The position numbers and the translations under genes are program-made. Below the pieces are notes generated by a model. That model was given only the letters and a program-made list of their open reading frames with translations, did no database searches and was not told the DNA's origin. Of a stretch of 50,122 nt of DNA, positions 1 through 50,122 are shown in pieces. How positions within the stretch are numbered: position 1 is the first letter of the stretch; each line of letters opens with the position of its first letter. The stretch lies in contig DATKDW010000044.1 in NCBI GenBank assembly GCA_035512495.1, forward strand, positions 1-50,122. The letters are read 5' to 3'. The stretch comes from Acidimicrobiales bacterium. Lineage in GTDB: Bacteria; Actinomycetota; Acidimicrobiia; Acidimicrobiales; CADCSY01.

Positions 1-12
1 GGTCAGACTTCG

Positions 13-85
13 TGGGCCCGGGTGGGATCGAACCACCGACCAAAGGATTATGAGTCCCCCGCTCTGACCACTGAGCTACGGGCCC
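13..85 (-). tRNA. tRNA-Met (CAT anticodon)
   Basis: Read on the minus strand this folds as a 73-nt cloverleaf. The acceptor stem GGGCCCG pairs with CGGGCCC, the D-arm contains TAGCTCAG, the anticodon loop is CTCATAA and the T-arm contains GGTTCGATCC. The CAT anticodon fits elongator Met; a tRNA-Ile2 whose C34 is modified to lysidine cannot be excluded from sequence alone. No CCA is encoded. It lies 28 nt downstream of tRNA-Asn on the same strand, so the two are probably one transcript. Confidence 0.93.
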
Positions 86-113
86 GCGGCGGCGCTCGGC
101 GGTCGAACGCTGG

Positions 114-186
114 CTCCGGGGGTCGGGCTCGAACCGACGACAATCGCATTAACAGTGCGGCGCTCTGCCAACTGAGCTACCCCGGA
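114..186 (-). tRNA. tRNA-Asn (GTT anticodon)
   Basis: The minus-strand cloverleaf has acceptor stem TCCGGGG/CCCCGGA, D-arm TAGCTCAGTTGGCAGAG, anticodon loop CTGTTAA and T-arm GGTTCGAGCC, with discriminator G and no encoded CCA. A TAGATT -10 hexamer at 202-197 lies 10 nt upstream of the mature 5' end and probably drives both this tRNA and tRNA-Met behind it. Confidence 0.95.
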
Positions 187-549
187 ATGGCCCGCCAATC
201 TAGCAGCCCGTGCACGAGCCCCATCACCGCCCGGTGCGTGCGCGAGCAGCTGTACTGGACCGACGGGCAGCCGTGGCTGTGCCGGTTGTGCCTCATGGTG
301 GCATCCGCCACAGGACGATGGGGGGCGTGGAACTGCTCGACGGGGACGCCCGTGAGCGACGACCAGAAGCGGTCCAGCCCTCACCGCGGAGCTCCCGCGC
401 TCGCGCCCGTTCGACCGTCTTGCCGCGGTACCCCATGGACCCATCCTGACGATGGGGTACGACAGCGAGGTGCCTGCAGGAAATCGCAGTTCCGAATGGG
501 GCTGGCGTGGGAGGCTCTGTGGGTGGGGGAGCAGGCGGACGAGCGGCGC
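187..549. other. Gene-poor stretch between tRNA-Asn and the kinase gene
   Basis: These 363 nt hold the tRNA promoter at the left end (TAGATT on the minus strand at 202-197) and an inverted repeat at 428-460. Two overlapping plus-strand frames stay open here (210-449, and the upstream extension of the kinase frame from about 187). Neither has a good ribosome site, a promoter hexamer or a recognisable family, so I do not call a gene. The kinase could start as early as 496. Confidence 0.5.
428..460. repeat. Perfect 9-bp inverted repeat with 15-nt loop
   Basis: GTACCCCAT at 428-436 is the exact reverse complement of ATGGGGTAC at 452-460. It lies about 90 nt upstream of the chosen start of the kinase gene. 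It could be an operator or an mRNA hairpin. No run of T follows on either strand, so it is not a standard terminator. Confidence 0.5.
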
Positions 550-1338
550 ATGACGGGCGGGTGGCAGACCACCGTCCACGAGCGCGATGGCGTCGTCTAC
601 CGGTCGCCCAAGCCGCAGAGCACCACCGTGCTGGCCCTGCTGCGACACCTCCGATCGAACGGCTTCACCGCGGCCCCGGAGGTGATCGGAGACGGTCTGG
701 CTCCCGACGGGCGAGAGATGCTGCGCTTCGTCCCCGGCGCGATCCAGCAGCCCGACCCGTGGGACGACGAAGCCATCGCCCTCGTCGGTGAGCTGGTTCG
801 TCACCTGCACGACGCCGGCAAGGGCTTCGATCCGCCGACGCCGCCTGTCTGGCAGCCGTGGTTCACCCGTGCACTCCCCGGCGACCGACCCGTCATCGGC
901 CACGGCGACCTGGGCCCGTGGAACATCGTCACCCGCAGCGGTGTGCCCGTCGCGCTCATCGACTGGGACAACGCGGGTCCGGTCGACGCTACGTGGGACC
1001 TGGCCGACGCCGCCTGGCTGAACGTGCAGCTGCATGACGACGACATCGCCGAGCGCAACGGTCTCCCCGACGCGGCGGGCAGGGCGGCGCAGCTGCGGGT
1101 CATGCTCGACGCCTACGGCCTCGAGCATCAGCGGCGGGACCGCTTCGTGGACCAGCTGGCCGAGCTGGCCATCCATGCTGCGGCCGACGAGGCCGTGCAG
1201 GGCGGCGTGACACCGACGAGCACGACGGCCGTCGACGGTCAGGGCTTCCCGGTGATGTGGGCGGTGGCGTGGCGGGCTCGCAGCGCCTCCTGGATCCTGC
1301 GCCACCGCGACCTGCTGCGGAGAGCGGTCGGCGCGTAG
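550..1338 (+). CDS. Aminoglycoside/choline-kinase-like phosphotransferase (APH family)
   Basis: This 262-residue protein has the APH/ChoK kinase fold signature. The Brenner-type catalytic loop is GHGDLGPWNIV (HGDxxxxN) and the metal-binding segment ALIDWDNAG (IDWD) follows 15-20 residues later. The reaction is ATP-dependent phosphorylation of a small hydroxylated substrate. Many chromosomal members have unknown physiological substrates, so antibiotic resistance should not be assumed. The ATG at 550 was chosen because the homologous part begins just after it; ATG 496 and GTG 523 are in-frame alternatives. The reading frame is open far upstream, but that part overlaps tRNAs. It ends 8 nt from a convergent gene. 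Confidence 0.8.
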   Translation: MTGGWQTTVHERDGVVYRSPKPQSTTVLALLRHLRSNGFTAAPEVIGDGLAPDGREMLRFVPGAIQQPDPWDDEAIALVGELVRHLHDAGKGFDPPTPPVWQPWFTRALPGDRPVIGHGDLGPWNIVTRSGVPVALIDWDNAGPVDATWDLADAAWLNVQLHDDDIAERNGLPDAAGRAAQLRVMLDAYGLEHQRRDRFVDQLAELAIHAAADEAVQGGVTPTSTTAVDGQGFPVMWAVAWRARSASWILRHRDLLRRAVGA

Positions 1339-1346
1339 GGCCCGAG

Positions 1347-1907
1347 TCAGTCGCCGATCCAGGTGGGGGCGTGGTCGAGGAGGTAGCGGCTCACGCCGAG
1401 GCACTGCTCGAAGGTCTCGCACAGCAGGACCTCTCCTCGGAAGAGCTTGGCGAGCGACACCTGCTGGCGGGCGACGATGGTGAGGGTGCGCTCGGGGGCA
1501 TCGGTGACGGCGCCGTAGGAGTCGATCGCCGACACCTCGAGTGGGAGCTCGAGGCCACCAACGCCGGCCAGCTCGGTGGCGAGGAGCAAGAGGTCGGGCC
1601 CAGCGGCCAGCGGGGGCAGCGCCCAGGTGAAGGTGAGGGGGAAGTGCCACTCGTCGGGGGGGAGGTCGCTCTCGTCGAGGCTCATCACCACGTCCTCGAA
1701 CGTCAGCATGGCCCGAGGGTCGACCTCGAGCGCCAGGTGGAGGTCGAGCGGGCCGCCACAGGCCTCTTCGGGGTGGAGGTCGACCTCCCACGCCTGGCGC
1801 AGCGAGTAGGTCTCGACGAAGTGGCGCTCGTCGTGCACGTGGAAGGCGTGATCGACGGCGTGGTCCTTGAGCTCGGCCACGTACCCGGCCACGTCGATGA
1901 CTGCCAC
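1347..1907 (-). CDS. Conserved hypothetical protein
   Basis: This 186-residue acidic soluble protein matches no family I recognise. It has no membrane segment or signal peptide. The N-terminal half is His- and Glu-rich (HAFHVHDERHFVE) and the C-terminus ends in an aromatic-rich stretch (RYLLDHAPTW). Upstream extension of the frame would run into the divergent phosphatase gene, so I place the start at GTG 1907. That GTG lies 8 nt behind a TAGCCT hexamer at 1921-1916, which suggests a leaderless mRNA. The gene is divergent from the inositol-phosphatase-like gene, with only 49 nt between the starts. Confidence 0.65.
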   Translation of the reverse strand: MAVIDVAGYVAELKDHAVDHAFHVHDERHFVETYSLRQAWEVDLHPEEACGGPLDLHLALEVDPRAMLTFEDVVMSLDESDLPPDEWHFPLTFTWALPPLAAGPDLLLLATELAGVGGLELPLEVSAIDSYGAVTDAPERTLTIVARQQVSLAKLFRGEVLLCETFEQCLGVSRYLLDHAPTWIGD

Positions 1908-1956
1908 GGCAGCCGAGGCTACCGGTCCCTTCCGTGGCCCCGGTACCGTCCCGGAG
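1908..1956. promoter_or_regulatory. Divergent leaderless promoter pair
   Basis: Two -10 hexamers face away from each other in 49 nt. TAGCCT on the minus strand (1921-1916) precedes GTG 1907 by 8 nt, and TACCGT on the plus strand (1944-1949) precedes GTG 1957 by 7 nt. Each implied transcription start falls at or next to the start codon. The -35 zones of the two promoters must overlap the opposite promoter, so mutual interference is likely. Confidence 0.55.
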
Positions 1957-2715
1957 GTGGGCGACGACGACCTCCTCGAGGTGCTGGGCGCGGCGGTGGA
2001 GGCCGTGCGCTCGGCGCTGGGCACGGTCACCGACTGGCGTCCCGGGACCGAACGGGTCGGCCAGTACCGGATCGACCTGGTGGCCGACGACGCCGCACTC
2101 GGGGTCCTCACCGCCGCCGGCCTCGGCGTCCTCAGCGAGGAGAGCGGCCTCCACCAGCCCAACCGGGAGGTCGTGGTGGTGGTCGACCCGGTGGACGGCT
2201 CCACCAACGCCAGCCTCGGCATCCCGTGGTACGCCACCAGCCTCTGCGCGGTCGACGAGGGCGGTCCCAGGGTTGCCCTGGTGGTGAACTTGGCCACCGG
2301 TGAGCGCTTCGAGGCGGTCCGCGGTGGGGGCGCCCGTCGTGATGGTGTGACCGTCCGCCCGTCCGGGTGCACCGATCTTGCCGACGCCGTCATCGGCCTC
2401 TCGGGCGCGCCGGCGGGACACGGCGGGTGGCGCCAGTATCGGGCCCTGGGGGCGGTCGCCCTCGACCTCTGTTCCGTGGCCTGCGGCCGGCTCGACGCCT
2501 ACGCCGATCTCACCAGCCCCAGCGCCCACGGGGTGTGGGACTACCTCGCCGCGCTGCTGGTGTGCGAGGAGGCGGGGGCGGTGGTGACCGATGCCGGCGG
2601 CCAGCCCCTCGTCCACCTCGACCACGGTGCCCGCCGATCGCCGGTCGCCGCCGCCACGCCCGCGCTGCTCGACGGCGTCGTTCGCATGTGGGGGGCCGGT
2701 GGCGCCCACCCGTAG
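1957..2715 (+). CDS. Inositol monophosphatase family protein
   Basis: A 252-residue member of the Li-sensitive, Mg-dependent phosphatase superfamily (IMPase / FBPase / CysQ). Metal-binding motif 1 is seen as LSEESG, motif 2 as VVDPVDGSTNA (DPxDGSTN) and the C-terminal motif as GVWDYLAALLVCEEAGA (WDxAAxxxxxxEAGG-like). The product of catalysis is a free hydroxyl and phosphate from a sugar or inositol phosphate. The actual substrate cannot be told. The GTG at 1957 sits 7 nt after TACCGT, suggesting a leaderless transcript. The Nudix gene follows after 10 nt and its -10 hexamer overlaps this gene's stop codon. Confidence 0.88.
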   Translation: MGDDDLLEVLGAAVEAVRSALGTVTDWRPGTERVGQYRIDLVADDAALGVLTAAGLGVLSEESGLHQPNREVVVVVDPVDGSTNASLGIPWYATSLCAVDEGGPRVALVVNLATGERFEAVRGGGARRDGVTVRPSGCTDLADAVIGLSGAPAGHGGWRQYRALGAVALDLCSVACGRLDAYADLTSPSAHGVWDYLAALLVCEEAGAVVTDAGGQPLVHLDHGARRSPVAAATPALLDGVVRMWGAGGAHP

Positions 2716-2725
2716 GCTCACCGCC

Positions 2726-3265
2726 GTGCGTCGCCGCCTCCACCTCATGCTCCTTCGGCTGTACCGCCGACTCCCGCGGAGCGGGAGGCGCTTCGTCGTG
2801 CACCGGCTGGCACCGTCGTTCACGGTGGGCGCCATCTGCGTCGTGGAGCGTCCGGACGGAGCGCTGCTGCTCGTCCGCCACTCCTACCGGGAGCGGTGGG
2901 GCTTCCCAGGTGGCTTGCTCCAGCGGGGAGAGGACGTGACCGTGGGCGCCCGGCGAGAGGCGCTCGAGGAGGTCGACCTCGACATCGAGCTGGTCGGGGA
3001 GCCGGCCGTCGTCGTCGAGCCTGCGCCCCGACGGGTCGACGTGGTCTTCCGGGCCCGCCCCCGCGGGGGAGCCGACCCGGCCGCGGTGCGTGCCGCCTCG
3101 CCCGAGATCGTGGAGGTGGCCTGGTTCGCGCCGGACGACCTCCCGCAGCTCCAGGAGGAGGCCGCCACCGCCATCGTCGCCCTCGCCCGGTCCGACGGCA
3201 GCGATCTCGGGCGCTCAGACTCGCTCAGGGGTCGACCCCCGGGGCGTCGCCCCACCGACCCGTAG
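2726..3265 (+). CDS. Nudix hydrolase
   Basis: A 179-residue Nudix pyrophosphohydrolase that cleaves a nucleoside diphosphate linked to another moiety. The Nudix box is visible as GLLQRGEDVTVGARREALEE followed by VDL: it has the G-x5-E-x7-RE-x2-EE catalytic Glu set, but the usual Gly two residues after EE is Asp. A basic N-terminus (RRRLHLMLLRLYRRLPRSGRR) precedes the fold. The start GTG 2726 is 7 nt behind TAGGCT (2713-2718); ATG 2747 is an alternative. The last 20 residues are Arg/Pro/Asp-rich and may be spacer-like. murA starts 12 nt later with its own promoter. Confidence 0.85.
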   Translation: MRRRLHLMLLRLYRRLPRSGRRFVVHRLAPSFTVGAICVVERPDGALLLVRHSYRERWGFPGGLLQRGEDVTVGARREALEEVDLDIELVGEPAVVVEPAPRRVDVVFRARPRGGADPAAVRAASPEIVEVAWFAPDDLPQLQEEAATAIVALARSDGSDLGRSDSLRGRPPGRRPTDP

Positions 3266-3277
3266 ACTCGACGGCCC

Positions 3278-4591
3278 ATGTCGAACATCGCTCCCGCCTC
3301 CTGGCGCATCGACCCCGTCGGCCCGCTCACCGGTGAGGTGGTGGTCCGTGGCTCGAAGAACGGCGTCACCAAGCACATGGTGGCGGCCGTCATGGGCGAT
3401 ACGCCGTCCACCATCCGCAACTGCCCTCAGATCGGGGAGATCGACATCACCGCGGGGATGCTCGGTGACCTCGGCTGCGAGGTGGAGGTCGACGGCGACA
3501 CGGTGACGGTGGCCGGCAGCGCCATCTCCAGCGGACGGGTCCCGCTGTCCTACGGCGGCCTCAACCGCATCCCGATCCTGCTGGTGGGGCCCCTCCTGCA
3601 CCGCATGGGGGAGGCGTTTGTGCCCTTCGTCGGCGGCGACCGCATCGGCACTCGGCCCGTCGACTTCCACATGTCGACCCTGCGGGCGATGGGCGCCGAG
3701 GTCGACGTCACGCCCGACGGCCTCGAGGCCAAGGCGTCGCGACTGCACGGTGCTCGCATCCGCCTCCCGTTCCCGAGCGTCGGCGCCACCGAGACCGTCC
3801 TCCTCTCCGCTGCGCTGGCCGAGGGCCGCACCGTGGTCGAGAACTGCGCCCTCGAGCCAGAGGTCATCGAGCTGGCGCTCTTCCTCCAGCGGATGGGTGC
3901 CCGCATCGAGCTTCGGCCCGACCGGCGCTTCGTCATCGAGGGCGTCGAGCGGCTCCAGGGAGCGGACCACCACCTCGACGGTGATCGCATCGAGGCGTTC
4001 AGCTACCTGGCGGCCGGGTTGGTGACCGGCGGCCGGGTCACGGTCCGGGGGTGTGGCCAGGAGCGGCTGGTCACGGCCATCTCCACCCTGCAGCGGATGG
4101 GCGCCCGCTTCGACATCACCGACGAGACCGTGTCGGTCGAGGCCGACTCGCTGCGCCCAGCGGTCGTCCAGACCGACACCCACCCCGGGTTCATGACCGA
4201 CTGGCAGTCGCCGCTGGTCGTGCTCTTCACCCGCTGCGCCGGCATGTCGGTGGTCCACGAGTCGGTGTACGAGGACCGCTTCCCCTACGTGGGAGCCCTC
4301 CAGCAGATGGGGGCGGAGATCGAGCTCTTCGACGTGTGCCTCGGCGGGCGCGACTGCCGGTTCAACGAGAGCAACGCCATGCACTCGGCGGTCATCCGGG
4401 GCGTCACCCAGCTGCGGGGGGCGGAGATCACCGTGCCCGACATCCGTGGCGGGTTCGCCTACGTGATCGCCGCCGCGGTGGCCGAGGGGTCGTCGGTGCT
4501 CCACGACGTGCACCACCTCGAGCGTGGGTACCACCGCCCCCTCGAGGCCTTCGCCGGCCTCGGACTGGAGATCACCCGCCAGGAGGGGTGA
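3278..4591 (+). CDS. murA: UDP-N-acetylglucosamine 1-carboxyvinyltransferase
   Basis: Transfers enolpyruvate from PEP to UDP-GlcNAc, the first committed cytoplasmic step of peptidoglycan synthesis. The 437 residues are a normal MurA length. SKNGVTKHM near residue 26 gives the conserved Lys-Asn pair. The active-site loop reads GGDRIGTRPVD: the catalytic/fosfomycin-target Cys (Cys115 in E. coli) is Asp121, with the downstream Arg retained at 126. The same Cys-to-Asp exchange is known in Mycobacterium MurA and gives fosfomycin insensitivity. The ATG lies 9 nt behind TAGACT (3263-3268), consistent with a leaderless or nearly leaderless mRNA. Convergent with the sigma factor gene, 15 nt apart. Confidence 0.93.
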   Translation: MSNIAPASWRIDPVGPLTGEVVVRGSKNGVTKHMVAAVMGDTPSTIRNCPQIGEIDITAGMLGDLGCEVEVDGDTVTVAGSAISSGRVPLSYGGLNRIPILLVGPLLHRMGEAFVPFVGGDRIGTRPVDFHMSTLRAMGAEVDVTPDGLEAKASRLHGARIRLPFPSVGATETVLLSAALAEGRTVVENCALEPEVIELALFLQRMGARIELRPDRRFVIEGVERLQGADHHLDGDRIEAFSYLAAGLVTGGRVTVRGCGQERLVTAISTLQRMGARFDITDETVSVEADSLRPAVVQTDTHPGFMTDWQSPLVVLFTRCAGMSVVHESVYEDRFPYVGALQQMGAEIELFDVCLGGRDCRFNESNAMHSAVIRGVTQLRGAEITVPDIRGGFAYVIAAAVAEGSSVLHDVHHLERGYHRPLEAFAGLGLEITRQEG

Positions 4592-4606
4592 GGCGCCGGC
4601 CTGCGG

Positions 4607-5554
4607 CTAGTCGGAGCCGGCCGCGACCAGGTGGCGAAGCGCCGGCGGCGAGCACGGGTGGCGCAGCTTGGTGAGGGCCTTGGCCTCGATCTGGCGGATG
4701 CGCTCTCGGGTGAGGTCGAGCTCGTTGCCGATGTCCTCGAGGGTCCACGGGATGCCGCCGGCGAGGCCGAAGCGCAGCCGCAGCACCCGGCGCTCGCGCT
4801 CGGTCAGGCGTCGCAGGACCAGCGCGAGGGCGTCGTGCTCGAGGTGAGCAGCTGCCGCGGCGAAGGGCTCCTCGGCGCCCTCGTCGGCAAGCAGGTCGGC
4901 GAGCTCGCCGCTGTCGTCCCCGAGGGGCACCGAGAGCGACACCGTCTCCCGGATGGCATGGCGGTACGTGATGACCCGGTCCGGGTCGAGGCCGGTGGCC
5001 TCGGCCAGCTCCGCGACCGTCGGGGCTCGGTCCAGCCGGCGGGTGAGCTCGGCGGTGGTGCGGGCCAGCGAGGCGATGGCGTCGCCGACGTGGGCCGGCA
5101 CGCGGATCGCCCGGCCCTTGTCCGCCATTGCCCGGCTGATCGACTGGCGGATCCACCAGGTCGCGTAGGTCGAGAACTTGAATCCCCGCTCCGGATCGAA
5201 CTTGTCGACGGCGCGCATGAGGCCGAGGTTGCCCTCCTGGATCAGGTCGAGGAGGGGGAGTCCCGAGCTCTGGTAGCGCTTGGCGATCGAGACGACCAGG
5301 CGCAGGTTGCACGAGATGAACCGTTGACGGGCGGCCGCTCCCTCGGCGGCCCGGTGCTCCAGCGTGGACCGCTCGGCCGGGGTGAGGGGACCGGCCCCGG
5401 CATCGGCGAGTCGGTCCCGGGCGGCGTCACCGGCGACGATGGCCCGACCGAGGGAGACCTCCTCGGTCGCGGTGAGCAGGGGGTGGGCCCCGAGCTCGCT
5501 CAGGTACCGCCGCACCGGGTCGTCGCCAGTCGCGGACCTCGTTCGCACCGTCAC
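4607..5554 (-). CDS. RNA polymerase sigma factor, sigma-70 group 1/2 (RpoD/SigB-like)
   Basis: The 315-residue sigma factor contains region 1.2 (DPVRRYLSELGAHPLLTATE), the region 2 core (NLRLVVSIAKRYQ, then DLIQEGNLGLMRAVDKF), the -10 recognition part (FSTYATWWIRQSISRA), region 3 and the region 4.2 helix-turn-helix (LEDIGNELDLTRERIRQIE). There is almost no region 1.1, so it is probably a group 2 principal-like paralogue rather than the housekeeping factor. The start is GTG 5554. TACCGT at 5594-5589 would start a leader of about 28 nt containing an AGGACCAGG Shine-Dalgarno-like segment. Divergent from the adenylate cyclase. Confidence 0.92.
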   Translation of the reverse strand: MTVRTRSATGDDPVRRYLSELGAHPLLTATEEVSLGRAIVAGDAARDRLADAGAGPLTPAERSTLEHRAAEGAAARQRFISCNLRLVVSIAKRYQSSGLPLLDLIQEGNLGLMRAVDKFDPERGFKFSTYATWWIRQSISRAMADKGRAIRVPAHVGDAIASLARTTAELTRRLDRAPTVAELAEATGLDPDRVITYRHAIRETVSLSVPLGDDSGELADLLADEGAEEPFAAAAAHLEHDALALVLRRLTERERRVLRLRFGLAGGIPWTLEDIGNELDLTRERIRQIEAKALTKLRHPCSPPALRHLVAAGSD

Positions 5555-5661
5555 GCTGCTTGCCTGGTCCTGGTGGTCACCGCCCAGAACGGTAGGGCCA
5601 ACGACCGCTGCCCCGGGGGATGCCGCCGATCCCCGCGGGCGGGGGGGGCTACGGTCGGCTC

Positions 5662-5703
5662 ATGCACGCCGGATGGCACACGGGGCTCCCGGTGAGGTCG
5701 TGA
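5662..5703 (+). CDS. 13-residue leader peptide (uORF) ahead of adenylate cyclase
   Basis: ATG 5662 lies exactly 6 nt after a TACGGT hexamer (5650-5655), the spacing seen at other leaderless starts in this window. It encodes MHAGWHTGLPVRS and stops with TGA at 5701-5703. That TGA overlaps GTG 5700, the proposed start of the cyclase, in a GTGA arrangement, and a GGTGAGG purine run lies inside the last codons. The layout suggests the ribosome loads on the leaderless uORF and re-initiates on the cyclase. This is inferred from position and spacing only; a leaderless start alone could also be a chance ATG. Confidence 0.4.
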   Translation: MHAGWHTGLPVRS

Positions 5704-7256
5704 GCCCGTCGCCCTCGTCGGGTGCCGACGCCCGCCCGACCCGGCGCTGGTGGGACATCGAGGCGCCGGCGCTGCGCTGGGTGGCCCTGGCCAACCTGGC
5801 CGGTGCCGTCTTCGTCTTCGTCTTCCTGAACCAGCTCTCCCAGCCCTTCGACGACGCGCCGGGCGCGCTGAGCGACTCCTTGCTGCTGGCCGTCTTCGGT
5901 GCCTACATGGTCGGGGCGATCGCAGTCGGTTTCGGTGCCGCCCACCGGGTGATCGGCCGGGCCCTGTCCTGGGTCGACGAGCAGCGCCAGCCCGACGCAG
6001 GCGAGGTCCAGGCTGCCCTGAGCCTCCCGCTCCACCTCGCCCTCCAGTCGCTGGCGCTCTGGGTCCTGGGGGCGCTCCTCTTCGGCGGGATCACCGCGCT
6101 CGGCGGCAGCGCCCCCCGGGAGGTGCTGCGGATCGCGGTGGGCACGGTGATCGGTGGCGTCAGCACCTGCTCGCTCACGTACCTGCTCGTCGACCGTGCC
6201 CTGCGGCCGCTGTTCGCGCTCGCCCTCGCCGGCACGCCCCTGGCCCGTCCCACGACGCTTGGGATCCGGGTCCGGTTGGTCTTCTCGTGGGCGACCGGGT
6301 CGGGCATCCCGCTGGTCGTCATCGCCCTGTCGCCCCTCGGGCGACCTGATCCAACCGCCACCCATGTCACCGCCCTGGTGTCGCTGGCCGCCATCGGCCT
6401 CGTCTCGGGGGGGCTCATGATCGCGGTGGCGGCTCGCTCCGTCGCCGACCGACTCAAGCTGCTCCGCCGCGCCCTGCGACGTGTGCAGCTGGGCGATACG
6501 GCCGTGAGCGTCGAGGTCGATGAGGGTGGGGAGGTCGGCCAGCTTCAGGCTGGGTTCAACTCCATGGTGGCCGGCCTGCGCGAGCGCCAGCAGCTGCGCG
6601 ACCTCTTCGGACGCCACGTCGGCGACGAGGTCGCCCGGCAGGCCCTGGAGCGCGGGGTGGGGCTCGGAGGTGAGCAGCGCCAGGTGAGCGTGCTCTTCGT
6701 CGACCTCATCGGTTCGACCGCCCTGGCTGCCACGAGGCCGGCATCGGAGGTGGTGGCCACGCTCAACGCCCTGTTCGGGGCGGTCGTGCGGGCCGCCGGC
6801 GAGGAGGGCGGCTGGGTCAACAAGTTCGAGGGTGACGGCGCCCTGTGCGTGTTCGGTGCGCCCGAGGACCAGCCTGACCACGCCGCCCGGTCCCTTCGGG
6901 CGGCCCGCGCGCTGCGCGCGGAGGTGGCGGACCTACGGGGTGCTCACCCTGACCTCGACGTCGGGATCGGGGTCTCGTCCGGTGTGGCGGTGGCCGGCAA
7001 CGTCGGCGCGGAGGAGCGCTACGAGTACACGGTGGTGGGTGACCCGGTGAACGAGGCGGCCCGGCTCACCGAGGCAGCCAAGATCCGGCCCGGCCGGTTG
7101 GTGGTCAGCCGGGCGGCGGTGGCCGCATCGGGCGAGGAGGCCCGGTGGTGGGAGCCCGGTGCCGTCGTGGAGCTCCGTGGTCGGGCGGCACCGACCGAGA
7201 CCTACGAGCCCCTCGACGCCACCACCGCGCCGGTCGTCCCGACGGAGCAGCGTTAG
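5700..7256 (+). CDS. Membrane-bound class III adenylate/guanylate cyclase (6TM-HAMP-CHD)
   Basis: A 518-residue cyclase making cAMP (or cGMP) from the nucleoside triphosphate. It has six hydrophobic helices over roughly residues 25-260, then a HAMP linker, then the cyclase homology domain. The first metal-binding Asp is D335 in LFVDLIGST. NKFEGDGALCVFG supplies the substrate Lys and second metal Asp, and VGDPVNEAARL the second purine-contact Asp and transition-state Asn. The layout equals mycobacterial Rv3645/Rv1318c-type cyclases. GTG 5700 overlaps the stop of a 13-codon uORF; ATG 5673 is an in-frame alternative. Its stop overlaps the stop of the convergent amidohydrolase by 4 nt. Confidence 0.9.
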   Translation: MSPSPSSGADARPTRRWWDIEAPALRWVALANLAGAVFVFVFLNQLSQPFDDAPGALSDSLLLAVFGAYMVGAIAVGFGAAHRVIGRALSWVDEQRQPDAGEVQAALSLPLHLALQSLALWVLGALLFGGITALGGSAPREVLRIAVGTVIGGVSTCSLTYLLVDRALRPLFALALAGTPLARPTTLGIRVRLVFSWATGSGIPLVVIALSPLGRPDPTATHVTALVSLAAIGLVSGGLMIAVAARSVADRLKLLRRALRRVQLGDTAVSVEVDEGGEVGQLQAGFNSMVAGLRERQQLRDLFGRHVGDEVARQALERGVGLGGEQRQVSVLFVDLIGSTALAATRPASEVVATLNALFGAVVRAAGEEGGWVNKFEGDGALCVFGAPEDQPDHAARSLRAARALRAEVADLRGAHPDLDVGIGVSSGVAVAGNVGAEERYEYTVVGDPVNEAARLTEAAKIRPGRLVVSRAAVAASGEEARWWEPGAVVELRGRAAPTETYEPLDATTAPVVPTEQR

Positions 7257-8449
7257 CCGATCGGTGCCAGCTGGTCGAGGGCGACGGCGGTGTGCAGGGC
7301 GATGCCGGCGGCCATGGCCGACTCGTCGAGCACCATGCGGTTGGAGTGGTTGGGTGCAGGGGGACGTGGTCCGTCGGGCATCGCCCCGAGGAACACCATG
7401 GCGCCGGGCACCTCCTCGAGCACGTAGGAGAAGTCCTCCGCCCCCATCACCGGGCTCGGCAGCTCGATGACCGCGCGCTCGCCCACGACCGTGGTCGCGA
7501 CCCGGGCAGAGGTGGCGGCCATCCCAGCGTCGTTGACCGTCACCGGGTAGCCCTCGTCGATCGTGACGGTGGCGGTGGCCTCGTGGGCGTCGGCGATCCC
7601 CTCGGCCAGCCGGCGCAAGCCGTCGAGGACCTGCTGGCGGGTCCGGGCCGACACCGCTCGGAGGGTGCCGGTGAGGTGGGCCGCCTCCGGGATCACGTTG
7701 TTGGTGGTGCCGGCCTCGATCTTGGCGATGGTGAGGACGGCCGGGTCGAAGGCGTCGACCCGGCGGGTGATCATCGACTGGATGGCCTGGACGATCTCGC
7801 AGGCCACGGGGATGGGGTCGAGGGCCTGGTGGGGCATCGAGGCATGGCCGCCACGCCCGGTCACCGTGATCCGGACCACGTCGGCCGAGGCCATGAACGG
7901 GCCGGGTCGGGTTGCGATCATGCCGTTCGGGATCGTCGGGGTGATGTGGATGGCGAAGGCGCTGTCGGGCCGTGTGTCGCCCTCGAGGAGACCCTCCTCG
8001 ATCATGAAGCGGGCGCCGTGGTGGCCCTCCTCGCCCGGCTGGAAGGCGAAGACGACGCGGCCGTGGAGGAGCCCCCGGCGGGCGTGCAGCAGGCGGGCGG
8101 CGCCCACGAGCATGGCCACATGGGCGTCGTGGCCACAGGCGTGCATGGCGCCGTCGACCTCGGAGCGGAACTCGAGATCGGTGTCCTCCGGCATCGGGAG
8201 GGCGTCCATGTCGGCGCGCAGGAGCACGGTGGGTCCGGGTTGGTCGCCGTCGAGCACCGCCACCACCGAGGAGACGCTGGTGCCGGTGCGCAGGTCGAGG
8301 TCGAGACCGTCCAGCTCGGCGAGGACGGTCTCCTGGGCCCACGGCAGGTCGAGGCCCAGCTCGGGCCGGCGGTGGAGGCGCCGGCGCAGGTCGACGGCCG
8401 CCTCCATCTCGGAGGCGGCGGCATCGAGGAGGTCGGACCGGGGCGTCAT
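7253..8449 (-). CDS. M20 family metallo-amidohydrolase (AmiA/HipO-like)
   Basis: A 398-residue zinc aminoacylase/carboxypeptidase-like enzyme. N-acyl amino acids or related amides are the usual substrates. LRRRLHRRPELGL is the family's N-terminal signature. ACGHDAHVAML carries metal ligands, and QPGEEGHHGARFMIEEG the catalytic/bridging Glu pair. The dimerisation (lid) domain is in the middle (GRGGHASMPHQALDPI), and C-terminal GAEDFSYVLEEVPGA supplies the last metal-site segment. It is a complete, cytoplasmic-looking enzyme. The ATG at 8449 is preceded at 6 nt by CATGCT, a variant of the -10 hexamer seen elsewhere. Its substrate is not deducible from the neighbours. Confidence 0.9.
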   Translation of the reverse strand: MTPRSDLLDAAASEMEAAVDLRRRLHRRPELGLDLPWAQETVLAELDGLDLDLRTGTSVSSVVAVLDGDQPGPTVLLRADMDALPMPEDTDLEFRSEVDGAMHACGHDAHVAMLVGAARLLHARRGLLHGRVVFAFQPGEEGHHGARFMIEEGLLEGDTRPDSAFAIHITPTIPNGMIATRPGPFMASADVVRITVTGRGGHASMPHQALDPIPVACEIVQAIQSMITRRVDAFDPAVLTIAKIEAGTTNNVIPEAAHLTGTLRAVSARTRQQVLDGLRRLAEGIADAHEATATVTIDEGYPVTVNDAGMAATSARVATTVVGERAVIELPSPVMGAEDFSYVLEEVPGAMVFLGAMPDGPRPPAPNHSNRMVLDESAMAAGIALHTAVALDQLAPIG

Positions 8450-8494
8450 GGCGCCAGCATGGCATCCGGCGGCGCGATCCTGCCCGGCGCCCGG

Positions 8495-8500
8495 TAGCGT
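8495..8500 (+). promoter_or_regulatory. -10 hexamer for tRNA-Val
   Basis: TAGCGT sits 12 nt upstream of the mature tRNA-Val 5' end, which would leave a precursor leader of about 5-6 nt for RNase P. No confident -35 is seen. Confidence 0.45.
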
Positions 8501-8512
8501 CTCGGCCTTCCC

Positions 8513-8586
8513 GGGCGCGTAGCTCAGCTGGCTAGAGCACCTCCCTTACAAGGAGGGGGTCGGGGGTTCGAGTCCCTCCGCGCCCA
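8513..8586 (+). tRNA. tRNA-Val (TAC anticodon)
   Basis: A 74-nt cloverleaf with acceptor GGGCGCG/CGCGCCC, D-arm TAGCTCAGCTGGCTAGAG, anticodon loop CTTACAA inside a CTCC/GGAG stem and T-arm GGTTCGAGTCC, discriminator A. The next two bases are CC and then a GTG, so CCA is not fully encoded. A SET-domain open reading frame starts 2 nt after the tRNA body. Confidence 0.96.
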
Positions 8587-8588
8587 CC

Positions 8589-9023
8589 GTGGGCACCGAG
8601 ATGCACCGTCCTGAGCAGGTTGAGGTCGTCACCGGAAGCGGTGACCTCTACGTGGCGCCGTCGGGGATCCAGGGAAACGGAGTCTTCGCCGCCCGTGCCT
8701 TCGAAACGGGTGACCTGGTGGAGCGGGCGCCGGTGCTGGTGTGCCCCGCTCCCCAGGAGTCACTGCTGGAGGAGACCGACCTGTGGGGCTTCTACTTCGA
8801 CTGGGGCGGCGGCGCCGTCGCCATCGCGCTCGGGTTCGGGTCGCTGTACAACCACGCCTGGCGCGCCAATTGCCGCTACGAGCACGACGTCGAGCTCGGG
8901 ATCGTCGACTTCTACGCGGTCCGGCCCATCACCCCCGGCGAGGAGGTCACCGTCAACTACACCGGTGACCCCGACGGCACCGGCGAGCTCTGGTTCTCCA
9001 CGGACGACCCCCCGCCCTCCTGA
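8589..9023 (+). CDS. SET-domain protein (putative protein lysine methyltransferase)
   Basis: A 144-residue protein that is essentially one SET domain, the AdoMet-dependent lysine methyltransferase fold. GIQGNGVFAARAFETGDLVE is the N-terminal SET strand pair. LYNHAWRANCRYEHD corresponds to the NHxxxxN knot, and GEEVTVNYTG to the GEELxxxY motif with the catalytic Tyr. The usual Cys-rich post-SET segment is absent. GTG 8589 is 2 nt past the tRNA-Val body; ATG 8601 is the alternative. Neither has a ribosome site or a -10 hexamer of its own, so the mRNA may come from tRNA read-through. The last 67 nt overlap the convergent membrane-protein gene. The substrate is unknown. Confidence 0.75.
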   Translation: MGTEMHRPEQVEVVTGSGDLYVAPSGIQGNGVFAARAFETGDLVERAPVLVCPAPQESLLEETDLWGFYFDWGGGAVAIALGFGSLYNHAWRANCRYEHDVELGIVDFYAVRPITPGEEVTVNYTGDPDGTGELWFSTDDPPPS

Positions 9024-10759
9024 CGGCGAGCTACGGCCCGTGCGGCGAGGCCGAGGGTGACCACCCACGCCGTGCCCAAGACCGCGACCATGGCGAGCAC
9101 GGCAACGGCGAAGGCGCCCATCTCGCCTTCGGCCTCGCGCTGGAGGAACTGCTGCTCCCGGACGAAGGGGGCGGTGCGATCCTCGGCGGGGATCTCATCC
9201 AGCCCGTACTCCTCGTCGGCTGGCAGGCGGATCGGGACCGCCATCATCTCGGCGCCTCGGTGCAGGCGAAGGAGGCTCTTGGCGCCGCCGGTGAGCTGCA
9301 GCGCCTCGGGGGCCCGGTACTCGCCGGGACCGACCCGCTCCATGTGGGCGATGGTGCGCCCGCCCCACTGCCAGCTGCCGGCGGTGAACCACCGGGCGTC
9401 TTCGGCGGCGTCGGCCGGGTCGAGGCGGACGGAGACCACCGCCCGCTCGTCGTCGACCCAGTCGAGGGTGACCTCGGCGGTGACGTCGCCCACGGGCCGG
9501 GGGGCGGGGATGGCGAGCGCGACGAGGACGCCCACGAGGGCAAACCCGACGGCTGCGGCGGGGATCCGTCGCCGGGCCGCCTCCTCGCTGAGGGCGCCGC
9601 CGACCGCGGCGCCGAGCACCGCTGCCGACACGGCCGCAAGGGCACCCACCAGGAGGGCGTCGGGGAGCAGGGCAGTCGTCCACGGCTGGTGGGCCCCCTG
9701 GTTCCACATCCACTCGACTGCCAGGCCTCCCGTGGCGATGCCGAGACCGGCGGCCAGCGCCAGACGGAGCCGGCGCTGCGTGCCGAGCAACCGGGCGAGG
9801 ACTTCGACGATCACGGCCGAGCCGAGGTAGACGGCGCCGGGTCGCGTCTCCACCGGGCCCGACGAGTCGCCGAGGACGTCGCCGACGCCGAACAGGAAGA
9901 TGCCCGTGGCGATGCCGAGGGCCCACCAGGGCCCGTGGACGAGGCGGATGGCCAGGAGGGCGAAGCCGGCGGCCAGGCACACCAGCACCGGATGGTAGAG
10001 CTGCTGCCACTGGGGGACGCCGAAGCTGAACTCGCCCTGGACGCTCGAGAGGCCCTGGAGGGTGAGGGCGGCGGCGACCACATGCAGACCCCGCGCCCAG
10101 CGCCGGTGGGCGGGCGTCGTGCCCCGGCCGGGGCGCACGCCGGCGTCGACGAGCACGAGCCACGACGCGAGACCGCTGAACGACGCGGCCAGGATCATCA
10201 CCAGGTGCGGGGGGCTCCACATGGTCACGTCGACGCCGTACTGCTGGTGCCAGAGCTCGTCGACGGGAAACCCGGTGACCGCCGCGATGCCGAGAACGCC
10301 GAGCGGGATGGTGGACCACGGGACGCGCAGCCCGCCCCAGCGGAGGGGGGTGTCGACTCGCTCCTGGGTCGCCACCAGGATTCCGGCGAGCGGGGCCGAG
10401 GCGATGATCACGAGGCCGGCGAAGATCGCGGTGTGGGGCGCGGTGAAGAGCACGTCATCGCGCCCGTAGGTCACGTGGTAGGCGACGTCGGTGTAGAAGC
10501 CGTAGCCGGCGAAGGCGAGGCCGTAGATGCTCAGAAGCAGCGTGGACGCCGCCCAGCCCGGGACACCGGTGAGCCGCTCGAGGCGGCGGGGGACCCGCAG
10601 CACGATCCGATCGAGCAGGGGTCCCTCGGAGCGGCGGCCGGAAGCGGCGAGGGCGGCGATGATCGCCACCAGCACGGCGGAGAAGACCCACACGGGTCGC
10701 CAGGAGGCCAGGGCGCTGCCGCGTGCGGTCTCGACGGCGAGAGCGGTGAGCTGGGTCAT
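8957..10759 (-). CDS. Large polytopic membrane protein, function unknown
   Basis: A 600-residue protein with about ten hydrophobic segments in the first 410 residues. These are followed by a soluble, probably extracytoplasmic domain (about 415-540, beta-rich; DVTAEVTLDWVDDERAVVSV), then one C-terminal helix (about 553-578) and a basic/Ser-rich tail. It resembles no transporter signature I can name. Several His residues inside helices (YHVTYG, APHTAIF, WSPPHLVM, YHPVLV) could bind a metal or haem, but this is speculation. The ATG at 10759 is 6 nt behind TATGAT, and a GTTACC/GGTAAC operator lies in the promoter, so expression is probably repressor-controlled. Its 3' end overlaps the SET gene. 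Confidence 0.75.
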   Translation of the reverse strand: MTQLTALAVETARGSALASWRPVWVFSAVLVAIIAALAASGRRSEGPLLDRIVLRVPRRLERLTGVPGWAASTLLLSIYGLAFAGYGFYTDVAYHVTYGRDDVLFTAPHTAIFAGLVIIASAPLAGILVATQERVDTPLRWGGLRVPWSTIPLGVLGIAAVTGFPVDELWHQQYGVDVTMWSPPHLVMILAASFSGLASWLVLVDAGVRPGRGTTPAHRRWARGLHVVAAALTLQGLSSVQGEFSFGVPQWQQLYHPVLVCLAAGFALLAIRLVHGPWWALGIATGIFLFGVGDVLGDSSGPVETRPGAVYLGSAVIVEVLARLLGTQRRLRLALAAGLGIATGGLAVEWMWNQGAHQPWTTALLPDALLVGALAAVSAAVLGAAVGGALSEEAARRRIPAAAVGFALVGVLVALAIPAPRPVGDVTAEVTLDWVDDERAVVSVRLDPADAAEDARWFTAGSWQWGGRTIAHMERVGPGEYRAPEALQLTGGAKSLLRLHRGAEMMAVPIRLPADEEYGLDEIPAEDRTAPFVREQQFLQREAEGEMGAFAVAVLAMVAVLGTAWVVTLGLAARAVARRQEGGGSSVENQSSPVPSGSPV

Positions 10760-10765
10760 GCCGGC

Positions 10766-10794
10766 ATCATAGCGTTACCAGCGGTAACAGTCCA
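10766..10794 (-). promoter_or_regulatory. Promoter with GTTACC-N3-GGTAAC operator in the spacer
   Basis: On the minus strand the -35-like TGGACT (10794-10789) and -10 TATGAT (10771-10766) are 17 nt apart, and the perfect inverted repeat GTTACC-AGC-GGTAAC (10774-10788) fills almost the whole spacer. The ATG follows the -10 after 6 nt. A dimeric repressor of the TetR or GntR type bound there would block RNA polymerase; which protein binds is unknown. Confidence 0.6.
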
Positions 10795-10818
10795 GGGGCC
10801 CCACCCGCTCGGGGCTGC

Positions 10819-11754
10819 TCAGGTGCCGGCGAGGCGAGCCACGACCGGTGCCATCGCCTCGAATGCACCCTCGTTGAAGGTGATGTAGGACAGGCCGTGG
10901 TCGTCACGGCGCTGCCGGAGGTCCTCGCAGATCTCGTCGACGTTGCCGACGAGTGCATGGGGCACCTGCAGCGCCTGGTCCGGCCGGATGTTGAAGCCGC
11001 CGGCCATTGCTGCGGCGGTGCCCTCGCGGTCGTCGGTCACGATGGCGAGGAACACCAGCACGTTGAGCTCGATCTCGTCGAAGCGGTCACCGGCGGCGTC
11101 ACGGACCCAGGCGACCTTCTGGGCGGTTGCCTCGGCGGTCGCGTTGGGGCCGGCGTCGGGACCGATCTCGCCGGCGGCGAGGTTGACGTTGATGCCCACG
11201 ATGTCGGCTTCGCGGCCGGCGATCGAGAGCACCCGCTTGCCACCGCCGCCGATGATGATCGGCGGCCCGGGCTGCTGCACCGGCCGGGGCGTGCCCTCCA
11301 TGGCATCGACGCGGTAGTGCTCCCCGGTGAAGGTCACGGTCTCGCCGGCGAGGAGGCCCTTGATGATGGTGATGGCCTCCTCCATGCGGCTGATGCGCAC
11401 GCCCGGCGGGTCGTAGGGCATCCCGGCGCCGTCGTAGTCGGATCGCATCCACCCGGCGCCGATCCCGAACTCCAGCCGACCCCCGGAGAGGACGTCGATG
11501 GTGGCCGCCTCCTTGGCGAGGACCACGGGGTGCTTGTAGTCGTTGTCCCACACCAGGGCACCCACCTTGAGCTCGGTGGTCGCCGCCGCTGCCGCCACCA
11601 GGGCCGGCACGGGCGCCAGCTGGTCGCCGAAGTGGTCGGGCATCAGCAGCGACGAGTAGCCGAGATCCTCAGCCTTGCGGGCGAGCGCCGCCCAGGCGGG
11701 GCCGTCGGCGGCGTTTGCCAGCTGGATGCCGAAGCGGAAGGGGTGGTGGGCCAT
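10819..11754 (-). CDS. LLM-class F420-dependent oxidoreductase
   Basis: A 311-residue luciferase-like (TIM-barrel) flavin/F420 oxidoreductase. FRFGIQLANAADGPAWAALA, the N-terminal strand, and RLEFGIGAGWMRSDYD, the central loop, are typical of the TIGR03621-type subfamily, as is PPIIIGGGGKRVLSIAG. It probably moves a hydride between reduced F420 and an organic substrate; the substrate is not deducible. It starts at ATG 11754, 6 nt behind TACCCT (11766-11761), so is probably leaderless. It stands alone: the downstream membrane-protein gene has its own promoter, and the PBP gene is divergent. Confidence 0.88.
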   Translation of the reverse strand: MAHHPFRFGIQLANAADGPAWAALARKAEDLGYSSLLMPDHFGDQLAPVPALVAAAAATTELKVGALVWDNDYKHPVVLAKEAATIDVLSGGRLEFGIGAGWMRSDYDGAGMPYDPPGVRISRMEEAITIIKGLLAGETVTFTGEHYRVDAMEGTPRPVQQPGPPIIIGGGGKRVLSIAGREADIVGINVNLAAGEIGPDAGPNATAEATAQKVAWVRDAAGDRFDEIELNVLVFLAIVTDDREGTAAAMAGGFNIRPDQALQVPHALVGNVDEICEDLRQRRDDHGLSYITFNEGAFEAMAPVVARLAGT

Positions 11755-11852
11755 GGCCGCAGGGTACGCGGTGGTGGTTCGGGCGGTTGCCGGGCGGGCA
11801 GGGAGCGGGCGATGTCCGGGCCCCCGAACCGGACGGTACCGTGGGAGGTCTC

Positions 11853-14033
11853 GTGAGTCGGTTGCTTCGCTTCGTCGTCGTCGTGGTCCTGGCCGGAGCC
11901 CTGACCGCTGGCAGCGTGGCGATGCTGACCCCCCAGATCGGGACGATCCTCGGCGCGAACCGGTCCAGCGAGGTCACCGAGATCGACCTCAACCCCCTCG
12001 CCCAGCGCTCGGTCGTGCTGGCGTCCGACGGGTCGCTCCTGGCGGTCCTTCACGGCGGTGTGAATCGCAAGTCGGTGGCGCTCGACGATCTCCCCCAGGT
12101 GGTCGTCGACACGGTGCTGGCGGTGGAGGACACCGACTTCTGGCACCACGGTGGCATCAACCTGCGTGCCACGTCGCGTGCCCTGCTCACCAACGTGGCT
12201 GCCGGCGACGTCAGGCAGGGCGGGTCCACCATCACCCAGCAGCTGGTGAAGAACGACCTCCTCACCTCCGACCAGGACCTCGACAGAAAGGTGCGCGAGG
12301 CGGTGCTCGCCATCCGCCTCGAGGAGCAGATGCCCAAGCGCGAGATCCTCGAGCGCTACCTCAACACCGTCTACCTGGGCAGCGGCGTGTACGGCATCCA
12401 GGCCGCGGCTGAGATCTACTTCGGGATGGACGCCACCGAGCTCGGCCAGCTCGAGTCTGCGTTCCTCGCCGGCCTCATCCAGCACCCGACCGGCCTCGAC
12501 CCGTTCCGCTTCCCCGACGCCTCCCTCGAGCGCCGGGACGAGGTCATCGATCGCTTGGTGGTGGTGGGCCAGATCACCCCATCCGAGGCGGAGCGGTTCA
12601 AGGCCGAGCCGATCCCCACCGAGCGCCGCGATCTGCTCCCGTCGCCCAAGGACTACTTCATCGACGAGGTGGTCCAGCGGCTCCTCGCCGACCCCCGCAT
12701 GGGCGAGACCCGCGACGAGCGTCGGGCCGTCGTGTTCGAGGGGGGCCTCTCGATCACCACCACCCTCGACCCCCGCATGCAGTTCGCCTCCCTGGTGGCG
12801 GTGGCCCAGGAGCTGCCCGACACCGAGGGTCGCTTCACCGCCTCCATCGTCAGCGTCGAGCCCCAGACCGGAGCGGTGCGCGCCCTGGTCGGCGGCGAGG
12901 GCTTCGAGGAGGCGCAGTTCAACATCGCCACCCGCGGCATCGGCCGCCAGCCAGGTTCGGCGTTCAAGCCGTTCATCCTCGCCACCCACCTCGAGAGCGG
13001 CGGCACGCCCCTCGACAGGATCAACGGCACCGGACCCTGCACGGTGCCCAACCCCGACGGTGTCCCCGACCCCTACGAGGTCCGCAACTACAACAACTCC
13101 CGAGGCGGCCTCTACGACCTGCGGGAGGCGACCACGAGGTCCAACAACTGCGCCTACACCCGTCTCGGGATCATCGCCGGCCTCGACCGGGTCGTCGAGG
13201 TGACCAAGTCGCTCGGCGTGAGGTCCCCTGTTGCAGCTGTCCCGTCGATGTCGCTCGGCACCAACGAGATCCGCCCCATCGACATGGCCGCCGCCTACGC
13301 CACCTTCGCCAACGGCGGCGTCTACAACGAGCCGTACTTCATCGAGGAGGTGCTCGACCGTAGCGGTGAGCGGCTCCTCCACCACGAGCCCGCTCCCCGG
13401 CGGGCCGTCTCCGAGGACACCGCCGCCATCGTGACCGACATCCTCGTGTCCAACGTCCAGCGGGGCACGGGCACCCGCGCCCGTTTCCCCGACGGTCGTG
13501 CCGCGGCGGGCAAGACCGGCACCACCCAGGACTTCGCCGACGCCTGGTTCGTGGGCTACGTCCCCCAGATGGCCACCGCCGTCTGGATGGGCTCGCCGCG
13601 CGGCAACGAGGACAAGATGACCAACGTCGGGGGCATCCGGGTGACCGGTGGGTCGTACCCGGCGCGGATCTGGGCGGCGGCGATGCACGGCGGCATGGCT
13701 GAGACCGAAGCGATGGAGTTCCCACCGATGCCTGAGGTGGCGACCGGGAGCCGGCTCTACCTCCCGGGAGAGGAGCCCGTGCGCGTCGTGCGCCGGGCCC
13801 CGCGCCGCAGCACCCCGGCCACGACCGAACCCGAATCCGAACCCGAACCCGAATCCGAACCCGAACCTGAACCCGAACCTGAACCCGAACCCGAACCCGA
13901 ACCCGAACCCTCGCCTCCCCCCGAGCAGCCGTCGGAGCCACCCGGTCCGGGCGACGGCACGGGCGACGGCACGGGCGACGGCACGGGCGATGCGACCGGC
14001 ACCGACGCCGGTTCAGGTGATACTGGGGAGTAG
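11853..14033 (+). CDS. Bifunctional penicillin-binding protein (class A PBP)
   Basis: A 726-residue enzyme that polymerises glycan strands and cross-links peptides outside the membrane. An N-terminal anchor helix (about 5-25) is followed by a GT51 transglycosylase domain with EDTDFWHHGG (catalytic Glu92), GGSTITQQLVKN and REILERYLNTVYLG. The transpeptidase has SAFK with nucleophile Ser369, SNN in TRSNNCAY and KTGTTQDFADAW. The tail carries a Glu-Pro repeat and a Gly-Asp-Gly-Thr repeat. GTG 11853 has GGGAGG 4 nt upstream and TACCGT at 11837-11842. Its TAG stop shares one base with the GTG of the next gene, so the two are likely co-translated. Confidence 0.93.
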   Translation: MSRLLRFVVVVVLAGALTAGSVAMLTPQIGTILGANRSSEVTEIDLNPLAQRSVVLASDGSLLAVLHGGVNRKSVALDDLPQVVVDTVLAVEDTDFWHHGGINLRATSRALLTNVAAGDVRQGGSTITQQLVKNDLLTSDQDLDRKVREAVLAIRLEEQMPKREILERYLNTVYLGSGVYGIQAAAEIYFGMDATELGQLESAFLAGLIQHPTGLDPFRFPDASLERRDEVIDRLVVVGQITPSEAERFKAEPIPTERRDLLPSPKDYFIDEVVQRLLADPRMGETRDERRAVVFEGGLSITTTLDPRMQFASLVAVAQELPDTEGRFTASIVSVEPQTGAVRALVGGEGFEEAQFNIATRGIGRQPGSAFKPFILATHLESGGTPLDRINGTGPCTVPNPDGVPDPYEVRNYNNSRGGLYDLREATTRSNNCAYTRLGIIAGLDRVVEVTKSLGVRSPVAAVPSMSLGTNEIRPIDMAAAYATFANGGVYNEPYFIEEVLDRSGERLLHHEPAPRRAVSEDTAAIVTDILVSNVQRGTGTRARFPDGRAAAGKTGTTQDFADAWFVGYVPQMATAVWMGSPRGNEDKMTNVGGIRVTGGSYPARIWAAAMHGGMAETEAMEFPPMPEVATGSRLYLPGEEPVRVVRRAPRRSTPATTEPESEPEPESEPEPEPEPEPEPEPEPEPSPPPEQPSEPPGPGDGTGDGTGDGTGDATGTDAGSGDTGE
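13827..13910 (+). repeat. Hexanucleotide repeat encoding Glu-Pro tail of the PBP
   Basis: Fourteen tandem GAACCC-type hexamers (a few GAATCC or GAACCT) encode Glu-Pro/Glu-Ser dipeptides. The motif can change copy number by slippage without breaking the frame. A rigid, acidic, extended tail outside the membrane is the likely product. Confidence 0.85.
13950..13997 (+). repeat. 12-nt tandem repeat encoding Gly-Asp-Gly-Thr
   Basis: Three near-exact copies of a 12-nt unit (GGCGACGGCACG phase) plus a diverged fourth. They encode GDGT units at the extreme C-terminus of the PBP, in frame. Confidence 0.8.
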
Positions 14034-14761
14034 TGGCTGACCTCTCGCTCGACGCCCTCCTCGTGGTCCAGGACCACGACACCTCCGCCGACCAGCTGCG
14101 CCACCGCCGGGCTTCGCTCCCGGAGCGCCTGGCGCTCGCCGAGCTCGACGCTGCCAGATCACGGCTCGAGGCGGAGATCGCCGACCTGGCCGAACGAGCC
14201 GCCGAGCTCGGCCGCAGCCAGCGCCGGCTGGAGGACGAGGTGGCGACCATCGAGGCCAAGGCGGCCGACACCGACCGCACGCTCTACTCGGGCACCGTCA
14301 CGGCACCGAAGGAGCTCCAGGCCATGCAGCACGAGGTGGAGTCCCTGCGTCGCCGGGCGAGCATGCTCGAGGACGACCTGCTCGAGGTCATGGAGGCGGC
14401 CGAGCCCGTCAACGCCGAGCTGGCTTCCCTCGAGGAGCGCCGAGACCAGGCGGTCGCCGAGTCTGGGCGCCTTCGGGCCTTGATCGACGAGGCCGAGGTG
14501 GAGATCGACGCCGAGCTTGCGGTCGTGGTGCGCCAGCGCGACGAGGCGGTCAGTGCCGTGCCGGCCCCCCTCGTCGGCACGTACGAGAAGCTCAGGAGCC
14601 ACCTTGGTGGTGTGGCGGTGGCACGCCTCGACGCCGGGCGTTGCACCGGCTGTCACCTGGCCCTCCCCGCCACCGAGCTCGACGCGGCGCGCAAGGAGCC
14701 GTCCGGTGCCGTGATCTACCACGAGGAGTGCGGGCGCATCCTCGTCCGCCCCGACACCTGA
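14033..14761 (+). CDS. Coiled-coil zinc-ribbon protein (CdsZ/DUF164-like, Rv2229c family)
   Basis: A 242-residue protein. Residues about 15-175 form a long antiparallel coiled coil, followed by a zinc ribbon. The ribbon reads CTGCHLALPATEL and then YHEECGRILV: the first CxxC is intact, but the second knuckle is HxxC where relatives usually have CxxC, so zinc would be held by Cys3His. Relatives are described as nucleic-acid or cell-division associated coiled-coil proteins, but the exact role is not settled. GTG 14033 overlaps the PBP stop by one base (TAGTG), suggesting coupling and perhaps a shared envelope role. Confidence 0.85.
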   Translation: MADLSLDALLVVQDHDTSADQLRHRRASLPERLALAELDAARSRLEAEIADLAERAAELGRSQRRLEDEVATIEAKAADTDRTLYSGTVTAPKELQAMQHEVESLRRRASMLEDDLLEVMEAAEPVNAELASLEERRDQAVAESGRLRALIDEAEVEIDAELAVVVRQRDEAVSAVPAPLVGTYEKLRSHLGGVAVARLDAGRCTGCHLALPATELDAARKEPSGAVIYHEECGRILVRPDT

Positions 14762-14768
14762 GCGGCCG

Positions 14769-15254
14769 ATGCTGCTCTGGTTCGTCGGAGGCTCCCTCCT
14801 CGCCGTGTGGTTGGTGTTCCGGGACCCGGCCATCGACCACCGCCTGATCGTCGCCGGTGCCCTCCTCCCCGACGTCATCGACGCCCCCACCGGGGGAGCC
14901 TGGGTGGGCCACACCGTCCTCGCCAGCGTCGTCCTCCTCAGCGTGGTGATGCTGGCGACGCGGGGGCGGCGGCTGCTGCGCCGCCAGCTCCTGGCCCTGC
15001 CCATCGGCACCTTCCTCCACCTGGTGCTCGACGGGGCCTGGATGGCCACCGAGGTGTTCTGGTGGCCGCTCCTCGGGGTCGATCTGGCCGACACCGCCAT
15101 CCCGAGCGTCGAGCGGGGGCTCCTCAACATCCCGCTCGAGCTCGTCGGCCTGGCCGTGGTGGTGTGGGCGTGGCGGCGGTTCCGCCTGGCGGAGCCCGAG
15201 CGGCGGGCGCACTTCCTCCGGACCGGTCGCTTCGGCCGCGACCTGGTGAGCTGA
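14769..15254 (+). CDS. Small membrane protein, YdjM/DUF457-like
   Basis: A 161-residue protein with about four transmembrane segments. The pattern IDHRLIVAGALLPDVID followed by GHTVLASV and GTFLHLVLDGAW puts conserved His and Asp next to membrane helices. This resembles membrane-bound metal-dependent hydrolases of the YdjM/DUF457 group. The assignment is weak and the catalytic function unproved. It follows the CdsZ-like gene by 7 nt and precedes the histidine phosphatase by 3 nt, so it is part of the PBP-led operon. Confidence 0.6.
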   Translation: MLLWFVGGSLLAVWLVFRDPAIDHRLIVAGALLPDVIDAPTGGAWVGHTVLASVVLLSVVMLATRGRRLLRRQLLALPIGTFLHLVLDGAWMATEVFWWPLLGVDLADTAIPSVERGLLNIPLELVGLAVVVWAWRRFRLAEPERRAHFLRTGRFGRDLVS

Positions 15255-15257
15255 CCG

Positions 15258-15836
15258 TTGCTGATCATCGTCCGCCACGGTCGCACCGAGGCCAACGCCG
15301 CCGGGCTCCTCCTCGGCAGGGCCGACCCGGAGCTGGATGCCGTGGGACGAGCCCAGGCCGCTGCGCTCGCCCCGGTGGTGGCCGGCGCGTCCAGGGTGGT
15401 GTGCAGCCCGTTGCGGCGCACCATGGCCACCGCCGAGGTGCTCGGGCTCCCATTGAGCGTCGACGAGCGGTGGATCGAGCTCGACTACGGCCAGTGGGAC
15501 GGTCGTCCGGTGTCGGAGGTGCCGGGCGCGGAGTGGGAGCGATGGCGGGCCGACACCGGCTTCCGCCCGCCGGGTGGGGAGTCGCTCGCCGACCTCGGGC
15601 GACGGGTCCGGGCGGCGTGCGACGACCTGGCCGACGAGGCACGCGACACCGACGTCGTGGTGGTGACCCACGTGTCGCCCATCAAGGCGGCCGTGGGGTG
15701 GGCCATCGGTGTGGGCGATGAGGTGGCGTGGCGGCTCCACGTCGTCCCCGCGGCCGTGGCCCGGGTGGTGGTGCGGCCGCAAGGCCCGGTGCTCACCTCT
15801 TTCAATGAGGTGGGGCACCTCCCCCCGGCCAACTAG
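15258..15836 (+). CDS. Histidine phosphatase superfamily protein
   Basis: A 192-residue member of the phosphoglycerate-mutase-like phosphatases. IIVRHGRTEANA contains the phospho-accepting RHG, SPLRRTMATAE the second Arg region, WIELDYGQWDG the acid/base Glu segment and VVTHVSPIKAAV the second His. The likely substrate is a small phosphomonoester. Some actinobacterial relatives act as broad-specificity phosphatases or as alpha-ribazole or glucosyl-3-phosphoglycerate phosphatases. The start is TTG 15258, forced by the conserved N-terminus LLIIVRHG. The stop overlaps the convergent small gene by 4 nt. Confidence 0.88.
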   Translation: MLIIVRHGRTEANAAGLLLGRADPELDAVGRAQAAALAPVVAGASRVVCSPLRRTMATAEVLGLPLSVDERWIELDYGQWDGRPVSEVPGAEWERWRADTGFRPPGGESLADLGRRVRAACDDLADEARDTDVVVVTHVSPIKAAVGWAIGVGDEVAWRLHVVPAAVARVVVRPQGPVLTSFNEVGHLPPAN

Positions 15837-16096
15837 TCGGTGGAGGCCCGGCCCGGCTCGCCGCGCTGCAACTTGTCGAGCTGGGCCAGCAGCTCGGGAC
15901 CTGCGACGCGGGTCAGGTCGACGAGCACGGCGCCGACGTGCTTGCTCTGGACCTCGATGGCCTCGATCATCTCCTGCTGGTCAGATGAGAGCTCGGCGCT
16001 ACGCCGGAGCAGGTCGGCGTTGATGCGGATGGACGCGATCGAGTTGAGCAGCCCGTGGGCCACCACTGCGATCAGCTCGTCGTCCGTCTCCGACAC
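15833..16096 (-). CDS. Stand-alone histidine-kinase dimerisation-domain protein
   Basis: The 87-residue protein consists almost wholly of a two-helix HisKA/DHp-like segment with an H-box-like VVAHGLLNSIASIRINADLL. There is no ATPase domain and no room for one: the gene ends before the convergent phosphatase. GTG 16096 has AGGAG 5 nt upstream, and TACGTT at 16160-16155 could start a leader of about 52 nt, so this looks like a real short gene and not a fragment. It might be a phosphotransfer or decoy partner for another sensor kinase. The His phospho-acceptor role is inferred from the motif. Confidence 0.65.
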   Translation of the reverse strand: MSETDDELIAVVAHGLLNSIASIRINADLLRRSAELSSDQQEMIEAIEVQSKHVGAVLVDLTRVAGPELLAQLDKLQRGEPGRASTD

Positions 16097-16257
16097 TGAA
16101 GCTCCTGCTCGTCCGACACGCCGCTGCCGCTGTGCATGCCAGCGATCGGGTTCCAACGTACTGCCGGTGGGGCGGAAGGCACGCGATCTTGGTGGGGGCG
16201 ATGTCCCGGCACGAGCCACACCGTCGTGCCGGCGCGGTCCGGCGCTACCTTCGGGCC

Positions 16258-17484
16258 ATGGAGCCCCCGGCGTTCCTCCACCCGTTCGCGCCCCCTGCCG
16301 CCACCGACTTCACGACCATCGTGCGGGGCGAGGGGGCGGCGGTCTTCGACCGTGAGGGACGCCGCTACGTCGACGCCCTGGCCAGCCTCTGGTACTGCAA
16401 CGTGGGCCACGGCCGTGCCGAGGTCGCCGACGCCGTCGCCCGCCAGGCGCGGACCCTCGCCGGCTACCACGCCTTCGACCGCTTCACCAATGAGCCGGCC
16501 GACGCGCTGTGCGAGGCGCTGGCGGGACTGGCCCCGATGGCGGGCGCCCGGGTCTTCCTGACGTCGTCGGGCTCGGAGGCGGTCGACAGCGCCATCAAGC
16601 TCGCTCGCCTGGCCCAGGGACGCGCCGGCCACCCCGAGCGGACCGTGGTGGTGGGCCGCCAGCACTCGTACCACGGGGTCACCTTCGGGGGGCTCTCGGT
16701 CCAGGGACTCCCCCTCAACCAGGAGGGCTTCGGACCCCTGCTCCCGGAGGTGCGCCAGGTGCTCTGGGACGACCTCGACGACCTGGCCCGGGTGCTCGAG
16801 CGCGAGGAGGGACGGGTGGCGGCGGTGCTGGCCGAGCCGGTGATCGGCGCCGGTGGGGTTCGCCCCTCGCCTCCCGGCTACCTCGAGGGCATGCGCCGGC
16901 TGTGCGATGAGTCCGGGGCCCTGCTCGTGCTCGACGAGGTGATCTGCGGCTTCGGCCGGCTTGGCGCCTGGTGGGGGGCCGAGCGCGACGGGGTCGAGCC
17001 CGACCTCGTCACCTTCGCCAAGGGCGTCACGTCGGGCTACCAGCCCCTGGGTGGGGTGCTGGTGGGTCGAGCGGTGCGGGCCGCCCTCGAGTCCGGGCCC
17101 GCCTTCTTGCTGCGTCACGGCCACACCTACAGCGGTCACCCCACCGCCTGCGCCGCCGCGCTGGCAAACATCGAGGTGCTGCGCGACGAGGGCCTGCTGG
17201 ATCGGGCGGGGCCGATCGGCGACCGGCTCGGCGGCGGGCTGGAGGAGCTGGTCCGCCAGGGCGTGATCACCGAGGTCCGGGGCACCCAGGCGATCTGGGC
17301 GGCGGTGCTGCCCGCGGAGGTGACGGCGCAGGAGGTGCACCGGGCCATGCTCGACCGTGGCGTCATCGCGCGGCCTCTCGGCACCGATGTGATCGCGTTC
17401 TGCCCGCCGTTGGTGATCGACGAGGTCGACCTCGACCGTTGCGTCGGCGCGCTGGCGGAGTCGGTGGCCGAGGTGGCGGGCTGA
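16258..17484 (+). CDS. Class III (omega) PLP aminotransferase
   Basis: A 408-residue fold-type I enzyme transferring an amino group between an amine or omega-amino acid and a keto acid. SSGSEAVDSAIKLAR binds the PLP phosphate, LVLDEVICGFGRLG holds the Asp to the pyridine nitrogen, and K255 in FAKGVTSGYQPLGG is the Schiff-base Lys. HTYSGHPTACAAALA is a typical substrate-side loop. Start ATG 16258 is 6 nt after TACCTT (16246-16251), so is probably leaderless; an in-frame ATG at 16201 is less likely. The PLP-dependent lyase-like gene follows after 38 nt with its own hexamer. Confidence 0.9.
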   Translation: MEPPAFLHPFAPPAATDFTTIVRGEGAAVFDREGRRYVDALASLWYCNVGHGRAEVADAVARQARTLAGYHAFDRFTNEPADALCEALAGLAPMAGARVFLTSSGSEAVDSAIKLARLAQGRAGHPERTVVVGRQHSYHGVTFGGLSVQGLPLNQEGFGPLLPEVRQVLWDDLDDLARVLEREEGRVAAVLAEPVIGAGGVRPSPPGYLEGMRRLCDESGALLVLDEVICGFGRLGAWWGAERDGVEPDLVTFAKGVTSGYQPLGGVLVGRAVRAALESGPAFLLRHGHTYSGHPTACAAALANIEVLRDEGLLDRAGPIGDRLGGGLEELVRQGVITEVRGTQAIWAAVLPAEVTAQEVHRAMLDRGVIARPLGTDVIAFCPPLVIDEVDLDRCVGALAESVAEVAG

Positions 17485-17522
17485 CACCGCACCGCCCGGG
17501 CTCCCAGCCCTACGATCCGCCC

Positions 17523-18776
17523 ATGACGCTGCCGAAGCAGGGAATGTCCAAGGACGAGGTCGTGGCCGCGCTCAAGGCCACGCGCGCCCACGACGCACGC
17601 TGGCAGGACGGTCGCACGTTCGGCATGGTGTTCGACGGCGGGCGGGAGGTGCACGAGGTCGCGGAGGCTGCCGCGCTGATGTTCCTGCACGACAACGCCC
17701 TCAACACCAAGGCGTTCCCGAGCCTCGCCAAGATCCAGGCCGACGTGGTCGGCATCGCCAACGAGCTCATGCACGCACCGGACGGCGCCGGAGGGTTCAT
17801 GACCTCGGGCGGCACCGAGAGCATCCTCATGGCGGTCAAGGCCGCCCGCGAGCGGGGCCGCGCCGAGCGGGGGATCACCGCCCCGGAGATGGTCGTGGCC
17901 GACAGCGCCCACGCCGCGTTCCACAAGGGCGCCCACTACTTCGGACTGCAGGTCCACACCGTCCCCGTGCGCGACGACTTCCGGACCGACGTCGACGCCA
18001 TGGCCGCCGCGGTGAACGACAACACCGTCCTCATCGTGGGCTCGGCACCGCAGTACCCGCAGGGCGTCGTCGACCCCATCACCGAGCTTGCGGCGCTCGG
18101 CGCCGAGCGCGACATCAACGTCCACGTCGACGCGTGCATGGGGGGCTTCGTGCTCCCGTTCATGGAGATGCTCGGCTACGACCTTCCCCTCTGGGACTTT
18201 CGGGTCGAGGGTGTCACCTCGATCTCCGCCGACTTGCACAAGCTCGGCTACGCCCCCAAGGGGGCGTCGGTGATCCTCCACCGCAGCAAGGCGCTGCGTA
18301 GCCACCAGACGTTCGTCTTCGACGCGTGGCTCGGTGGCATGTACGGCTCGCCGGCGATGCAGGGCACGCGCCCGGCGCTGCCCATGGCCACCGCCTGGGC
18401 GGTGCTGCACCACCTCGGGGAGGACGGCTACAAGCGCCTCACCGCCACGGTGATCGAGACGACCCGGCGCATGGTGGACGGCATCTGTGCCATCGATGGC
18501 CTCGACGTGCTCGGTGAGCCCGAGGCTCACCTGGTCGCCATCTGCTCCCAGGCGGGATGGGAGGATCGGGTCGACGTCTATGCGGTGGGCGACGCCCTCC
18601 AGCGGCGTGGGTGGTTCCACGATCGGCAGGGTCCGCCGGACTCGTTGCACGCCACGGTCAGCGCCGGCAACGCGCCGGTGATCGAGGACTACCTCGTCGA
18701 CCTGCAGGCCTCGGTCGACGAGGTCCTCGGCGGCCGCAGCGACGACCGCTCGACCGACTACGCCACGCTGGAGTAG
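17523..18776 (+). CDS. PLP-dependent group II decarboxylase/lyase, sphingosine-1-phosphate-lyase-like
   Basis: A 417-residue fold-type I PLP enzyme. FMTSGGTESILMAVKAARE is the cofactor-phosphate loop, HVDACMGGFVLPFME holds the Asp, and SADLHKLGYAPKG carries the Schiff-base Lys (K240). The run of these motifs is closer to sphingosine-1-phosphate lyases than to glutamate decarboxylases. The reaction on sphingoid phosphate would be a retro-aldol cleavage, but an amino-acid decarboxylase remains possible. ATG 17523 is 6 nt after TACGAT (17511-17516). The neighbour, another PLP enzyme, suggests amine metabolism, but a pathway cannot be named. Confidence 0.85.
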   Translation: MTLPKQGMSKDEVVAALKATRAHDARWQDGRTFGMVFDGGREVHEVAEAAALMFLHDNALNTKAFPSLAKIQADVVGIANELMHAPDGAGGFMTSGGTESILMAVKAARERGRAERGITAPEMVVADSAHAAFHKGAHYFGLQVHTVPVRDDFRTDVDAMAAAVNDNTVLIVGSAPQYPQGVVDPITELAALGAERDINVHVDACMGGFVLPFMEMLGYDLPLWDFRVEGVTSISADLHKLGYAPKGASVILHRSKALRSHQTFVFDAWLGGMYGSPAMQGTRPALPMATAWAVLHHLGEDGYKRLTATVIETTRRMVDGICAIDGLDVLGEPEAHLVAICSQAGWEDRVDVYAVGDALQRRGWFHDRQGPPDSLHATVSAGNAPVIEDYLVDLQASVDEVLGGRSDDRSTDYATLE

Positions 18777-18885
18777 CGGCCGCGCAGCCGGTGCCGTCAG
18801 CGCCGGCGCTGTTCGGGAGAGGCGGGCTCCCCTCGGCCAACGAGCACCTCGTCGCTCCGGGGGCCACCCATTAGGGTTGCCGGCG
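18777..18885. other. Intergenic region with a 14-bp perfect palindrome
   Basis: Between the lyase-like gene and the ANTAR gene lies CAGCGCCGGCGCTG at 18798-18811, a perfect palindrome without a T-run, so it is a weak terminator or a binding site. At the right end TAGGGT (18872-18877) is the -10 hexamer for the ANTAR gene. Confidence 0.4.
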
Positions 18886-19581
18886 ATGAGCAGTGCTGAG
18901 GTGGAGCTGGCCAAGACCTTCGGCGACATCGCGCGCGCGTTGCTCACCGAACAAGATGTCGACGCCACACTGCGCAAGATCGTCACGATCGCCATGGAGG
19001 TGATCGACTCGTGCGACCACGCGGGGATCGACGTCGTCGAAGACGGGAAGATCCTCCCGGTCGCTCCCAGCGACGATGTCGCCGAGCTCATCGACAAGAT
19101 CCAGACCGAGGTAGGCGAGGGGCCTTGCCTGTCAGCGATCAAGGAGCACGAGGTGTTCCAGAGCGACGACCTCGAGCAGGAGGAGCGCTGGCCGACCTTC
19201 TCGCGGCGCGCGTTCGAGGAGACCGGGGTGCGGAGCATCATGGGCTTCCGGCTCTTCGCCGAGGAGAGGACGATGGGAGCGCTCGACCTGTACTCGAAGC
19301 AGGCTCATGCGTTCGACGACGACACGGTCGCCCTCGGCTCCGTTCTCGCCGTCCACGCCTCGGTCGCCTTGGTCCACGCCCAGGAGCGCGAGCAGTTCCT
19401 CCAGGCGATCGAGAGTCGTGACATCATCGGCCGGGCGAAGGGGCTGCTCATGGCTGGCTCGAAGATCGACGACGCCCAGGCGTTCGAGATGCTGAGGTCT
19501 GCCTCCCAGCGCATGAACATGAAGCTGCGGGACGTCGCCAAGCACATCGCCCACGGAGAGCCGCTCGGCGACCTGGAGTGA
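18886..19581 (+). CDS. GAF-ANTAR domain transcription antitermination regulator
   Basis: A 231-residue protein. An N-terminal GAF sensor domain covers roughly residues 10-155 (GEGPCLSAIKEHEVFQSDDL is the typical loop). A C-terminal ANTAR RNA-binding three-helix domain follows (RDIIGRAKGLLMAG, then AFEMLRSASQRMNMKLRDVA). ANTAR proteins bind paired hexaloop hairpins in leader RNAs and prevent termination. This one has no linked kinase, so the GAF domain is likely the signal receiver. ATG 18886 sits 8 nt behind TAGGGT, a likely leaderless start. It converges on rnpB. Confidence 0.93.
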   Translation: MSSAEVELAKTFGDIARALLTEQDVDATLRKIVTIAMEVIDSCDHAGIDVVEDGKILPVAPSDDVAELIDKIQTEVGEGPCLSAIKEHEVFQSDDLEQEERWPTFSRRAFEETGVRSIMGFRLFAEERTMGALDLYSKQAHAFDDDTVALGSVLAVHASVALVHAQEREQFLQAIESRDIIGRAKGLLMAGSKIDDAQAFEMLRSASQRMNMKLRDVAKHIAHGEPLGDLE

Positions 19582-19628
19582 ACGAGACGCTCCCTCTCGA
19601 CGGGACCACGGCCGAGGAGCAGTAAGAG

Positions 19629-19644
19629 CCCTGGCTGATCAGGG
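19629..19644. terminator. Weak bidirectional hairpin between ANTAR gene and rnpB
   Basis: CCCTG-GCTGAT-CAGGG gives a 5-bp stem with a 6-nt loop between the convergent ANTAR gene and rnpB 3' ends. On the minus strand CTCTTAC follows. It may end rnpB transcription, but there is no full T-run. Confidence 0.35.
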
Positions 19645-19649
19645 GGTGT

Positions 19650-20016
<367 letters not shown>

Positions 20017-20021
20017 GGTCC

Positions 20022-20027
20022 AGTATG
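20022..20027 (-). promoter_or_regulatory. -10 hexamer of rnpB
   Basis: CATACT on the minus strand ends 6 nt before the predicted first base of the P1 helix. It is divergent from the acyl-CoA dehydrogenase -10 (TACCCT, 20055-20060), so the two promoters share about 40 nt. Confidence 0.55.
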
Positions 20028-20067
20028 CCCGGCGCGGGCCGGCTCCCTCGCCCCTACCCTCCAGGGC

Positions 20068-21312
20068 ATGGCTGTCGACGACGCCGATGACGTCAGGCAC
20101 CAGGTGCGGACTTGGCTGCACCGGCACTGGGACCCTGAGCGGCCGCTGGCCGAGTGGCGTGCCCTGCTCGCCGACTCAGGCTGGGGGTGCCCCACCTGGC
20201 CGGTCGACGCCCACGGGCGGGGTCTCGCCTCCTCGTCCGCCACGGTGGCGGCCGAGGAGCTGGCGCGGGTGGGTGCGGTGGGGCCCGCTGGCGGGTCGGC
20301 GATGTCGCTGGCGGCGCCGACCATCCTCGAGCACGGCTCGACCGAGCTGCGCCGACGCCTCCTGCGCCCGATCATCACCGGCGAGCACACCTGGTGCCAG
20401 CTCTTCAGCGAACCCGGCAACGGCTCCGACGTGGCCGGGCTCACCACCCGGGCCGACCGCGACGGCGACGAGTGGGTGGTCAACGGCCAGAAGCTCTGGA
20501 CCACCGGCGCCCACACCGCGGCCTACGGGATGTTGCTCGCCCGCACCGACTGGGACGCGCCAAAGCACCGGGGCATCACCTACTTCGCCTTCCCGATGCG
20601 CCAGGCCGGCGTCGAGGTGCGGTCGGTTCGCCAGATGAACGGCCATGCCTCGTTCAACGAGGTCTTCCTCACCGACGCGCGCGTCCCGCACGACCACGTC
20701 GTCGGCGAGGTCGGCGGCGGGTGGGCAGTGGCACTGACGACGCTGGCCCATGAGCGGGGGATGGCGCCGCCGCAGGTTCCGTCCGGCGTCGGTGATGCCG
20801 CCGGTCGCACCGTCCGGGAGGCGGCGGCGGAGGCGGAGGCCTATGCCCGGACCTACGTCTGGTACCCCCAGCGCGCCGGGCGTCCCGACCTGCTGGCGCG
20901 ACGAGCCGAAGCCACCGGGCGCGGCGCAGACCCGGTGGTCCGTCAGCAGGTCGCCGCCGTCGTCGCCCGCCAGCGCGCCGCCCGCTGGACCGCCGAGCGA
21001 GCCCGTGTGGTCCGGGCCCAGGGTCGGCCGCCGGGGCCGGAGGGCTCGCTGTCGAAGTTGGCGGCCAGCGAGGTCGCCCGGGTCTCGTCGGCCGCCCACT
21101 CGGCCATCGCCGGAGCGGCAGCCATGCTGACCGGCCCCGAGTCACCCGAGGGCGGCACCGTCGCTGAGGTGCTCGTCTCGGTCCCCGCCATCTCCATTGC
21201 CGGCGGGACCGACGAGATCCAGCGGAACATCATCGGCGAGCGGGTGCTCGGGCTGCCCAAGGAGCCCGGGAGCGACGTCGAGCTCCCCTTTCGCGAGGTG
21301 CGGACCAACTGA
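20068..21312 (+). CDS. Acyl-CoA dehydrogenase family protein
   Basis: A 414-residue FAD enzyme introducing a double bond next to the CoA thioester. WCQLFSEPGNGSDVAGLTT and VNGQKLWTTGAHTA are the two family signature regions around FAD and substrate. The C-terminal helix segment SIAGGTDEIQRNIIGERVLGLP is the classic Gly-Gly-Thr-x-Glu-Ile-Gln stretch. The frame is open upstream to 19762, but that part lies over rnpB and is not coding. ATG 20068 follows TACCCT after 7 nt. It resembles the steroid/long-branched acid FadE group of actinobacteria, though chain length cannot be told. The selenoprotein follows after 26 nt. Confidence 0.9.
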   Translation: MAVDDADDVRHQVRTWLHRHWDPERPLAEWRALLADSGWGCPTWPVDAHGRGLASSSATVAAEELARVGAVGPAGGSAMSLAAPTILEHGSTELRRRLLRPIITGEHTWCQLFSEPGNGSDVAGLTTRADRDGDEWVVNGQKLWTTGAHTAAYGMLLARTDWDAPKHRGITYFAFPMRQAGVEVRSVRQMNGHASFNEVFLTDARVPHDHVVGEVGGGWAVALTTLAHERGMAPPQVPSGVGDAAGRTVREAAAEAEAYARTYVWYPQRAGRPDLLARRAEATGRGADPVVRQQVAAVVARQRAARWTAERARVVRAQGRPPGPEGSLSKLAASEVARVSSAAHSAIAGAAAMLTGPESPEGGTVAEVLVSVPAISIAGGTDEIQRNIIGERVLGLPKEPGSDVELPFREVRTN

Positions 21313-21338
21313 CCGCCACCGCGACCTAAGGTCGTGCC

Positions 21339-22196
21339 GTGCTCGTCGACAGCCTCCGCTTCCTGCCGCGCAGCTTCGCCCCGCTCTACGAGTCGGCCGA
21401 GCCGCTCCCGGGCGAGGACGACGAGGTGTGGGCGCCCTTCGAAGGACGCCTCGCCGACGCCCGCATTGCCCTGGTGAGCTCGGCAGGGCTCTACCTCGAC
21501 GGTGCGCAGCCCTCGTTCGACCTGGACCGGGAACGCCGGGAGCCCACCTGGGGCGACCCCTCCCACCGGATCCTCCCGGCCGATGCCGCCGATCGGCCGC
21601 TCGGGATGGCACACCTCCACGTGAACCCTGCCGATGTGCTGGCCGACCCGGACGTGGCCCTGCCCGCCCGCGTGCTGGCCGGGTTGGTCGACGATGGGGT
21701 GGTCGGTGGCCAGACCGAGCACCACGTGTCGGTCATGGGCTACCAGGAGGCGGGCCTGGACGTCTGGCGCAGCCGCACCGCCCCCGATATCGCCGCCCAC
21801 CTGCGCGACGAGGGCGCCGACGGCGTGGTGCTGGCCCCGGTCTGACCGGACTGCTGCAAGAACGTGCCCGTGCTGGCACGTCGCATCGAGGCCGAGGGCA
21901 TCCCCACCGTGGTGGTGACGATGATGCCGTCGGTGGCCGAGCAGCTGCGCACCCCCCGCATCGTCGGGGTGGAGTTCCCGTTCGGCCACCCCTTCGGGAT
22001 GCCGGCCGGCCGTGCCGTGCAGCGCCGGGTCCTCGAGGCGGCCCTGGTGGTCCTCGCCGGGGCCTCTCGTGCCGGCACCCGGGTCGACCTCGACATCGAG
22101 TGGCCGCAGCCGCGGGGTGAGGCCTACAAGGCCTGGCAGCCCTCCGAGCCGAGCCCGATCGTGGCCGCAATGCTGGGGCAACGGGACGGCACCTGA
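21339..22196 (+). CDS. GrdB/PrdB-like selenoprotein (in-frame UGA = Sec169)
   Basis: One 285-codon frame is interrupted only by TGA at 21843-21845. Before it is GADGVVLAPV, after it PDCCKNVPVLARRIEAEG, so the site reads PV-U-PDC, a Sec-x-x-Cys redox motif at the place where GrdB/PrdB (glycine, sarcosine, betaine, D-proline reductase selenoprotein B) relatives carry Sec. The downstream part continues the family (FPFGHPFGMPAGRAVQRRVLEAAL). A 7-bp hairpin follows 16-36 nt after the UGA. GTG 21339 is 6 nt behind TAAGGT. Relatives outside Clostridia are stand-alone and of unknown substrate, so a thiol/selenol reductase role is inferred. A nonsense mutation is the alternative but would not explain the motif and hairpin. 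Convergent with the hydrolase-cyclase gene. Confidence 0.85.
21843..21881 (+). promoter_or_regulatory. UGA codon plus bacterial-type SECIS hairpin
   Basis: After the UGA (21843-21845) come 16 nt, then the perfect 7-bp stem ACGTGCC (21862-21868) / GGCACGT (21875-21881) closing the 6-nt loop CGTGCT. The loop begins 23 nt after the UGA and has G in its second position followed by T, within the limits generally given for bacterial SECIS elements read by SelB. It is inside the coding region, as in bacteria. No selA, selB, selC or selD gene is in the window. Confidence 0.7.
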
Positions 22197-22218
22197 TCGT
22201 CGAGGGCCGGCGGCGACG

Positions 22219-23532
22219 TCACTCCACGGCCAGGATCTGCCACGGTTCGGGAACACCCTTGAGGGTGTGGCCACCCAGGCTGCGGAACGACAGACCCGAC
22301 CCGGACATCAGGTCCCGCACCGTCGAGGTCACCAGGACCTGACCCGCCCCCGCCATCGCCGCCACCCGGGCACCGATGTTGACGGCGATGCCGTCCACCG
22401 AGTCGCCCGACAGCTCCACCTCGCCGGTGTGGACCCCGGCCCGGACCCGAAGGCCGATGGGCTCCAGCTCCTCGGCGATCGAGCGAGCACAGCGGATGGC
22501 CCTCCCGGGACCATCGAAGACGGCGAAGGTCCCGTCGCCGGCGGTGCTGACCAAGCGGCCCCGGTGACGTTGCAGGCAACGGGCCACGATGGTGTCGTGG
22601 TGCTGCCGGAGTCGGCGCCACCGGGCGTCGCCCAACTGCGCTGTCACCTCGGTCGAGCCGACCAGGTCGGTGAACAGCACGGTGACCAGCACCCGCTCGG
22701 AGCGCGACGACGGCACCGATCCGGTCAGGAAGGCCTCGACGTGGTCGACCAGCTCGTCGACCTGACCGAGGAAGAACAGGTCTTCGTCCCCGTCCAGCTC
22801 CACCAGCTCGGCACCCTCGATGTGCTGGGCGAGGTGGCGGCTGTGGGCCACCCGAATCCAGGGGTTGTCCCGGCGGTGCAGGATCAGGGTGGGGGCCTGG
22901 ATCGACCCGAGCACCGAGCGCACGTCGACCTGGAACAGCATCTCCCGCATGGCTCGGGCGGTGCTGGGGCTCACCGACTGCCGCTGGTAGCGCCGCCACC
23001 AGCTCCGGAAGCTGGGATCACGGCTGGCCCCGGCGAGGGTGTCGGCGGTGGCGTCGTCGTCGTAGGGGACGGCCAGGATCCGGTCCCGCACCGCTTCCGG
23101 CACGCCGGCCGGGTAGTCCGCCGCCCGGGCCAAGCGGGCGTAGGTGTTGACCAGGACCAACCGGTCGACCCTCTCCGGGTGGGTGCCCGCGAACTGCATC
23201 ACCATCGGCCCTCCGGCACCCACGCCCAGCAGGGTGGCGCGATCGGCGCCGACGCTGGAGAGCACGGTCGACACATCGTCGATCCATGTCTCCAGGGGCG
23301 GGAGCCCGTCCCGGCTGACCGGATCGGACAGGCCCACGCCCCGCTTGTCGAACACCACCACCCGGCAGATCGACGCCAACCGTTCCAGCACCGCCGCCAG
23401 GTCGCTGGACTCCCACATCAGCTCGACGTTGCCGAACCAGTCCATCACCATCACCACCGTGCGCGGCCCTTCGCCCAGCACCTGGTAAGCGACGTGGACA
23501 TCGCCCGCTACCGCATACCGCGTCTCGGGCAC
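22219..23532 (-). CDS. Alpha/beta-hydrolase-fold / class III adenylate cyclase fusion
   Basis: A 437-residue protein. Residues about 1-270 have an alpha/beta hydrolase fold (VVVFDKRGVGLSD strand-loop, TLILHRRDNPWI late strand). The nucleophile elbow reads GVGAG, with Gly at position 105 where the catalytic Ser belongs, so hydrolysis is doubtful. Residues about 280-437 are a class III cyclase domain (VTVLFTDLVGSTEV, AGDGTFAVFDG). The substrate-binding Lys expected before the GDG motif is Ser. The N-terminal part may act as a ligand sensor. The start is GTG 23532, because VPETRYAVAGDVHVAYQ is the usual beginning of the family; CACAAT ends 6 nt before it. Confidence 0.82.
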   Translation of the reverse strand: MPETRYAVAGDVHVAYQVLGEGPRTVVMVMDWFGNVELMWESSDLAAVLERLASICRVVVFDKRGVGLSDPVSRDGLPPLETWIDDVSTVLSSVGADRATLLGVGAGGPMVMQFAGTHPERVDRLVLVNTYARLARAADYPAGVPEAVRDRILAVPYDDDATADTLAGASRDPSFRSWWRRYQRQSVSPSTARAMREMLFQVDVRSVLGSIQAPTLILHRRDNPWIRVAHSRHLAQHIEGAELVELDGDEDLFFLGQVDELVDHVEAFLTGSVPSSRSERVLVTVLFTDLVGSTEVTAQLGDARWRRLRQHHDTIVARCLQRHRGRLVSTAGDGTFAVFDGPGRAIRCARSIAEELEPIGLRVRAGVHTGEVELSGDSVDGIAVNIGARVAAMAGAGQVLVTSTVRDLMSGSGLSFRSLGGHTLKGVPEPWQILAVE

Positions 23533-23597
23533 GGGGTGATTGTGCCCCACCCCGCCGAGCATGGCGAGCGGGAACCGGTACCGGGTACCGTCGCGCC

Positions 23598-23990
23598 ATG
23601 CCACACCGACTCGCCTTCCTCACCAGTGTGAACCGCCTGCTCGACTGGCAGGACGAGGAGTTGACCGAGGCCACCCTGCAGGTTCTTGTGAACGCCCCGG
23701 ATCTCGAGGGGGCGGCTGAGCGGGCAGGGCTGTTCGACCCCGGCCAGCGCTTCGACCCCGCCCTGGCCCGTGAGGCGGTCGTCGCCCTGCCCCCGTCGCT
23801 GTCGGCGGGGCTTCTCGCCACGGTGATCAGTGCACTCGAACGGCGACTGGCCGTGGTGGTGCAGTGGAAGCAGGCGTCAGGGTTCGAGCTGCAGCTGTGG
23901 GAGTCGGTCGACGACGAGGTGGGCGCAGTCGGCGTGCTGGTGCTCAGCCCCCGGGGGCAGGACATGGTGCCCGGCGCAGGGACGGCCTGA
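23598..23990 (+). CDS. Small conserved hypothetical protein
   Basis: This 130-residue soluble protein is not recognised. It is helical at the N-terminus (RLAFLTSVNRLLDWQDEELTEATLQVL), with a central Pro/Leu-rich segment (VVALPPSLSAGLLATVISALERRL) and a C-terminal acidic part with beta character. ATG 23598 is 6 nt after TACCGT (23586-23591), which supports a real leaderless gene. It diverges from the hydrolase-cyclase gene and converges with sbcC. No function is proposed. Confidence 0.55.
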   Translation: MPHRLAFLTSVNRLLDWQDEELTEATLQVLVNAPDLEGAAERAGLFDPGQRFDPALAREAVVALPPSLSAGLLATVISALERRLAVVVQWKQASGFELQLWESVDDEVGAVGVLVLSPRGQDMVPGAGTA

Positions 23991-24011
23991 CGCTCACCGG
24001 CCGTCGGCTCT

Positions 24012-26291
24012 TCACACCCCCGACAGCACCCGGGCCGTGGCCCGGCGGCCGGGGAGCTTGATCACCTCGATGGCGCTCGGGAGCTGCTCTTTGATCTCGG
24101 CGTCGTGGGTGACCACCAGCACCTGCCGGAACCGGCCTCGAAGCCGCTCGAGGGCGAGGAGCATGCGCTCCTTGCGGTCGCTGTCGAGCGGGCCGAACAC
24201 CTCGTCGAGCACCAGCAGCCCAACGGCCCCGCCCGACTGGAACCGCACGTGCTCACTGATGGCCACGCGCAGGGCGAGGTTGGCCAGGTCGGTCTCGGAG
24301 CCGGAGAAGCGGTCGATGCCGTGCAGGATGCCGGCGTCGCGGATCTGCAGCTCGTAGGTCTCGGGGTCGACCTCGAGGCGGTCGTACTCGTTGTCGGTGA
24401 GCTCGGCGAAGAGGTCGGCGGCATGGGCGGCGAGACGGGGCCCAACGGTCTGGACCACCTGGTTGCGGAAGTCAGACAGGAGGTCGGCGAGGCGGCCGAT
24501 GTGGCGGCTGGTATCGGCCAGGTCGGCGATGGAGCGGTGCTGCTCACGACCGGCCTCGAGGGTGGTGGCAGCGGTCTCGGCTGCCCCTCGGGCCTGCACG
24601 GCCCCGATGCGGGCGGCGTTGGCAGCGTCGTCGGCGGCCCGGCTGCGGGCACGCTCGTCGTCGCGCGCGGTTCGGGCGGCGGCGAGGTCGTCGGGGGCGA
24701 AGCTGAGGGAGGTCACCTTGTCGAGCAGGACCTGACGGCGCTCGGTGGACTCCACCACCCGGAGGCGCGCCACCTCCAGCTGCTCCTCCACCGCCGCCCG
24801 CCGCTCCAGGCGACCGGCCAGCCGCTGCGACTCCGCCGCCGCGGCCTGGCAGACGGCCAGCTCGGTGGCCAGCGCCACCAGCTCGCCCTCCTCGGGCTCC
24901 CGGCCGGCAGCGGCGATGGCCTCGGCCACCCGCTCGAGGGCGGCGGCACGCCGTTCGGCCGCCACGTCGTAGGCCGATCGGGCCGCCTGGGCCTCCTTCA
25001 GCGCCGTCTCGGCACCGGCGAGCGCCAGCTCGGCGTCGGCCGCCGCGGCCCGGGCGGCGGACAGCGCCGCACGCTGGTCGGCGACGCTCGTCTCGGCGAC
25101 CGCGACCTCCTGGGCACGGTGGGCTTGGGCCTGCTCGAACGACTCGCCCAGCTCCTGGCCGCACACCGGACAGTCGCCCTCACCGGCCAGCTGGGCGGTG
25201 CGCTCGGCGGCCTCAGAGGCGCGTACGAGACCGGCCTCGGCGCCGGCCAGTCGTGCGGCGGCCTCGGCCACCGTCTCGGCTGCGGTGCGCGCCGAGTCGC
25301 GGGCGGCGGCGACGGGCGCGTCGTCGGGGGTCGGCGGCTCGACGAGCTCGGGGATGCGCTGGAGGGCGACCTCGGCCTCGGCCACGGCCCGCAGCAGCCC
25401 GAGTCGCTCATCCAATTCGGGCAGCCGCTCGACGGCGGGGGCCAGCTCGGCCAGGCGGTCGGCGGCCTCGGCCAGGTCGGCCAGCTCGGTGGTGAGGCTT
25501 GTCACCCGCTCCTCGGCGGTGTCGAGCGCATCCCGCACGCCGCGGCCGTCGGCCACCAGCTCCTCGTGGAGCCGGCGAAGGTCGTCGACCTGCTCGAAGC
25601 GGGCCTCGGCCACCTCTAGGGCGGTGCGTCCCTCGGCGGCGGTGCCCTCGGCCACGGTGGCGGCCCCCTCGGCCTCGTCGGCGCGGGCCTGGGCGGCGGC
25701 GAGCGCTGCCTGCAGCGCCTCCACGTCGGGCAGGCGGGCCTGGAGGCGCTCGTGGTCGGCACGGGCGTTGCGGGCGTCGGCCCGGGCCGCCTCCCTCGCT
25801 TTGTCGAGCGGGGTGATGCCGAGCAAGCGCAGCACCAGGTCGCGCCGCTTCTGCGGGGTCTGCCCGGAGAACGCAGCCACCTGCTTCTGCTCGGCGAAGA
25901 CCGAGGCGCGGAAGGCGGTGTCGTCCATGCCGATGACCGACTGCACGTAGGTGGCGACGTCGCGGGCTCCCTCGGCCACCTGCTGGCCGTTCCAGTGGGC
26001 CTCGGCCTTGACGGTGTGGTTGATCCCGGAGATGGTGCGGCGCACCACGTAGAGGTGGCCCTCGTGCTCGAACTCGACCTCGGCCAGCGCCTCGCCACCC
26101 ACGCCGGTGGTGCGCACCTCGTCGAGCGACGTGCGCGACCGGCCATACAAGCTGAAGCGGATGGCCTCGACGAGCGCCGACTTTCCGGCCCCGTTCGCGC
26201 CGTAGATGCCGACGAGGCCGGCGGGGATCTCGAGGTCGAGCTCGTCGGCGTAGACGCGGTAGTTGCGCAGCCGGATGCGGGTGAGCCTCAC
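24012..26291 (-). CDS. sbcC: SbcC/Rad50-type SMC-like ATPase
   Basis: A 759-residue Rad50-type protein, shorter than E. coli SbcC (over 1000) and nearer archaeal Rad50. The N-terminal Walker A is GANGAGKSAL at 31-40. Long coiled coils flank the zinc hook C374-P-V-C377. The C-terminal half has the ABC signature FSGSETDLANLALRVAI, Walker B LLVLDEVFGPLDSD and the switch His in VVTHDAE. With the Mre11 partner it would tether and process DNA ends in an ATP-driven way. Start GTG 26291 lies 4 nt after the sbcD stop; upstream extension would run into sbcD. Last gene of the nurA-herA-sbcD-sbcC operon. Confidence 0.93.
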   Translation of the reverse strand: MRLTRIRLRNYRVYADELDLEIPAGLVGIYGANGAGKSALVEAIRFSLYGRSRTSLDEVRTTGVGGEALAEVEFEHEGHLYVVRRTISGINHTVKAEAHWNGQQVAEGARDVATYVQSVIGMDDTAFRASVFAEQKQVAAFSGQTPQKRRDLVLRLLGITPLDKAREAARADARNARADHERLQARLPDVEALQAALAAAQARADEAEGAATVAEGTAAEGRTALEVAEARFEQVDDLRRLHEELVADGRGVRDALDTAEERVTSLTTELADLAEAADRLAELAPAVERLPELDERLGLLRAVAEAEVALQRIPELVEPPTPDDAPVAAARDSARTAAETVAEAAARLAGAEAGLVRASEAAERTAQLAGEGDCPVCGQELGESFEQAQAHRAQEVAVAETSVADQRAALSAARAAAADAELALAGAETALKEAQAARSAYDVAAERRAAALERVAEAIAAAGREPEEGELVALATELAVCQAAAAESQRLAGRLERRAAVEEQLEVARLRVVESTERRQVLLDKVTSLSFAPDDLAAARTARDDERARSRAADDAANAARIGAVQARGAAETAATTLEAGREQHRSIADLADTSRHIGRLADLLSDFRNQVVQTVGPRLAAHAADLFAELTDNEYDRLEVDPETYELQIRDAGILHGIDRFSGSETDLANLALRVAISEHVRFQSGGAVGLLVLDEVFGPLDSDRKERMLLALERLRGRFRQVLVVTHDAEIKEQLPSAIEVIKLPGRRATARVLSGV

Positions 26292-26295
26292 TGCC

Positions 26296-27414
26296 TCACC
26301 CGGCGTCCTCGACGGCCCGGCCCAGGTAGTCGTGGCCGAGGGTGGTGATGCGCTGGCGGTCGTAGCCGATGAGGTCCTGGCCCTGGAGGTAGCGGTCCCA
26401 GTGGGCACCCATGGCGTCCATGTCGGGCAGCTCCACGCTCATGGCGGCATCGGCGAACCTGGGCTCGAGCTTCAGGTGGAGGGCGCCGCCGGCAGCGTCG
26501 CGCACGGCCTCGAGGTCGAGGAGGCGATAGGCCTCCGGGTCGATGCCCTCGATGTAGAGGCGGGCCACGGCCCCCTCGGGCACGGCTGCGGCGCGCTCCA
26601 TGACCCGCTCGGCCACCTCGGCGGGCGAGAGGCCGAGGGCCTCCACCGTGGGCATGGTCACGAGGGGGCGCTGGCCCTCGAGGGGAACGTGGCGACAGGT
26701 GCCCGCCACGGTGTCGAGCACCACGATGCCCTTGGCCCGATCGGGGTCGTCGGCGAAGCTGAACGTGTCGGTGGAGCCGGCGTACCACATGGCCTCGGCC
26801 ACCTTGGTGTGGAAGTGGTAGTGGCCGAGCAGCACCAGGTCGGAGCGGATCAGCCCGGCGTCGACTTCGATCTCGTTGATGTCGCTGTAGCGGGGCTCCA
26901 CCTGGGTGACCCGCGGGTGGGTGAGCAGCAGGTTGGGCTGATCGAGGCTGCGCCGCTGGTCGGCCTCGGCCAGGGCTTCGAGGGTGGCGTCGACGGTCAT
27001 CATCTGGGGAACGGCGTGCACCACCAGGTCGGCCACCTCGATGCGCTCGTAGGCCAGCCGGGTGGCGAAGTGGACCTCGGGGAAGGCGTCGGCGAGCGCC
27101 GAGTAGGGGCTGCCGGTGCCGGGCAGCCGAGGCGTGTCGTGGTTCCCGCTGATGGCGACGAGCGGGATGCCGTGCTCGCGCACCTTCAGCAGCGCCCGCT
27201 GGACGACGCGGAACGAGCGGTAGGTGGGGCGGGGGTGGTCGAACACGTCGCCCAGCCACACCATGAGGTCGGGCGACTGGGCGAGGGCGAGGTCGACCGC
27301 AGCGGTGAAGCTGTCCTCGAAGTCGCGCTCGCGCTGGTTCACGCCGGTGGCGGCGTCGGTGATGGCGAGGTACGAGCGCCCGAGGTGGGCGTCGCCGAGG
27401 GCGGTGACCTTCAT
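26296..27414 (-). CDS. sbcD: SbcD/Mre11-type metallophosphoesterase nuclease
   Basis: A 372-residue nuclease with the calcineurin-like phosphoesterase motifs in order: DAH (D8, H10), GDVFD (55-59), GNHD (90-93), LLTHP and GHYHFH. These bind two Mn ions and cut DNA ends or hairpins. The cap and Rad50-binding C-terminal region spans about 250-372. ATG 27414 has GGGAGG 6 nt upstream; the longer upstream frame lies in herA and is not used. It sits 16 nt after herA and 4 nt before sbcC, so Mre11 and Rad50 subunits are co-expressed. Confidence 0.92.
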   Translation of the reverse strand: MKVTALGDAHLGRSYLAITDAATGVNQRERDFEDSFTAAVDLALAQSPDLMVWLGDVFDHPRPTYRSFRVVQRALLKVREHGIPLVAISGNHDTPRLPGTGSPYSALADAFPEVHFATRLAYERIEVADLVVHAVPQMMTVDATLEALAEADQRRSLDQPNLLLTHPRVTQVEPRYSDINEIEVDAGLIRSDLVLLGHYHFHTKVAEAMWYAGSTDTFSFADDPDRAKGIVVLDTVAGTCRHVPLEGQRPLVTMPTVEALGLSPAEVAERVMERAAAVPEGAVARLYIEGIDPEAYRLLDLEAVRDAAGGALHLKLEPRFADAAMSVELPDMDAMGAHWDRYLQGQDLIGYDRQRITTLGHDYLGRAVEDAG

Positions 27415-27430
27415 GGGATGCCTCCCGTGC

Positions 27431-29020
27431 TCAGTCGACCAGGGCGCTGATGTGTGGCGGCGCCGTGGGCGAGGGGGCGGGCGGAGGGTCGGTGGCAGCC
27501 ACCAGGTGCGACCACAGGTGGATGGTGGCCGGTACGGCGAAGGGGGCCTCGAGGTTGATGATGAGGCACTCGCCCGGCATGAGCGTCTGGATCTCGGGGC
27601 CGAGGGCGCTGATGTCCTGCTTGGACGAGCCCCGGAGGATGGTGCGGTCCTTCTCGTCGGCCAGGCCGAGGACGAAGAAGGTGTTGAACTGGCTGAGCAG
27701 CTCGTCGTCGAGCAGCTTGGGCTGCTGTGTGATGGCGCACAGCCCCACCTTGAACTTGCGGCCCTCGCGCGCCACCCGGGGGAAGACGTTGGACTCCCGG
27801 TCGGTGTTGCGCGACAACACTCGCTGGGCCTCCTCGAGCACGATGGCCACCACGGGGAGGCGCTCGTGGACCTCGGGGTCATCGAGGTAGGCCCCCGACC
27901 AGCGCTCCATCACCTTGCGGGTGAGGAAGCTGGCCACCAGCACCTCCTCGGTGGACCCGAGGCCGCTGACGTCGATGAGCACCACCTTGCCGTCCTCGAG
28001 GTCGCGGACCACGGCGGCGCCGACGGACACGCCGGGGTCGGCGGCGATGCACGACAGGTCGACGATGCGCCGGGCCCGGCGGTGCACCACCTGGAGGGTG
28101 TTGAGGGCCACCCGGCCGTTGAGCTCGACGTCGCGGAAGCCGGGCAGGTCGTCGAGGTGGGTGAAGGCCAGCAGCCACGACAGGCCGTCGCCGCCGTAGT
28201 GGCGCTCGAGCTCGAAGAGAGCCTCCTCCTGCGGCCTGGACCACTCGTAGGCGGTGCGCAGGTCGTCGACGGTGAGCTCGGCCAGGCTGACCTGGAGGCT
28301 GGTGGTGTTGGGCAGGCGCCGGGCGGCGTAGGTGCGGAGGCGTTCGGCGGCCCACGGGTGGCGGGGCAGCTCGCGGCGGTACTCGCCGTGGGGGTCGACC
28401 AGCAGGAGCCCGTAGCGACCCGATGCCCGCAGCACGCCGCCGGCCAGCACCCGCATGAGGTTGGACTTGCCCATGCCGGTCGTGGCGAAGATGCCCACGT
28501 GGGTGGCCAGGCTGGCCCCGGGGATGCCGACCTCGAAGTCGACCACGGTCTCGCCGCTGCGCAGCCGGCCGACGGGCAGGTCGCCCATGCGGGTTCGGAG
28601 GAACTCGAAGTCGGAGGGCTCGGGGGCGACCACCCGGCTGAACTGGGTGGGAAGGCTCTTCGGCTTGCGGAACTCCTGGGTGCCGTCGTCGGCCTTGGGG
28701 GTGAGGTAGCCGAGGCAGCGGCATTCGGCCCGGCGGTAGGTGCGGCGCGCCTGTTCGTGGACGGGGTGGGCGCCGGGCTCGCCACGGGCGTCGTCGGCCA
28801 GGAGCGTGCCCGCCACCCGCTCGGCCCAGCCCGGCTCTCGGTGCTCGGTGCCGTAGGTGACGTCGACCACCCGGAACAGGTAGCGCCGACCGGTGCCCTC
28901 ATCGATGGCGACCAACAGCTCGCCGAGGAAGAGGTCCTCGTCGGGGGCGGCTCGGAACTCGCCCTCGAGGACGTTCTTGCCGAAGAGCCGGCCCCGGGTG
29001 TGGCTGGTGGGGTCGGTCAC
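27431..29020 (-). CDS. herA: HerA-type hexameric DNA translocase/helicase ATPase
   Basis: A 529-residue HerA/FtsK-superfamily motor. The N-terminal beta-barrel (HAS-barrel-like) is followed by Walker A ATTGMGKSNLMRVL (Lys185) and the LLLVDPHGEYR segment. Walker B reads VVAIVLEEAQRVLS, and sensor/arginine-finger regions follow (GLCAITQQPKLLDDELLSQF, FVLGLADEKDR). HerA forms a ring that with NurA unwinds and degrades DNA 5' to 3'. GTG 29020 overlaps the nurA stop in a GTGA, giving coupled expression of motor and nuclease. Phage-defence HerA pairs (for example with SIR2 or DUF4297) differ in partner. Confidence 0.9.
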   Translation of the reverse strand: MTDPTSHTRGRLFGKNVLEGEFRAAPDEDLFLGELLVAIDEGTGRRYLFRVVDVTYGTEHREPGWAERVAGTLLADDARGEPGAHPVHEQARRTYRRAECRCLGYLTPKADDGTQEFRKPKSLPTQFSRVVAPEPSDFEFLRTRMGDLPVGRLRSGETVVDFEVGIPGASLATHVGIFATTGMGKSNLMRVLAGGVLRASGRYGLLLVDPHGEYRRELPRHPWAAERLRTYAARRLPNTTSLQVSLAELTVDDLRTAYEWSRPQEEALFELERHYGGDGLSWLLAFTHLDDLPGFRDVELNGRVALNTLQVVHRRARRIVDLSCIAADPGVSVGAAVVRDLEDGKVVLIDVSGLGSTEEVLVASFLTRKVMERWSGAYLDDPEVHERLPVVAIVLEEAQRVLSRNTDRESNVFPRVAREGRKFKVGLCAITQQPKLLDDELLSQFNTFFVLGLADEKDRTILRGSSKQDISALGPEIQTLMPGECLIINLEAPFAVPATIHLWSHLVAATDPPPAPSPTAPPHISALVD

Positions 29021-30012
29021 GAGCGCTCCATCAGGTCGTGGCGGTCGGCGAAGGCACGGCGCCGAACGTCGGTGGGTACGCCGGCGAGGTCGAACAGCGA
29101 GTCGAGCTCGTGGCGGACCTCGGCACGCAGCCATCCCGGGCAGGCGGCCAGCCCGTCGGCCACCGAGAGGGGGTAGGGATAGCCGGGGAAGGCGGCGTCG
29201 TCGGCCACCGCCGCTAGGGGGCCGAGCACGGCCTCGGGCTCGGCAGTGGCGGGCAGGTCGATGCGAAACGAGAAGGGGGCGTCGGGGTCGAGGCGGGCGG
29301 CCACGATGGTGACCCCGCCCACGTCGGCGCGGGTGCGCCCGACGGGCGCCCACCACATGGACCGCTCCCCGAACGAGGCCTCGGCCTCGCGCTCGAGGCG
29401 GCCGAGCAGGGGGGCGCCGCCGCTGGCGAGCGACGAGTGCTTGGTCACGCCCACAAGGGTGACGCCCCTCGCCGCCGCCTCGGCCAGGAGCTCGGCCAGG
29501 AACGTGGAAGGCATGCGCCAGTCGGGTTGGAGGTCGCCGTCGACGAGCACCAGGGCGCCCGGGGTGGCATCGGCAACGCACCGCTCGACGGCCTCCCACT
29601 CCCACCGGTCGCGCACCAAGTTGATGTCGACGCTGGTGGTCGGGTCCATCCCCACCACGTCGAGGGCCTCGACCGCTGCCGCCCGCTCCGCCTCGCCCCC
29701 GAGGAGCGTGGCCCGCAGCGTGCCGTCGTCCTCCAGGGTGCAGGCGCCATCGGCGTAGCGGACCCGGGCCGCCCGGGTGACGAGCAGCTGGAGGCAGCGG
29801 GCGTCGGCCACCACGGACTGGCCGCCGTCGACCGCCCAACACTCCACCGGGGCCTCGGTGCGGGCGAGGGGGCGCAGTGAGACCTGGTCGAAGAGCTCCA
29901 GGGCGGCACCGGGATGGGGGCGCGGCTCGGTGATTGTGGTGGCGGTGCCGGTGAGCAGGTCGGCCAGGCGCGCCGCGGCGCGCTCGAGCGTGGTGGAGGC
30001 GCCGCCGGTCAT
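29017..30012 (-). CDS. nurA: NurA-domain 5'-3' nuclease
   Basis: A 331-residue protein with the RNase-H-like NurA core. The acidic metal ligands are D62 in WAVDGGQS and D158/D160 in LVLVDGDLQ, and K191 is in VGVTKHSS. The C-terminal FPGYPYPLSVADG motif is typical of NurA. It should degrade 5' strands at double-strand breaks inside the HerA ring to make 3' overhangs for RecA. ATG 30012 is 6 nt after TACCAT (30024-30019), a leaderless start, and a palindrome lies just upstream. First gene of the four-gene end-resection operon. Confidence 0.85.
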   Translation of the reverse strand: MTGGASTTLERAAARLADLLTGTATTITEPRPHPGAALELFDQVSLRPLARTEAPVECWAVDGGQSVVADARCLQLLVTRAARVRYADGACTLEDDGTLRATLLGGEAERAAAVEALDVVGMDPTTSVDINLVRDRWEWEAVERCVADATPGALVLVDGDLQPDWRMPSTFLAELLAEAAARGVTLVGVTKHSSLASGGAPLLGRLEREAEASFGERSMWWAPVGRTRADVGGVTIVAARLDPDAPFSFRIDLPATAEPEAVLGPLAAVADDAAFPGYPYPLSVADGLAACPGWLRAEVRHELDSLFDLAGVPTDVRRRAFADRHDLMERS

Positions 30013-30018
30013 GCCCCC

Positions 30019-30048
30019 ATGGTACGGACTGGGGTGTGACGGTTACAC
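30019..30048 (-). promoter_or_regulatory. Leaderless promoter and palindromic operator of nurA-herA-sbcDC
   Basis: The -10 TACCAT (30024-30019) is 6 nt from ATG 30012. At 30034-30048 the minus strand reads GTGTAACCGTCACAC, a 15-bp imperfect palindrome of form GTGTnACnGTnACAC, ending about 10 nt upstream of the -10, where -35 and spacer would be. This position suits a repressor. It does not look like the actinobacterial LexA box (GAAC-N4-GTTC). Confidence 0.5.
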
Positions 30049-30083
30049 GGATGTGATTCGCGCCAGCGGCTAGCCGGTGGGAG

Positions 30084-30124
30084 CGGGCGGGCCAACCGGC
30101 GCGATGTCCCGCCAACCCCGCCCG
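30084..30124 (-). terminator. Possible terminator of the glycerol operon
   Basis: CGGGCGGG (30084-30091) pairs perfectly with CCCGCCCG (30117-30124) across a GC-rich loop. It lies just past the end of the SGNH hydrolase gene and before the nurA promoter. No T-run follows, so it is a hairpin with only positional support. Confidence 0.35.
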
Positions 30125-30134
30125 GCCGGCCTGC

Positions 30135-30899
30135 TCAGCGCCTGGCGACCGCCGGGATGCGCCGGGCCGGGTGGTCGAGGGCGTCCTCCACCGCGGCAAG
30201 CCACCGCTGCGCCATCAGTCGGGATCCGGCGGCGTTGGGGTGGGTGCCGTCGCGGGTGTGGCGCTTCGGTTCGAAGCGGTCGTGGTGGTCGACGAGGACC
30301 ACGAGGGAGCGGGGCGTCGAGGAGGTGGCCACCACTCTGGCGATGGCCCGGTTCAGGGCGGCGGTCTGGCGCTGGTAGCCGGCGCGGCCGATCAGCTGGG
30401 CCACGAGGATGGTGGCGTCGGGGCTGCCCACCTGGGCGGCCCTGATCGCGCCCTCGATGGCGCTCGCGGCACGGCCGATGCTGCGGCGCTGGTTGATGTC
30501 GTTGGTGCCGAGGTGGATGAGGACGATGTCGGGTCGGTGGCGGGCCGCCGCAGCAGCGAGGGTGTCCCCCACCTGATCGGCCCGCCAGCCCGACCACGAC
30601 TGGTGGTCGGCGTCGAAGCGGTAGCGGCGGTCCTCGCCGTTGCGGATGCCGTGGCGATCGCCGACGAAGTCGACGTGGTGGCCACGATCACCGAGGGCTC
30701 GCCACAGGTAGGGGCGGTAGGTGCCGTCGAGCGCCACCCCCTCGGTGATGGAGTCGCCCACGGCCATGATGCGCACGGGCTGGGAGCCAGGCGAGGCGCC
30801 GAACGCGGTGGAGGTGAGGGTGGTCCCGGTGAGCCCCGCGGCGAGCGCAGCCAGGGCGAGGGCCCAGCGCGACGTGGTGGCGGTGGTGAGGCGCCTCAT
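30135..30899 (-). CDS. Secreted SGNH/GDSL hydrolase
   Basis: A 254-residue esterase/lipase-like enzyme. An N-terminal signal peptide (RR near the start, hydrophobic core about 13-30, likely cut after AFGA) implies export. Block I is VGDSITEG with the nucleophile Ser, block III HLGTNDIN with the oxyanion Asn, and block V DGTHPNAAG with Asp and His of the triad. Its ATG at 30899 shares one base with the glpK stop (TGATG), so it is the last gene of the glycerol operon. It may release glycerol or acyl groups from external esters; that link is inferred from position. Confidence 0.88.
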   Translation of the reverse strand: MRRLTTATTSRWALALAALAAGLTGTTLTSTAFGASPGSQPVRIMAVGDSITEGVALDGTYRPYLWRALGDRGHHVDFVGDRHGIRNGEDRRYRFDADHQSWSGWRADQVGDTLAAAAARHRPDIVLIHLGTNDINQRRSIGRAASAIEGAIRAAQVGSPDATILVAQLIGRAGYQRQTAALNRAIARVVATSSTPRSLVVLVDHHDRFEPKRHTRDGTHPNAAGSRLMAQRWLAAVEDALDHPARRIPAVARR

Positions 30900-32341
30900 C
30901 AGAAGTCCAGCGCCGACAGCTCGGGGACCCAACCGCCGGCCCGGCGCCGTGCCTCTCGCCAGCGGTCGCGGTCGGTGGCACGCCCTGGCTCCACCGCCGC
31001 CCGCGGCTTCCAGGTCTCGGCGATGTCGTCCCAGCCGCCCCAGGTCCCCACCGCGAGGCCGGCGAGGAAGGCGGCGCCGAGGGTGGTGGCCTCGAGGACG
31101 GGCGACACCTCCACCGGTCGCTGGGTGGTGTCGGCGAGGGCCTGGATGAAGGTGGGGTTGGCGCTCATCCCACCGTCGACCCGGAGCGTGGGGATGCTGA
31201 GCCCGCCGTCGGCCTCGGCCGCCTCCACGAGGTCTGCCCCCCGGTGGGCGATGCCCTCGAGGACGGCGCGCACCACCTCGGCTCGTCCGCTGCCCCTGGT
31301 AACGCCCAGGAGGGTGCCCCGCGCGCCGTGGTCCCAGTCGGGGGTCCCGAGCCCCAGGAGGGCGGGGACGAACCAGACGCCATCGGCGCTCTCGCACGAT
31401 GACGCCACGTCGTGGGACTCGGCGGCGGTGTCGATGATGCCGAGGTCGTCACGGAGCCACTCGACGGCGGTGCCGGCCGAGAGCATGATCGCCTCCACGC
31501 CCCAGGTGATCTCGCCGCCGGCTCGCCAGGCGACGATCGGGAACGTCCCGCCGCCTCCCCGTGTCTCGAACGACGGCCGGTCGGGTCCGACGCAGAGGTC
31601 CAGCATCCCACCGGTGCCGAAGGTGATCTTGGCCATGCCGGGTCGCACGCAGCCCTGGCCGACGAGCGAGGCCTGCTGGTCGCCTGCGAGGCCGGCGATG
31701 GGGGGCGCGCCGGGCAGGGCGGTTGCCTCGCCCATGACCCCGGTGGAGTCGACGACCGTCGGGAGGGATGACTCGTCGATGCGGAGCGCCTCGAGGATGT
31801 GGGGTGCCCAGCCGGAGCCGTCGGCCCGCATGAGCCCGGTGACGGCCGCGTTGGAGAGGTCGGTGATGTGCAGCGAGCCTCCGGAGAGGTGCCAGGCGAT
31901 CCAGGAGTCGACGGTCCCGACGCACAGGTCGCGTGCCCGGTCGGGATCGGCCATGTCGAGCAGGAAGGCGGCCTTGGTGGCGCTGGCGTTGGGGGCGACG
32001 CGGATCCCCTGCTGTTGGAGCATGAGGCACGTGCCCGCGGTGCGCAGGTCCTGCCAACCCACACCCGGCCCGACCGGCTCGCCGGTGGCGCGGTCCCAGA
32101 CGATGGTGGACGCGCGCTGGGCGGCGATGCCGACCGCGGCCACCGGCCCCCCGGCCTCGAGAGCAGCCGTGGCCACCTCCAGGGCGCCGGCCGCCATGGC
32201 GGCGGCGTCGAACTCGACGAAGCCCGGCATGGGGGAGGAGGGGAGGACCTCCCGGTGGTGGACGGCCTCGACGGAGGCGTCGTCGCGCACCACCGCAGCG
32301 CGCACGCCGCTCGTGCCGACGTCGACGACGAGGATGCTCAT
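30899..32341 (-). CDS. glpK: Glycerol kinase-like FGGY family carbohydrate kinase
   Basis: A 480-residue FGGY kinase. The first phosphate-binding loop is LVVDVGTSGVRAAVV, the middle ATPase segment GLAGDQQASLVGQ, typical of glycerol kinases, and the adenosine loop VDGGMSANPTFIQALAD. It converts glycerol to glycerol-3-phosphate using ATP. The QRAS segment (IAAQRAST) is conserved in FGGY substrate sites. Placed with glpD, the specificity is best read as glycerol, though a related polyol is possible. The ATG at 32341 overlaps the upstream membrane-protein gene stop by 4 nt. Confidence 0.88.
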   Translation of the reverse strand: MSILVVDVGTSGVRAAVVRDDASVEAVHHREVLPSSPMPGFVEFDAAAMAAGALEVATAALEAGGPVAAVGIAAQRASTIVWDRATGEPVGPGVGWQDLRTAGTCLMLQQQGIRVAPNASATKAAFLLDMADPDRARDLCVGTVDSWIAWHLSGGSLHITDLSNAAVTGLMRADGSGWAPHILEALRIDESSLPTVVDSTGVMGEATALPGAPPIAGLAGDQQASLVGQGCVRPGMAKITFGTGGMLDLCVGPDRPSFETRGGGGTFPIVAWRAGGEITWGVEAIMLSAGTAVEWLRDDLGIIDTAAESHDVASSCESADGVWFVPALLGLGTPDWDHGARGTLLGVTRGSGRAEVVRAVLEGIAHRGADLVEAAEADGGLSIPTLRVDGGMSANPTFIQALADTTQRPVEVSPVLEATTLGAAFLAGLAVGTWGGWDDIAETWKPRAAVEPGRATDRDRWREARRRAGGWVPELSALDF

Positions 32342-32733
32342 GGCTGCGGTGCTTCCTTCCCTGCCCGCCGGCTGGCGAGCGCTCCTCCGAGCAGGCCGCA
32401 GGCGTAGGCCAGCAACCCGTTGAACGCGATCCGGGTGATGCTGACACCATCGCCGCGGATGGTGCGACTCGCCACGCCGATTGCTGCGACCACGACGTAG
32501 CCGGCGAGGGCGGCGAGGGCGCTGGTGGAGTAGGGCGAAGCCGGCGCCCGCCGGGCCGCCAGGTGCCCGCCCACGACGAAGACCACCAGGGTGCCCACGA
32601 AGGCGAGCAGCGACAGCGGGCCCGCCTCGCCGTCGTCGCGAGCCACCACATCGGCGACGGCGAGCGGCAGGGCCACGGCGACGACCACGGTGGCGCCGAG
32701 GGCGACGGCGCGCAGGTCGACAGCCCGGGTCAC
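32338..32733 (-). CDS. Small four-helix membrane protein in glycerol operon
   Basis: A 131-residue protein with about four hydrophobic helices (near residues 8-27, 42-60, 70-90 and 105-122) and a basic C-terminus. There is no family I recognise. GTG 32733 and the stop overlap their neighbours by 4 nt each, so it is translated together with glpK and the FAD oxidase. It is not a GlpF aquaporin (no NPA motif, too short). An accessory role in glycerol or lipid handling is a guess from context. Confidence 0.65.
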   Translation of the reverse strand: MTRAVDLRAVALGATVVVAVALPLAVADVVARDDGEAGPLSLLAFVGTLVVFVVGGHLAARRAPASPYSTSALAALAGYVVVAAIGVASRTIRGDGVSITRIAFNGLLAYACGLLGGALASRRAGKEAPQP

Positions 32734-34250
32734 GGCCAGGCGACCTCACCGAAGGGGCTCGGGAGCCCGAGCTTGCCCGGGTTGAGCACACCGGCGGGGT
32801 CGAGTGCCCCCTTGAGGGCGATGAGCACGTCGAGGCCGCCGCCGAGGGCCTCGGCGACGAAGCGGCTGCGGTTGAGGCCGACCCCGTGGTGGTGGCTGAG
32901 GGCGCCACCGGTGGCCAGCACGGCTCGGGTCCCGGCGTCCCACGCCTCGACGTAGAAGCGCTCCCGGTCGTCGGTCTCGGGGCGGCCGGCGAAGGTGAAG
33001 TAGAGGCAGGCGCCGTCGATGTAGCTGTGCGACTGGTGGGCCGAGGCGACCATGGCGCCGTCGACGGCGAGGATGGCGGCAGTCGTCGCCTCGTAGATCT
33101 CGCCCAGGGCCCCCCACGGGGCGGCGATCTCCATGGTGTCGACCACGAAGCCCTTGCGGGTGAGGCCTTCGAGCGCGCTCACGTCGTTGCGGTGGGACAT
33201 CCACCGGTCGACGAGGCCATCGTCGAGGCGCTCGACGCCGGCACACTCCTCATCGACCACGGCCATGGTGGCGCCGGTCACGTGGGCGTCGCCCTCGTCG
33301 AGGACGAGGAGCACGTGGCGCTCGCCCGTCTCGTAGCTGCGGTGGGACTCGGTGGCGTCGTAGAGGCGCAGCACCGCCGGTGTGGCGCCCCGGCGCAGGA
33401 TGCGACGGCAGGCCTCGAGGCCCTCGGTGAACGAGGCGAAGCCCCACGCGCCCTGGACGGTGGCGGGCGGCACGGGATGGCAGCGCAGGGTGGCCTCGGT
33501 GACGATCCCGAGCGTGCCCTCGGAGCCCACGAAGAGCTGGTTGAGGTCGGGACCGACGGCGGCCCGTGGCGCCCCGCCGGTGCGGATCACCGAGCCGTCG
33601 GCCAAGGCGACCTCCATGCCGACGACCATGTCCTCGATCTTGCCGTAGCGCGTCGAGAGCTGGCCGGCCGATCGGCAGGCCAGCCACCCGCCGACGGTGG
33701 AGAGCGCGATCGACTGCGGCCAGTGCCCGAGGGTGAGGCCGTGGTCCGCCCGGAGGCGGTCCTCGAGGGCGTCGCCAAAGGTGCCGGGGAGCACCGTGGC
33801 GGTGAGAGATGCGTCGTCGACCGACACGATCCCGCTCATGGCGGTGAGGTCGAGGACGACCCCTCCGTGGACGGGGACGCTGGCGCCGCAGACGCCGCTG
33901 CGGCCGCCGGCGGCGGTGACGGGGACGACGGCGTCACTGCACACCCGCAGCACAGCCGCCACCTCGGTGGCGCTGCTGGGGCGGGCGATCACCGAGGGGA
34001 GGCCGGGCACCTGACCCTCGAGCGCCCACTGCATGGCGAGCGGCCACCAGTCGCGACCGGCTTCGGCGAGGCCGCGTGCGTCGGTGGCCTCGACCTCGGC
34101 GCACGCCGCGCGCAGGGCGTCGACGACCTCGGTGCCCACGGCGGCAGCTGGGGTCGAGAGGCGGTTGGTGACGGCGCCGCCCGGCGCCGCCTCGAGGGTG
34201 ATCGGCTCGGTGGGCGTACCGGGGAGGGGTTGGAGGCTCATCGGGGTCAC
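32730..34250 (-). CDS. FAD-binding oxidase, alkylglycerone-phosphate-synthase-like
   Basis: A 506-residue vanillyl-alcohol-oxidase-family flavoprotein. The FAD domain has VIARPSSATEVAAVLRVC and the PP-loop-like VTAAGGRSGVCGAS. GHWPQSIALSTVGGWLACRSAGQLSTRYG and the C-terminal SHHHGVGLNRSR resemble alkyldihydroxyacetonephosphate synthase, which swaps acyl for alkyl on DHAP to start ether lipids. Next to glpD, which makes DHAP, that substrate would fit, but bacterial relatives may be simple 2-hydroxyacid or glycerol-phosphate oxidases. The start is taken as GTG 34250 because it overlaps the glpD stop by 4 nt (GTGA); ATG 34241 is the alternative. Confidence 0.8.
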   Translation of the reverse strand: MTPMSLQPLPGTPTEPITLEAAPGGAVTNRLSTPAAAVGTEVVDALRAACAEVEATDARGLAEAGRDWWPLAMQWALEGQVPGLPSVIARPSSATEVAAVLRVCSDAVVPVTAAGGRSGVCGASVPVHGGVVLDLTAMSGIVSVDDASLTATVLPGTFGDALEDRLRADHGLTLGHWPQSIALSTVGGWLACRSAGQLSTRYGKIEDMVVGMEVALADGSVIRTGGAPRAAVGPDLNQLFVGSEGTLGIVTEATLRCHPVPPATVQGAWGFASFTEGLEACRRILRRGATPAVLRLYDATESHRSYETGERHVLLVLDEGDAHVTGATMAVVDEECAGVERLDDGLVDRWMSHRNDVSALEGLTRKGFVVDTMEIAAPWGALGEIYEATTAAILAVDGAMVASAHQSHSYIDGACLYFTFAGRPETDDRERFYVEAWDAGTRAVLATGGALSHHHGVGLNRSRFVAEALGGGLDVLIALKGALDPAGVLNPGKLGLPSPFGEVAWP

Positions 34251-35947
34251 CGTCCTGCTGGGGTCGTGGTCTGGGGGAGCCCGCTGGCCGCCCGCTGGGC
34301 CATGACCGAGCGCCGGAAGGCCTCGGCCTCGGCCGCGGCCTCGTCCTGGGACCACCCCAGGTCGGGTGCCATCAGCCGGGCGGTCTCATCGGCGGCATCC
34401 GCCGACGCGAGGCCGTCGAGCCACCGCGCGGGCATCCGCCGGGTCAAGACGTCGTCGACCGTGCGGGCCATCTCGTAGCGCACGGCGTACACGACCTCCG
34501 CTCGGACGTAGGGGAGGCCCTCGACGATGGGCTCGCCGAGCGTGGGGTCGGCGGTCACCATGGCCGCCACGGTCCGGGCGTCGCCGCCGTGGCGATGGCT
34601 GAGGTGGTCGAGCAGCTCAGCGGTCACGCCGAGGCGCTCGGCGGCCGACGTCGCCTCCGACACCAGCTCGGTGAAGCCCTCGGCGCCGCGCAGCCGGAGC
34701 TTCTTGGTGCGGGACCGGCCGCCCCGGCCGAGGGCGTCGACCGCGGCGTCGATGGTGTCGGCGGCCATCTTGCGGTAGGTGGTGAGCTTGCCGCCGGTGA
34801 CGGTGATCATCCCCGTCTCCGAGGCGGCGACCTTGTGCCGGCGGGAGAGGTCGGCGGTGCGGCTCTCGGCGTCGGCACCCTTGACGAGGGGGCGGAGGCC
34901 GGCCCACGTGCCGAGCACGTCGTCGGTGCTGAGCGGTTCGGAGACCGAGGCGTTGATCGCCCCGAGGAGGTAGGCGACGTCGTCGGGGGTGCACTGGGGG
35001 TCGTCGAGCGGGCCGTCGTAGTCGGTGTCGGTGGTGCCGACGTAGGTGCGGTCGGGGCCGTCGTCAGCGGTGCCGGCGCCCTTGGCCACGGGCACCACGA
35101 ACACCGACCGCTTGTCCTTGGGCACTGGCACGACCGCGGCGATGTCGTTGCGGACCTTGTCCCACGGCACGGTGATGTGGATCCCCTTGGCCGGCCTGAT
35201 GCTGTCGGGATCGCCGCCCTCGTCGAGGGCCCGGACCTCGTCGCTCCAGACGCCGGTGGCGTTGACCACCACTGAGGCTGCCACCTCGATGTCGGCGCCG
35301 CCTTCCTCGGGGCGGACGGTCACGCCGGCCACCCGGCCGTCGAGGCCCTTGGTGATGCCCACGACGCTGCAACGGTTGGCCACGGCCGCGCCGTGGTCGG
35401 CGGCGGTGCGGGCGAGGGTCAGGGTCAGGCGGGCGTCGTCGGTCTGGGCGTCGTAGTACACGAAGCCGCCGACGACGCGCTCGGCGCGCAGCGTGGGCAT
35501 GTGGGCCAGCGTCTCTTCGGCCGAGATCCGCTGGTGGAGCTTGCCGATGCGGGCTCCGCCGGTGAGGTCGTAGAGCCACAGGGCGCTGTTGAGCGCCTTG
35601 GCCAGCTTGGGGTGGATCACCCCGCCCTTGCCCAGCACCGGGATCAGGAAGGGCAGCAGGCGCACCAGGTGGGGGGCGGTGCGTCGGAGCCTCTGGCGCT
35701 CCGCGAGGGCCTCGTAGACGAGGCGGAACTCCCGCTGCTGGAGGTAGCGCAGCCCGCCGTGGACCAGCTTGGACGACTTGGACGACGTGCCCGAGGCGAA
35801 GTCGTGTCGCTCGACGAGGGCGGTGCGAAGGCCTCGGGAGGCGGCGTCGAGGGCGGTGCCGGCGCCGGTGACGCCGCCACCGACGACGAGCACGTCGAAG
35901 TGCTCGTCGGCGAGGCGTCGCAGCGCCGTGGGACGGTCGAAGGTCAT
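34247..35947 (-). CDS. glpD: Glycerol-3-phosphate dehydrogenase, FAD-dependent
   Basis: A 566-residue enzyme oxidising glycerol-3-phosphate to DHAP and passing electrons to the quinone pool. The Rossmann-type FAD site is DVLVVGGGVTGAGTALDAASR at the N-terminus. SGTSSKSSKLVHGGLRYL is the highly conserved GlpD flavin-contact segment, and VTGGKLTTYRKMA lies late in the dehydrogenase domain. The C-terminal all-helical domain (about 400-540) is complete. ATG 35947 lies 7 nt behind TAGGTT (35960-35955). First gene of the glycerol operon. Confidence 0.94.
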   Translation of the reverse strand: MTFDRPTALRRLADEHFDVLVVGGGVTGAGTALDAASRGLRTALVERHDFASGTSSKSSKLVHGGLRYLQQREFRLVYEALAERQRLRRTAPHLVRLLPFLIPVLGKGGVIHPKLAKALNSALWLYDLTGGARIGKLHQRISAEETLAHMPTLRAERVVGGFVYYDAQTDDARLTLTLARTAADHGAAVANRCSVVGITKGLDGRVAGVTVRPEEGGADIEVAASVVVNATGVWSDEVRALDEGGDPDSIRPAKGIHITVPWDKVRNDIAAVVPVPKDKRSVFVVPVAKGAGTADDGPDRTYVGTTDTDYDGPLDDPQCTPDDVAYLLGAINASVSEPLSTDDVLGTWAGLRPLVKGADAESRTADLSRRHKVAASETGMITVTGGKLTTYRKMAADTIDAAVDALGRGGRSRTKKLRLRGAEGFTELVSEATSAAERLGVTAELLDHLSHRHGGDARTVAAMVTADPTLGEPIVEGLPYVRAEVVYAVRYEMARTVDDVLTRRMPARWLDGLASADAADETARLMAPDLGWSQDEAAAEAEAFRRSVMAQRAASGLPQTTTPAGR

Positions 35948-35954
35948 GTCCGGG

Positions 35955-36012
35955 AACCTACCGGTGCGGGACGCATACTCCCGGTGCGGTGTGACCATTG
36001 TCACGATGGTCA
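35955..36012 (-). promoter_or_regulatory. glpD promoter with nested palindromes
   Basis: The -10 is TAGGTT (35960-35955). Upstream, TGACCAT-N7-ATGGTCA at 35992-36012 is a perfect 7-bp inverted repeat, and inside it GTGAC-CATT-GTCAC (35991-36004) forms a second one. CCGGTGCGG also occurs twice (35961-35969, 35981-35989), spaced 20 nt, two helical turns. The arrangement suggests a ligand-responsive regulator (glycerol-type IclR/GylR or DeoR family, unidentified here). Confidence 0.55.
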
Positions 36013-36109
36013 TCAGAAATGGCCTGCTCGGGTCTTGTCCGCCGGTGGTGGCCTGGTCACACTGATGCGGGCCACAACCGGCAGCGTCGGAAGAGACGGC
36101 AGGGGGGGA

Positions 36110-36394
36110 GTGGCGACCACAGCGGGCAGCAGCGAACGGGAGGCCCTCGTGGTCGAGCTCTTCGGGGACGATCACGTCCCGTCGCGCTTCGAGGGCCGCC
36201 TCCTGCGGACGAGGGAGGTCGCCCTGCTGTTCCAGGTGTCCGAGCGGGCTGTGACCGACTGGGCCCGCAAGGGCCGGATCCCCTCGGTGCGGACGCCGGG
36301 CGGGCACCGGCGCTACCCAGCCGAGCAGGTGCGTTCGCTGCTCATGGCGTCGGAGGGCGGCGCCGAGGCGGCCGAGGGAGGCGCCCAGCTCTAG
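36110..36394 (+). CDS. BldC/MerR-like DNA-binding protein
   Basis: A 94-residue regulator with a single winged helix. LLRTREVALLFQVSERAVTD and RTPGGHRRYPAEQVRSLL match the BldC/excisionase MerR-like domain; the GGHRRY wing is diagnostic. BldC proteins bind direct repeats cooperatively and control development genes in streptomycetes. GTG 36110 is preceded by a run of G (36102-36108) that can act as ribosome site; ATG 36065 is an in-frame alternative adding 15 residues. It is divergent from glpD and could regulate it, but there is no evidence beyond position. Confidence 0.8.
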   Translation: MATTAGSSEREALVVELFGDDHVPSRFEGRLLRTREVALLFQVSERAVTDWARKGRIPSVRTPGGHRRYPAEQVRSLLMASEGGAEAAEGGAQL

Positions 36395-36541
36395 GACGCG
36401 TGCGTCGAGGGGTGCGGCGGGCGTCATCTGGACTCAGCCGACCGGGCTGGTCAATACTGCCACCTCCGCAGCGCGGGTCGATCACGATCCTCGCCGGCCC
36501 TTCCGTACGGCCGTCGACCGCAAGGAACGAACCCCCCCAAG
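36395..36541 (+). promoter_or_regulatory. whiB upstream region
   Basis: A TGGACT -35-like element (36429-36434) is 18 nt from AATACT (36453-36458), giving a leader of about 75-80 nt before whiB. AAGGAAC (36520-36526) lies about 15 nt before the ATG, a distant ribosome site. No riboswitch or clear terminator is seen. Confidence 0.35.
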
Positions 36542-36772
36542 ATGACGAAGAAATGGCGCGAGCACGCAGCGTGCCGGGGAATCGACCCGGACGTCTTCTA
36601 CCCGGTCTCCGACGAGGAGGCCGAGCCAGCGAAGGCCGTGTGCGAGCAGTGCTCCGTCCGCCAGGCGTGCCTCGAGTACGCCCTGACGTCTCGGGAGCGC
36701 GAAGGGGTGTGGGGCGGAGCCACCGAGCGTGAGCGCCGCCGCATCATCCGCCAGCGCCGTCGCACGGCCTGA
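36542..36772 (+). CDS. WhiB-family iron-sulfur transcription regulator
   Basis: A 76-residue WhiB protein. Cys11, Cys34, Cys37 and Cys43 (C-x22-C-x2-C-x5-C) bind the 4Fe-4S cluster. GVWGGATERER contains the G-V-W-G-G turn, and the RRIIRQRRRTA tail is the basic DNA-binding part. WhiB proteins act with the principal sigma factor region 4. The length resembles WhiB1/WhiB2 classes; no AT-hook (WhiB7) is present. trpD begins 4 nt after the stop. Confidence 0.95.
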   Translation: MTKKWREHAACRGIDPDVFYPVSDEEAEPAKAVCEQCSVRQACLEYALTSREREGVWGGATERERRRIIRQRRRTA

Positions 36773-36776
36773 TTCG

Positions 36777-37850
36777 GTGGGCGCGGTCACCCTCTCCGAG
36801 CTCGGTGGGTGGCCGGCTGTCCTGAGGCAGCTGGTGGCGGGCGAGGACCTCACCTCCACCCAGAGCGGGGCCGCCCTGACCGAGGTCCTGGCCGGGCGGG
36901 CCAGCGAGGGCCAGATCGCCGCCCTGGTGATCGGCCTGCGCATGAAGGGCGAGACCGTCGACGAGCTCAGCGGCCTCGTCGCCGCCATGCTCGACGCCTC
37001 CGAGCCGGTCGAGCTCCCGCCGGGGATGTCACCGGTCGATACCTGCGGAACCGGCGGCTCTGCCGCCCGTCGCACCGCTGCGTTCAACGTCTCCACCGTC
37101 GCTGCCATCGTGGTGGCCGGTGCCGGTGCGCCGGTCTGCAAGCACGGTGGGCGGGCGGCCACCGCCACCAGCAGCTCGGCCGACCTGCTCGAGGCACTCG
37201 GCGTCGCCACCGACCTCGGGCCCCGCGGGGTCCGGCGCTGCCTGGAGGAGGTGGGCATGGCGTTCTGCTTCGCCCCCCGCTTCCACCCCGCCATGCGACA
37301 CGCTGCGCCGGTCCGCCGCGACCTCGGGGTGCCGACGGTGTTCAACCTCCTCGGCCCGCTCAGCAACCCGGCCCGGGTGCGACGCCAGGTCCTGGGGGTG
37401 AGCGACCCCTCCCTGGCCGAGAAGGTGGTCGGCGTGCTCCAGGCCCGGGGGGTGGAGCGGGCGCTGGTCGTGTACGGCCACGATGGCCTCGACGAGCTGA
37501 CGGTGACCACCACCTCCACGGTCCACCAGATCGATGGCGACGCGGTGCGGACCTATGTGGTCGATCCCGCCGACCTCGGCATCCCGCGCCACGGTGGCGA
37601 CGTCGCCGGTGGTGATGTCGCCGCCAACGTCGACCTTGCCCGCCGGGTGCTCGACGGCGAGGCCGGGGCGCACCGAGATGTGGTGCTGCTCAACGCCGCC
37701 GCCGGCCTCGTGGCTGCCGGGGTGGCCGACGACCTCCCTGCTGGCCACGCCGCCGCCACCGCGGCGGTCGACTCCGGCGCCGCCGCCCGCACGCTCACCC
37801 GTCTGGCGTCGGTCTCGCACGCCGTGCGCGGCGAGATCGGCGACACCTGA
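36777..37850 (+). CDS. trpD: Anthranilate phosphoribosyltransferase
   Basis: A 357-residue enzyme joining anthranilate and PRPP in tryptophan synthesis. VDTCGTGGSAARRTAAFNVST is the PRPP-binding glycine loop. KHGGRAATATSSSADLLEALG corresponds to KHGNRxxSSxSGSADxLEALG, with the usual Asn replaced by Gly. FAPRFHPAMRHAAPVRRDLG and FNLLGPLSNP are anthranilate-site segments. Start GTG 36777, 4 nt behind whiB; an earlier GTG (36729) would overlap it. No other trp gene is nearby. Confidence 0.93.
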   Translation: MGAVTLSELGGWPAVLRQLVAGEDLTSTQSGAALTEVLAGRASEGQIAALVIGLRMKGETVDELSGLVAAMLDASEPVELPPGMSPVDTCGTGGSAARRTAAFNVSTVAAIVVAGAGAPVCKHGGRAATATSSSADLLEALGVATDLGPRGVRRCLEEVGMAFCFAPRFHPAMRHAAPVRRDLGVPTVFNLLGPLSNPARVRRQVLGVSDPSLAEKVVGVLQARGVERALVVYGHDGLDELTVTTTSTVHQIDGDAVRTYVVDPADLGIPRHGGDVAGGDVAANVDLARRVLDGEAGAHRDVVLLNAAAGLVAAGVADDLPAGHAAATAAVDSGAAARTLTRLASVSHAVRGEIGDT

Positions 37851-37885
37851 GCCTTCTCGGCACGCTCAAGTCGTCGTGGGGCACC

Positions 37886-39616
37886 TCAGCGAGCCAAGAA
37901 GGGCGACGACGTCGCGGGCCGGGCCCGCACGGTGACCCGCTTGGCTGCCGCGCCCCCGGCGACGACGGGCTCGACCGGCTGGAAGCGGGGCAGCGCAACG
38001 ACGGGTGAGGTGAGCTCGCCGTCGCACGACACCACCCGCACCCGGTGGGCCTCCTTGTCGAGCCAGGCGGCAACGCAGGCCACCTCGTCGGCGGCCTCCC
38101 GGTCGAGGGGGGCGCCGGGGACCACGAGGGGTGCCGGCGTGGCGGCCGAGGCCGGCAGCGATGGTTGGTCGCCGACCCACGCCAGCGAGAGGACCCCGCC
38201 GACCAGCTCGGCGCGTGCCCCGTCGGGCAGCGCCACCACGAGCCGACCGGCCCGGCGCAGCCCGTCGAGGCGCCGCTGGCGGGCGATGGCGCCGGCAAGG
38301 GTGGCCGCTCGCTCGCGCATCTCGGCTGCTTCCTCGTAGCGCTCTGCGACGGCCAGGGATCGCATGCGCCCCTCGAGGACTCCGAGGAGGACCGACGGGT
38401 CGACGGTGAGGCCATGCACCACGTGATCGACGATGGCGGCGTAGTCGGCCTCGCTGATGTCACCGGCGCACGGGCAGGTGGCCACCCCGAGCTGGGCAGG
38501 GGCGCACGCCGCGCCGCGGAGCACCCGCGTCGTGGGCCGTGCCGTGCAGCGGCGCAGCGGCGCCGCGCACTCGATGGCGTCGGCCAGGCGACGGGCGGCC
38601 GACGACGACGACAGCGGGCCGAGGTAGAGGGCGCCGTCGTCTCGCACCGCCTTCACGACCGACAGCCTGGGGAAGCGCTCGCCGAGGGTGAGCTTGAGGT
38701 AGGCGTAGCGCCTCCAGGTGGTTGACTGCCGGTTGAACCGGGGCAGGTGACGGTGGATCAGGCGGACCTCGAGCACCGCTGCCTCGAGCGCGCTGGTGGT
38801 GGGGATGTGGTCGACCGAGACGGTCTCGCGCAGCAGCTGGCCGACCTTGCGCCGTTGGTCACCCGAGAAGTAGGAGCGGACCCTCGTCCGGAGGTTCGTC
38901 GCCTTGCCCACGTAGAGGACCCTCCCGCCGCGGTCGCGGAACAGGTACACGCCAGGGGTGCGAGGCAGGCCGTCGGTGAGGCGGAGCTTCCCCGCCTCGG
39001 GGTGGCCCACGATGGTGGGCAGGGAGAGGAGGTCGTCGAGGCCGAGGACCCCGAGGCTGCCTGCCCGCTCGAGCAGCACGTGCAGGAGGTCGCCGGTGGC
39101 GAGGGCGTCGGCGAGCGCCCGGTGGCTTGGCTGGTGGGGGAGCCGGTAGTGCTCGGCGAGCGTGGCGAGCTTGCAGTTGCGGACCTCGTCTCGCACGAGC
39201 CGTCGGGCCAGCGCGCAGGTGTCGACGACCGGGTTGGCCAGCCGCGGGTAGCCGTGCCGGACGAGGGCGGTGTCGAGGAAGGTCACGTCGAAGCGGGCGT
39301 TGTGGGCGACCAGCACCGTGCCCGCCGCGAACTCGAGGAACGACGGCAGCACCGCTTCGATGCGCGGGGCGGGCCGGACCATGGCCTCGGTGATGCCGGT
39401 GAGGACGGTGATGAAGGGGGGCACCGGCGTGCCGGGGTTCACCAGGGTGGCGAACGTACCAACGGACTCGCCGCCCCGCAGCTTGACCGCGCCGATCTCG
39501 GTGATGGCGCAGTCGGCGGCGGAGCCTCCGGTGGTCTCGAGGTCGACCACGCAGAACGTGACGTCGTGGAGAGGGGTGCCGAGGTCGTCGAAGGAGCGCT
39601 GCGCCGGCGCGGGCAT
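37886..39616 (-). CDS. DEDDh exonuclease fused to UvrC-like GIY-YIG nuclease
   Basis: A 576-residue fusion. Residues about 18-185 are a DnaQ-type 3'-5' exonuclease (VVDLETTGG, HNARFDVTFLD, HRALADALAT supply D, E, D and H...D). Residues about 210-300 form a GIY-YIG endonuclease domain (PGVYLFRDRGGRVLYVGKAT, then NLRTRVRSYF). A UvrC-like middle domain follows with CTARPTTRVLRGAACAP and CPCAGDIS. The combination is a known actinobacterial architecture (M. tuberculosis Rv2191 type), thought to act in DNA repair. ATG 39616 is 6 nt behind TAGGGT (39628-39623). Confidence 0.93.
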   Translation of the reverse strand: MPAPAQRSFDDLGTPLHDVTFCVVDLETTGGSAADCAITEIGAVKLRGGESVGTFATLVNPGTPVPPFITVLTGITEAMVRPAPRIEAVLPSFLEFAAGTVLVAHNARFDVTFLDTALVRHGYPRLANPVVDTCALARRLVRDEVRNCKLATLAEHYRLPHQPSHRALADALATGDLLHVLLERAGSLGVLGLDDLLSLPTIVGHPEAGKLRLTDGLPRTPGVYLFRDRGGRVLYVGKATNLRTRVRSYFSGDQRRKVGQLLRETVSVDHIPTTSALEAAVLEVRLIHRHLPRFNRQSTTWRRYAYLKLTLGERFPRLSVVKAVRDDGALYLGPLSSSSAARRLADAIECAAPLRRCTARPTTRVLRGAACAPAQLGVATCPCAGDISEADYAAIVDHVVHGLTVDPSVLLGVLEGRMRSLAVAERYEEAAEMRERAATLAGAIARQRRLDGLRRAGRLVVALPDGARAELVGGVLSLAWVGDQPSLPASAATPAPLVVPGAPLDREAADEVACVAAWLDKEAHRVRVVSCDGELTSPVVALPRFQPVEPVVAGGAAAKRVTVRARPATSSPFLAR

Positions 39617-39727
39617 GACGGGACCCTAGGCGAACGGGTGTTCGGCTGACAAACATGCGTTCGATGCCGAGGGTCGCGGTGAGGCCTGGGCCGGTGGCGT
39701 AGCGGCGCGCAGGTACGCTCGCCGGCG

Positions 39728-39937
39728 ATGCCCACCCGCTACCGGTGCAACGCCTGCGGCAACGTCACCCGCTTCGATGTGACGCTGCGCTGCCGCACAC
39801 GATCGTTCCACCACTACTCAGTCGGCGGCGACCTCGTGGTGGAGGAGACCGAGGTGCTGGAGGAGGAGGTGGAGGACGTCTCCTGCCGCTGGTGCGGGAG
39901 CGGCCGGGCCGTTGAGGCCATCGCCGCCGAGGGCTGA
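39728..39937 (+). CDS. Small zinc-ribbon-like acidic protein
   Basis: A 69-residue protein. CNACG near the N-terminus and CRWCG near the C-terminus can hold one zinc, and another Cys is at CRTR. Between them is a Glu/Val-rich segment (EETEVLEEEVED). ATG 39728 follows TACGCT (39714-39719) after 8 nt, a leaderless start. The function is not recognised. It diverges from the exonuclease gene. Confidence 0.7.
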   Translation: MPTRYRCNACGNVTRFDVTLRCRTRSFHHYSVGGDLVVEETEVLEEEVEDVSCRWCGSGRAVEAIAAEG

Positions 39938-40042
39938 TCGTCGGGCTCCTCGGGCTGCTGGACCTTCGGTGTCACACCCCCTCCGTAGGTTGTGCCGCGG
40001 GCGGATCGATCGGTGGGAGCACCGGAGAGGACAGGTGGCCAG

Positions 40043-40291
40043 ATGGCATCGACGACAGGCAGGTGGGGTGGGGGACCGGTCGAGGAACCGGGCGGCGCCT
40101 CGCTCACGATCGACTGTGCCGACTGCGAGCTGCAGGCCACCCTGGCGTGTGACGACTGCGTGGTCAGCATCATCTGCGGCAGGTCGGCCCACGAGGCCGT
40201 CATCATCGACGTGGCCGAGGTCAGGGCCATGCGCCTGCTCGGGGCCGCGGGGCTCGTCCCCCGGCTCCGCCACGCTCGCCGAACGGGTTGA
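40043..40291 (+). CDS. Small Cys-rich protein (two CxxC pairs)
   Basis: An 82-residue protein with CADC, CDDC and a further Cys (SIIC) in a 26-residue span, followed by a helix rich in Ala/Val/Arg. This suggests a zinc or Fe-S knuckle. ATG 40043 has a GGAGAGGA purine run (40025-40032) upstream, and TAGGTT at 39986-39991 would give a leader of about 45 nt. The sepH gene follows after 132 nt. No family is recognised. Confidence 0.6.
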   Translation: MASTTGRWGGGPVEEPGGASLTIDCADCELQATLACDDCVVSIICGRSAHEAVIIDVAEVRAMRLLGAAGLVPRLRHARRTG

Positions 40292-40423
40292 CCCGGCCAT
40301 CCCCCTCCGGCTCGACGATGTGTCCAGATCGCGCCTGCCCGGGGTCCCCGGAGCCAGCGAATGCTGCTGCTACCGTCGCGGCGCGAATGGCTCGACCAGC
40401 GAGCCCGACGGCCGGGGGATCAC

Positions 40424-42076
40424 GTGCAGGAGCTGCACCTCGTCGGGTTCACGACGGAGCGCGACGGCCTGATCTTCAGCACCCGCCAGGGCGCCAAGTC
40501 GGGCAGCTTCATCATCCCGGTCGATGACGAGCTCCGGCAGGCACTCCTCGCGGCAGGTGCCGATCATGTCGACGACGAGGTTGGGGCAAAGGCTGCTCCC
40601 TCCCGCCCGGCGGCACCCGAGAGCGTCCTCTCCCCGCGAGAGATGCAGGAGCGTCTGCGTGCCGGCTGGACCATCGAGGAGGTCGCCCGGGAGGCGGGGG
40701 CCGAGGTCGACTGGGTGGCCCGCTTCGCTGCCCCCGTGCTGGCCGAGCAGGCGAGGGTGGTCGGCCATGCGCTCGACCTGACCTTCGACAAGCCTCGCGT
40801 CGGTCCGTCCAGCCGCCCCCTCGGCCCCTCGGTCCGCCGGAACATCGCGGGCCGGGGTGTGCGCATGACCGACGACGAGGTCGAGGCCGCGTGGGGGGCG
40901 TACCAGCTCGACGACGACCTCTGGGTCGTGCGCTTCGTCTACACCTCACGGGGCCGGGAGCAGCGGGCCGAGTGGCTGCTCGACCAGACGGCGGGGACGC
41001 TGCGCTCCCACAACCGCCTCGGCTCGCAGCTGGGCCACGTCGGCGCCCGGCGTGGGACGTCCACGGCGACCCGACGCAGCGCCTCCCGCACGTCCGCCCC
41101 GAGGAAGGCTGCTGGCAAGAGGAGCGCAGCGGAGAAGAAGGCTGCCGCCAAGAGGAGCACGGCGAAGAAGGCGGCGGCGAGGAAGGCGGCGGCCAAGAAG
41201 GTGGCGGTGAAGAAGGTGGCGGTGAAGAAGGCGGCGGTGAAGAAGGCGGCGGTGAAGAAGGCGGCGGCGAAGAAGGCGGCGGCCAAGAGGAGCGCTGCGA
41301 AGAAGAAGGCTCCCGCCAAGAGGAGCGCTGCGAAGAAGAAGGCGGCCAAGAAGGTGGCGGCCAAGAGGAGCGCTGCGAAGAAGAAAGCTCCCGCCAGGAA
41401 GGCGGCGGCGAAGAAGAAGAAGAGGGCTCCCGCCAGGAAGGCCCCGGTCACGAGGCGCGCTGCGACGACGCGGCGCACCGGGCGGTCGGTGGCTACCGCC
41501 CGCCGAGGGACTCGGGACGGTTGGGCCGGGCGGGCGACCAAGGCCGCGGCAACGGTTCCCGCCGCCCCGCGGCGTCAGGCCTCGGGCGCCACGTCGCCGG
41601 CATCGACCGTCGTGGCCACGGGGCGGGTCGCGGCACCGCTACTGGCGGCCGCTCCGGTGGCCGGGCCGCTCCGGTCGGCGCCGACCGTCGCGCCGACTCC
41701 GGCCTCGCCGGTCGCTCCATCCGAGCCCGTCGTCCCTCCTGCTCCCGGCCACCTGCCGGGCGCTGTCGAGCCGGCAGGTCCGGTCACCGACGCCGTCCCA
41801 GCCGTGGGCCCGGCGCAGGACGGCTCCGTCGGCTCGTGGCCTTCCGACGCCGAGCCGCCCGTGGAGGTGCCCGATGGCGAACCGGTGGTGCGCATCGACT
41901 CCCGGCGGGGTACCACGGCAGCATCCGAGCCCCAGCCCGAGTCCGAGTCCGCCTCCGGACCTGAGGCTCGGCGTGGGCCGACGTTTCGTGCCGACATGGC
42001 CCGACTCGCCACCCCCGGGGTCGACGGATCCCTGCCGATGCGTCCGAGGCGCCGCGAGCCACTGCGGGGACGCTGA
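40424..42076 (+). CDS. sepH: Septation protein SepH (DUF3071) with histone-H1-like tail
   Basis: A 550-residue protein. Residues 1-175 form the SepH/DUF3071 domain ([18 protein letters not shown], then [20 protein letters not shown], a helix-turn-helix). SepH stimulates FtsZ assembly in Streptomyces and mycobacteria. About residues 225-346 are Lys/Ala repeats (KKAAAKK type), as in histone H1 and HU tails. The rest is Pro/Ala/Val-rich and disordered, ending in RRREPLRGR. The tail suggests DNA binding that could link Z-ring and nucleoid. GTG 40424 has GGGGGA upstream and aligns with the SepH N-terminus; TACCGT at 40371-40376 is the likely -10. Confidence 0.9.
41104..41454 (+). repeat. Imperfect repeats encoding Lys/Ala-rich SepH tail
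   Basis: Many 9- to 15-nt units of the AAGAAGGCGGCGG type encode KKAA, KRSAA and KKAPA blocks. Repeat copies such as AAGAGGAGCGCTGCGAAGAA recur at several places, so unequal exchange is likely to change length between strains. The frame is kept open throughout. Confidence 0.85.
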
Positions 42077-42133
42077 CCGGCTCGGTTGCCTGCCGGGTCG
42101 CTGGTCCGCGGCGACCGGTGCCAGCATGGCGTC

Positions 42134-43255
42134 GTGCCGCACCTCCTCGTCACGAACGACTTCCCTCCCAAGCTCGGGGGGATCCAGTCGTACCTGTGGG
42201 AGCTCTGGCGGCGGCTGCCGCCCGACGAGGTGACGGTCCTCACCACGCCCTACGAGGGTGACGCCGCCTTCGACGCCGAGCAGCCGTTCCGGGTGGTTCG
42301 CACCACCGAGAAGGTGCTGCTGCCCCGCCGCTCGCTGGTTCGCCGCGTCGATGCCCTCGCCGAGGAGGTGGGAGCGTCGCTGGTGGTGCTCGACCCGGCG
42401 CTGCCGGTCGGCCTGATCGGGCCGCACCTCGACCGTCCCTACGCCGTGGTCGTCCACGGCGCCGAGGTCACCGTCCCGGGTCGACTGCCCGCGGGTCGGA
42501 CCGCGCTGCGGCGGGTGCTGCGGGGGGCGACCCACGTCGTCGCCGCGGGCGGGTACCCCTCGGCCGAGGCGGACCGTGCCGCCGGCCGGTCGCTGCTCAC
42601 CACCGTCGTGCCTCCGGGCGTCGACGCCGACCGCTTCGTTCCCCTCGACGACGAGGCGCGGGCTGCCGCCCGCCGGTCGCTCGGGCTCCCGACCGACGGT
42701 CGGCTGATCGTGAGCGTCAGCCGGCTGGTGCCCCGCAAGGGCATGGACGTGCTCATCCGGGCGGCGGCCCGGCTGGCACCGGCTCGTCCCGATCTGCTCG
42801 TGGCCATCGCCGGGAGCGGTCGAGACCGCCCTCGCCTCGAGCGCCTGGTCGTCTCGACGGGAGCCCCCGTCCGCTTCCTCGGCCGGGTGCCCGACGACGA
42901 CCTCCCCGCCCTCTACGGGTGCGGCGATGTCTTCGCCATGCTCTGCCGCGATCGGTGGGCCGGCCTCGAGCAGGAGGGTTTCGGCATCGTGTTCCTCGAG
43001 GCGGCGGCCGCCGGCGTGCCTCAGGTCGCCGGCGCCAGCGGCGGCTCCGACGAGGCCGTCGTCCACGGCACCACCGGCCTGGTCGTGCGCCGTCCCGATG
43101 ACGTGGGCGAGGTCGCCGACGCCCTCGGGCAGCTCCTCGACGACCCGGGACGCCGCCGGGCGATGGCGGCGGTCGGGCGCGCCCGCGCCGTCGAGGAGTT
43201 CTCGTACGACCTCCTGGCCGGCCGGCTCCGGGCGGCGATCGAGGCGACGGTGTGA
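42134..43255 (+). CDS. pimB: PimB-type GDP-mannose-dependent mannosyltransferase
   Basis: A 373-residue GT4 glycosyltransferase. TNDFPPKLGGIQSYLWELW is the signature N-terminal loop shared with mycobacterial PimB' (Rv2188c). VSVSRLVPRKGMDVLIRA and EQEGFGIVFLEAAAAGVPQV are the donor-site GT4 motifs (E-x7-E type). PimB' adds the second mannose to phosphatidylinositol monomannoside on the cytoplasmic face. The neighbours match the Rv218x region and support the call. GTG 42134 was chosen because VPHLLVTNDFPP begins there; CAGCAT ends 6 nt upstream. Confidence 0.87.
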   Translation: MPHLLVTNDFPPKLGGIQSYLWELWRRLPPDEVTVLTTPYEGDAAFDAEQPFRVVRTTEKVLLPRRSLVRRVDALAEEVGASLVVLDPALPVGLIGPHLDRPYAVVVHGAEVTVPGRLPAGRTALRRVLRGATHVVAAGGYPSAEADRAAGRSLLTTVVPPGVDADRFVPLDDEARAAARRSLGLPTDGRLIVSVSRLVPRKGMDVLIRAAARLAPARPDLLVAIAGSGRDRPRLERLVVSTGAPVRFLGRVPDDDLPALYGCGDVFAMLCRDRWAGLEQEGFGIVFLEAAAAGVPQVAGASGGSDEAVVHGTTGLVVRRPDDVGEVADALGQLLDDPGRRRAMAAVGRARAVEEFSYDLLAGRLRAAIEATV

Positions 43256-43725
43256 TGCTGGGCTCGTTCGCACGGGGAGACGAGGGGCCTGGCGAGGTGT
43301 CCGGCCTCCAGCGAGACCTCATCGTGGTCACGGCGGTGGTGGGCACCGCCACCTTCGTCGTCGCTGCCAGCGTTGCTGCCATCTGGCCTGACGTGCTCGC
43401 CACCCCCGTCGCCGTGTTCGACGTCGCCCTCTTCGCCGTCGGCAGCATCGCGTTCGTCTGGTCGTTCCTGCAGGTCGTGGGGCGCAGCCGGTACGAGGTC
43501 GTCTCGGTCCCCGGGACGTGGCTCCTCACCGGAGGGGTGGCCCCGGCCCCGGTGCGGCGGATCCTCCTCGGTGCGCTCGCCGCCCAGGCGGTGGTGGCGC
43601 TCGTCACGGCGTCGGTGCGGCCCTTCACCCCGGTCGCGTTCGGCATCCTGGTGCCGACCTTCGGCCTCGGCCTCTGCGGGTTGTGGGCCGCCCGGCACGG
43701 GTCGTTTCCGGCGAGGGACCGGTGA
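43255..43725 (+). CDS. Conserved membrane protein next to pimB
   Basis: A 156-residue protein with four predicted helices (about 20-42, 50-71, 102-121, 125-145). The ATG at 43255 shares one base with the pimB stop (TGATG); GTG 43252 just before it is possible. No enzyme motif is visible. Small membrane proteins occur at this place next to pimB in actinobacteria; a partner in PIM or membrane assembly is inferred only. Confidence 0.7.
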   Translation: MLGSFARGDEGPGEVSGLQRDLIVVTAVVGTATFVVAASVAAIWPDVLATPVAVFDVALFAVGSIAFVWSFLQVVGRSRYEVVSVPGTWLLTGGVAPAPVRRILLGALAAQAVVALVTASVRPFTPVAFGILVPTFGLGLCGLWAARHGSFPARDR

Positions 43726-43804
43726 GCACGCCTCCTGTTGGGCACCGACGAGGTCGACGTGCCACGATGCACCCGCGCCGCGCACGTGGAGGAGACCCGA
43801 GGTG

Positions 43805-44266
43805 ATGGCCGATCAGGCGACCGAGCACATGACGATCGCGGTGCCACCAGGGCGCTGCTACGAGGTGGCGCTCGACATCGGCCGCTACCCCGAGTGGGCC
43901 CGGGACATCAAGGAGGCCGACGTGCTCGAGCGCGACGACGCCGGTCGTCCCGATCGGGTGGCCTTCCGTGCCGCCGCCATGGGTCACAGCGCCCGCTACG
44001 TGCTGCGATACGACCACGACGGCGCCCCTGGCCGCCTGGCGTGGGTCCTCGAGGAGGGCGACATCATGCGACGCCTCGACGGTGAGTACCTGTTCGAGGC
44101 GGTCGAGGGCGACCCGGGGTCGACGGCGGTGACCTACCACCTCGAGATCGAGCTTGCCGTGCCGCTGCCCGGCTTCGTGAAGCGTCGCGCCGAGGGAAAG
44201 ATCATGACCACCGCCCTCGACGAGCTGAAGCGTCGCTGCGAGGGCACCGCCGTCGACCCGGCGTGA
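43805..44266 (+). CDS. SRPBCC/START-like domain protein (Rv2185c family)
   Basis: A 153-residue hydrophobic-pocket fold (polyketide cyclase/dehydrase, Bet v1 type). MTIAVPPGRCYEVALDIGRYPEWARDIKEA is the typical first strand and helix pair, and the C-terminal helix EGKIMTTALDELKRRCEG closes the cavity. Relatives bind a lipid or aromatic ligand; the ligand here is unknown. ATG 43805 has GGAGG about 12 nt upstream. It precedes the ArsA-like ATPase by 4 nt, the same pair as in mycobacteria (Rv2185c-Rv2184c). Confidence 0.88.
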   Translation: MADQATEHMTIAVPPGRCYEVALDIGRYPEWARDIKEADVLERDDAGRPDRVAFRAAAMGHSARYVLRYDHDGAPGRLAWVLEEGDIMRRLDGEYLFEAVEGDPGSTAVTYHLEIELAVPLPGFVKRRAEGKIMTTALDELKRRCEGTAVDPA

Positions 44267-44270
44267 GCCG

Positions 44271-45461
44271 ATGACGAGGGTCCTCCTCTTCACCGGCAAG
44301 GGTGGGGTCGGCAAGACCACCACGGCGGCCGCCACCGCGCTGCGCTGCGCCGAGGCCGGCCAGCGGACGATGGTGCTCTCGACCGACCCGGCTCACTCGC
44401 TGTCCGACGCCCTCGACGTGCCCCTCGGCCCGCTCGCCAGCCCCGTCTGCGACGACCTCTGGGGCCAGCAGCTCGACGCCCAGGACCGCATGGAGGAGGC
44501 GTGGGCCGAGATCCGCACCTACCTGGTGGAGGTCCTCTCGTGGGCGGGGGTCGACGGGATCGAGGCCGAGGAGCTGTCGGTCCTGCCGGGCCTCGACGAG
44601 GTCTTCGCCCTCGCCGACATCCGCACCCACGCCGAGTCGGGGGAGTGGGACGTCGTGGTGGTCGACTGCGCCCCGACGGCCGAGACCCTCAGGCTGCTGT
44701 CGTTGCCGGAGATCTTGTCGTGGTACATGGACCGCATCTTCCCCATGGGTCGCCGGGTCACGCGCCTGGTCGGGCCGGTCCTGTCGCGGATGAGCTCCGT
44801 GCCGGTCGCCGGTGACGCCGTCTTCGCGGCCACCCGGCGCTTCTACGACCGCCTCGACGGGGTGCGGGAGCTGCTCACCGACCCGGCCCGCACGAGCGTG
44901 CGCCTGGTGGTCAACCCCGAGCGCATGGTCATCGCCGAGGCCCGCCGCACCCACACCTACCTCTCGTTGTTCGGCTACCGGGTCGACGCCGTGATCGCCA
45001 ACCGGCTCCTCCCCGACGAGATCTCCGACCCGTGGTTCACGGCCTGGAAGGCCACCCACGCGACCCACCTGGAGGCCATCGAGGAGGGCTTCGCCCCGGT
45101 GCCGGTGCTGCGGGCCGAGCTGGCACCCGAAGAGCTCGTCGGCCTCGATGCCCTGCGCGGGTTCGCCGACGCCCTGTACGGCGACCTCGAGGCCGGCGCC
45201 CGGCTGCACGATGGCGAATCGTTCGGCATCGAGCGCGACGGCGACGAGATGGTCCTCTCCCTGCCGTTGCCGGGCGCCACCCACGACGACCTCGAGCTGG
45301 GCCTCCACACCGACGAGCTGCTGGTCCGGGTCGGGCCGCACCGTCGTGCCATGGTGCTGCCCGACACGCTCCGACGTCGGCCCGTCGGAGCTGCCGCCCT
45401 GCTCGAGGGGCGGCTCGAGGTCCGCTTCGGCCCCCGACGACCGGTGGAGGCAACCGCATGA
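44271..45461 (+). CDS. ArsA-like ATPase with C-terminal HSP20-like domain (Rv2184c family)
   Basis: A 396-residue P-loop ATPase of the ArsA/GET3 class. The deviant Walker A is GKGGVGKTT, the switch I segment STDPAHSLSD and switch II VVVDCAPTAETLRLL. The last about 80 residues form the HSP20-like beta domain (DGDEMVLSLPLPGATHDD). It is a single ATPase half, so it works as a dimer. It lacks the Cys triad of arsenite pumps and there is no arsB, so arsenic efflux is unlikely; membrane-protein or lipid targeting is more likely. It overlaps the next gene by 4 nt. Confidence 0.9.
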   Translation: MTRVLLFTGKGGVGKTTTAAATALRCAEAGQRTMVLSTDPAHSLSDALDVPLGPLASPVCDDLWGQQLDAQDRMEEAWAEIRTYLVEVLSWAGVDGIEAEELSVLPGLDEVFALADIRTHAESGEWDVVVVDCAPTAETLRLLSLPEILSWYMDRIFPMGRRVTRLVGPVLSRMSSVPVAGDAVFAATRRFYDRLDGVRELLTDPARTSVRLVVNPERMVIAEARRTHTYLSLFGYRVDAVIANRLLPDEISDPWFTAWKATHATHLEAIEEGFAPVPVLRAELAPEELVGLDALRGFADALYGDLEAGARLHDGESFGIERDGDEMVLSLPLPGATHDDLELGLHTDELLVRVGPHRRAMVLPDTLRRRPVGAAALLEGRLEVRFGPRRPVEATA

Positions 45462-45730
45462 TCGACGATGAGCGCACGCGCGAGGGCCTCGACCACCTCC
45501 AGGCCGCCGCCCTCGAGGCGATCGCCGCCACGCGGGCGTTCCTCGACGTGGCCGAGGAGCTCGTCCGCGAACCCGGCGCCGTGGGCGAGATCGTCCGCAC
45601 GGTGCAGGCCATGGCAGCCACCACGCTGAGGCGGCCGGACGCCCCGCCGCCGGCGCCGACGCCGGCGGACCGCGGGGCGGACGACGCCGACGACGATCCC
45701 TCTCCGGTGCGCCGCATCCACGTCTCCTGA
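45458..45730 (+). CDS. Small hypothetical protein coupled to ArsA-like ATPase
   Basis: A 90-residue protein, helical for about 55 residues (LDHLQAAALEAIAATRAFLDVAEELV), then Pro/Asp-rich and disordered. ATG 45458 overlaps the ATPase stop by 4 nt (ATGA). It has no known domain. It occupies the place where a short gene (Rv2183c) occurs in mycobacteria, though I cannot show homology. Confidence 0.65.
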   Translation: MIDDERTREGLDHLQAAALEAIAATRAFLDVAEELVREPGAVGEIVRTVQAMAATTLRRPDAPPPAPTPADRGADDADDDPSPVRRIHVS

Positions 45731-45768
45731 TCAGCTGGTCTCCCCGGCGCGGACAGGCGGTCGTCATC

Positions 45769-45801
45769 TAGACTCGCCTCCCCGAACCCCCTACAGGAGG
45801 T
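45769..45801 (+). promoter_or_regulatory. Promoter and strong ribosome site of the eRF1-like gene
   Basis: TAGACT (45769-45774) is a -10 hexamer, and AGGAGG (45795-45800) lies 4 nt before GTG 45805. It is one of the clearest Shine-Dalgarno sites in the window, in contrast with the many leaderless starts. Confidence 0.55.
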
Positions 45802-45804
45802 GCC

Positions 45805-46920
45805 GTGGTCGCCATCACCGAGGACGACATCCGCGATCTGGCTCTGTTCAAGGGAGAGGAGGCGCCGGTCACGAGTTGCTACCTCGATGTTGACGGCGCC
45901 CACCTCCTTCGCCACGAGGACGTCGTCCACCAGCTCGACCTCTTGTTGCGGTCGGTGCGGCCCCTCGCCAGCACCGACCGTTCCGTCGCCGCCGACCTCG
46001 AGCGCATCGAGGAGCACATCAAGGGGGGCATCGACCGCTCCCACACGAGGGGGTTGGCGTTCTTCTCCTGCGCCGCCCAGGACTTCTGGCGGGTGATCGA
46101 GCTGCCGATGGCTGTGCGCAACCAGGTGGTGGTCAACCACACGCCCTACGTGCGCCAGCTGGAGGTCGTGGTCGACGAGCACGTCCCCTTCGGGGTGCTC
46201 CTCGCCGACAAGCAGCGGGCTCGCATGTTCGTCTTCGAGCTCGGGGAGCTGGTGGAGACCACCGAGCTGTTCGAGCAGCTGCCCCGTGGGGACGACGCCG
46301 ACCACAGCTACACGAAGGACCAGAACCAGAGCCACGTCGCGGCACTCGCCCACCAGCACCTGCGCCACGCCGCTGAGGTCGCCTTCGAGGTGTTCAAGAC
46401 CTCACACTTCGAGCGCCTCATCATCGGGGCGCCGGACGAGATCGCGTCCGAGCTGGAGTCGGTCCTGCACCCCTACCTCCAGGAGCGCATCGAGGCACGC
46501 CTCCCCGTCGCCCCCAGCGCCAGCGTCGAGGAGATCCGTCAGGCCGCCCGCACCGTCGAAGCGGAGGTCGAGCAGCGCAAGGAGGCGGAGCTCGTCGCCC
46601 GCCTCCGCGACGAGATCGGCGGCAACCGACGGGGGGTCGCCGGCCTCGACAGCACGCTGAAGGCGCTCGTCGAGCGGCGGGTCGAGACCCTGCTCGTGTC
46701 GGTCGGCTTCGCCCACGAGGGCTGGCGGTGCGCGGCTTGCGGCCACATCGCCCGCGTCGGCCGCACCTGCCCGGTCTGTGAGGCGGAGATGCACGCCGTG
46801 GGCGACGTGGTCGAGGAGGCGGTCGAGGAGGCGCTCGTGCAGTCCTGCAACGTGCAGTCCTGCCGTGACAACCCCGACCTCGACGTGCTCGGCGGCATCG
46901 GCGCCATCCTCAGGTATTGA
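45805..46920 (+). CDS. Bacterial archaeo-eukaryotic release-factor-like protein (baeRF/Vms1-like)
   Basis: A 371-residue protein with the eRF1 domain 2/3-like fold seen in baeRF proteins. VTSCYLDVDGAHLLRHEDV is the N-terminal segment. The middle has FGVLLADKQRARMFVFELGEL followed by the HFERLIIGAPDEIASEL core. A C-terminal zinc ribbon follows, CAACGHIARVGRTCPVC. Relatives are thought to free peptides from tRNA on stalled ribosomes or act as peptidyl-tRNA hydrolases; catalytic residues are not certain. GTG 45805 has a strong SD. The glucokinase TTG overlaps its stop by 4 nt. Confidence 0.75.
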   Translation: MVAITEDDIRDLALFKGEEAPVTSCYLDVDGAHLLRHEDVVHQLDLLLRSVRPLASTDRSVAADLERIEEHIKGGIDRSHTRGLAFFSCAAQDFWRVIELPMAVRNQVVVNHTPYVRQLEVVVDEHVPFGVLLADKQRARMFVFELGELVETTELFEQLPRGDDADHSYTKDQNQSHVAALAHQHLRHAAEVAFEVFKTSHFERLIIGAPDEIASELESVLHPYLQERIEARLPVAPSASVEEIRQAARTVEAEVEQRKEAELVARLRDEIGGNRRGVAGLDSTLKALVERRVETLLVSVGFAHEGWRCAACGHIARVGRTCPVCEAEMHAVGDVVEEAVEEALVQSCNVQSCRDNPDLDVLGGIGAILRY

Positions 46921-47885
46921 GCGACGCGCCGACGATCGGCGTCGACGTCGGGGGCACCAAGGTGCTCGGCGTCGTCGTCGACGCGGACGGTGAGGTGGTC
47001 GCCGAGGTGCGACGGCCAACCCCGCTGGGTGGCGGCGCGGTCGTCGATGCCATGGTCGAGGTGGTGGCCGCCCTCCGGCAGGAGGACGCTGGTCGAGCCG
47101 CCACGGCGGTCGGGGCAGGCGTGCCGGGGCTTGTCGACCGCAACGGGGTGCTGCGCGGCGCCCCGAACCTGCCCGGGGTGACCGATCTCGACGTGCAGTC
47201 GCTCGGCGAGGCGGCCACCGGGCTGCGGTGGCGCGTCGACAACGACGCCACTGTCGCGCTGTGGGGGGAGCACCTCCTCGGAGCCGCGCGCGGCGTCGCC
47301 GACGTCGCCCTCGTCACCCTCGGCACCGGCATCGGCGGTGGACTGATCGCTGCCGGCAGCCTCGTCCGGGGCGCCCACGGCTTCGCCGGCGAGATCGGCC
47401 ACATGGTCGTCGACGTGGACGGGGTCGTGTGCGTGTGCGGGCGCAGCGGGTGCTGGGAGCGCTATGCGTCCGGCAGTGGCCTCGGACGCCTCGCCCGTGA
47501 GGTCGCCGACGCCGGCCAGGGCAGGGCCATGGTCGCCTTGGCGGGTGGCGACCCCATGGCGGTGCGGGGCGAGCACGTCACCCGCGCTGCGGCCGAGGGC
47601 GACCCCGATGCGCTCGCCCTCGTCGACGTCTTCGCCGACTGGTTCGCGGTCGGCCTCGCCAACCTGGTGCAGATCCTCGACATCGAGCGCTGCGTCGTCG
47701 GTGGCGGGCTGGTCACCGCGAGCGACGTGCTGCTTCCACCCATCGTGGAGGCCTTCGGCCGCCGGCTCGGCACACCACGCCAGCGCCCGACGGTGGCGAT
47801 CGTGCCTGCCGAGCTGGGAGCGAGCGCAGGCGCCATCGGCGCCGCCCTGCTGGCGCGGGACACCGAGCGCGTCGCCGGCACGTAG
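46917..47885 (+). CDS. glk: ROK-family glucokinase
   Basis: A 322-residue ROK sugar kinase using ATP. GVDVGGTKVLGVVVD is the N-terminal phosphate loop, VDNDATVALWGEH includes the catalytic Asp region, and LVTLGTGIGGGLIAAGSLVRGAHGFAGEIGH is the ROK signature. CVCGRSGCWERYAS is the Cys-rich zinc site (CxCGxxGCxE). Glucose is the likely substrate by similarity to actinobacterial GlkA. The start TTG 46917 overlaps the preceding stop (TTGA). It has no DNA-binding part, so it is not a ROK repressor. Confidence 0.9.
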   Translation: MSDAPTIGVDVGGTKVLGVVVDADGEVVAEVRRPTPLGGGAVVDAMVEVVAALRQEDAGRAATAVGAGVPGLVDRNGVLRGAPNLPGVTDLDVQSLGEAATGLRWRVDNDATVALWGEHLLGAARGVADVALVTLGTGIGGGLIAAGSLVRGAHGFAGEIGHMVVDVDGVVCVCGRSGCWERYASGSGLGRLAREVADAGQGRAMVALAGGDPMAVRGEHVTRAAAEGDPDALALVDVFADWFAVGLANLVQILDIERCVVGGGLVTASDVLLPPIVEAFGRRLGTPRQRPTVAIVPAELGASAGAIGAALLARDTERVAGT

Positions 47886-47936
47886 CGCGCCGCGCACCGT
47901 CATCGTCGACCTGGTGGGGCCCTCTAGCATCGGGTC

Positions 47937-49142
47937 GTGGAGTTCCGTCGCGTCACCTCGCTGCCCCCGTACGTCTTCACCATCATCGATGGGCTGAAGA
48001 AGGAGGCCCGGCGAGCAGGTGAGGACGTCGTGGACCTCGGCTTCGGCAACCCCGACATCCCCTCGCCGGACATCGCGGTCGAGAAGCTGGCCGAGGCCGC
48101 CCGCAACTCGCGCAACCACCGCTACTCGGCCAGCCGGGGCATCCCGAAGCTGCGCGAGGCGTTCGCCGACCTCTACCTGCGCAAGTTCGGCGTCCGCCTC
48201 GACCCGGAGACCGAGGTCATCAACACCATCGGAGCCAAGGAGGGTTACAGCCACCTGATGTGGACGCTCCTGCAGCCGGGGGACGCCGCCCTCGTGCCCT
48301 CACCGTCGTACCCCATCCACATCTACGGGCCCCTCCTCGCCGGTGCCGATGTCCGGGAGATGCCGCTCGGCCGTCCGCTCGTCAGCGGGGGGGCCATGGG
48401 GACGCCCGAGGCCGACTTCTTCGAGACCCTGGTGGAGCGCTACGAGTACTCGTGGCCGAAGCCCCGGGTCATCGTGCTGTCGTTCCCCCACAACCCCACC
48501 ACGACCTGCGTCGACCTCGAGTTCATGCAGAAGGTCGTCGACTTCGCCCGCCAGCGCGAGGTCGTCATCGTCCACGACTTCGCCTACGCCGACCTCGGCT
48601 TCGACGGCTACGACCCTCCCTCGATCCTCCAGGCCGAGGGCGCCAAGGAGGTCGCCGTCGAGCTGTACTCGATGACGAAGTCGTTCTCGATGGCAGGGTG
48701 GCGGGTGGCGTTCATGGCCGGCAACGCCGAGGTCGTGGCTGCGCTGGCCAAGCTCAAGAGCTACCTCGACTACGGCACCTTCCAGCCCATCCAGATCGCC
48801 GCCACGGTGGCCATGAACGAGGCCCCCGACTATCCCGCCGAGGTGCGCGCCTGCTACCAGAGCCGCCGTGACACCCTCATCGACGGGCTGTGCCGCATCG
48901 GCTGGGAGATGGAGAAGCCGCAGGGCACGATGTTCGCCTGGGCCCCGATCCCGGAGCCCTACCGTGAGATGGGCTCCATCGAGTTCGCCAGCCTCCTCGT
49001 GCGCGAGGCCAACGTGGCCACGTCGCCAGGGGTCGGGTTCGGGCCTGGTGGCGACGGCTACGTCCGCTTCGCCCTCATCGAGAACGAGCAGCGCATCAAC
49101 CAGGCGATCCGCAACCTCAAGCGAGCCCTCACCAAATTGTAG
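47937..49142 (+). CDS. alaC: Class I/II aminotransferase, AlaC-like (alanine-synthesising)
   Basis: A 401-residue fold-type I PLP enzyme. [13 protein letters not shown] and [21 protein letters not shown] are the typical N-terminal parts, [10 protein letters not shown] holds the Asn, and [13 protein letters not shown] the Asp/Tyr. K248 in [13 protein letters not shown] is the Schiff-base Lys. The overall pattern fits glutamate-pyruvate aminotransferase AlaC/YfdZ; LL-diaminopimelate aminotransferase is a related alternative. GTG 47937 is 6 nt after TAGCAT (47925-47930). Confidence 0.9.
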
Positions 49143-49166
49143 AGGAAGGCGCCTTCGGCGACCTCT
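49141..49166. terminator. Bidirectional hairpin between alaC and tetR-like gene
   Basis: AGAGG...CCTCT form the outer stem, and CGCC-TTC-GGCG (49150-49160) an inner stem, between convergent genes. It overlaps both stop codons. There is no long T-run on either strand; ending of transcription by this hairpin is probable but not certain. Confidence 0.5.
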
Positions 49167-49761
49167 AACGGGGGCGGGGGCCGAGGAGGCCGTCGAGGCA
49201 GAAGGCGACCGCGGCGTCGGCGACCTCGTCGCTCGCCACGCCCCGGTCGTGGAGGAAGACCCGAGCCAGGTGGTTGGTGACCCCGAGGATGGCGTGGGTG
49301 AGGATCTCGGGGTCGCCGTCGCGCATGCGTCCCTCGACCATGCCGTCCTTGACGTGGCGGACGGCGTCGGCCACCGCGACGTCCTGGCCCCGCTGCATGG
49401 CGGGTGCGAAGCGCTCCTCGGTGGCGGCGAACTGGAACAGGTTGAACAGCTCGCGGTGATCATCGAGCCAGGCCATCGAGGCCCGGATGCCGCGCTCGAT
49501 GCGTCGCACCGGGTCGGGCTCGTCGCCGATGGCGGCCTGCTGGACCCGGCGCAGCTCGTGTTGGGCCTCGCGGAGGATCTCGAGGAACAGCTCCTCCTTG
49601 GAGGAGAAGTACCAGTAGAAGACGCCCTTGCCCACCCCCAAGCCCTCGACCACGTCGGCGACCGACGTGGGGTGGTAGCCCCGCTCCGCGAAGCGCCGGG
49701 CCGCCTCCCGGAGGAGCTGCTCGCGCCGGGCACGGCCGCGCGGGGTGAGCTTCTCGCGCAT
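49165..49761 (-). CDS. TetR-family transcriptional regulator
   Basis: A 198-residue repressor. The N-terminal helix-turn-helix is LLREAARRFAERGYHPTSVA followed by VVEGLGVGKGVFYWYFSSKE, with the classical YWYF recognition end. The C-terminal ligand and dimerisation domain is not similar to a named subfamily. ATG 49761 is 7 nt behind TACCCT (49774-49769), and a palindrome lies upstream, so it probably represses itself. The diverging acyltransferase gene may be a second target. Confidence 0.92.
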   Translation of the reverse strand: MREKLTPRGRARREQLLREAARRFAERGYHPTSVADVVEGLGVGKGVFYWYFSSKEELFLEILREAQHELRRVQQAAIGDEPDPVRRIERGIRASMAWLDDHRELFNLFQFAATEERFAPAMQRGQDVAVADAVRHVKDGMVEGRMRDGDPEILTHAILGVTNHLARVFLHDRGVASDEVADAAVAFCLDGLLGPRPR

Positions 49762-49783
49762 CGCCCGGAGGGTACACGGGCAC

Positions 49784-49799
49784 TTGACCGACCGGTCAA
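49784..49799. promoter_or_regulatory. TetR-type operator TTGACC-N4-GGTCAA
   Basis: The perfect 6-bp inverted repeat TTGACC-GACC-GGTCAA is 10 nt upstream of the tetR-like -10 hexamer and includes a TTGACC that can serve as -35. Binding would block the tetR-like promoter. The site lies about 230 nt from the acyltransferase start. Confidence 0.65.
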
Positions 49800-50015
49800 C
49801 GAGCGGCGCGGCGAAGCCGGGGCGCAGGCAACCGTCGGTCAGGCAACCGTCGGGCGCGCTCGCGTCGACGCCCCTCGGTCGGCGAACCGCGGTGGCCGAC
49901 GTCGAGCTCGGATCGCGGACCGCCTGATCCCGGGAACCCGGGACACCCTTCCCCCCGGCCTCGGCGCCGCCTACGCTCGCTCGCGCAGCGACGACGGCGA
50001 ACCACGAGGGGGAGC

Positions 50016-50122
50016 GTGCTCTACTGGGTCATCAAAGGGGTGCTCACCCCGGTGCTCCACCTCGCCTACCGGGTGAGGGTGGAAGGGCGCGAGCACGTCC
50101 CCGTGACGGGTCCGGTCATCCT
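50016..50122 (+). CDS. 1-acylglycerol-3-phosphate acyltransferase-like protein, cut by window edge
   Basis: Only the first 35 residues are in the window: an N-terminal hydrophobic segment (VLYWVIKGVLTPVLHLAYRV), then EGREHVPVTGPVI, the beginning typical of PlsC-family acyltransferases (Rv2182c type). GTG 50016 has GAGGGGGA just upstream, and TACGCT at 49972-49977 gives a leader of about 30 nt. The catalytic HX4D lies outside the window. The place next to the ArsA-like and pimB genes agrees with the mycobacterial order. Confidence 0.75.
   Translation, partial: MLYWVIKGVLTPVLHLAYRVRVEGREHVPVTGPVI

Follow-up and report, generated by a model that had tools for sequence, protein, structure and literature searches.

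D-proline reductase and glycine reductase, the closest described systems, both require a proprotein that carries a pyruvoyl group (PrdA and GrdE), represented in Pfam by the model PF09338. PrdB-type selenoproteins were also recorded in marine data: 42 of their genes were found in the Sargasso Sea in 2005, where they formed the third most abundant selenoprotein family (PMC1088965), and 235 such proteins were counted in the GOS survey of 2008 (PMC2398784). Aerobes made up 40% of the selenocysteine (Sec) users in a survey of 2016 (PMC5029168). A first-pass annotation of the DNA examined here had presented its gene as a Sec reductase placed outside the clostridial setting. The novelty of this was overstated, since non-clostridial PrdB-type selenoproteins were known from both the Sargasso Sea (PMC1088965) and GOS (PMC2398784) collections.

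The window (the whole stretch of 50,122 nucleotides that was analysed) is contig C44 of draft genome G000 (2.80 Mb in 97 contigs, 96% complete). The features of interest are the following, each with the evidence on which it was placed.

21327 to 21332, plus strand: TAAGGT, a candidate leaderless-type -10 element (TANNNT) 6 nt before the GTG (comparison of upstream regions)
21339 to 22196, plus strand: selenoprotein gene with a GTG start, 285 residues including Sec169, 'UPDCC' subfamily of the PrdB superfamily (TGA read-through, orthologues)
21843 to 21845, plus strand: in-frame UGA for selenocysteine 169 (column shared with clostridial PrdB, all 26 named loci and all 30 aligned loci of the class)
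21843 to 21857, plus strand: Sec-Pro-Asp-Cys-Cys, the UxxC redox motif, residues 169-173 (39-sequence alignment, AlphaFold2 model)
21862 to 21868 and 21875 to 21881, plus strand: stem of a bacterial SECIS hairpin, with the loop CGUGCU at 21869 to 21874 (published bSECIS limits, frozen synonymous sites, pairing conservation)

Translation of frame 21339-22196 on the plus strand confirmed that it crosses one internal TGA only (21843-21845) before the terminal TGA at 22194-22196. The residues around the internal codon are GADGVVLAPV-U-PDCCKNVPVLAR, with GVVLAPV-U-PDCC as the local reading. As had been anticipated for most gene callers, a mechanical ORF list split the gene in two, giving an ORF of 168 aa (21339-21845) and one of 110 aa (21864-22196). 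Coding selection persisted past the UGA: against locus L067, for instance, the differences there numbered 14 at first, 14 at second and 47 at third codon positions.

Family members occurred in 94 of the 296 genomes of the same class that were searched, and the 12 nearest orthologues (51-68% identity) each displayed one TGA. The TGA column was identical in all 30 class-wide loci that were aligned; these comprised orthologues and three paralogous subfamilies with the motifs UPMCHRSVGL, UPVCHQSVGL and UPLCxRTV. When named genomes were scanned with a profile of the orthologues, 26 loci emerged, 23 belonging to the clade and three (L072-L074, from Myxococcota and other MAGs) to a sister group, and all 26 had TGA at the exact Sec column. 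Orthologues were 51-72% identical over their whole length, with the same TGA in each. Hosts of the named loci included Acidimicrobiia, other Actinomycetota, MAGs of Rubrobacter and Geodermatophilaceae, Chloroflexota, Dormiibacterota and Bacillota, many of them metagenome bins whose individual taxon labels may be wrong. Alignment of residue 169, a check proposed with the first-pass annotation, thus returned Sec in all close orthologues, and Cys (L118, L131 and L081) or Ala in rare, distant homologues only; no orthologue displayed an ordinary sense codon at this place.

Some relatives showed peculiarities of their own. Two UPLC-type loci (L079 in G158 and L080 in G194) had Ala at the Sec site (TPVAPMC and APVAPMC) and selA was undetected in both genomes; catalysis was possibly lost there after loss of the Sec trait. 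Locus L069, from a Bacillota MAG, contained tandem PrdB-like Sec genes (8001-8846 and 8963 onward), each with an in-frame TGA, one being UPECC (UPDCC clade) and the other UPVCHQSV; this arrangement could represent a two-subunit form. In three genomes (L082, L084 and L085), a conserved gene of 102 residues overlapped the 3' end of the UPMCHRSV-type selenoprotein gene.

Downstream of the UGA, the sequence ACGTGCC / CGTGCT / GGCACGT forms a hairpin of 7 bp with a 6-nt loop having G at its second position, followed by U. It starts 16 nt after the UGA and its loop lies 23 nt after it, so the geometry given in the first-pass annotation was correct. The published bSECIS model calls for a loop of 3-9 nt, a stem of 4-16 bp, a G within the first two loop positions, a distance of 16-37 nt from the UGA and an MFE of at most -7.5 (PMC13188914). 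With a local folding energy of -11.2 kcal/mol (z -2.1), the window hairpin lies within every one of these limits. Taken as a whole, however, the 45-nt stretch had a stability ordinary for GC-rich DNA (z -0.02), so that proof of the SECIS had to be comparative. Among 26 codon-aligned orthologues, the third bases at the four consecutive fourfold sites of V176-P177-V178-L179 did not vary, whereas the 124 other fourfold sites had an average entropy of 1.38 +/- 0.31 bits, and the hairpin was the only trough of frozen synonymous sites in the gene. The 6-bp core of the stem was retained in 23 of 24 loci, and L071 displayed a compensatory change of the closing C-G pair to U-A, both sides having changed. 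With the TGA conserved, the hairpin sites frozen and the coding bias maintained 3' of the TGA, a pseudogene and a sequencing error were both ruled out.

The sister subfamilies displayed a separate hairpin lying six nt closer to the UGA, with xGUxx loops in nearly all cases. Pairing was present in 94.4% of cells (18 distinct sequences), and the covariation score reached 0.484 against 0.184 +/- 0.039 for shuffled controls (0/500) and at most 0.076 for slid controls. The distance from the UGA to the SECIS loop was 23 nt in UPDCC members, as against 17 nt in the sister group and the remaining subfamilies. Between UPDCC and these, the hairpin is hence shifted by two codons, while the Sec codon is fixed.

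The search for Sec machinery suggested by the first reading was carried out on the same genome and returned all four components. A tRNA-Sec with a TCA anticodon scored 67.5 bits (gathering 47), selA (381 bits) adjoined selB (269 bits) on contig C25, both over cut-off, and selD (378 bits) was located on contig C83. This selD (L018, G000:C83:68638-69561, minus strand) is a selenoprotein gene too, the codons for its active site, GAGUAGK, including an in-frame TGA. On the combined sequence evidence, the UGA at 21843 is read as a selenocysteine codon and the gene as encoding a real selenoprotein. At the level of the class, 88 of the 94 genomes that have a family member also have selA, compared with 113 of the 202 that have none (Fisher P = 5e-12, uncorrected for relatedness); among genomes with a close orthologue the figure was 13 of 13. 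Four genomes (G174, G188, G234 and G292) displayed a family match but no detectable selA, likely owing to draft incompleteness.

Assignment to the GrdB/PrdB family proved right and could be narrowed to PrdB. The read-through protein matched TIGR04483 (PrdB) at 1e-30 with 106.8 bits, below the cut-off of 300, whereas the true PrdB of Terrisporobacter reached 423.7 bits; against PF07355 it scored 17.4 bits, below the gathering threshold of 22, over profile positions 218-345 of 347. The earlier label 'unannotatable' was thus fair in the narrow sense that the protein stays below Pfam and NCBIfam cut-offs, and in that sense only. PrdB proteins of Acetoanaerobium, Terrisporobacter and Ligilactobacillus were about 31% identical to the window protein, with U at the same column. 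In the maximum-likelihood tree, the clade of the window protein was split off from the other subfamilies by a branch with 99/97 support, and PrdB was separate with 100/100 support. By these comparisons, the window protein is classified as a member of the PrdB superfamily outside the D-proline reductase equivalog, in a clade of its own, 'UPDCC', that is composed of Actinomycetota and Chloroflexota with some members assigned to other phyla. The NCBI UGSC selenoprotein model gave a weak match (E 1e-4), well under its cut-off, to the Sec region of a true PrdB (L100, 3865-4590), a hint that both families may be remotely related.

A PF09338 profile search of the window's genome, a 96%-complete draft, found no proprotein of PrdA/GrdE type. 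The same model did detect PrdA in two true prd operons (L100 and L101), which served as controls. It matched in 20 of 296 class genomes (about 7%), and among the 13 genomes with a close orthologue it was present in one and absent from 12. Genuine Grd-like complexes exist in a minority of the class: PF09338 places, including L075-L078, encoded glycine-reductase-type proproteins, and at several of these places a GRDB gene with TGA lay alongside. As for the Stickland context evoked in the first-pass annotation, the window protein does not count among the subunits of known Stickland reductases, no partner of PrdA/GrdE type having been found.

No prd genes were found near the window gene and no recurrent gene cluster, shared neighbourhood or conserved operon was found across the UPDCC clade. 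The genes directly beside it were unrelated in the different genomes (acyl-CoA dehydrogenase, CNNM transporter, PhzF, sigma factor, metallo-beta-lactamase and glyoxalase). A link to the acyl-CoA dehydrogenase gene 26 nt upstream was considered and dropped because the pairing is not recurrent and the gene apparently has its own leaderless promoter. The latter had been reported in the first-pass annotation: TAAGGT is indeed present, and TANNNT elements, picked by eye, stood 6-9 nt ahead of the start codon in 11 of 13 upstream regions of actinobacterial type. Other UPDCC members displayed a Shine-Dalgarno-like AGGAG rather than TANNNT. The upstream motif is suggestive of a single gene that is transcribed without a leader.

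The window's genome encodes two copies of haem-copper oxidase subunit I, so that aerobic respiration of the host is likely and its description as aerobic-looking holds.

The AlphaFold2 model built from the 39-sequence alignment was confident (pLDDT 95.1, pTM 0.93) and showed an alpha/beta protein. Strand 162-166 is followed by U169-P-D-C172 at the N-terminus of helix 170-185, and redox CxxC and UxxC motifs usually sit at a helix start after a strand. Residues U169, P170 and C172 were invariant in the 39-sequence superfamily sample, while H92, H94, H129 and W143 were invariant within the clade and may line the substrate site. A phmmer search for solved relatives returned none with E up to 1, a profile search of solved structures gave weak matches only (the best, at E 0.007, being a designed protein), and Foldseek with the model gave no match at E <= 0.001. 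The best VIA-align match was microcystinase C (Z 8.7, within the range which the tool calls common). The Asp/Glu-racemase-like fold suspected from the sequence pattern was absent among the structure-search matches, all of them weak, and no fold relative is claimed.

These results bear on what the gene is and on what its product does. Taking the TGA as an ordinary stop, which would leave a 168-residue protein followed by a second cistron, agrees with the two ORFs of mechanical lists, but every close orthologue, and PrdB too, has TGA and never TAA or TAG in this column, neither protein identity nor coding bias breaks off there, and both a SECIS and the full Sec machinery are in place; that reading has virtually no chance of being right and is already refuted in practice. 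It also appears very improbable that the protein serves as catalytic subunit in a reductase for D-proline or a related amino acid, with a pyruvoyl subunit that is encoded elsewhere or was missed in the draft. End-to-end alignment with clostridial PrdB, with its shared Sec column, and the roughly 7% of class genomes with PF09338, several having it beside their own TGA-bearing GRDB genes, speak for such a role. Yet PF09338 was absent here and from 12 of 13 close-orthologue genomes although the model detects real PrdA, the score of 106.8 is far from the TIGR04483 cut-off of 300 (424 for true PrdB), prd genes were not found nearby and the organism encodes haem-copper oxidases.

A function in oxidant defence or repair, the UxxC protein being a thiol or peroxide redox protein and not a metabolic reductase, deserves somewhat more attention but is still unlikely. 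Neither sequence nor fold searches revealed a thioredoxin fold, and the invariant H92, H94, H129 and W143, far from the motif, suggest a substrate pocket, even though UxxC as a selenol redox motif is generic, the host probably an aerobe and the gene a lone one, with a probably leaderless mRNA and without pathway neighbours. We consider it rather probable that the gene encodes a real selenoprotein of a distinct partner-less clade within the PrdB superfamily, and that this is most likely a small-molecule Sec-x-x-Cys reductase. The broader proposal, that UPDCC proteins constitute a pyruvoyl-independent selenoenzyme class of oxygen-respiring Actinomycetota and Chloroflexota, which would use the Sec site of D-proline and glycine reductases for a reaction new for selenoproteins within a non-fermentative metabolism, we regard as evenly balanced.

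For such a partner-less reductase, the following scheme can be proposed. From an mRNA that is probably leaderless in many UPDCC cases, SelB and tRNA-Sec would decode the UGA at 21843 as Sec, guided by the hairpin that begins 16 nt after it. The resulting protein, usually encoded by a lone gene, would act without a pyruvoyl partner (PrdA/GrdE). The selenolate of Sec169, at the helix tip, would attack the substrate, Cys172 of the UxxC motif would resolve the intermediate, and the Se-S bond so formed would be re-reduced by a dithiol system of the cell. The Sec site, the SECIS, the Sec machinery, the clade, the lack of a detected partner and the UxxC geometry in a confident model are shown by the results above, with strong evidence from the conserved sites. 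The reductase step is most likely in view of homology and the UxxC motif, from which we infer the chemistry, and with it a substrate and an electron donor.

Ocean PrdB-type selenoproteins, among the most abundant there, carry the label 'proline reductase'. Family members in the class were found mostly in genomes without the required pyruvoyl subunit, so most of them are probably mislabelled. Standard gene calling truncates these genes at the UGA, and the UPDCC clade stays below the cut-off of every curated model. The window gene, which stands alone outside any operon and has a defined Sec site, offers a clean test case for the use of an old active site in aerobes, and it is further evidence that non-fermenting bacteria commonly use selenocysteine. 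A literature search of incomplete coverage found no paper on the partner-less clade or its function.

Compared with selenoprotein B (GrdB/F/H; PF07355, TIGR01918), the window protein shares the core domain around the Sec site. Yet it matched only the second half of the 431-435-residue GrdB/F/H models, so that the full-length architecture is lacking, and no proprotein of GrdE type was found in its genome. The 'PrdB' of the Sargasso Sea and GOS surveys (PMC1088965, PMC2398784) are UxxC selenoproteins of PrdB type outside Clostridia and probably belong to the same broad family as the window protein; these surveys included no analysis of subfamilies, hosts or partners, and PrdA does not appear in the GOS text (PMC2398784). 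PrdB-type selenoproteins outside Clostridia were therefore already known, and what is new here is a partner-less subfamily missed by curated models. With respect to PrdB of D-proline reductase (TIGR04483; Terrisporobacter, Acetoanaerobium), the window gene differs by the absence of PrdA and of a prd operon, by a score far under the TIGR04483 cut-off, by UPDC instead of UGTC at about 31% identity, and by its N-terminal extension and C-terminal tail. Yet both proteins display a homologous core and a UxxC motif with Sec at the identical column, and in PrdB, as in the window gene, a hairpin follows the UGA.
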